37,850 nt of DNA from Burkholderiales bacterium (GTDB taxonomy: Bacteria; Pseudomonadota; Gammaproteobacteria; Burkholderiales; Burkholderiaceae_C), in NCBI GenBank assembly GCA_005789825.1, contig SXWY01000076.1:1-37850 (forward strand), written 5' to 3'. The position numbers were made by a program, and so were the translations under genes. The notes below the pieces were generated by a model that was given only the letters and a program-made list of their open reading frames with translations, ran no database searches and was not told the origin of the DNA. Positions within the stretch are counted from its first letter, which is position 1, and each line of letters opens with the position of its first letter. Shown here piece by piece: positions 1-37,850 of the stretch.

Positions 1-1413
1 ACTTTCAGTGGCGGTACTCGTCAAACTACCCGATGCGTAAGAGGAGAGGGTGTTGGCCACCGTGGTTTGGTTAAACCTGCCGGCCACCGTCACAAAAGTC
101 TTGTCTGACATTCGGTAGGTGTCTGCCACATAGGTGCCAAAGGCGGTGGAATTGCCCGTGACGCCAGCCGTGGTCTGTTCACTGTCACAACCCGTTGAGG
201 TAGAGACCTCCCGTGTGACCGGGTTCAAATAGCACTCTTCTGTTTCAGTGGCACCATATGCCATCTTGCTTCTTTCCAAAGAAGCGCCTGTGGTGATTTG
301 GTGGCTATCCAGTATTTTGGTGAAGTTGGTGGCTATCCCAAAGGAAGTTTGTTGGGTGCTGTTGCGGTTGATGGCACCTTCAGCCTCGCTAACATCCCAC
401 TCCACATCTCCACCTAGCCTGCTTTGCGTGCCGTATTTCACATACGCCGTGGATGCCAACTCAGTGTTGGCGTCCAGCAGATGTTGCATGTTGAAGCTGA
501 GCACATGGGCTTTGTTGATGGTTTGGTCAGGCCATGTGTAGACCGATGCCCGGTCAGCTTCATAAAGACCTGTGGTTGTGTTGGAAGCTGAAGCAGCCCC
601 TAATTCACCGTAATTTGTGCTGGGTGTCAGGCCATTGCCCACCAATTTGCTGTTGCCAAACATGTAAGACACATCCCAATTGCTGTCTTCTTGGGTACGG
701 CCTATTTTCACAAACAGGTTTTGCAAACTGCCACTGGAATGGTCACGCCAGCCTTCCTCGTCGAATGCAGTGATGGCAAAGAAACGGTGCCAGCCATCGC
801 TGGAAATAGCGCCGTGTGTGATGTCCATTTTCAGTCTGCCGTGGCTGCCATAAGAGGTGGTCAACTCGTTGCCTTGTGTGGTCAAACCCGATCGGGTGGT
901 GAATGCCAACGCGCCTCCCAAGGTGTTGAGGCCATACATCGGGTTGGAGCCTGGCACCAAAGTCACAGTGTCAATCGCGGCTTCAGGAAACATGTCCCAA
1001 TTCACCACATCGCCAAAGGGCTGGTTCATGCGCACGCCGTCCATGTACACCGACAAACCTTGTGACGCGCCTAAGGTGGCAGACGCACGCATGCCACGGT
1101 AAGTCACATCAGATTGGTAAGGACTGCCCTGGATGTCATTGGTGTTGACGCCCGTGAGGTTTTCGTTCATGAACTCTGACAGGGTTCGGCTGCCCGACTT
1201 TTGGATGGTTTGGCTGTCTACCGATTGAACTTCATAAGGAAGTTTGTATTTTTCAATACCAATGCCAGGCAAGGGCGAGGTGTTGACCACTTTCACCTCA
1301 GACAGTCTGCCCGGGTCATCGGTTGGGCTTTGCGCCTGCGCCAGCAGGGGCGGTGTCAGCCAACAAGCGATAGAGGCGGCCAAAGGCAAAAGTGTGAAGC
1401 GAAATGTATTCAT
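1..1413 (-). CDS. TonB-dependent receptor, N-terminal part (signal peptide, plug, start of barrel); 3' end runs off the window
   Basis: Own minus-strand translation from ATG at 1413 is open to base 1: MNTFRFTLLPLAASIACWLTPPLLAQAQ signal, then plug-like ...SVDSQTIQKSGSRTLSEFMNENLTGV..YRGMRASATLGASQGLSVYMDGVRMNQPFGDVVNWDMFPEAAIDTVTLVPGSNPMYGLNTLGGALAFTTRSG. Missing from the ORF track because it is truncated. Confidence 0.9.
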   Translation of the reverse strand, partial: MNTFRFTLLPLAASIACWLTPPLLAQAQSPTDDPGRLSEVKVVNTSPLPGIGIEKYKLPYEVQSVDSQTIQKSGSRTLSEFMNENLTGVNTNDIQGSPYQSDVTYRGMRASATLGASQGLSVYMDGVRMNQPFGDVVNWDMFPEAAIDTVTLVPGSNPMYGLNTLGGALAFTTRSGLTTQGNELTTSYGSHGRLKMDITHGAISSDGWHRFFAITAFDEEGWRDHSSGSLQNLFVKIGRTQEDSNWDVSYMFGNSKLVGNGLTPSTNYGELGAASASNTTTGLYEADRASVYTWPDQTINKAHVLSFNMQHLLDANTELASTAYVKYGTQSRLGGDVEWDVSEAEGAINRNSTQQTSFGIATNFTKILDSHQITTGASLERSKMAYGATETEECYLNPVTREVSTSTGCDSEQTTAGVTGNSTAFGTYVADTYRMSDKTFVTVAGRFNQTTVANTLSSYASGSLTSTATES

Positions 1414-1679
1414 ACAAAGAACTCAGTTCAGCAGGGTCAAAAACCCACATCATGTTGAAAATTCGCCCTGTTGGACAGGGAATATCTCCTTTTTTGCGCC
1501 GGAAAAACATGAATATCTCGGTCAATACCCCTGGCTCATTCGGGATACTGTCAAACCAGTGACTCAGAGTGTTTCAAAACGAGAAATTAGTAACCATACA
1601 AGGGCTTTCCCTAGGGTGTTGGCAGCCTGTAAATCATTAATATGACCCAGTCCCGCATCCCTCAATCAAGGAAGTATCT

Positions 1680-2141
1680 ATGAGCCTTCAATTCAAAGTT
1701 AACGGTAAAACCGTTTCGTCCAACTCCGAGGCTGACACGCCTTTGCTTTGGGTCATTCGTGATGAACTCGGCCTGACCGGCACCAAATTCGGTTGTGGTG
1801 CTGCATTGTGTGGCGCTTGCACAGTGCATGTGAACGGTGAAGCAGTTCGTTCATGCCAAACGCAGGTTGGCAATGTTGCTGGCTCTAGCGTCAGCACCGT
1901 TGAAAGCCTCGGCCCAGGCACACATGCTTTGCAAAAAGCCTGGATCAAGCACCAAGTGCCCCAGTGTGGCTATTGCCAATCTGGCCAGCTCATGAGCGCA
2001 GCCGCTTTGCTGAGCAAGAACAAAAACCCATCGAACGAAGACATTGACGCTGCAATGGCAGGAAACATTTGCCGATGCGGCACTTACACACGTATTCGTG
2101 CTGCTGTCAAAGACGCTGCATCCATGATGCGCGCTGCTTAA
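1680..2141 (+). CDS. (2Fe-2S)-binding subunit of xanthine-oxidase-family Mo-hydroxylase (isoquinoline 1-oxidoreductase alpha / IorA-like)
   Basis: [20 protein letters not shown] and QCGYCQSGQ...[12 protein letters not shown] motifs of the two [2Fe-2S] domains. Confidence 0.93.
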
Positions 2142-2159
2142 TTTCAAAGGAAATACATC

Positions 2160-4301
2160 ATGATGAGCACAGAAACAAACCGTCGCGACTTCCTCAAAAC
2201 CACCAGCATCGCCACCAGTGGCTTGATGATGGGCGTGGTACTTCCTGGCACCGTGGCAGAAACCATGGCTGCAGGCACCCTGCACACGCCCAATGCGTGG
2301 GTTCACATTGCTGATGACAACAGCATCACCCTGATTTCTGCCCGTTCAGAAATGGGCCAAGGTGTTTACACCTCCATGCCCATGTTGATCGCAGAAGAGC
2401 TGAATGTTGATGTGACCAAGGTCACCGTGGCAGCAGCGCCTCCCGGTGCGGTTTATGCCAATGCTTTCCTCGGCGCCATGATCACCGGTGGTTCAACCTC
2501 CGTGCGCGAAGGCTGGGAAAAGTTGCGTATCGCAGGCGCACAAGTGCGCGAAATGTTGATCGCTGGTGCTGCTGCTGAGTGGGGCGTTCCTGCCAGCTCG
2601 GTGAAAGCAGCCAACGGCATGTTGACAGGCCCTGGCGGCAAAAAAGCCACATATGGCCAAATGGCTGAAGCGGCTTCCAAGCAGCCCGTTCCTGAGAAGC
2701 CAAGCATCAAGGCAGCCAAAGACTTCCGTGTTGTTGGCAAGCGTATTCCACGTCTTGACGTGCCCGCCAAAGTCAACGGAACTGCAGAATTCGGCATCGA
2801 CGTGAAATTGCCAGGCATGGTTTACGCCAGTTTGGAGCAATGCCCTGTCATTGGCGGTAAGGTCAAGAGTGTTGACAGCGCAGCTGCCAAAGCCATGCCC
2901 GGGGTCTTGGATGTGGTTCAACTGCCTGACGGCGTCGCTGTGGTGGCTAACACCTACTGGGCGGCAGTCAAAGCACGTCGTGCATTGAAAATCGACTGGG
3001 ACAAAGGCGAAGGTGCCAATTTATCCACAGCTTCTATGCTTGATGGTCACGTCAAGGCTGCTTCCAGCGGTAAGGTTCTTCCTATTCAGCCTCCCAAAGG
3101 TGATGCCATGGCTGCCATCAATGGCGCTGCCAAAAAGCTGTCGGCTTCTTATGTGACTCCTTTGCAATCCCACTCGCCACTCGAGCCCATGAACTTCACA
3201 GCGCATGTGACCGGTGGTAAAGCATTGTTGATTGGCCCAACCCAGTTCCAGCAAGGCGCACAAGGCGCGACTGCTGCTGCTTTGGGTATGAAGCCTGAAG
3301 ATGTCGATGTCAGAACCACTTACTTAGGTGGTGGTTTCGGTCGCCGTATTGAACTGGACTTTGTGGTGCAAGCCGCACAAATTTCTAAAGCAGTCAAGTT
3401 GCCTGTGAAATTGGTGTGGTCACGCGAAGACGACATGACCCATGATTTCTACCGACCCATGGGCTTAAATCAACTTCACGCTGGTCTGGATGCGAACGGT
3501 CAACCTGTCGGTTTGCATTTCAAGGTCACCTCACAGTCCATCACCCAGCGTGCGTTTGGTCTGCCCAAAGACACCATGGATCCATTCATGGTCGAAGCGG
3601 CTGTTGGACCTTACAACATCCCCAACACCCAGCACGACTTGGTGATCCATGACGCTGGCTTGCGTGTCGGTTACTGGCGTGCTGTGAGCCACAACATGAA
3701 CATCTTCGCCAACGAAAGCTTCGTTGATGAAATGGCCATGGCTGCTGGCAAAGATCCTGTCGAATACCGCATGTCTTTGCTTGAAGGCAAGCCCCGTTTC
3801 CAAAACGTTTTGAAATTGGCCACTGAAAAGGCTGGTTACAAAAAGGGCGCTGCCAAAGGCAATGCCATGGGTGTATCGGTCATGGAAGGTTACGACACCT
3901 ATGTGGCAATAGTTACTGAAGTGACGATGGGCGCTGATGGTGAAGTCAAGGTGGTCAAAGCCACTGTGGCAGCTGACATGGGCATGATCGTCAATCCTGA
4001 AATTGTCGAACAACAAATCCAGTCTCAAGTCATCATGGGCATGGGTCAAACCCTCAAACATGCCATCACGGTGAAAAATGGTGTTGTGGAACAAACCAAC
4101 TTCAATACCTACGCCATGGTTCGCACCAACGAGTCGCCTTTGGTCGATATCGTGCTGGTCAAGAGCGGCGAGAAGCCTGGCGGTATTGGTGAGCCTGTCA
4201 CTGCAGCAATCATCCCTGCATTGGCAAACGCTGTTGCCAAATTGACTGGCAAACGTGTTCGCTCACTGCCCATCACTGGCAACGCGATTCAGCAAGCCTG
4301 A
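2160..4301 (+). CDS. Molybdopterin-binding subunit of xanthine-oxidase-family oxidoreductase (IorB-like), Tat-exported
   Basis: NRRDFLKTTSIATSG twin-arginine signal; GGGFGRR, C-terminal GGIGEPVTAA with putative catalytic Glu; 18 nt downstream of the 2Fe-2S gene. Confidence 0.93.
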   Translation: MMSTETNRRDFLKTTSIATSGLMMGVVLPGTVAETMAAGTLHTPNAWVHIADDNSITLISARSEMGQGVYTSMPMLIAEELNVDVTKVTVAAAPPGAVYANAFLGAMITGGSTSVREGWEKLRIAGAQVREMLIAGAAAEWGVPASSVKAANGMLTGPGGKKATYGQMAEAASKQPVPEKPSIKAAKDFRVVGKRIPRLDVPAKVNGTAEFGIDVKLPGMVYASLEQCPVIGGKVKSVDSAAAKAMPGVLDVVQLPDGVAVVANTYWAAVKARRALKIDWDKGEGANLSTASMLDGHVKAASSGKVLPIQPPKGDAMAAINGAAKKLSASYVTPLQSHSPLEPMNFTAHVTGGKALLIGPTQFQQGAQGATAAALGMKPEDVDVRTTYLGGGFGRRIELDFVVQAAQISKAVKLPVKLVWSREDDMTHDFYRPMGLNQLHAGLDANGQPVGLHFKVTSQSITQRAFGLPKDTMDPFMVEAAVGPYNIPNTQHDLVIHDAGLRVGYWRAVSHNMNIFANESFVDEMAMAAGKDPVEYRMSLLEGKPRFQNVLKLATEKAGYKKGAAKGNAMGVSVMEGYDTYVAIVTEVTMGADGEVKVVKATVAADMGMIVNPEIVEQQIQSQVIMGMGQTLKHAITVKNGVVEQTNFNTYAMVRTNESPLVDIVLVKSGEKPGGIGEPVTAAIIPALANAVAKLTGKRVRSLPITGNAIQQA

Positions 4302-4353
4302 TGACCGGTTGGCTGCGCTGCCTTTCTGGCAGCGTAGTTAACCTGTGACAAAC

Positions 4354-4382
4354 AAAAAAGCGGGGTATATCCCCGCTTTTTT
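4354..4382. terminator. Bidirectional intrinsic terminator between convergent genes
   Basis: AAAAAAGCGGGG-TATAT-CCCCGCTTTTTT. Confidence 0.9.
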
Positions 4383-4398
4383 CATGGAGCCAAGCGAA

Positions 4399-5556
4399 TC
4401 AGTTCTTTTGCACAGTCACCAAAAAGTCGACAATCGCCTTGATTTCGCTGTCGGGCAATATGCCATCCCAAGTGGGCATGCCTAAATCTGGGCGACCTTT
4501 GGTGATGGTGGTGTATGCAACGCTTTTCCACTCATCTTTGTAACGCATGCTGAGTTTGCGCAAATCGCGTTCAGAGATCGGGCTGGCACCGTTCTTACCG
4601 TGGCAATGTCCGCATTTGTTATTGAAGTTGGACTGGGCTTCGGCGATGCTGGTGCCAGTTTCTGCCACCAGCCATTCGCGGCGAGAAGGCTTGTCCGCCA
4701 CCTTGATGAAGCCTGACGAGCGGTAAGCCGGGGATTTGGCTTGCAGTGAGTCCCATCTTGCATAACGGTTTTCGGCTTGTGTGCTGTTGATCTGCAGCGG
4801 GGCTTGGGTGGGGAAACCGTATTTCTCGCTCAGTTGTTGTATTTCAGGTTTGAGATCTTCCAAGGCCTGGTTGATCTGGTCTTTGAGCAGCGGCTTTTCT
4901 TTGGAAACAGCCACCGCAACCTGACCACCCAAACTTTCACCTTGGATGGAAATCACTTGCCAGCGGTTACTGTGCTGGGTTTTGTTGTCAAAACCAGCGC
5001 TGGGGCCCCACAGCAAGGCGGCATCGATTTCTTTGCTTTGGAGAGCCGCAAAAACCTCTTCCTGAGACCGGAATGTGCTGGCGGTGAAACCCTCTTGGGT
5101 TGCCAACAAGATCTGTGGAGGAGAACCGTGCAGCACGCCGATTTTTTTGCCTTTCAGGTCTGACAAAGCCGTGATTTTCAAGCCCTGTGGCGCCACGATC
5201 GCGTAGCTGACAGACAAGAAAGCATTGCTTTTGACCAGGCCACGGACGCGGTATTGGGCATCCGCAGGCAAGGCGAAATAGGCATCACAGCCGTCCATGG
5301 TGGTTCTGAGGGCGCGGCGTTGATTGAAGGACAACCACCAGACATATTCCACAGGCGTACCCAGTCGCTTGCCCACCAACTCGGCCAATTCAATGTACAA
5401 GCCCTTGTCAGCACCTTCCGACTTGCTGAAAGGCAAGTTGTCTGGGTCCGAACATACCCTCAGCGTGTCAGCCGCTGATGCCGCAGACAAAGTGAGGGAC
5501 GCCAAAGCGGTTGCACTGACTGCAAACTTGACGATACGGGGTAACGACTTAGACAT
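4399..5556 (-). CDS. Quinoprotein-dehydrogenase-associated substrate-binding protein (MxaJ/XoxJ-like) fused to a C-terminal class I cytochrome c domain
   Basis: SBP_bac_3-like DTLRVCSDPDNLPFSKSEGADKGLYIELAELVGKRLG...; C-terminal NNKCGHCHGKNGASP (single CXXCH) and MPTWDG. Start chosen at MSKSLPRIV with signal peptide; the track ORF extends to 5622. Confidence 0.88.
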   Translation of the reverse strand: MSKSLPRIVKFAVSATALASLTLSAASAADTLRVCSDPDNLPFSKSEGADKGLYIELAELVGKRLGTPVEYVWWLSFNQRRALRTTMDGCDAYFALPADAQYRVRGLVKSNAFLSVSYAIVAPQGLKITALSDLKGKKIGVLHGSPPQILLATQEGFTASTFRSQEEVFAALQSKEIDAALLWGPSAGFDNKTQHSNRWQVISIQGESLGGQVAVAVSKEKPLLKDQINQALEDLKPEIQQLSEKYGFPTQAPLQINSTQAENRYARWDSLQAKSPAYRSSGFIKVADKPSRREWLVAETGTSIAEAQSNFNNKCGHCHGKNGASPISERDLRKLSMRYKDEWKSVAYTTITKGRPDLGMPTWDGILPDSEIKAIVDFLVTVQKN

Positions 5557-5797
5557 GGTGCAAATACTCCTGAGATTGAATGGCAAGTTTGAAAATTCTT
5601 CGATAAAAAAACAGTCAAGCAATGTTTATATTATGAGAAATCAACTGACAGCAAGCTGAATCGCTGCAGTCACTCCTTGTGCGGCAGGGCCATTTTTTCT
5701 CAAAACATAGACAAAGAAGCAAAATCAAAAAACAAGCGTTGGGGGTATGCTATTTTTTGATTTTGACTCTTGGGATGGCTTGGGCGAAGAATAAAAA

Positions 5798-5822
5798 AAC
5801 ACCGCCCGTAGGCGGTGTTTTT
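5798..5822. terminator. Intrinsic terminator downstream of the PQQ dehydrogenase gene
   Basis: AAAAAAACACCGCC-CGTA-GGCGGTGTTTTT hairpin with flanking A/T tracts. Confidence 0.88.
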
Positions 5823-5836
5823 AGACTGAATCAATC

Positions 5837-7516
5837 TCAGTTGATAGCGAACACAAACAGTGTGCCGCCTTCAGGGCTGGCAGCAACCATGCGCTCACCC
5901 ATTTTGCCGAAGAAGGCAGGCATGGACTGTGTGCGACCAGACACGACTGCGACATACTGTTTGCCATCCAAGATGTAAGTCATGGGGGCAGCAGTGATGC
6001 CTGAGCCGGTATTGAATTTCCACAGTTCTTTGCCAGTTTTGGCATCCATGGCGCGGAATGCACCTTTGATGTCACCTGCAAAGACCAGGCCAGTTGATGT
6101 GGTCATGGTGCCGCCGTTGAAAGGCAGTTCGTCCTTGTTGAACCAGACTTCTTTCTGCTTCACAGGATCCCATGCTTTCAAACCGCCGCCGTGGCCGCCA
6201 GGACCGACTTTGTCCAAGTCAAAGTTCACGCCCAAGTAGAACTGGCCGCGCTTGTACTCTTCTTGCACACCTTCCAAGTCCATGCACAGGTTGTTGGTGG
6301 GGATGTACACCAGACCTGTTTTGGGGTTGTAAGACATGGGCATCCAGTTTTTACCGCCAACCAAGTTGGGGCAAATGTCGCGGGCCCATTTTTTCAGGCG
6401 AGGACGCTTTTCGTTGTTGGCAGCTTCGATAGGCATGCCTGTTTTCAGGTCAACACCAGTGGCCCAGTTGACACCATTGATGAAAGGCTTGGCAGAGATC
6501 AATTTGCCATTGGCGCGGTCCAACACGTAGAAGAAACCGTTGCGGTTGGCTTGCATCACGACAGGCACTTTTTTGCCATCGACAGGCAGGTCAGCAAAAA
6601 CGAGTTCGTTCACGCCGACATAGTCCCAGGCGTCATGCGGTGTGAACTGGTAGTGCCACACGATGTTGCCCGTATCGGGGTTCATTGCCACCACAGAAGC
6701 GGTGTAAAGGTTGGTGAACTTGCCGATGTCGGATGAGTCGTTGCCACGAACAATCGCAGTCCAAGGACCTGGGTTGCTGGTGCCGTAGTACACGAGGTTC
6801 AATTTGGGGTCATAAGAGCCGATGAACCAGGCTGCACCGCCGCCTGTTTTGCCGGTGTCACCCTTCCAGGTGTCGGCATGCTTTTCGTTGCCCACTGGCA
6901 CAGTGTGTGTGCGCCAGACTTCCTTGCCAGTGGCTTGGTCCAATGCGACCAAAGCGCCACGCACACCGTACTCACCGCCACCGAAGCCGGTGATGACCAA
7001 GTTTTTAACCAGTGTGGGAGGTGAAGTGATGACGGAACCTTGTGTGTAGTCCACCACTTTGGATGTCCAGATTTCTTTGCCAGTCTTGGCGTCAAGTGCA
7101 GTCACTTGCGCATCGAGGCGGCCGAAGAAAATCTTGCCATCGTTGTAGGAAACACCACGGCTGTTGACGTCGCAGCAAGCGTACTGGTCAACGCCTTTGG
7201 GCATTTCAGGAGAGTATTTCCAGCGGACTTCACCGGTTTTGGCGTTCACCGCAAAAACGTTTTTAGGACCGAAGGAAGAAGTGACATACAAAGTGTCGCC
7301 CACCAAAATAGGGGTTGACTCTTGTGAGCGGTTAGTACCCAATTGCAGGGCCCATTTCACGCTCAACTTATTGACGTTTGCCGGTGTGATTTTTCCGGCA
7401 GTGCTGTAACGCTGGTTGCCCGTGTCGCCGCCATAAACCGGCCAGCTTTGTGCGCTTGCCAGAGAGGCAGCGCCCAAGGCGGCAGCCATGGCAACTGATT
7501 TGATTAAAAGTTTCAT
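5837..7516 (-). CDS. PQQ-dependent alcohol dehydrogenase (methanol/ethanol dehydrogenase family quinoprotein)
   Basis: Signal peptide, beta-propeller repeats (AKTGKEIW, DQATGKEVW), vicinal Cys pair ACCDVNSRG, GGGEYGVRG, YYGTSNPGPW, TPHDAWDYVGVNE. Confidence 0.93.
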   Translation of the reverse strand: MKLLIKSVAMAAALGAASLASAQSWPVYGGDTGNQRYSTAGKITPANVNKLSVKWALQLGTNRSQESTPILVGDTLYVTSSFGPKNVFAVNAKTGEVRWKYSPEMPKGVDQYACCDVNSRGVSYNDGKIFFGRLDAQVTALDAKTGKEIWTSKVVDYTQGSVITSPPTLVKNLVITGFGGGEYGVRGALVALDQATGKEVWRTHTVPVGNEKHADTWKGDTGKTGGGAAWFIGSYDPKLNLVYYGTSNPGPWTAIVRGNDSSDIGKFTNLYTASVVAMNPDTGNIVWHYQFTPHDAWDYVGVNELVFADLPVDGKKVPVVMQANRNGFFYVLDRANGKLISAKPFINGVNWATGVDLKTGMPIEAANNEKRPRLKKWARDICPNLVGGKNWMPMSYNPKTGLVYIPTNNLCMDLEGVQEEYKRGQFYLGVNFDLDKVGPGGHGGGLKAWDPVKQKEVWFNKDELPFNGGTMTTSTGLVFAGDIKGAFRAMDAKTGKELWKFNTGSGITAAPMTYILDGKQYVAVVSGRTQSMPAFFGKMGERMVAASPEGGTLFVFAIN

Positions 7517-7558
7517 ACAAAAAGTCCTTCAGGGTTTGTCAAAGGGAAACACACAACT

Positions 7559-7674
7559 AACCCGAAGAATTTTCCTAGACTTATATAAGACAGGTCCTAG
7601 AGCAAACCCTAGTCGGGTTATTGTTATTTGGAAATTTCTCAAAAAGAGACAAGCCGCAAAATGCCAATTGGCAT
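7559..7674. promoter_or_regulatory. Putative regulatory region upstream of the PQQ dehydrogenase gene
   Basis: AACCCGA/TCGGGTT inverted repeat (7559-7565 / 7613-7619), three CCTAG motifs (7574, 7596, 7608), 14-bp palindrome ATGCCAATTGGCAT (7661-7674). Confidence 0.55.
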
Positions 7675-7742
7675 GGCCACCGGACATTTCTTAAGAACTG
7701 CTTACAAGACCTTAACGTTCGCTGACAAAAGCCCGTGCGCAT

Positions 7743-8465
7743 TCAACGGTAAGACAGCAAGCGCATGCGCATGGTGCCGCCTTGGAATAATTTCGCGGTG
7801 GTGGGTTCGTCCCGCTCGACCTGTGCCAAACCGACGCCGGGGCAAAACCATTCACGCGACACGATAGGCGTGGGTTTGTAAGCAAATGCATCGTCGTTCC
7901 ACAGCATGATTTCCATGCTGCCATCTACACGCACGCAATGCTCAAAGTTGCCAGCAGGTGTTTGTAGGGCTGCGTCCATGTCAACCACCTTGAACACCAT
8001 GGGCAGGTCTTTGTATTTGTTCAAGTAGCGGAATTCCGCTGGCTTTTCATTGCGTCTGCGCAAAAAATACGGCACGGTGGTGTTGGTCCAAGTGCTGCCA
8101 ACTGCCAAGCCAGCAGGCAAAACCGTGCGTGCTTCGATGTCCATCACCGCCTGTTCTTTCGTCGGCGATTTCAAAGCCACACGGTGAATACCCGTGTTGT
8201 CGGTGACCAACCAATACTCATGGCCGTTGTTGCTGCGTCTGACCCAGGCTTGGCTGCCGTCGCTCAACTGGGCGCTTCCCAGGTTGCGGATCTCCAATGT
8301 GTGGCTGGTGGTTTTGGCATCTGGCGCGTCATATACCGTTTCAATTTGGTAGGTCCATTGTTTGCCAGCAGCCAAGGGAAACAGTGGATTGTCCTTGGCG
8401 GGTTGGTCGCACGCCGACAAGCAGAGCAAGGCGAATGCGCCTATGAAAGAAATGCGCAGACTCAT
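7743..8465 (-). CDS. Putative lipoprotein of unknown function
   Basis: N-terminal lipobox ISFIGAFALLCLSAC; start overlaps the upstream gene's stop by 4 nt. Confidence 0.75.
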   Translation of the reverse strand: MSLRISFIGAFALLCLSACDQPAKDNPLFPLAAGKQWTYQIETVYDAPDAKTTSHTLEIRNLGSAQLSDGSQAWVRRSNNGHEYWLVTDNTGIHRVALKSPTKEQAVMDIEARTVLPAGLAVGSTWTNTTVPYFLRRRNEKPAEFRYLNKYKDLPMVFKVVDMDAALQTPAGNFEHCVRVDGSMEIMLWNDDAFAYKPTPIVSREWFCPGVGLAQVERDEPTTAKLFQGGTMRMRLLSYR

Positions 8466-8959
8466 TTTTCAGGCACCTGTGGCGTGGGCAAATCCATGAT
8501 CTTGACTTCTTGCTCGTCGCTGCCGGGGTTGAGCCAACTGACCGCTTTGCCATTGCCCGGTTTGACTTCTGCAGTCCCCATTTGTGGCACACCTTCACGG
8601 CCTTTGCGCATGCCATCGGAAATTTGCTCGTGCAGCGTGCGGGTGTATGGCAAACGGTAAGCACGGGGTTGCAAAAAGCTTTTGCCTTCTTCAATGGGTG
8701 TGACCCACATGTACAAAGCGCCAGGGAATTTGGCACGCGGTTCGTCGATCAACGCAGCAAGCATGACAAACCGTTCAGGTAACGCGTCTGTGCTGGGTAT
8801 GCCCAGCAAGCTGTGCACCGATGAATAACCATAAAAGTAAAAACCACTGACTGCAACGGCGAGCAGTCCTTTGAGCCAGCGAGGCCAGCGCGAGTAAACC
8901 AGGGCCAATGCAAGCAGTAATGCGACGAGTGCAAACACAATGATGAGGGTCAGCGTCAT
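8462..8959 (-). CDS. Hypothetical membrane protein with two N-terminal hydrophobic segments
   Basis: LTLIIVFALVALLLALALVY and LLAVAVSGFYFYGY; 1 nt from the upstream gene. Confidence 0.7.
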   Translation of the reverse strand: MTLTLIIVFALVALLLALALVYSRWPRWLKGLLAVAVSGFYFYGYSSVHSLLGIPSTDALPERFVMLAALIDEPRAKFPGALYMWVTPIEEGKSFLQPRAYRLPYTRTLHEQISDGMRKGREGVPQMGTAEVKPGNGKAVSWLNPGSDEQEVKIMDLPTPQVPEK

Positions 8960-8960
8960 G

Positions 8961-9590
8961 TTAGAAAGACTTCACTAAAGTTTTGGGAATGGTGTTGACA
9001 TTGTCAACGCTACCGTCGGGGGTCACGGTGAAACGCGCCAAAGTGACTTCTTTGCCGCGCCCCTCTAACGTGGCTTGGCCGTAAAAAACGACTTCTGCCT
9101 TGGGATTGACTTTGATGATGGAGATATTGACCTCCACTGGCTGGCCAGCACGCGGGTCACTGCTCTCTATGTCTTTGGTTTCGTAGTAGTGGGCGTTGGC
9201 CACGTATTCACCCGGCACGATGCTGCGAATCGTGACAACTTCTTGGCGCAAGGGGTTGATGACTTTGCGACCATTGACCAAGATGGTGTTGTTGGAGGTG
9301 CCACGGTCATCTCGGTCCAAATACATCAAATCCACTTCGCGGTTGCGGAACCAAGCGCTTTCCCCGGAAGGGCCTTGCACCCACAAATCCAAATCGTTTG
9401 GGTCCATGTCTGGCCATGACAGCGTGATGATGAATTCTGCTTTCGCTGGAATATCACCTGTTTTGGTGGCTTTGGGATTCATGGCCAGCAAAGCAATGAT
9501 GAAACAAAACACAAAGGCGATCAGCATGTTGAACAACATGTCATAAAAAGGATCAACCTCGGGTTCTCGGGAAAAACGATTTTTGCGCAT
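8961..9590 (-). CDS. MotB/ExbD-like single-TM protein with DUF2135-like periplasmic domain
   Basis: VDPFYDMLFNMLIAFVFCFIIALLA resembles the MotB TM helix with ion-carrying Asp; C-terminal LSWPDMDPNDLDLWVQGPSGESAWFRNREVDLMYLDRDDRG resembles the DUF2135/YfaP pattern. Confidence 0.75.
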   Translation of the reverse strand: MRKNRFSREPEVDPFYDMLFNMLIAFVFCFIIALLAMNPKATKTGDIPAKAEFIITLSWPDMDPNDLDLWVQGPSGESAWFRNREVDLMYLDRDDRGTSNNTILVNGRKVINPLRQEVVTIRSIVPGEYVANAHYYETKDIESSDPRAGQPVEVNISIIKVNPKAEVVFYGQATLEGRGKEVTLARFTVTPDGSVDNVNTIPKTLVKSF

Positions 9591-9605
9591 GCTGTACCTG
9601 TCGCT

Positions 9606-10292
9606 TCAGCGACCGATGATCATTCCGTGCCGTTGCGCTTGTGCCAGCAATTGGTCGGCAAAACGGTCCATGCGTGTGAGTTGCAATCCCAGCAATATGT
9701 TGCCCACTAAGCCGACCATGGTGGTGAGCAAAGCCACACCCAAGCCAGAGGTGAGGTTGCGCAACAAATCTTGTGCCTGCGTAGGGTCAAAGTTTTGGAT
9801 TTGACCGATTTGCATAGCGAGCACGGAAAAGCCGATGACTTTGCCCAGCAAACCCAGCTTGAGTTGCACGCCATTGACCCACCATGCTGTGGTGTGCGGG
9901 CCATGGGTTTTCTCCATCAGCAAATCCAAAGGCGCGCCGCTGTCTTGCGGATTGGCTGCCAAGGCAGACCAGTACTCACCCGCCCAGCCTTGGGCTTGTA
10001 ACAAACCGCGTGAACCTTGAGAAGCAGCACGATCGAGCAAATCTCTTTGGTGGGCCAGTTCCTTGGAACGCATGCCGCACCACATCGTGGACACCGCAAA
10101 TATCACGATGATGACCAAGGTGATGCCGGTGGGGTCGGAGCTGATCAGCAAATGCCACACGCCTTTGATGCCGAGCAGCCAAGTTGAGAAAATAAACAAG
10201 CCAACCAAAATCAACCATTCAAACCATAACGGCTCTACTTCCCAATGGGGGTTGCTGGCCTTTAGGCGTGTAAAAAAAGATTTCAAAAGCAT
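9606..10292 (-). CDS. MotA/TolQ/ExbB-family proton channel protein
   Basis: Predicted TMs and KLGLLGKVIGFSVLAMQIGQ...LTSGLGVALLTTMVGLVGNILLGLQ, typical TolQ/MotA C-terminal region. Confidence 0.85.
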   Translation of the reverse strand: MLLKSFFTRLKASNPHWEVEPLWFEWLILVGLFIFSTWLLGIKGVWHLLISSDPTGITLVIIVIFAVSTMWCGMRSKELAHQRDLLDRAASQGSRGLLQAQGWAGEYWSALAANPQDSGAPLDLLMEKTHGPHTTAWWVNGVQLKLGLLGKVIGFSVLAMQIGQIQNFDPTQAQDLLRNLTSGLGVALLTTMVGLVGNILLGLQLTRMDRFADQLLAQAQRHGMIIGR

Positions 10293-10470
10293 TCACCTAT
10301 TGCAAATAGTCGGAAGTAGCCGCTAAAAGACGCAACGGACAGGCGGCGGCAAAAGGGCAGATTGATAATAACCGAGGGAGTTGCGGTGTCGTTTCCTCTA
10401 ATCTATCAGGGTTGATGCCCTCCCTTAAGATGCGATTGTTTTGGGTTGATCTTTTGTTGAAGGATGTGTT

Positions 10471-11424
10471 GTGATGAAAAAGTTACATTTCTGCGTTGCT
10501 GCGTTGGTGTTTTGGAGTGTCACGGGTTCGGCCTGTTGGGCCCAGTCGCGAGCTTATGTCACCAGCGAGGGCAGTGGGACTGTGTCTGTGATCGACACGG
10601 CCACCGACACCGTGGTCTCTACCATTGACACAGGTGGCAAACCGCGCGGTTTGACGCTTTGCAAAGGTAGCCAAAAGCTGTTTGTGACAGAACAAAATTC
10701 AGCACAGCTTTGGATGATCGATACCGTCAAAGGCGAGATTGAACAACGGGTGCAATTGGGCGAATCGCCAGAAGCCGTTTATTGCTCGCCAGATGGCAAA
10801 TGGTTGGGAGTGGCCAACGAGGGAAGCAACAGCATCAGTTTCATTGACGTGAAATCCATGAAGCTCAAATTCTCCATTCCGGTGAGTGGCAAAAATCCTG
10901 AACACGGCGTTTTCAGTCCAGACGGCAAGTACATGCTGGTGTCGGCCGAAGAAGCTGATCAGGTCGATTTGATAGATATCCGCAAGCGTCGGCAAATCGG
11001 TTCCATCAAAGTCGGTGAACGGCCCCGTGGCATTGCGTTCACGCCAGACAGTAAGCGCGCATTTGTAGCGGTTGAAAGTGGCAGCATGTTGGTCGCCATT
11101 GATGTTGCCAAACGCGAAGTGGTGGGGAAACAAGCGGTCGGCAAACGCACTGCAGGCGTGATTGTGTCGCCAGATGGCGCGTATGTGTTTGCCAGTAATG
11201 GTGGTGACGCCAACGTGTCCATGGTAGACGCCAAAAGTTTTGAATTGATAGAAAACATCCCTATTGGCCAACGTCCTTGGAACATGGGCTTTAGCGCAGA
11301 TGGCAGCAAGTTGTATGTGGCAGCGGGTCGCAGTGGCGCTGTCAGCGTGATCGATTTGGCCAGTCGAAAAATGGTCTCGGAAATACCTGTCGGTAAATTG
11401 CCCTGGGGTGTCGTGGCACACTAA
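10471..11424 (+). CDS. YVTN-family beta-propeller protein (resembles the PQQ-catabolism-associated beta-propeller family)
   Basis: Repeats such as RAYVTSEGSGTVSVIDTATDTVVSTIDTGGKPRGL, KLYVAAGRSGAVSVIDLASRKMVSEIPVGKLPWGV; signal peptide. Confidence 0.88.
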   Translation: MMKKLHFCVAALVFWSVTGSACWAQSRAYVTSEGSGTVSVIDTATDTVVSTIDTGGKPRGLTLCKGSQKLFVTEQNSAQLWMIDTVKGEIEQRVQLGESPEAVYCSPDGKWLGVANEGSNSISFIDVKSMKLKFSIPVSGKNPEHGVFSPDGKYMLVSAEEADQVDLIDIRKRRQIGSIKVGERPRGIAFTPDSKRAFVAVESGSMLVAIDVAKREVVGKQAVGKRTAGVIVSPDGAYVFASNGGDANVSMVDAKSFELIENIPIGQRPWNMGFSADGSKLYVAAGRSGAVSVIDLASRKMVSEIPVGKLPWGVVAH

Positions 11425-11448
11425 GACAGCTTTGATGTGAAAGACCCT

Positions 11449-12039
11449 ATGGCGCAAGACAACCCATCCGACCCCGCAATACAAGCTTCACCAGCGCCTG
11501 TGCAATACGACCGCATGATGGTGGTGTTGCATTGGGTATTGGCGATAGGGTTGGTATACCAACTGGGTCTGGGTTTGTGGATGGACGAATTGCCCAAAGA
11601 GCCCGTGGGTTATCGCGCCCAGTGGTTCAATTTGCACAAATCTATTGGTTTGTGTTTGGGCATGTTGATTTTGTGGCGTCTGGGTTGGCGAGTCACCCAT
11701 TCTGTGCCGATGGCAGCCAATCCGAGAGGCACTTGGCAACACAAGGCTTCCTCAGTCACGCATTGGGGCATGTACACATGCATGCTGGCCTTACCCATCA
11801 CGGGTTTCGCAGGCTCCAATTTTTCTGCTTACCCAGTGAAATTTTTCGGTGTCGAATTGCCCAAGTTGCTTGACCCAGATCCCGCATGGAAGTCTGTGAT
11901 GTCCGAGTCCCACGAATGGTTGGCTTCGCTTTTCATGATCCTGGTGCTGCTGCATTTTTTGGCGGCGGTTTGGCACGGCTGGGTCAAGCGAGATGGATTG
12001 TTGCGGCGCATGGCTTGGGGTCGTGCCAATATCGATTGA
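11449..12039 (+). CDS. Cytochrome b561-like membrane protein
   Basis: YDRMMVVLHWVLAIGLVYQLGLG, FNLHKSIGLCLGMLILWRLGWR, SVTHWGMYTCMLALPITGF, SHEWLASLFMILVLLHFLAAVWH with conserved His pattern. Confidence 0.88.
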   Translation: MAQDNPSDPAIQASPAPVQYDRMMVVLHWVLAIGLVYQLGLGLWMDELPKEPVGYRAQWFNLHKSIGLCLGMLILWRLGWRVTHSVPMAANPRGTWQHKASSVTHWGMYTCMLALPITGFAGSNFSAYPVKFFGVELPKLLDPDPAWKSVMSESHEWLASLFMILVLLHFLAAVWHGWVKRDGLLRRMAWGRANID

Positions 12040-13265
12040 AAATACTTTTTCTCCACCAAAATTTTCCTGGCCAATTTAAACATCTGGCCCCTGCACTGGC
12101 CCAGCGTGGTCATGAAGTGCATGCGTTGTTGATGGCACAAAGGCCAGGCTATGAGTGGCTGGGCGTGCATGTCCATACCTATTTCCCCAAGCGCGGCAGT
12201 GCACCGAACATCCACCCCTGGTTGGTCGACATGGAAGCCAAAACCATCCGCGCTGAGGCGGTGTTGCGCTGGGCTTTGTCAGCCAAGGAACAAGGGTTTG
12301 TGCCCCAAGCTGTGATTGCCCATCCTTCATGGGGTGAGAGCTTGTTCATCAAACATGTTTGGCCTGACACCCGCCTGGGTTTGTTCTACGAAATGTTTTA
12401 CCAAGCACATGGACAAGATGTGCATTTTGACCCTGAGTTTTCCAAACCGGAGTTGAGTGTTGACAGCCGCTTGCTGATGAAAAACGCGGTCAGTCTGATC
12501 CAAGATGGGTTTGCCGATGCAGCCATTTCTCCCACCCATTGGCAAGCTGCCACCTATGCACCGCACATGCGTGAAAAAATCACGGTGGTGCATGACGGCA
12601 TCGATACCCAGCAGATTCGCCCAGACCCACAAGCGCGCTTGATCTTGGCAGATGGCCGGTCGTGGACTGCCCAAGATGAAGTGGTGACTTTTGTCAGCCG
12701 CAATTTGGAGCCCTATCGTGGCTACCATGTGTTCATGCGTGCGTTGCCCGAATTGCTGCGCTTGCGGCCGCATGCACAGGTGTTGCTGGTGGGTGCGGAC
12801 GGAGTGAGCTATGGTGCCAAACCCCCTGGCCCTGATTCGTGGAAACAGGTGTTTATCAACGAGGTCAAGGGCCAGATTTCACAAGCGGATTGGCAGCGGG
12901 TGCATTTTCTTGGCAGATTAAGTTATCCGCTGTTCTTGACCATGTTGCAAATCAGCCGTGTGCATGTGTATTTGACTTATCCGTTCGTATTGAGTTGGAG
13001 TTTGATCGAAGCCATGAGCAGTGGGTGTGCCATTTTGGCAAGCGACACAGCACCGGTGCGTGAAGCCATCATCGATGGTCAAACCGGTCGTTTGCTACCT
13101 TTTTTTGATGCCCATGCTTGGGCACAAGGCATACACCTGTTGTTGGATCAACCCGAAGAAAGAGCACGCATGGGCGCACTGGCCAGACAACATGCCGTGG
13201 CGCATTACGACTTGCAAACGGTTTGCTTGCCACGCCAGTTGGCATGGGTGGAAGCGCTGAGCTAA
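12036..13265 (+). CDS. GT4-family glycosyltransferase, probable TTG start
   Basis: (L/M)KILFLHQNFPGQFKHLAPALAQRGHEVHAL; ITVVHDGIDTQ; FVSRNLEPYRG; EAMSSGCAILASDTAPVREAI. TTG at 12036 overlaps the cytochrome b561 stop; the track ORF from 11886 overlaps the upstream gene. Confidence 0.88.
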   Translation: MKILFLHQNFPGQFKHLAPALAQRGHEVHALLMAQRPGYEWLGVHVHTYFPKRGSAPNIHPWLVDMEAKTIRAEAVLRWALSAKEQGFVPQAVIAHPSWGESLFIKHVWPDTRLGLFYEMFYQAHGQDVHFDPEFSKPELSVDSRLLMKNAVSLIQDGFADAAISPTHWQAATYAPHMREKITVVHDGIDTQQIRPDPQARLILADGRSWTAQDEVVTFVSRNLEPYRGYHVFMRALPELLRLRPHAQVLLVGADGVSYGAKPPGPDSWKQVFINEVKGQISQADWQRVHFLGRLSYPLFLTMLQISRVHVYLTYPFVLSWSLIEAMSSGCAILASDTAPVREAIIDGQTGRLLPFFDAHAWAQGIHLLLDQPEERARMGALARQHAVAHYDLQTVCLPRQLAWVEALS

Positions 13266-13279
13266 GGCTTGCCGCAGAC

Positions 13280-13299
13280 ACCCGCCGAGCATGGCGGGT
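13280..13299. terminator. Hairpin between convergent genes, possible terminator (no T tract)
   Basis: ACCCGCC-GAGCAT-GGCGGGT. Confidence 0.45.
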
Positions 13300-13304
13300 C
13301 AGGC

Positions 13305-15611
13305 TTAAATCACCTTGAAACCATGGGTACCGTCCTTGCGGAGTTGCTCAACCAAGGCTTGTCCTCCATCCAAATAGGCTTGCAAGGCCTGGGCAGAATG
13401 GTCTGACACTTCATGCGGGCGGCGGTAGGTGTCGATTCGGGGGCTGGCCACATAAGACTCGCCTTGTTGTGTGCTGAAACCTTGGGCCATCCAATGGGCG
13501 TTGCCGCCGGGCAACCAATACACCTCAATGCCTGACCTGACCAATGGCTGCAATTCAGCCACTGCATAACGCGATGCCATCCCGTCATCGCAGGTCAGTA
13601 CATAGCGGTTGGCTTTGTGTACCCGGGTGAAATCTTGCGTCAATTGCGAGCGCAACAGCCACCATGCGCCAGGAATATGCTTTTTGACATAGTGGCTGCT
13701 GTCGCCTACATCAATGACCAGGCTCAGGTTGGTGCGGTTGGCCAGCCAAGCTTTGAGCGTTGCTGGATCGACTTCTTTGACAGGCTCGACGGTAGCGGGC
13801 AAATTGGGTGTGGGTATTTCAGTCTCGGTGAACTGCGAAGTTGAAACATCTTTGAGCACATAAGTTTCCCAGCCCATTTGTGCCAGCCATGAAGCGGCCA
13901 TGCAGCCACGCACACCATCGCTGTCATAAACCACCACGCGTGCGCCGCGCACGGCCAGGTAACGGTCGGTTGCATGGACCAACTGTCCACCGGGGGCGCT
14001 GATCGCGCCCGGCAAATGGCCCAGAGCATACTCAGGCGGCGTACGCACATCCAACACAAAGGTGGTGCGATTCGCGTCCGCTTGCATCTGTTGCAACTCT
14101 TGCTTGTCGATGCGTTTGACACCGGCACGAAACAGCAATGCCAACGCCGAAGCCGCAGTTTTTTTTCTGTCCTCTTCGGCGTATTTGCCATAGGTTTGTT
14201 GCGCTTTGGCGGTCAGTTCAAAACCAGCCAATTGCCATCCGATGGTGCCATGGCGCAGGGCACACACTGGGTTGGGAATGCCTGCGTTAATGAGCGATTG
14301 CGCGGCGAGGATGCTGCGGGTGCGCCCGTCGCAACAAACCACAATACGGGTGGTGGCACTCGGTGCCAACGTGCGGGCATGCAACACCAATTCACCGCCA
14401 GGCACATGAACAGCGCCGGGAACTGTCATGGTGTGGTACTGGTCAAACTGTCTCACATCCCACAGCACCATGTCAGCACCGCTGTCCATCAGCGCTTTGA
14501 CTTCTGGGGCAGAAAAAGAAGGGGTTTTGCGTTGTGCCTCGACCCATTCGGCAAACGCTTTGCTGGGCAGGTTCACATCGCTGAACAATTCACCACCAGC
14601 GGCCGCCCAACCCGCCAAACCGTTTTGAAAAATGCGGACATCGCTGTAGCCGATACGCTGAAACAGTTGCGCCGCACGTACCGACAAACCCTCTCCGTTA
14701 TCGAACAACACCAAGGGCGTGTCGCGCCGGGGAATGCGTTGCCAGGCGTCGGTTTCAATCCGGCCCAATGGCAGCTGAATGGCAAACAGGGGATGGCTTT
14801 GTGCATAAGCATGTTCCTCGCGGACATCAACCAATGCCATTTCTTGTTTATCCAGCAACGCCTGTTTGACCTCGGTGTATGTCGACAGCCTGAAACGATG
14901 GTCGGCTGTTGCCGTTGTTGAAACCAAGGGTTCGGCGTCGTGAAGTGGTGTGCGCGCTGTAATGGTTGGTGGGGCTGTGGCAGCAGCAGGCAAAACCGCA
15001 GTCGCTGTGAGTTGCTGCGCCGTATTGGCAATGGGCATGCCAGGTAAATTGGCATAAGCTTGGACAAACACATGGCGCGAACCGTCTTCTCGGTAAAAGT
15101 GTCTGGTTGTCTCGCCAATATTCCCTTGGTAGACCTCGATACATACACAGGCTTGGTCAGGCATTGGATTCCAAACTTTGTGCACGTCACCGATGCGCGG
15201 CGACACCGCTTCAATATCTCCGGGCACCATGTCTATTTGAAAGCCAGCAGGTACCCATCTGCCATCGGACATTTTGCTGAATGGCTGGCAGGATGTCTTG
15301 CCACGCAAAACCCCGCTCAGTCCCCACACGGTATGGTCGTGGATGGGCATGCTTTGAGCGGCGCCGTACACCATGCTCACCACGCTGAAACGCTTAGCGG
15401 GATCTGCGTAAATCAAATAAAGCTGTGGATGGTGAGAATGCGCTTGCGACAATTCCGGGTGCAGCCAATCATCATGGGCCAACAGCGGCACCATCAATTG
15501 CCGTGCTTGCGTCATCAGTTCGTCTTCAGCGGGGGAGAGCTCAACCAACCGGGTCATCTCGGCCAGAAACTGGTGCAGTCTTTGACTCTGGGGCTTGCTA
15601 GCTTCGTACAT
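13305..15611 (-). CDS. Thiol-dioxygenase-like cupin (cysteine dioxygenase / 3-mercaptopropionate dioxygenase type) fused to four rhodanese-like domains
   Basis: PIHDHTVWGLSGVLRGKTSCQPF...GDVHKVWNP (HxH...H metal ligands); four rhodanese domains, recognised by VDVREEHAYAQSH, WDVRQFDQYHTM, LDVRTPPEYALGHLPGA, IDVGDSSHYVKKHIPGA. Confidence 0.9.
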   Translation of the reverse strand: MYEASKPQSQRLHQFLAEMTRLVELSPAEDELMTQARQLMVPLLAHDDWLHPELSQAHSHHPQLYLIYADPAKRFSVVSMVYGAAQSMPIHDHTVWGLSGVLRGKTSCQPFSKMSDGRWVPAGFQIDMVPGDIEAVSPRIGDVHKVWNPMPDQACVCIEVYQGNIGETTRHFYREDGSRHVFVQAYANLPGMPIANTAQQLTATAVLPAAATAPPTITARTPLHDAEPLVSTTATADHRFRLSTYTEVKQALLDKQEMALVDVREEHAYAQSHPLFAIQLPLGRIETDAWQRIPRRDTPLVLFDNGEGLSVRAAQLFQRIGYSDVRIFQNGLAGWAAAGGELFSDVNLPSKAFAEWVEAQRKTPSFSAPEVKALMDSGADMVLWDVRQFDQYHTMTVPGAVHVPGGELVLHARTLAPSATTRIVVCCDGRTRSILAAQSLINAGIPNPVCALRHGTIGWQLAGFELTAKAQQTYGKYAEEDRKKTAASALALLFRAGVKRIDKQELQQMQADANRTTFVLDVRTPPEYALGHLPGAISAPGGQLVHATDRYLAVRGARVVVYDSDGVRGCMAASWLAQMGWETYVLKDVSTSQFTETEIPTPNLPATVEPVKEVDPATLKAWLANRTNLSLVIDVGDSSHYVKKHIPGAWWLLRSQLTQDFTRVHKANRYVLTCDDGMASRYAVAELQPLVRSGIEVYWLPGGNAHWMAQGFSTQQGESYVASPRIDTYRRPHEVSDHSAQALQAYLDGGQALVEQLRKDGTHGFKVI

Positions 15612-15723
15612 CTCAGCATATTTTCATGGAAGACTGCGATTGTTCCACAGTCATCCGCTAAGAATAAACCCAAATCCGCTGGCGCTGCATATGCTTGTCG
15701 ACAGACGCTATGCTTGACACACC

Positions 15724-16572
15724 ATGCACACACACACTTCAGACACATTGGTTTTGGCCGGCGTCATGGGCTGGCCGATTTCCCATTCGCGCTCGCCAGT
15801 GATACATGGCCATTGGATCAAGCAATTGGGATTGCGCGGCACCTATGTGCCACTGGCGGTCAATCCGGTACTTTTGCCGCAGGCCCTCGCTGGTTTGTCA
15901 GCGTTGGGGTTTGCAGGATGCAACCTGACGCTGCCTCACAAAGTAGATGCATTGGCGCATGTGCACCAATTAGACGACGTGGCCCGCCAGATCGGTGCGG
16001 TCAACACGGTCATGGTCAACCCAGACGGCAGCTTGCGCGGCACCAACACAGACGCCTTCGGTTACCTACAAAGTTTGCTCGAAGCGCAACCCCATTGGCA
16101 AGCTGCACAAGGGGCGGCGGTGGTCTTGGGTGCCGGTGGTGCCGCCCGTGCCATTGTTTGGGCGTTGGCAGACGCGGGCGTGAAGGACGTTCGCTTGCTC
16201 AACCGCAGCCGTGACAAGGCGGATGCATTGGCCAGCGAGTTCGGATCGCCGGTGCATGCTTACCCTTGGGAACAGCGCCACGACGCATTGTCCGATGCAG
16301 CATTGCTGGTCAACACCACCACCCAAGGTATGCAAGGTCAGCCTGTATTGGATATCGATCTGGCCAAACTGCCTGTGCATGCGGTGGTCTCAGACATTGT
16401 CTACACACCCTTGCAAACCGATTTGTTGCAACGGGCGCAGAAAAGGGGCAATTCGACGGTCAACGGCTTAGGCATGCTGTTGCATCAGGCCAGACCAGGT
16501 TTTGCTGCGTGGTTTGGTGTCATGCCTGAGGTGACACCGGCCTTGTGGCAAACCGTGATGGCCACGCTGTAG
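15724..16572 (+). CDS. aroE: Shikimate dehydrogenase
   Basis: GWPISHSRSPVIHGHWI, GCNLTLPHK, GAVNTV, GTNTDAFGY, LGAGGAARAI, NGLGMLLHQA. Confidence 0.95.
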   Translation: MHTHTSDTLVLAGVMGWPISHSRSPVIHGHWIKQLGLRGTYVPLAVNPVLLPQALAGLSALGFAGCNLTLPHKVDALAHVHQLDDVARQIGAVNTVMVNPDGSLRGTNTDAFGYLQSLLEAQPHWQAAQGAAVVLGAGGAARAIVWALADAGVKDVRLLNRSRDKADALASEFGSPVHAYPWEQRHDALSDAALLVNTTTQGMQGQPVLDIDLAKLPVHAVVSDIVYTPLQTDLLQRAQKRGNSTVNGLGMLLHQARPGFAAWFGVMPEVTPALWQTVMATL

Positions 16573-17388
16573 TTATTTACGCACCGAGGGCACTTCGATT
16601 TTCAAACCTTGGCCGCGCCACATCAAATACAAGCTGATGTCGCGCATGTCTTTGTGCCCCCAAGGTGGCAATTCGGCTTTCACACCGGTATAGCAAAACC
16701 GCAGACGCCGCTCGAGCGAAGCCAAGCGTTGCCATTCGATGCGGTAAGCGGGGTAGGCGTTGGGCTGGCCTTGGCTGAGTTTGTCGGTGAACAATTTGAT
16801 GCCGTAGCGCTGGTCATGGCATTGGGTACAAGCCAGGTTCATTTGCCCTTGGCGCGTCATGAATATTTTTTGACCCGCTTCAAAATGTGATTGTGCTTTG
16901 CCATCAATGCTCACTTGAATCGGCATGCCATTCGATGCGGACGTGACGTACAAAGTCATGGCCAGCAACTCATCGGACTCCAAAGGCCATTCATTGGCTT
17001 TTTGATTTTTCTGGCGGCACTGGCGGATGCGGTCTTCCAAGTTGAACAATTGACCAGTGGCTTTGTCGATAGCCGGATAGCGTGTGGCCACGCCTTTCAT
17101 GTTGGCACTCAGTTCACCATGGCAAGACTGGCAGCTTTTGTCAGATTTGCCCGCCACTTGCTTCCACAACTTGGCCCCTTTGTCCATCGACGGAAGTGCT
17201 GGATTGGCGAAATCATCGGCTTGCAAATCCAAAATCTCGGGGCCGGTGAATGCCAAGCCAGATTGCAATTTATCCAGCGGAATTTGGCGCTGTTGGGCAT
17301 GCAAGTGTGCAGTTGTCAAGAGTACGCTCAGCCCAGCCAGGCCTATGTAAATGCCGCAGCGTTTCAAAACAATGGTGAAGAACGACAT
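16573..17388 (-). CDS. soxA: SoxA-like diheme cytochrome c
   Basis: CQSCH and CTQCH heme sites; RRLRFCYTGVKAELPPWGHKDMRDISLYLMWRGQG resembles the SoxA active-site Cys region; start at MSFFTIV, 17388. Confidence 0.9.
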   Translation of the reverse strand: MSFFTIVLKRCGIYIGLAGLSVLLTTAHLHAQQRQIPLDKLQSGLAFTGPEILDLQADDFANPALPSMDKGAKLWKQVAGKSDKSCQSCHGELSANMKGVATRYPAIDKATGQLFNLEDRIRQCRQKNQKANEWPLESDELLAMTLYVTSASNGMPIQVSIDGKAQSHFEAGQKIFMTRQGQMNLACTQCHDQRYGIKLFTDKLSQGQPNAYPAYRIEWQRLASLERRLRFCYTGVKAELPPWGHKDMRDISLYLMWRGQGLKIEVPSVRK

Positions 17389-17389
17389 G

Positions 17390-17740
17390 TCAGGACTTGG
17401 GGGCCTGCGATTGAGTGGCCGGTTCAACCACCAAGTTGTGTCGCAGTTCACCGATGTAGCCTTTGTCGTCTACCCAGCGGAAATAAAGTTCTCCGGAACG
17501 GGTGGCGCGCAGATAAAACTCAAACAAGGGGTTGGCTGCCGTGCCTGTGGTGGGCTCCACCCGAAACACTTCCTTGTCATGCAAGATGCATTGCAAATGT
17601 CGGATCACATTGCGTTTGACCAATACACCTTCTAGGTCGCGCAAAAAACCGCTGTCCATCGGGTGTTGGACCAGTAAACGCAACTTGATCACATCGCCTT
17701 CGACAATGCGGTTGGGAACTTGTAATCGTGCAATTGTCAT
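17390..17740 (-). CDS. soxZ: SoxZ-like sulfur carrier partner
   Basis: VEGDVIKLRLLVQHPMDSGFLRD...HLQCILHDKEVFRVEPTTGTAANPLFEFYLRATRSGELYFRWVDDKG. Confidence 0.88.
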   Translation of the reverse strand: MTIARLQVPNRIVEGDVIKLRLLVQHPMDSGFLRDLEGVLVKRNVIRHLQCILHDKEVFRVEPTTGTAANPLFEFYLRATRSGELYFRWVDDKGYIGELRHNLVVEPATQSQAPKS

Positions 17741-17743
17741 GCG

Positions 17744-18253
17744 TTATCCGTTGTCAATACAAGCCGCTTCCGTGACGACAACTTCTTGTGTTTCATAGCG
17801 AAATGAGCCATCCGACAGGCGAGCGAGTGCGACCACCATTTGCGTGCCAGATAAGCGTACGCGCATGCTGAGTTCAGCGCGGCCATTCCATGGTCCCAGC
17901 ACAAACATGGCCATCAAGGGCACAGGGTTGCGTTGCGAGATCAAATAGATATGGGTCACGTGTGACGCCTCGGTCATTGGGCTGTCAACTTTCAGACCCA
18001 ACGGCACCAAGTGGCCGTTGTCGGCCAACATGGGCATGGACAAGGTGACGCCTTCATGCTTCATCGGTTGACGAACCACATATGGCGCCACCATTTCATC
18101 GAAGGTGCGCAAACGCGCGTCGCTCAAATCTTGCACGCGACCCAATACAGACATGTCTTGTGCATGGGCAAGACCTGCACCCATGCCCCATGCGCCGACA
18201 GTGGTTTGCAAGAAGCGGATCAGGTAATCGCGGCGCGACAGCGTGGGCAACAT
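17744..18253 (-). CDS. soxY: SoxY-like sulfur carrier with Tat-like signal and atypical C-terminus (AACIDNG)
   Basis: SRRDYLIRFLQTTVGAWG signal; SPMTEASHVTHIYLISQRNPVPLMAMFVLGPWNGRAELSMRVRLSGTQMVVALARLSDGSFRYETQEVVVTEAACIDNG; start MLPTLSRRDY overlaps the soxX stop. Confidence 0.87.
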   Translation of the reverse strand: MLPTLSRRDYLIRFLQTTVGAWGMGAGLAHAQDMSVLGRVQDLSDARLRTFDEMVAPYVVRQPMKHEGVTLSMPMLADNGHLVPLGLKVDSPMTEASHVTHIYLISQRNPVPLMAMFVLGPWNGRAELSMRVRLSGTQMVVALARLSDGSFRYETQEVVVTEAACIDNG

Positions 18254-18666
18254 CAAGGTCCTTTGGTGGCGTTGAGCAAATAGGCAACGATATCTTCCAA
18301 GCCTTGCTCGGTGAGTATGGTTTTGCCCATCAGGGGCTTGGCCACATTGTGCAAGCCTTGCGTGCTGAAGTAAGCGGGCATGAAAGTTTGCGGGTTGAGC
18401 AAACGCGGGTCCGCAATCCGGTAGCGAATTTGTTCGGCACTCAAACGTTGGCTCAGCCCTTGGAGGTTCGGCCCCATGTCTCCGCCTTCTTTCATGCCTG
18501 GAATGGCGTGGCAAAGCACACAACCGGTCTCTTGCCGGTTGACCAGCAATTTGCGGCCACGCTCAGGGTTGGCGCTGGCAGCAGATGCGGTCGCTGGCAT
18601 CCCATCGTTGGATGCCCAAGTTGCGGTGGCGATGAGCAGGACGAGGGCTAAGCCAATTTTCTTCAT
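18253..18666 (-). CDS. soxX: SoxX-like monoheme cytochrome c
   Basis: RQETGCVLCHAIPG; GDMGPNLQGLSQRLSAEQIRYRIADPRLLNPQTFMPAYF; in the soxX-Y-Z-A context. Confidence 0.9.
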   Translation of the reverse strand: MKKIGLALVLLIATATWASNDGMPATASAASANPERGRKLLVNRQETGCVLCHAIPGMKEGGDMGPNLQGLSQRLSAEQIRYRIADPRLLNPQTFMPAYFSTQGLHNVAKPLMGKTILTEQGLEDIVAYLLNATKGP

Positions 18667-20816
18667 GCTTTGGCGAGTGACAAACCGTGGTTTTTCAAAG
18701 GCAACGAACGAATGCGCTTACCGGTGGCGGCAAACAACGCATTGCCAAGCGCAGGTGCGAGCGGGGCTTGTGCGGGTTCGCCGACGCCACCCCAAAAACC
18801 GCCAGTGGCTGCAATGACAGTTTCCACTTTGGGCATTTCGTTCATGCGCATCATGCGGTAATCGTGGAAATTGGATTGCTCAACACGTCCATCTTTGACC
18901 GTCATCTCGCCCCAGAAAATCGCCGTCAAGCCGTGCACCACACTGCCTTGCAACTGTGCTTGGATATTGTCAGGATTGACCGCGTAGCCCGGATCAATGC
19001 CAATGACCACGCGGTGAATTTTGACTTCGCCTCTGGCGTTGACAGACACCTCGCAAACGCAGGCGGTCCAACTGCCATAACCGTCGACACTGGCAATGCC
19101 ACGGTGCACACCCTTGGGCAACGGTTTGCCCCAGTCAGCCGCCTTGGCAACGGCCTGCAAAATGCTGCGATCACGGTTGGCTTTTTCATTGTTGGGCAAC
19201 AGTGACAGGCGATAAGCCAGTGGATCTTGTCCCGCGGCGTGGGCCAATTCGTCCAGAAAACATTCGCGCACAAACGGATTTTGCGAATGCCCTACCGTTC
19301 GCCAAAAACCCACCGGCACATGCGTGGTTCGTATTGCAAAATCCACCAACGTGTTGGGAATGGCGTAAGGATGGTCGTTGAAACAGGCCACCGCTTGTTG
19401 GTCCACACCGTTTTGCAACGGCATGCGCAGCAATTGCGAAAACAGCGAAGGAGCACTGACGCGCACATGCAATGCATGGGGTTTACCGGTGGCGTCCACG
19501 GTGGCGCGCATGCGCACCAAACTGGCGGGACGGTACAAGTCGTGTTGCATGTCCTCTTCGCGGCTCCACATCAATTTGATCGGCTTGCCAGGCATTTGCA
19601 TGGCAATCGCCACGGCTTGGCGTGTGAAATCTTGCGGGCTTTTGCGGCCCAGTCCACCGCCGATTTGCATGGCGTACACACGCACTTTTTCTTGAGGTAT
19701 GTCTGCGGTTGAAGCCGCCGCTGTCAGCGTCGATTCAGGGTTTTGCGTAGACGCCCAGACATCGAGTTGGTTTTGTGTCCACATGGCGGTGCACACCATG
19801 GGCTCCATGGTGGCGTGTGCCAAATACGGCGTGTAGTATTCGGCCTCGACCACGGGGCCAGTGGCCAAAGCTGTCAGGGTGTCACCGTCGTTGCGGGCAA
19901 TCGCTGGTTCCTTGTGGTTCAGACCATCGCGGTAAACCTGCATGATTTGGGCGCTGTTGACCGCACCATTCTTGCCGTTGTCCCATTCGATAGACACATC
20001 GCGCAAAGCTTCTTTGGCACGCCACCAGTTGTCGGCCACCACGGCAACATAATCACCTAAGTTGATGACTTTCACGATGCCGCGCCGGTTGTCCACTTTG
20101 CTGCTGTCCACCGCCGTGGCTTTGCCGCCAAAGACGGGCGATTGGCTGATGGCGGCATGCAACATACCGGGCAATTGCACATCGACCCCATAGCGAATCT
20201 TGCCGGTCACTATGTCGGCGATATCGACCCGTGGCAGGGACTTGCCTGCGAGTGTCCAAGATGCGGGATCCTTCAGCGGGATGTCCTTGGGCGGGGTCAA
20301 TTTCGCGGCATCGCCCGCGAGTTGTCCATAGCTGAGTTTTCGCCCACTGGCGCCGTGCACCACCATGCCCATGCTGGCTTTGCATTCGGAGGCCGCCACG
20401 CCTAGGCGCTGTGCGGCTGCTTCAACCAACATGATGCGCGCTGCTGCACCTGCTTTGCGCAAATATTCTTGCGACATGCGAATGGTGCGGCTACCCACAC
20501 TGGCCATGTCTCCGTACACCCGTTTGCGGCGCAAATTGTCATGCGCAGGCACATCCACGATGCGCACTTTTTTCCAATCCACTTCCAGCTCTTCGGCGAT
20601 CAGCATGGGTGCAGACGTTCGGCTGCCTTGGCCCATTTCGGTACGTGCGTAACGGATCACTACCGATTCATCGGGGTGGATCTCAATCCAGGCATTGACT
20701 TCGGTGCTGTCTGCTGCAGCGGCAGACTGCGGCCAGACGAAACCCAGACTCAAAGCGGCGGCTGTGCTGCCACTGACTTGCAAAAACAAACGGCGGTGGA
20801 TGTTGGGCGTGTTCAT
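18663..20816 (-). CDS. Second xanthine-oxidase-family molybdopterin-binding subunit (IorB-like), Tat-exported
   Basis: [22 protein letters not shown] signal; [45 protein letters not shown]; start MNTPNIHRR at 20816. Confidence 0.92.
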
Positions 20817-21274
20817 GCTTTGCCTCCTGCTTGACGCGCAGCCGCATGGATAGCGGTGCGCATGCGTGCATAGGTGCCACAGCGGCAAATATGGGTCATG
20901 GCCGCATCGATGTCTTGGTCGGTGGGCTTGGGCTTTTTCTTGAGCAAGGCCACGGCGGCCAGCATTTGCCCGCCTTGGCAATAGCCACATTGCGGTACCT
21001 GATGGTCAATCCAGGCTTGTTGCACGGCGTGCAATTTGCCCTTGTCTGCCAGTCCTTCGATGCTGACCACTTGTTGGCCATCTGCAGATGACACGGGATA
21101 ACTGCACGAACGCACGGGTTCGCCATTGAGCAGCACGGTGCAGGCCCCGCATTGGGCGATACCGCAGCCGTACTTCGGTCCTTTGATATCGAGTTCATCG
21201 CGCAATGCCCAAAGCAAGGGCATTTCCGGTTCGACATCGAGTTCGTGACTTTGGCCATTGACAAGGAGTTTCAT
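20813..21274 (-). CDS. Second (2Fe-2S)-binding Mo-hydroxylase subunit (IorA-like)
   Basis: [20 protein letters not shown] and QCGYCQGGQ...[12 protein letters not shown]; start [12 protein letters not shown]. Confidence 0.92.
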
Positions 21275-21285
21275 GAGGCAGGTCC

Positions 21286-22230
21286 TTATGAGAGATAACG
21301 TTTGAGTGCGTCTGCACACACAGCCACGCCGGTGTGTGCTTCGCGCATGATGCGTCCCATGGTGATGAAGCCATGGATTTGTCGTTCAAAACAAATGTAT
21401 TCGGCGCTGCTGCCAGCCGCTGACAAGGCATTGGCATACAAGCGACCTTCGTCGCGCAACGGGTCAAACCCGGCGGTCAAAACCAGTGCAGGTGGCAGAC
21501 CTGCATGGGACAGGGCTTTCAGCGGTGAGGCACGCCAGTCATGTGCCATGTCGCGCTCAGGCAGGTAATGGTCCATGAACCAATGCATGATGTCAGCCGT
21601 CAATGCATAGCCTTTGCCATTGTCGTGGTAGCTTTGTGTATCGGGGTACATCAGCGTAGCGGGATAAATCAGCAATTGAAACGCCGGCTGATGGTTTTTT
21701 TCTTTCGCCCCCAAGCAAACCGCTGCCGCCAAATTGCCACCGGCGCTGTCGCCACCCACGGCAACTCGGTCTGCTACCACATACAGAGGTTTGGCGTTGT
21801 CAGCCACCCATTGAAAAGCGGCTTGCGCATCGTCATACGCAGCGGGGAAAACATGTTCAGGAGCGAGCCGGTAGTCCACCGAAAAAACCGCACAACCACT
21901 GGCTTGACAAAGTTGACGACACAGCACGTCATGCGTGTCGATATCGCCAATCACCCAGCCACCGCCGTGGTAATAGACCAGCGCGGGTAGCACTTGCGTG
22001 GCAGATGCGCCAGTGGGACGGTATTCACGGATTTTGATCTGCGTGCTGTTCATCGGCACTGTATGGTCATGGCAGCGGGACACCGGTGGCGGTTCTGGTT
22101 GGGTGAACCCTTTTCGCGCCAAATACGCTTGGCGGGCTTCGACAGGTGTTTGCGTGTTGAAAGCAGGCACCCCTCGCTCGACCATGAGTTGCAAAAGAAA
22201 TTGGGCTTGGGGGTCGAGCATGCGGGTCAC
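21286..22230 (-). CDS. Alpha/beta hydrolase (HSL-family esterase/lipase-like)
   Basis: [32 protein letters not shown]. Confidence 0.9.
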
Positions 22231-22260
22231 CGGCTGATAAAAATAGGGGTGATCATGAGC

Positions 22261-23085
22261 TTAATTGGCTTGTCCCACCAGTGAATAGGCGTTTTCATGG
22301 GTGTTGAGCCATGCGCGGGACAGTGTGTCGGGGTGCTGTGAAGGATGGAAATCGGGCTTGAAATAGTCGCGCCACATGGCATAGCTTTCACGAAACAAAC
22401 CGCCATTGGCGAACAAATGCCGCCAAGCACTGCGCCAAGTGGATAACTTGAACAGTGCACGGTCATGCCACAAATTATTGACGGTTTGACGAAGCAAGTC
22501 GGTGAGAAAAAACCAAGTCACCCGACGCATCCAACGCAGTCGCCAAACCTCGTTGCCATCCATGGCTTTGTAGATATCAAAGGCCGTGCAACGGTGTTCG
22601 CTTTCTTCGCTGGCATGCCATAGCCAAAGGGTTTTGAGCCGCTCGTCGGCATGCGCTAAGAAGTGGGGGTTGGCTAACAACCAGTGGGCAAACACAGCGG
22701 TGTAGTGTTCCGTAGCAGCAGTGGCCGCCACTGAATGGCGGATGTCAAACGTTTGCATGATGGCAATACGTTTGAGGGCTCGTTTTTCCCAGTGGTTCAC
22801 CATGCCTTGGGCCATCAAATGCTGGTTGTACAGGCTGTGTAATTTGCGGTGCGTGGCTTCTTGCCCCACAAAGCCTTTGACTTCGTCTTTGTGGTGATTC
22901 TGTAGTTCGATAGGCAACTGCCTCAGACCTTCGCGCACCGCGTCCAGAAAAAATTGTTCACCCACTGGAAAACTCATGGACAACGCATTCATGAATGCCG
23001 AGGTAAAGGCATCACCACCGTTCCAGCGCAATGCAAACGGGGTTTTCAAATCGATCAACAGCTGGCGAATCACAAGTTGGCTCAT
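22261..23085 (-). CDS. PF10118-like putative metal-dependent hydrolase with diiron-type E/H motifs
   Basis: GFVGQEATHRKLH, AATEHYTAVFAHW, WHASEESEHRCTAFDIY. Confidence 0.82.
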   Translation of the reverse strand: MSQLVIRQLLIDLKTPFALRWNGGDAFTSAFMNALSMSFPVGEQFFLDAVREGLRQLPIELQNHHKDEVKGFVGQEATHRKLHSLYNQHLMAQGMVNHWEKRALKRIAIMQTFDIRHSVAATAATEHYTAVFAHWLLANPHFLAHADERLKTLWLWHASEESEHRCTAFDIYKAMDGNEVWRLRWMRRVTWFFLTDLLRQTVNNLWHDRALFKLSTWRSAWRHLFANGGLFRESYAMWRDYFKPDFHPSQHPDTLSRAWLNTHENAYSLVGQAN

Positions 23086-23090
23086 AGGGG

Positions 23091-23549
23091 CTATCCAGGA
23101 GGCAATTGGCAAGGTCCCGTGACAAAAAACTTTAATCTCTTGCCATACCGTTGTACATCTTTGATGGCTTTGATGTTGACGGGTTCACGGTTGATTTTGA
23201 TTTCAGATTCTTCTTTGGTTTGCAGGTTCTTTCGCTTCACCCACATACTGGTTTTGGAGGTCAGGTCCATGCCTTCAAACTCTGGGGTTATGAGGGTATT
23301 TACAAAAAAGTTGTACAACTTGGGTCCGTCTATGCGTATGTACAAATGGTCGCCGATGGAGGTGATTTCTACTTTGATAGACGCTGGCTCGATGCTGATT
23401 TTGTCCAGTTCTGGGAAGCTGCCTTGTACATCACAAGTAAGGGTGTATCCCCAAGCCGACGGACACAGGCAGGCCAAGCACCACAACGCCGAGTGTGCCC
23501 AACGCTGGCGCTTGAGCGCCGAAAAACCGTGTGATAACGACAAAACCAT
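23091..23549 (-). CDS. Small secreted hypothetical protein
   Basis: N-terminal hydrophobic segment HSALWCLACLCPSAWG; 5 nt upstream of the next operon gene. Confidence 0.6.
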   Translation of the reverse strand: MVLSLSHGFSALKRQRWAHSALWCLACLCPSAWGYTLTCDVQGSFPELDKISIEPASIKVEITSIGDHLYIRIDGPKLYNFFVNTLITPEFEGMDLTSKTSMWVKRKNLQTKEESEIKINREPVNIKAIKDVQRYGKRLKFFVTGPCQLPPG

Positions 23550-23620
23550 GACAGCCTTTCAATCACCTGATCATCGCATGGGGGACAAGCGACCGGGTGG
23601 GCCGAACCCAAGCCATTGAC

Positions 23621-23650
23621 AGGCGCTTGGTTATTATTCGCCAAGCGCCT
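23621..23650. repeat. Inverted repeat / hairpin AGGCGCTTGG-N10-CCAAGCGCCT
   Basis: Perfect 10-bp arms with a 10-nt loop in the intergenic region. Confidence 0.85.
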
Positions 23651-23797
23651 TAGACTTTTCTGTCTGGGGTCAAGCCGTGTCGATAGACCACTCAAAATAG
23701 TTCAGTGGCCCGCGCATGCGATGGGGTGGCGGCTGTTGGCATTTGGCCGCGGGAGCATGGGCGCTTGAAGCCGAGAATATTTCAAAACGCTATGCAA

Positions 23798-24559
23798 TCA
23801 GTGTTGATCGTCACCCGGCATGGTGGCTTCTCGCAATTTGACAGGCTTACTGCGCGTTTTGCGAAAGTGGATGTTGAGCAATTCAACGCTGAATGAAAAT
23901 GCCATGGCAAAGTAAACATAGCCCTTAGGCACGTGGTGACCCAACCCTTCGGCAACCAAGACCACGCCCACCACCACCAAAAAGCTCAAAGCCAGCATCT
24001 TGATAGACGGATGTGCCTCTACAAATTCGCCAATGGCGCGGGCAAACAACATCATCAATCCCAAAGAGATCACCACGGCTGCGATCATGATGCGCACATC
24101 GTCCACCATGCCCACTGCAGTGATGATGGAATCAAGGGAAAAAACCAAATCAATGATGATGATTTGGGCAATGATCGCCATCACATTCGCTTTAACTTTG
24201 AGGCCAGTCGCATGGTCTGTCTCTTCGCCTTCCAGCGATTGGTGGATTTCGGCAGTGCTTTTCCAAATCAAAAACAAGCCACCGGCCAGCAATATCAGAT
24301 CGCGGCCAGAAAAAGGTTGACCCAGCACACTGAACAAAGGTTCTACCAAGCCAATGATGTAAGACAGCAGCAAAAGCAATGCAATCCGCAAAAACATCGC
24401 CATGAACAGGCCTATGCGCCGGGCCATTTCCTGCTTGGCTTTGGGCAACTTGCTGACCAAAATGGAAATGAAAATGATGTTGTCGATGCCAAGCACCAGT
24501 TCAAGCAATGTCAACGTGGCCAAGGCCATCCACATTTCGGGGTTGGTTAACAAATCCAT
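23798..24559 (-). CDS. TerC family integral membrane protein
   Basis: LTLLELVLGIDNIIFISILVSKLP, IIDLVFSLDSIITAVGM, HVPKGYVYFAMAFSFSVELLN. Confidence 0.93.
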   Translation of the reverse strand: MDLLTNPEMWMALATLTLLELVLGIDNIIFISILVSKLPKAKQEMARRIGLFMAMFLRIALLLLLSYIIGLVEPLFSVLGQPFSGRDLILLAGGLFLIWKSTAEIHQSLEGEETDHATGLKVKANVMAIIAQIIIIDLVFSLDSIITAVGMVDDVRIMIAAVVISLGLMMLFARAIGEFVEAHPSIKMLALSFLVVVGVVLVAEGLGHHVPKGYVYFAMAFSFSVELLNIHFRKTRSKPVKLREATMPGDDQH

Positions 24560-24627
24560 CGGGTATTTATCTCGTGGGGAAAAAAGAAGAATGTAGCTGA
24601 TGCCTCAGCGGGCCATTGTGTGACAAG

Positions 24628-25332
24628 TCAACCGCGTACAAAACCATGGCGCATTATGCGCATGCAGCGGTATCTTAGCCAGGCGCCTCGTACCAATTGG
24701 TAGGTCAGCCACATGAACCACCCAGAAAAAACAATGTCACTGAGGAAATGTCCACCTTGCATGACTCGGGTGGCGCCAATCAAAGCCCCCGCAGCGATAC
24801 CGGTCCATAGCCAACGTTGTCGCAACCGACGGCTGCGCCACATGCCCCAGGCCATCCACACAAAGCCGCCAGCAGCATGGCCGCTGACAAATGAACAGTT
24901 CTCTTCACACAAAGGTTGGTAATGAAAAACAGGTACAAAATCATGGGCGCCGTTGAACGGAAGGGTTTGGTAGGGATGGGGCCTGCCGACATGGTCTTTC
25001 AAAACCCAATCGACCAAAAACCCCACGCCAATCACCACAAGCAGCAGCCATGCCATGACGCTTTTTCGCCAGCGCAAGGAGAACATACGCGGTCGAAAAA
25101 TGCTGGCTAACCACACCAACAAAGCCAAGACTGTCACCAGTTTGTTGATTTCAGGGGTGTAGACATATATCCATTTGATCCACCACCATTGGTTGGCAGG
25201 AAAACTTTGGGTCGCGGCATCATAAAAATAATTCGATACCTGTACATCTGTCTCAGGGAAAGCCAGAAAAAACACCACGCAAGCCAGCAGCCAAGTCAAA
25301 GGCTTTGTCAGCATTAGGCGCGATATCCTCAT
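24628..25332 (-). CDS. PAP2-family membrane phosphatase
   Basis: KDHVGRPHP, SFVSGHAAGG, RVMQGGHFLSDIVFS. Confidence 0.88.
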   Translation of the reverse strand: MRISRLMLTKPLTWLLACVVFFLAFPETDVQVSNYFYDAATQSFPANQWWWIKWIYVYTPEINKLVTVLALLVWLASIFRPRMFSLRWRKSVMAWLLLVVIGVGFLVDWVLKDHVGRPHPYQTLPFNGAHDFVPVFHYQPLCEENCSFVSGHAAGGFVWMAWGMWRSRRLRQRWLWTGIAAGALIGATRVMQGGHFLSDIVFSGWFMWLTYQLVRGAWLRYRCMRIMRHGFVRG

Positions 25333-26138
25333 GGCGCGGATGCTTGGCGCAGTGCTGCGAAACGGGACAAAGCACCAGCGATGCCAACCGTGGCAATCAG
25401 ATCGAATGCCATACGTTCTGCAGAAGTGTGGGTGGTCGCCATGAACAAATAAATCACCAAAGCTGTTTCAGTGAGCAGCAAACCGATTTGTGCCCAACGT
25501 GTTTGCAAGCGAGGTTCCCAGCTGTGGCGTGATTCCCATGCTTGTGCGATGGCCACCACCATCCAGCCCACACCGGCACCTGCAAGCAGATCAGATGGCC
25601 AGTGTGCACCCACCATCACACGTGACAACACCACCAAGCCAGCGAAGATGGCCAGCAACACACCCAGCAGTTTGAATTTGCCACCGGAAGGAAGACACAA
25701 ACAAATCAAGGTGACCGCCACCACCACGGTCATGCTGTGTCCCGATGGCATGGCATTGGCGGCGGAAGCAGGCACACCAATCGCGTTGATCAGGCCGGGC
25801 TCAAACACGCCCAGTGGTCTGGGGTGAGAAAACCAGGTCTTCAACACAGGTGACAACACAGAGCCAATGAGAAAGCATTTGAGTGCCAGTGCCGTGCCGT
25901 GGCGCGTGAATCGCATGAAGACCAGCAGCAGCAGCAGCGCGGCACCCCCTTCGCCAAATTGGGTGAGAAAAGACCAAACTGGATCGATGCCAGTGACCGC
26001 ATGGTTGAGTGTCAGCATCCAAGCTTGGTTCAGTGGCAATGTGGACAGCACCACGCCACCCAGAAAAAAAGAAGTGGAAAGCATCAAAAACCGCAAGCTC
26101 AAACGGTGTGTGTGCGGTTCACGGGTAGGCGATGTCAT
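25329..26138 (-). CDS. PAP2-family membrane phosphatase
   Basis: KTWFSHPRP, AMPSGHSMTVV, RVMVGAHWPSDLLAG. Confidence 0.9.
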   Translation of the reverse strand: MTSPTREPHTHRLSLRFLMLSTSFFLGGVVLSTLPLNQAWMLTLNHAVTGIDPVWSFLTQFGEGGAALLLLLVFMRFTRHGTALALKCFLIGSVLSPVLKTWFSHPRPLGVFEPGLINAIGVPASAANAMPSGHSMTVVVAVTLICLCLPSGGKFKLLGVLLAIFAGLVVLSRVMVGAHWPSDLLAGAGVGWMVVAIAQAWESRHSWEPRLQTRWAQIGLLLTETALVIYLFMATTHTSAERMAFDLIATVGIAGALSRFAALRQASAP

Positions 26139-26215
26139 TGTTCAGATTCTAAGCAGGCCGCTGATGCCCTTGCACCCATTGGGTATAGTTTGCAACCGCC
26201 TTGAAAGTGACAGCC

Positions 26216-26635
26216 ATGCCAAACACGAAGAAAAAAATCATTCAGCATCTTGAGACTGAAGTATTTTGCAAGCTCGGAGTGTCTCCCATCCATGGCATAG
26301 GTGTGTTTGCCATCCGCCCCATACCCAAGGGCGTCAATCCCCTCAAAAGCTACATCCGTATGCGTGAAATCGATGTGCCCAAAAAGGACATCAAGCATTT
26401 GCCCAAAGGGGTCAGGAACCAAATCGATATGTTTTGTTACTACAACCGCAAGACAGTGAGTGTTCCTGTCAACGGGTTGAATTCATTCGATTTGGCGGTC
26501 TACCTCAACCATTCCAAGCAACCGAATTTGCGGTTCAAGAAAGTGGGCGTGCTGGTAACTTTGAAAGCAATCGACCAAGGTGAAGAACTGTTTATCGATT
26601 ACGACATCAGTTTTGGTGAAAAGCATTATTTTTGA
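26216..26635 (+). CDS. SET domain protein (putative protein-lysine methyltransferase)
   Basis: SPIHGIGVFAIRPIPKG, DLAVYLNHSKQPNL, AIDQGEELFIDYDISFG. Confidence 0.85.
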   Translation: MPNTKKKIIQHLETEVFCKLGVSPIHGIGVFAIRPIPKGVNPLKSYIRMREIDVPKKDIKHLPKGVRNQIDMFCYYNRKTVSVPVNGLNSFDLAVYLNHSKQPNLRFKKVGVLVTLKAIDQGEELFIDYDISFGEKHYF

Positions 26636-27547
26636 TCAACCCGCCATGGCCAAGACACCGTGCTGTTGCGGTACCTGTTGAACCTCTGGCGGATGCCGGT
26701 AGATTTGGTTCAGTTCATGCGGCTTGAAGTCTGTGATCAATGGTGAACTTGGGTCTGTGGCCAAAGGATGGCTAGGGTCTATCAGGGCCAGCGCATAAAT
26801 AGGCTCATGGTCAGTCACAAACAATGCTTTGTAGCCGTAGTCGTCTACCGGCCCGAGGTTGTAATAACGCAAACCATTTTTGGCCGCCCAGCGACAGGCC
26901 TGTAAGCAGGCATAAATACCGGGTGAGCGGTTTTTGTAGGCGCGGTTCCATTGGCAAAAGCTGCCATACAACTGGTTGTACTTGGGCAAAAGAATGGAAA
27001 CATCGGTCAATACCAATTCACCCTCTGGGCTGTGCACACGCAGTATCAGGACGTCCAAAAGTCGCACATAGTCGACAAAACCTTCTACTTCCCGGTCGTC
27101 AATATAGTAGTTGGCGAAATGCTCGCCACCCATCGCGAACATGTCTTCGACAGTCAACTGGGAGCCAGGAACCACTTCCTCGGTGTAAATAAAATTTTTG
27201 TATTGTTTGTCGTATTCGCGGAATTTGCGTTCTCGCCGTGGTTCTTGCCAGAATGCTTCATCCATGGTGTTGACCAAGCCGTACTTGTCGTTGATAGGAA
27301 CACCATAAGGACTGTCTGGCGGCAAGGCATACACCACGAAAGGCCGGGGGGCAGACTCCAGCATTTCTAAAGTGACATTGATATAGGGACACAGCGCATC
27401 CCATCGGGTGGTGTAGTAAAGAATGTCGTTGTGCTCGCTCTCGACCAGCAGGTTGTCTTGGGTCCAGCTTTGGTATCCGACTTCGTGCACCTTGGGCGTG
27501 GCAGAAAATCCATTCGCAGGTTTGAATTGGTAGAGCGTGCCATTCAT
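26636..27547 (-). CDS. GNAT-fold acyl/aminoacyl-transferase-like protein (Ate/Bpt-like C-terminal half)
   Basis: RSPGIYACLQACRWAAKNGLRYYNLGPVDDYGYKALFVTDHEPIYALALIDP; start MNGTLYQFKP at 27547. Confidence 0.65.
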   Translation of the reverse strand: MNGTLYQFKPANGFSATPKVHEVGYQSWTQDNLLVESEHNDILYYTTRWDALCPYINVTLEMLESAPRPFVVYALPPDSPYGVPINDKYGLVNTMDEAFWQEPRRERKFREYDKQYKNFIYTEEVVPGSQLTVEDMFAMGGEHFANYYIDDREVEGFVDYVRLLDVLILRVHSPEGELVLTDVSILLPKYNQLYGSFCQWNRAYKNRSPGIYACLQACRWAAKNGLRYYNLGPVDDYGYKALFVTDHEPIYALALIDPSHPLATDPSSPLITDFKPHELNQIYRHPPEVQQVPQQHGVLAMAG

Positions 27548-27557
27548 GATGTTGCCT

Positions 27558-28016
27558 TTATCTGTTTGAATTTTTCTTGTTTTGTTTTGAGGAGAAATGT
27601 ACAGCAGTAATGCGCTTGAGATCAAAATACGCGACATCTACTTCATGGTTCAGTTGTAAAAATGCGGGATCGGTTTTTTCTAATTGAACAATTTCTTGCC
27701 GAGCTTTTTGAAGATGTGCGCTGGCATCGCTTTGCACGTCTGCCAAACCGATCAAATAGTCATCCATCAACGGGCAGTCGGTGTCGAAATAAAAACTTTT
27801 GTTATTCGGGTTGTAACTGAGCGGATAGAGGTTGCAGCCAAACGGTTTGTGGTCTCCCATGTTGCAGCCTGCAGGTCCTAAATGGTCACAACGGGTTTCT
27901 ATGCAAACCGAACCGAGTTTTTTTCGTTCCTTGGCGGTCAACGTGATTTCGAGAGGAGGATAGCCAGCCTCCACATTGCAGCATCGCTGGCATTGCGCAC
28001 AGTGGTCAAACAGCAC
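27558..28016 (-). CDS. YkgJ-family Cys-cluster (Zn/Fe-chelating) protein, probable GTG start
   Basis: CAQCQRCCNVE...TRCDHLGPAGCNMGDHKPFGCNLYPL...DTDCPLM; in-frame stop upstream with no ATG. Confidence 0.8.
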   Translation of the reverse strand: MLFDHCAQCQRCCNVEAGYPPLEITLTAKERKKLGSVCIETRCDHLGPAGCNMGDHKPFGCNLYPLSYNPNNKSFYFDTDCPLMDDYLIGLADVQSDASAHLQKARQEIVQLEKTDPAFLQLNHEVDVAYFDLKRITAVHFSSKQNKKNSNR

Positions 28017-28234
28017 GCACTGGCTCCAATGAGGAGAAGGCGTTTTGACAGAACATCACTTTTTTAAAACGTAGGTGTGTCATCAAGCGCGAAAAAAATT
28101 TCGGGAAATATTATCGTTTTTGTCATACACCGTCAAGAAATGATTTATTTAACGAATTTGATGGATGTGCGTTTTTGTAAATCAACGACACAGCGTTTTC
28201 AAAAAAAACATCGTGCAAAGCTTGCTTGCCAAAG

Positions 28235-29395
28235 TTAACGTGATGCTTGAGCTTCGCGCACCTGTACCAAGTCGCCTTGGGTCACGCCATCTGGCGGATT
28301 TTCAATCACTTTGTCACTGGCCTCTAGCCCAGACAACAACTCCAATCGATTGCCATGGTCGCGTGCAATCACCACGGGTTTGATGACCACGCGGTTTTCT
28401 GTGTTCACCGTGGCAATCTTCACACCGTCTTTGGTGTAGACCAAAGCACTGGGAGGGACGCTGAGCAGATGGGCTTGCGGTGGGATCGAAAAGCTGACAC
28501 TTGCATAGCCACCAGGCAGCAATTCACCACGTTTGTTTTCTGCGGAGAGTTGCACCAACATGCTGCCAGAACTGCTGCTGATGGCTTGCGACATGGACTG
28601 AACGGTGGCGCTGAACACTTGACCAGGCAGTTCGGGCACAGTGAACTGGGCAACAGTGCCTTTTTGAATATTTGAGACTTGGCTTTGCGGCAGATTGACA
28701 TACAAACGCAAACGTTTCACGTCAGAGACCACAAACAATTCTGTGCCAGGTGCGCCACCAACATTGATCAATTGCCCGATGTCGGTATTTCGCACGGTCA
28801 CCACGCCGTCAAACGGGGCAACGATACGGCTGAAGTTTTTCAATGCTTGCAAGCGGTTGACATTGGCCTGAGAGGCATTGACGACAGCGAGTTTGGCGTT
28901 GAGATCAGCTAGCTTTTCCTCAACGGCTTGTGACGACACAAAATTCGTGGCTTGCAAAGACTGCCAACGCTTGGCGGTGTTTTCAGACAAGGCGGCATTG
29001 GCTTGGGTACTGGCCAATTCGGCCTTGGCTTGCAAAATTTGTTGATCCAAGTCTGGTGTGTCAATTTCAGCCAAGACCTGGCCCGCTTTGACAGGCATGC
29101 CAATGTCAGCTTTCCAGCTTTTCAAGTAGCCACTGATGCGCGAATACAAGGGTGCTTTGGCATAGGCTTCGATGCGACCTGGCAAATTCAGAGTGGATGC
29201 ATCGCTGTTGCTGGTAGGGGTGATCACACTGACCATCACTGTGGATTGTTTGTCTGCCAGTGATTTCAATTGGGCCGCGTCCTTGGCGCGGACTTGCAAG
29301 CCGTTAAACACCACCACGCCGGCCAGCACGCTTGCCGCAACCAGTGCTGTCCACAACCAAGCTCGAGAAACCAATGATCCTGACTGTTTAAACAT
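28235..29395 (-). CDS. RND efflux periplasmic adaptor (HlyD/MFP family)
   Basis: GRIEAYAKAPLYSRISGYLKSWKADIGMPVKAGQVLAEIDTPDLDQQILQAKAEL, FSRIVAPFDGVVTVRNTDIGQLI. Confidence 0.92.
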   Translation of the reverse strand: MFKQSGSLVSRAWLWTALVAASVLAGVVVFNGLQVRAKDAAQLKSLADKQSTVMVSVITPTSNSDASTLNLPGRIEAYAKAPLYSRISGYLKSWKADIGMPVKAGQVLAEIDTPDLDQQILQAKAELASTQANAALSENTAKRWQSLQATNFVSSQAVEEKLADLNAKLAVVNASQANVNRLQALKNFSRIVAPFDGVVTVRNTDIGQLINVGGAPGTELFVVSDVKRLRLYVNLPQSQVSNIQKGTVAQFTVPELPGQVFSATVQSMSQAISSSSGSMLVQLSAENKRGELLPGGYASVSFSIPPQAHLLSVPPSALVYTKDGVKIATVNTENRVVIKPVVIARDHGNRLELLSGLEASDKVIENPPDGVTQGDLVQVREAQASR

Positions 29396-32300
29396 GACTG
29401 ACTCCAGAGGAAAACGAGGCGCTGCTGCCAGCGCGGTCACGGTTGTGCACCATGCTGAACAAAAGCGGAACAAATACCAACGTGGCGACCGTGGCCAGCA
29501 TCAAGCCGCCAATCACGGCCCGGCCCAGTGGTGCGTTTTGCTCGCCGCCTTCGCCTAAGCCCAGCGCCATGGGCACCATGCCGATCATCATGGCCAAGGC
29601 AGTCATCAAAACAGGTCTAAAGCGCACGAACCCTGCATCCAAGGCGGCTGCGATGGGGTCGCCCAGTTGCTCTAGCCGTTCACGCGCAAAACTGATGACC
29701 AACACACTGTTGGCGGTGGCGACACCCATGCACATGATGGCCCCAGTGAGCGCTGGCACAGACAAGCTCGTGCGTGTGGCAAACAACATCCACACAATGC
29801 CTGCCAGAGCGGCTGGTAAGGCACTGACAATGACAAAAGGATCGCGCCAAGATTGGAAATTCACCACGATCAGGAAGTAAATCAATACCACCGCGCCCAA
29901 CAGTCCCCAAAGCAATCCAGAGAAGGCATTCTCCATGGTGCGCACCTGACCCAGCAACACCACTTTGCTGCCCTTTGGCACAGCCCCCTCTGTGGCGGCA
30001 ATCACGCGCTTGACTTCGCGGGCCACGGTACCCAGGTCGGTATCTTGGGTGGTGGCATTGATTTGCACCAAAGGTTGTATGTCGTACTGACTGACGACCG
30101 CATTGCGCGTGGTTCGGTTGATGGTGGCCAAAGCACCGAGCACCGGTTGATTGGCATTTGCACTGTTGCCCACGGGTAGGTTGGACAAGTCGCTCAACGA
30201 GTCCATGTTGTATTGCGGTGTTTGCATCACCACACCGTAAGAGATGCCATTGGCAGGGTTGAGCCAAAAAGTGGGGGCGACCTGGCTGCTGCCAGCCAAA
30301 TTCACCACCATGTTGTTCGTGACATCTCTTGGGGTCACGCCCAGATTTTGGGCCTGAGTGCGGTCGATATTGACTTCAAAAACGGGGCTTTTCGCCGATT
30401 GCTGAATGCGAGCATCCGCCAGGCCTGGAATGCGTCGGATCTCTTTCAACAGCACATTGGCGTATTCGAAATTCGCCTGTAGATTGGCGCCGCGAATTTG
30501 AATTTCAATTGGCGCTGGTGCCCCAAAGTTCAAAATTTGGCTCACGATGTCTGCAGGAGGGAAAGAAAATACCGTGTCTGGAAAGGCTTCAGGCAAGGTT
30601 TTTCGGAGCTCACGCACATAGTCTGCCGTGGGTTGGTGGCCTTTGCGCAAAGCAATTTGTATGTCGCCATCCATGCTACCAATCACACCCGTATTGTTGT
30701 AAATCAAATTGATCCAACTCGGTGGCAATCCGATGTTGTCGACCAGTGTTTCTATTTCTTGTTCTGGAATCACTTGGCGTATTGCATCTTCGATTCTGGC
30801 AAAGCGCGCAGCTGTTTCCTCCACGCGTGTACCGACCGGCACCCGCGCATGAATCAAAATTTGACCGCCGTCCACATCCGGAAAGAAGTTGGTGCCCAAA
30901 TAAGGGACCAGTGCGAATGTGGCCAAGACAAAGCCCATAAAGCCCGCCACGATGGGCAAACGGTGTGCCAAAGACAATTGCAGCAAATCTTTGTATCCCG
31001 CGCGGAATTTTTCAAAGCCAGCTTCAAAGCTGCGTTGAAAACGCATGATGGGGTTGCGTGTGGGAGGCAAACGGGTGTTATTGCCATGCATATCGGTGTG
31101 GGGTGCATGGGGCTTGAGCAAAAACTTGGCCATGGTCGGAACCAAGGTTCTGGACAAAATGAATGAAAAAGTCATGGCCAGCATCACAGACAAGGCCATG
31201 GGTACAAACAGGAAGCGCGACACGCCATCCAGAAAAAACATAGGCACGAACACAATACAAATACACAGCAAAGAGACAAAAGCAGGGGCCACGATTTGCT
31301 CGGCACCGTCAAGAATGGCAGTCACCACATCTTTGCCTTGCTCAAGATGCCAGTTGATATTTTCAATGGTGACGGTGGCATCATCCACCAAAATGCCAAC
31401 GGCCAATGCCAAGCCGCCCAAGGTCATGATGTTGAGTGTTTCGCCCAAGGCATAAAGACCGACCAAAGCGCCCATGATCGAGAGTGGGATGGACACGGCA
31501 ATGATGATGGTCGAGCGCCAACTGCCCAAAAACAAAAAGATCATGACGCTGGTGAGCGCCGCCGCGATCAAGCCTTCCATGGCCACCCCTTGTATGGCGG
31601 CACGCACAAACAAGGATTGGTCGTTGATGGGCTTGACCGTCAGCGCTTCTGGCAGGGAGGGCTTGATCGCCTTGAGTTTTTCCAGCACGCCATCGACGAT
31701 GGCCAATGTGGAGGTAGTGCCGTTCTTCAACACAGACATCAACACCGAGCGGTTGCCGTTGACATGCACGATATTGGTTTGAGGCGCATTGCCATCGTGT
31801 ACGTTAGCCACATCGCGTATGTAGACCATGGCCCCATTGACATTTTTAATCGGTAAATCACCCAAATCTTTGATGGTGGCGGCTGCGTTGTTCAAGCTGA
31901 TGGTGTATTCCAAACTGTCAATTTTTTGCGTGCCCACCGGGGTGATGATGTTTTGCGTGGCCAGCGCAGCAGCCACATCTTGGGCGCTTAATCCTCGCGC
32001 TTGCAGCTCAGGTAAATTCAAATCGATTTGTACTTGGCGGGACTTGCCGCCGTAGGGAAACGGAATCGCTGCGCCTGGCACCGTGACCAAGGGTGTGCGA
32101 ACTTGCGTCAAGCCGATGTCGGCCAAGTTTTGTTCCGACAGCCCTTGGCCTGCGAGTGCGAGTTGAAGAATTGGGACAGTAGAGGCGTTGTAGTTGACGA
32201 TCAGTGGCGGCAATGTACCGGGCGGCATTTGACGGATCAACACCTGAGAAATCGCGGTCACTTGCGCATTGGCAACGGCAATGTTCACCCCTGGGTGAAA

Positions 32301-32591
32301 AAAGATTTTCACAATGCCCACACCCGCGTAGGAATTGGCTTCGATATGTTCGATGTCGTTGACTGTGGTAGTCAACACGCGTTGGTACAAGGTGCTGATG
32401 CGGCCCGCCATTTGATCTGGCGGCAAGCCGGTGTAGGCCCATGCCACAGCGATGACGGGAATACGGATTTCGGGAAAAATATCAGTGGGGGTTTTCAATG
32501 CTGCGAGCGGCCCCAATATCAGCAGCAGCAAGGCCATCACCACAAACGTATAAGGGCGCTTGATCGCCAGGCCAACAACATTCAACGCCAT
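29388..32591 (-). CDS. RND efflux permease (HAE1/AcrB-like, 1067 aa)
   Basis: Full-length RND topology; GGLALAVGILVDDATVTIENINWHL, FRPVLMTALAMMIGMVPMALGLGEGGEQNAPLGRAVIGG. Confidence 0.94.
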   Translation of the reverse strand: MALNVVGLAIKRPYTFVVMALLLLILGPLAALKTPTDIFPEIRIPVIAVAWAYTGLPPDQMAGRISTLYQRVLTTTVNDIEHIEANSYAGVGIVKIFFHPGVNIAVANAQVTAISQVLIRQMPPGTLPPLIVNYNASTVPILQLALAGQGLSEQNLADIGLTQVRTPLVTVPGAAIPFPYGGKSRQVQIDLNLPELQARGLSAQDVAAALATQNIITPVGTQKIDSLEYTISLNNAAATIKDLGDLPIKNVNGAMVYIRDVANVHDGNAPQTNIVHVNGNRSVLMSVLKNGTTSTLAIVDGVLEKLKAIKPSLPEALTVKPINDQSLFVRAAIQGVAMEGLIAAALTSVMIFLFLGSWRSTIIIAVSIPLSIMGALVGLYALGETLNIMTLGGLALAVGILVDDATVTIENINWHLEQGKDVVTAILDGAEQIVAPAFVSLLCICIVFVPMFFLDGVSRFLFVPMALSVMLAMTFSFILSRTLVPTMAKFLLKPHAPHTDMHGNNTRLPPTRNPIMRFQRSFEAGFEKFRAGYKDLLQLSLAHRLPIVAGFMGFVLATFALVPYLGTNFFPDVDGGQILIHARVPVGTRVEETAARFARIEDAIRQVIPEQEIETLVDNIGLPPSWINLIYNNTGVIGSMDGDIQIALRKGHQPTADYVRELRKTLPEAFPDTVFSFPPADIVSQILNFGAPAPIEIQIRGANLQANFEYANVLLKEIRRIPGLADARIQQSAKSPVFEVNIDRTQAQNLGVTPRDVTNNMVVNLAGSSQVAPTFWLNPANGISYGVVMQTPQYNMDSLSDLSNLPVGNSANANQPVLGALATINRTTRNAVVSQYDIQPLVQINATTQDTDLGTVAREVKRVIAATEGAVPKGSKVVLLGQVRTMENAFSGLLWGLLGAVVLIYFLIVVNFQSWRDPFVIVSALPAALAGIVWMLFATRTSLSVPALTGAIMCMGVATANSVLVISFARERLEQLGDPIAAALDAGFVRFRPVLMTALAMMIGMVPMALGLGEGGEQNAPLGRAVIGGLMLATVATLVFVPLLFSMVHNRDRAGSSASFSSGVSHV

Positions 32592-32662
32592 CTGTATCTT
32601 TCTTCATTGGCAACCGACGGATGAAGCGTCTGGTTTGCGAAAAGGATTCATGACGGCGATTA

Positions 32663-33601
32663 TCAACATTTTTGAAATCTTTGCCGCAATAACTTCAGAC
32701 TTTTGGTTCGGCGGCCATCAGCCAGTTGTAACTCGCTGTCCAAAAAAAATTCAGACGGTGAGCGCAAAACTTCATACAACGCTTGACATGTCTGACGCGC
32801 TCTGTCCCCTGGCCAATGCTTGGGCAGCAAATCCGAAGGCAACAGAGGATCACGCAACAACAGCCTTCTGTAGTCGTGAATCAACAGCAAGCGAAGCAGA
32901 AATGCTTTTGCCTTTTGGCCATCGGTATCAAAAAAAGCCGGGTCACGACATTCTTCAAGTAGGGGCCCATAGGTTTTGACAAACCGCTGGTAACTGATGG
33001 CGAGTTCATCCAAGCCCCAAGCCTGGGCCACCACTTCATTGTCACGCAGGCGACCTTCTAACGGCAGACCTGTGGCGATCAGCGGCCACATGTGTTTTTC
33101 TAAATGGCCCAAGCCCTCGCGATGCAACCATTCAAAGGTCTGATGCAAATCTGCCCCAGGATGGACAAAGCCCAGGTTTTGCCATGTGCCGAAACCTTGC
33201 CAGCGCAAAGCTTTTTTGAGCCGCTCTTTGTCTTTGGCTGTGACCTCTGCGGACAGCAACAGCAATCGCCATTGGCCATCCCATGTGGGTGAACGGCTGG
33301 CGTAAATGTGTTGTGATGCAGCGGCAATACGGCTGAGCCCACTGGCACTCAGCACATAGTTGGTGCGCCTGCCATATGTTTCGGTTTGCAGCCAGTCATC
33401 TTTGACCAAACGAAAAATCGCGGTGCGAATTAAGCGTTCATTGACTTGCAGGGGTGCTAGCAGACGGATGAGGCAACCCAGCCAAACCGAGCCACCTCTG
33501 GGGTAAATCGCGTCACCGTACATGGATACGATCAGTGAACCCGCCTGTACGCGTTCGGTTTGGATAAACCGCTGAATACGTTTGTCGGTCTGTGTGGCCA
33601 T
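32663..33601 (-). CDS. paaX: PaaX-family phenylacetate-responsive repressor
   Basis: GSLIVSMYGDAIYPRGGSVWLGCLIRLLAPLQVNERLIRTAIFRLVKDDWLQTETYGRRTNYVLSASG; divergent from paaABCDE. Confidence 0.93.
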   Translation of the reverse strand: MATQTDKRIQRFIQTERVQAGSLIVSMYGDAIYPRGGSVWLGCLIRLLAPLQVNERLIRTAIFRLVKDDWLQTETYGRRTNYVLSASGLSRIAAASQHIYASRSPTWDGQWRLLLLSAEVTAKDKERLKKALRWQGFGTWQNLGFVHPGADLHQTFEWLHREGLGHLEKHMWPLIATGLPLEGRLRDNEVVAQAWGLDELAISYQRFVKTYGPLLEECRDPAFFDTDGQKAKAFLLRLLLIHDYRRLLLRDPLLPSDLLPKHWPGDRARQTCQALYEVLRSPSEFFLDSELQLADGRRTKSLKLLRQRFQKC

Positions 33602-33642
33602 GCTTCAAATGGGTATACGCGAGGTGTGGTTTGAATTCATCA

Positions 33643-33681
33643 TGATACATAAAAATCTATTTTTCATATAATTTTGTATCA
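33643..33681. promoter_or_regulatory. Candidate PaaX operator overlapping the paaA promoter
   Basis: TGATACA (33643-33649) and TGTATCA (33675-33681) inverted repeat flanking TATAAT at 33667-33672. Confidence 0.65.
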
Positions 33682-33715
33682 GTTAAGATAGGGCATCCTT
33701 CTCACAGGTGAATCT

Positions 33716-34759
33716 ATGTACACACAGTCATTCAATGTGCCTGACGGCCATGGTAACCCTGGCCCAGCAGCCGACCTCAAGCCCGTACTCTCCGCGCAGC
33801 AGCAGCAGTTGCTGGCGCAAGCGCAAACCCTTTTTGATGCAGTGATTGATGCAGACGGCAAGATAGAAGCCAAAGATTGGATGCCAGAGGCGTACCGCAA
33901 AACGCTGGTGCGACAAATCAGCCAACACGCGCACAGTGAAATTGTGGGCATGCTGCCGGAGGGTAACTGGATCAGCCGAGCGCCCAGCCTCAAGCGCAAG
34001 GCCATTTTGATTGCCAAAGTGCAAGACGAAGGCGGACACGGTTTGTATTTGTACAGCGCCGCTGAAACCTTGGGCACCAGCCGCGATCAAATGCTGGATG
34101 CCCTGCACACAGGCCGCGCCAAATACAGTTCCATCTTCAACTATCCCACCCTCACTTGGGCCGATGTGGGTGTCATTGGGTGGTTGGTGGATGGCGCGGC
34201 CATCATGAACCAAATTCCCTTGTGCCGTTGCAGCTACGGACCGTATGCGCGGGCCATGGTGCGTATTTGCAAAGAAGAATCTTTTCATCAGCGCCAAGGG
34301 TTTGAATCACTCATGGTCATGATGCAGGGAAATGCCGAGCAGCAAGCCATGGTGCAAGACGCGGTTAACCGTTGGTGGTGGAAATGCCTTGCCATGTTTG
34401 GTCCGCCTGATGCAGACAGTACCAACAGCACACAGGGCATGCGTTGGGGCATCAAACGAGTCAGCAACGACGATCTGCGTCAAAAATTTGTGGACGCGAC
34501 TGTGCCCCAAGCCAAAGTGCTGGGTGTGACCTTGCCCGACCCGGATTTGAAATGGAACGAAGCGCGGGGTCATTACGACTACGGTGCAATCGATTGGTAT
34601 GAGTTTTGGGCCACCGTGAATGGCAATGGTCCATGCAACAAAGAGCGGCTTGCCACACGCGTCAAAGCGCACAACGATGGGCAATGGGTTCGCGATGCCG
34701 CCATGGCTTACGCCCGCAAGCAGCAACAACGCTTGGCGCAACCCAAGGAGGCCGCATGA
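33716..34759 (+). CDS. paaA: 1,2-phenylacetyl-CoA epoxidase subunit A
   Basis: [46 protein letters not shown]; followed by paaB-E. Confidence 0.97.
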
Positions 34760-35055
34760 GCCAACCAGCCCCTCCCAACGAATGGCCTTTGTGGGAGGTG
34801 TTTGTGCGCAGCAAGCAAGGCATTGAGCACAAACACTGCGGCAGTTTGCATGCGGCAGATGCGCAACAGGCTTTGCGCATGGCGCGAGATGTCTACACGC
34901 GCAGGCAAGAAGGGGTCAGCATCTGGGTCATACCCTCGGCAGCCATCACCGCCAGCGACCCGGCTGACAAAGACAGCTTGTTCGATCCTGCCAAAGACAA
35001 GGTCTACCGACACCCGACCTTTTTTGTGATTCCAGATGAAGTGGGGCACATGTGA
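34756..35055 (+). CDS. paaB: 1,2-phenylacetyl-CoA epoxidase subunit B
   Basis: [51 protein letters not shown]. Confidence 0.97.
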
Positions 35056-35819
35056 GTACGCTGGCCGATTACGCTTTGCATTTGGCTGACAACGCATTGA
35101 TTCTGGGACAACGCAATGCTGAGTGGTGCGGCCATGGTCCGGTACTGGAAGAAGACTTGGCGTTGGCCAACCATTCCTTAGATTTGATCGGTCAAGCACG
35201 TTTGCTGTACCAGTGGGTGGCGCAACTGCGCGGCGATGGCAGTACCGAGGACACCTTGGCTTATTTCCGCGACCCGCAGGCGTTTCTCAACTTCACGCTG
35301 CTGGAGTTGCCACACTGCACGGCGTTGGCACCATCGGCCCGCGCAGAGCGCGATTACGCAGTCACCATCGTGCGCAATTTTTTCTTCAGCAGTTATATGT
35401 TGTTGGTGTGGGGTGTGCTGCAAAGCCATGCGCAACCCCAGTTGTCTGCGATTGCCGCCAAGTCCATCAAAGAAGTGCGTTACCACTGTCAACATGCTGC
35501 CGATTGGTTGATACGTTTTGGCGATGGCACCGCTGAGTCGCATGACAGAGCGCAAGCTGCAGTGGATTTTTTAATGCCGTATACGCAAGAGTTTTGGAGC
35601 GAATGGCCTGCTGCCAAAGAGGTGTTGCCTGACACCGCGCATTTAAAAAATCAGTGGTTTGACATGGTGATCGATGTGATTAAGGAAGCAGGCTTGCAAC
35701 TGCCCGAAGCCTCGGGCTATGTCACGCAAGGTGTCTTGGGTATACATACGGAGCACATGTCGTATTTGTTGGCCGAAATGCAAAGTTTGGCCAGGCAACA
35801 CCCCGGTGCGCAATGGTGA
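35052..35819 (+). CDS. paaC: 1,2-phenylacetyl-CoA epoxidase subunit C
   Basis: LGQRNAEWCGHGPVLEEDLALANHSLDLIGQARLLYQWVAQ; gene order. Confidence 0.96.
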   Translation: MSTLADYALHLADNALILGQRNAEWCGHGPVLEEDLALANHSLDLIGQARLLYQWVAQLRGDGSTEDTLAYFRDPQAFLNFTLLELPHCTALAPSARAERDYAVTIVRNFFFSSYMLLVWGVLQSHAQPQLSAIAAKSIKEVRYHCQHAADWLIRFGDGTAESHDRAQAAVDFLMPYTQEFWSEWPAAKEVLPDTAHLKNQWFDMVIDVIKEAGLQLPEASGYVTQGVLGIHTEHMSYLLAEMQSLARQHPGAQW

Positions 35820-36376
35820 CAGACCAAACGATCAGCACACCGCTACCTACGGGGCCCATTGCATTGCCAACGGGCGATTCCGACGAAGCGGCCCTATGGC
35901 AATGGTTGGAATCGGTGTGCGATCCGGAAATACCTGTGTTGTCATTGCGTGAACTCGGTGTGCTTCGGGCCGTGACATCGACAAGCACAGGCTGGCAGTT
36001 GTGGATCACGCCCACTTACAACGGCTGCCCAGCCCTGTCGCAAATGAAGGCCGATCTGTTGAGCGCTATGCAAAGCGCTGGAAAACCCGCCGAGGTGATC
36101 ACTTCTCTTGCACCGGCTTGGTCCAGCGACTGGATCACCGATGAAGCCAAAGAAAAGCTTCGCACCTACGGCATCGCTCCGCCGCATGCAAGCGCACAGT
36201 CCAACGGTATCAGCCTTGTTCGGCTGGCAGGCAAGATGCAGCGAGCCCAGGTGCCTTGTCCACAGTGCGGCAGTTCAGACACCACCGAGACTTCGCAGTT
36301 TGGTTCAACTGCGTGCAAAGCCATGTACAAATGCTTGGCTTGTGCTGAACCGTTCGATTACTTCAAACCGTATTGA
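35813..36376 (+). CDS. paaD: 1,2-phenylacetyl-CoA epoxidase maturation protein PaaD
   Basis: DPEIPVLSLRELGVLR, TPTYNGCPAL, CPQCGSSDTTETSQFGSTACKAMYKCLACAEPFDYFK. Confidence 0.96.
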   Translation: MVTDQTISTPLPTGPIALPTGDSDEAALWQWLESVCDPEIPVLSLRELGVLRAVTSTSTGWQLWITPTYNGCPALSQMKADLLSAMQSAGKPAEVITSLAPAWSSDWITDEAKEKLRTYGIAPPHASAQSNGISLVRLAGKMQRAQVPCPQCGSSDTTETSQFGSTACKAMYKCLACAEPFDYFKPY

Positions 36377-37482
36377 TGCTGATGAGCCAGTCGCAAGGTC
36401 GAACATTCCATGAACTTTGCATCACAAAGGTAAAGCCTGAAGCAGCGGGCTCATTGGCCGTGACTTTTGCCATTCCCTATGAATTGCATGCACTGTTTGC
36501 ATTTCAACCAGGTCAATTTTTGACCTTGAAAGCCGACATAAACGGCCAAGAAATTCGCCGCAGTTATTCCATTTGCAGCAGCGCTAAACGGTATACCGAT
36601 TCGCATGAAATAGACATCGGTATTCGTGCATTGCCAGGGGGGTTGTTTTCGCCGTGGGCCGTCAGCCATCTCAAGCCGGGTGACCGACTGTCTGTGATGC
36701 CGCCCGACGGAAGGTTTGTGTCTCAAAACCTGCAAGCCATTCACCGTGTGGGTTTCGCTGCGGGCTCTGGCATCACCCCAGTGCTCTCCATCATGGCCAG
36801 CTCCTTAGAGCAACAAGCGGATGCCCAATTCACGTTGGTTTACGGCAACCGCAACATGGCTTCGGTCATGTTCAACGAAGCATTGCAAGATTTGAAAGAC
36901 CGTTTTACCCAGCGGGTCACGCTCATGCATGTGCTGTCACGGCAAGCGCAAGAGGTCGAATTGCTACAAGGACGGCTTGATCAAGCCAAGGTGAGTCAGT
37001 TGCTTCAATCGGTGCTGTCGCCGCAGACATTTGATGAAGTGTTTGTGTGTGGACCTGCGGACATGATCGACAGCACGACGAACGCTTTGCTGTTGTCCGG
37101 CGTGCCACCAGAGCGCATTCACAGCGAACGATTTTTAGCACCTGATCAGCCTGTCAGAGTTCCGGTTGCCGATCCAGAGGCCTGCTTGGATGGCGACGAA
37201 GCCTCTGTGGCATTGACGCTGGTATTGGATGGTAAACAACATGCACTGCGCATGTCGCCCGCGCAAAAAATCTTGGATGTGGGATTGGCAGCAGGCTTGG
37301 ATCTGCCTTATTCATGCCGTGGAGGGGTGTGTTGCACCTGCCGCGCCAAAGTGATGCAGGGCAGTGTGGCCATGGAGAAAAATTTCACCCTCGAGGCATG
37401 GGAAACCAAACAAGGGTTTGTCCTAGCCTGTCAGTCGAAACCCACCAGCCACAGCGTGACACTGAGTTTCGATGAGCGATAA
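36376..37482 (+). CDS. paaE: 1,2-phenylacetyl-CoA epoxidase reductase subunit PaaE
   Basis: FAD/NAD reductase module (RRSYSICSS, GFAAGSGITPVLSI) plus C-terminal plant-type 2Fe-2S (PYSCRGGVCCTCRAKV); start overlaps the paaD stop (ATG 36376 or 36382). Confidence 0.95.
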   Translation: MLMSQSQGRTFHELCITKVKPEAAGSLAVTFAIPYELHALFAFQPGQFLTLKADINGQEIRRSYSICSSAKRYTDSHEIDIGIRALPGGLFSPWAVSHLKPGDRLSVMPPDGRFVSQNLQAIHRVGFAAGSGITPVLSIMASSLEQQADAQFTLVYGNRNMASVMFNEALQDLKDRFTQRVTLMHVLSRQAQEVELLQGRLDQAKVSQLLQSVLSPQTFDEVFVCGPADMIDSTTNALLLSGVPPERIHSERFLAPDQPVRVPVADPEACLDGDEASVALTLVLDGKQHALRMSPAQKILDVGLAAGLDLPYSCRGGVCCTCRAKVMQGSVAMEKNFTLEAWETKQGFVLACQSKPTSHSVTLSFDER

Positions 37483-37593
37483 CAGCATGCTTTGAGGCTG
37501 ATTTAACCCCTTGCCTGCTGGGTGGATAGGTTGCCATGTCCTGCGGCAAACGAGTCTGCATTAATATGCATTCACCATGTATTCACAACTTCC

Positions 37594-37850
37594 ATGTTGA
37601 GTTGGCGCCGCTTTATTGTTTCCCTTGCATGGGGTGTGAGTGCTTTGGCGATTGCCCAAGAGCCGGTTGGTTTGCTGGCATGGACAAAGACCCATCCTGA
37701 TTGGAAGTCGGACAAAAAAGAATTGGCGCATGTCGCCAGCCAATGCGCCACCATGTACGACTTACTTGGCAATTTTTTCGCGGCCAATCCTATCCATGAA
37801 GAGCAACGCCGAAGCGCCAATATTTTTTTATCGAACAGCGATATTTACGC
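37594..37850 (+). CDS. Start of an exported hypothetical protein, truncated by the window end
   Basis: Own translation MLSWRRFIVSLAWGVSALAIAQEPVGLLAWTKTHPDWKSDKKELAHVASQCATMYDLLGNFFAANPIHEEQRRSANIFLSNSDIY; signal-peptide-like start, open to the window end. Confidence 0.6.
   Translation, partial: MLSWRRFIVSLAWGVSALAIAQEPVGLLAWTKTHPDWKSDKKELAHVASQCATMYDLLGNFFAANPIHEEQRRSANIFLSNSDIY

Follow-up and report, generated by a model that had tools for sequence, protein, structure and literature searches.

The TolQR, ExbBD and MotAB complexes are ion-driven motors of the 5:2 type (PMC9389320). The known roles of 5:2 motors are motility, nutrient import, outer-membrane stability and phage defence. Many undescribed non-flagellar stator variants are reported in two surveys (PMC12505986, PMC12204202), and one of them (PMC12505986) deals with generic ion transporters with DUF appendages, that is, non-flagellar stators carrying varied extra domains. 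In lanthanide transport, growth of P. putida at nanomolar lanthanide requires PedA1A2BC (PMC6839425, PMC12997753).

The four-gene operon A-B-C-D described here resembles TolQR/ExbBD/MotAB in the TM3-TM4 signature of A, in the single-TM partner with a conserved Asp and in the adjacency of the two genes. However, B carries a DUF2135-like domain without an ExbD/TolR or OmpA domain, there is an extra core subunit C, the Burkholderiales members have Lys at the TM3 Thr, and the operon is without TonB/TolA. In the survey of DUF appendages, DUF3450 and DUF2341 are named on A subunits, while the B/DUF2135 type and the quinoprotein context were not found in its accessible sections (PMC12505986). As with the vWA force transducers encoded beside tolQR-like genes (PMC12204202), one group here has a VWA protein (with FHA) next to A-B-C, but the clade of the window has a DUF3108-like lipoprotein instead, and B is not a vWA protein. 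Genes of the PedA1A2BC/Lut type of lanthanide transport share neighbourhoods with the operon in Burkholderiales as well as in a single distant genome; that system, however, is an ABC transporter, and stator-type genes were not found in the accessible parts of its descriptions (PMC6839425, PMC7391723). E. coli YfaP (DUF2135) has a homologous periplasmic domain but, unlike B, has no stator helix, and its gene adjoins yfaQ, yfaS, yfaT and yfaA. A literature search found no paper on DUF2135, and a search of largely open-access journal papers found no published description of the A-B-C-D motor. The operon is a real and conserved variant of the stator class, and apparently an undescribed one.

The window is the whole stretch of DNA analysed, 37,850 nucleotides long. 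The genes of the operon and its flanks are as follows (evidence in brackets):

9606..10292, minus strand: gene A, channel protein of MotA/TolQ/ExbB type, 228 aa, four hydrophobic segments (ORF, PF01618, hydropathy)
8961..9590, minus strand: gene B, TolR/ExbD-like TM helix plus periplasmic DUF2135-like domain, 209 aa (ORF, ortholog alignment, AF2, hhalign)
8462..8959, minus strand: gene C, 165 aa, TM helices 2-22 and 27-52, small alpha/beta domain, C-terminal 'LP..PEK' motif (ORF, alignment, AF2)
7743..8465, minus strand: gene D, lipoprotein of a DUF3108-like family, 240 aa, lipobox Cys19 at 8409-8411 (ORF, PF21347, alignment)
5837..7516, minus strand: PQQ-dependent alcohol dehydrogenase, downstream of D after a gap of 226 nt (TIGR03075, 1.1e-192)
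5795..5822, minus strand: likely terminator behind the dehydrogenase, a 12-bp stem with a T-run (pattern scan)
4399..5622, minus strand: MoxJ-like periplasmic binding protein fused to cytochrome c (TIGR03871, 1.7e-30, sub-threshold; Cytochrome_CBB3, 1.5e-9)
10471..11424, plus strand: PQQ-catabolism beta-propeller (PedA2-like), upstream of and divergent from gene A (TIGR03866, 8.7e-64, below the curated cut-off)

The initial annotation had described four tightly spaced minus-strand genes lying between a quinoprotein dehydrogenase and its beta-propeller, and both parts of this description are borne out: the ORF coordinates put A and B 15 nt apart and B and C 1 nt apart, C and D overlap by 4 nt, and the two flanking genes are recognised by TIGR03075 and, below its cut-off, by TIGR03866. 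The pattern scan found no terminator-like site on the minus strand between D and the dehydrogenase, and there is a strong stem-loop with a T-run behind the dehydrogenase, so it is plausible that A-B-C-D and the dehydrogenase form a five-gene unit. Elsewhere in the window, positions 1-1413 hold the end of a gene that clusters with TonB-dependent receptors, positions 1680-4301 hold a two-subunit pair of molybdenum hydroxylase/aldehyde oxidase type near the alcohol dehydrogenase, and positions 13305-15611 encode a 768-aa protein with several rhodanese-type domains (matches at about 247-345, 365-460, 485-582 and 627-711).

Gene A of the window scores slightly below the threshold of Pfam MotA_ExbB (PF01618; 19.8 vs 22.9 bits), and the family is matched by 38 of the 39 aligned A orthologs, the best at 8e-12. 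G147, G150, G154, G183, A187, T190 and T191 are invariant in the alignment, the last two being a Thr-Thr pair in TM4. Two features of A are of particular use below:

9690..9869, minus strand: A residues 142-201, channel-forming TM3-TM4 region 'LKLGLLGKVIGF...GLGVALLTTMVGL' (A ortholog alignment)
9840..9842, minus strand: A codon 151, encoding Lys; in other clades the TM3 Thr of GLLGTVIGF (residue table)

Similarity of A to the channel protein of the Zorya defence system was also considered. A shows generic ZorA similarity only (in the window, E no better than 0.0085), and B, C and D gave no match to the Zorya partners ZorB and ZorC/D/E; a Zorya identity was therefore rejected.

Gene B supplies the second half of the stator-like pair proposed in the initial annotation, whose quoted helix is present together with Asp17. 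Its features are:

9480..9551, minus strand: B residues 14-37, single TM helix (AF2, hydropathy)
9540..9542, minus strand: B codon 17, candidate ion-carrying Asp in DPFxDLLFN (ortholog residue table)
9021..9440, minus strand: B residues 51-190, DUF2135-like beta domain (hhalign, AF2 strands)

The AF2 model of B consists of the TM helix and an all-beta periplasmic domain (mean pLDDT 86), and not of the ordinary ExbD/OmpA-like fold that would have spoken against a DUF2135-like replacement. In profile-profile comparison with hhalign, B aligned with DUF2135/YfaP (PF09906; E. coli YfaP is among the DUF2135 proteins) at a probability of 95.8% and E of 7.7e-9 over 111 columns, while the controls stayed at or below 0.9% and the reversed control reached 0.5%. 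With the DUF2135 profile alone, 10 of 45 B orthologs matched weakly, one ortholog exceeded the Pfam curated cut-off, and the window copy by itself gave no match; in the opposite direction, the B profile recovered the DUF2135 protein of one genome (G623) at 1.8e-8. Among the same 45 orthologs, the ExbD/TolR domain (PF02472) was absent at E up to 1 and the OmpA-family C-terminal domain was not matched. Foldseek with the B model found no confident solved relative, and a PDB sequence search run beside the Foldseek searches of the B and C models returned nothing below E 0.2. Judged from these profiles, the periplasmic domain of B is a divergent DUF2135/YfaP domain, as the initial annotation had held.

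The ion path of this pair may deviate from that of its relatives. Lys151 occurs in every tabulated A of Burkholderiales type, the window included (80 rows, some loci being fetched twice), and elsewhere the residue is Thr, taken here as the equivalent of the channel Thr of ExbB/TolQ; ion conduction may be altered or blocked by the Lys. In B, position 17 is where ExbD/TolR have their Asp, and 143 of 150 rows show Asp there; the other 7, which come from four genomes, show Ala. In these four genomes (G151, G193, G273 and G306), Asp13 is kept, and each fetched locus holds two copies of C. Given the Lys in A and the losses of Asp17 in B, some members may conduct ions in an altered way or no longer at all. 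A related reading is that the complex is a non-conducting or sensory stator derivative, in which Lys151 pairs with Asp17 and the whole acts as a sensor of the PMF or of a ligand; the Thr-to-Lys change in all Burkholderiales-type copies and the Asp17-to-Ala change in four other genomes would fit it, but every Lys-bearing copy keeps Asp17 and most other clades retain both Thr and Asp, and we consider it quite improbable.

The two remaining genes had been announced as a two-TM protein and a lipoprotein, and they prove to be so. AF2 models C as a two-helix protein with a small domain; no Pfam family exceeded its cut-off on C, and Foldseek with the C model gave no confident fold match. The lipobox Cys19 of D is invariant in 24 of 24 orthologs, of which 22 match PF21347 (DUF3108-like; best 3e-8). 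No TonB/TolA family was found among the orthologs of C and D.

A-B-C(-D) is kept far beyond chance: it recurs throughout Burkholderiales, in further orders of the class and in a single distant family of the same phylum. B was found in 14 of 61 relatives and, in the class, in 31 of 274 genomes by single-sequence search and in 32 by profile, the additional one being weak; it also occurs in a family from another part of the phylum, whose genomes measure 6-9 Mb. C goes with A-B in all but the most divergent members. That is to say, the expected co-occurrence of the genes holds widely, but the conserved set is not the four genes named at first: the core is A-B-C, and D is clade-specific, a VWA-FHA protein taking its place in another group. 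The B tree, in which several inner forks are weakly supported, places the members with the D lipoprotein (including that of the window) largely together, next to a VWA-FHA-linked set, a group of six that for the most part have no PQQ-ADH, and a remote outgroup. Among cultivated bacteria, carriers are found in Ideonella, Azohydromonas, Sphaerotilus, Curvibacter and Methylibium. A MAG titled Bordetella parapertussis (L054) and a Hyphomicrobiaceae MAG (L105) hold Burkholderiales-type copies; these two titles look doubtful, and the MAGs may be mislabelled or misbinned.

The VWA-linked loci usually run YkuD-like, DUF302 lipoprotein, A, B, C and VWA-FHA, and the sizes and order of the flanking genes resemble those of tilS, accA, dnaE and rnhB; three of these loci are preceded by PedC-related genes of the ABC-2 transporter kind, which score below the PedC family cut-off. 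One of them (L144:7084-11601), with a VWA-FHA membrane protein, A-B-C, a YkuD L,D-transpeptidase-like gene and a DUF302 lipoprotein, is a possible motor-driven VWA transducer. In two reduced genomes of about 1 Mb (G202 and G315, loci L140 and L142), A-B and a short C-like gene stand between fumarase-type and aconitase genes, and no strong PQQ-ADH is present.

The operon stands in a quinoprotein context in most of its Burkholderiales carriers. Among 66 loci with names and a length of 9 kb or more, nearly all of them from Burkholderiales, 63 have a quinoprotein marker (PQQ-ADH, PedA1, PedA2, PedB, PedC, PedF, MoxJ, PqqB and others) within about 10 kb; among 34 other loci, 12 do. The typical Burkholderiales order is PqqB, ABC ATPase (TIGR03864), PedA2 (TIGR03866), PedA1 (TIGR03863), the permease PedC (TIGR03861) and A-B-C-D, the operon following directly behind these four TIGR genes (ABC transporter families of the PQQ-ADH system) in many of the genomes. 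Genes of this kind are what PedA1A2BC consists of. In a distant genome of the phylum, A-B-C lies near MoxJ, a quinoprotein-relay hydrolase, a SoxYZ-like carrier, PedB and PedC; at three further loci of that distant family no such marker was found. At the genome level, with a hand-set threshold of about 1e-50 for a strong PQQ-ADH, 23 of the 31 B-positive genomes have the enzyme, against 28 of the 243 B-negative ones (p=4e-13); for the genus of the window the figures are 12 of 12 against 6 of 25 (p=1e-5). Both tests ignore shared ancestry. Eight B-positive genomes, two of them of about 1 Mb, are without any strong PQQ-ADH, and the VWA-group loci are placed elsewhere in the genome, which was counted against a quinoprotein role. 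Methanotrophy was rejected as the link, since pmoA-type genes occur in only one tested B-positive genome and MxaI in two.

These exceptions bear on the idea of a general envelope-maintenance motor, similar to Tol-Pal and merely near quinoprotein genes in some lineages. The YkuD L,D-transpeptidase-like gene, DUF302 lipoprotein and VWA-FHA protein adjoining the VWA-group loci, a PBP1b-like gene one gene further on from one copy without PQQ-ADH, the retention of A-B in the two genomes of about 1 Mb without strong PQQ-ADH and the yfaQ, yfaS, yfaT and yfaA neighbours of E. coli YfaP would all suit such a motor; what it leaves unaccounted for is the strong co-occurrence with PQQ-ADH even at the genome level and the synteny at 63/66 Burkholderiales loci, and on balance it is unlikely, if deserving of serious attention.

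Whether the dehydrogenases concerned use a lanthanide or calcium was judged from the Asp two residues past the catalytic Asp (WD[YF]DG), which we assume to be the mark of lanthanide-type enzymes. Of 28 dehydrogenases encoded near the operon, 24 have this Asp, and genome-wide the strict motif is found in 17 of 31 B-positive vs 12 of 243 B-negative genomes (p=2e-11). Among the genomes with a strong PQQ-ADH read, the numbers become 17 of 22 vs 12 of 25 (p=0.07), and 12 B-negative genomes carry a lanthanide-type dehydrogenase without the operon. Since the difference falls to that level once PQQ-ADH genomes alone are compared, the link of the operon to quinoproteins is solid, and that to lanthanide-type dehydrogenases only suggestive. 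The dehydrogenase of the window itself reads WDYVGVNE, with Val (codon GTC, 6617-6619) at the lanthanide position, and a 97% identical dehydrogenase in a relative (L045) has Asp there; the Val is either a real variant or an assembly error. In Methylomicrobium alcaliphilum, two 'MotA/TolQ/ExbB' genes, MEALZ_3990/3991, are La-repressed together with mxa (PMC6277846). They were dropped as support for the same system, because the B profile, run on 151 genomes from the order to which the pmoA-positive G196 belongs, gave no match. This absence, together with the 12 B-negative genomes, counts against a lanthanide-linked role of the operon.

Comparison of sequences establishes the conservation of the genes, the family assignment of A, B and D, the synteny and the co-occurrence. 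As to function, with moderate confidence we favour A-B-C-D as a PMF-driven envelope motor of 5:2 type serving quinoprotein, often lanthanide-type, alcohol oxidation. It would be an inner-membrane motor of the TolQR/ExbBD/MotAB superfamily, in which five A subunits would form the channel and two B helices with Asp17 the axle, and which would be driven by protons. The axle would extend the DUF2135-like beta domain into the periplasm in place of a peptidoglycan-binding domain, and C, with its two TM helices and periplasmic domain, and the lipoprotein D may transmit or take up the force. The DUF2135 head, C and D would then act on a periplasmic or outer-membrane partner, which in the clade of the window would come from the alcohol-oxidising quinoprotein system, the motor working beside PedA1A2BC-like lanthanide transport. 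The effector, called unknown in the initial annotation, is narrowed by gene context only as far as this PQQ/lanthanide alcohol dehydrogenase system; the same context suggests that the step energised is most likely periplasmic or outer-membrane handling, such as delivery of metal or PQQ, or maturation of the dehydrogenase.

Two more specific proposals can be set beside this motor. It is unlikely that the complex is a dedicated proton-driven machine that loads or moves the lanthanide (or PQQ) for quinoprotein dehydrogenases. The favoured explanation also has a narrower form, in which the operon is the dedicated energiser of outer-membrane lanthanide or PQQ import, similar to ExbBD but without TonB; it draws on the adjoining PedA1A2BC-type genes and on the TonB-dependent receptors near several loci; these receptors are not constant neighbours, however, and a TonB/TolA-like transducer is absent from the operon, so we regard it as rather unlikely.

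The class would be extended by an additional widespread 5:2 motor whose periplasmic head differs. The link with PQQ and lanthanide-type dehydrogenases makes this motor a testable candidate for the envelope handling of these enzymes, their metal or their cofactor, and for some organisms it is not yet settled how the outer membrane is crossed (PMC12997753). Since cultivated carriers exist, genetics is feasible. A lanthanide/PQQ-loading machine, if true, would be an energised step of lanthanide biology absent from the literature examined. In many bacteria whose alcohol oxidation relies on PQQ enzymes, often those of the rare-earth-metal type, the motor probably powers a cell-envelope step of alcohol oxidation.
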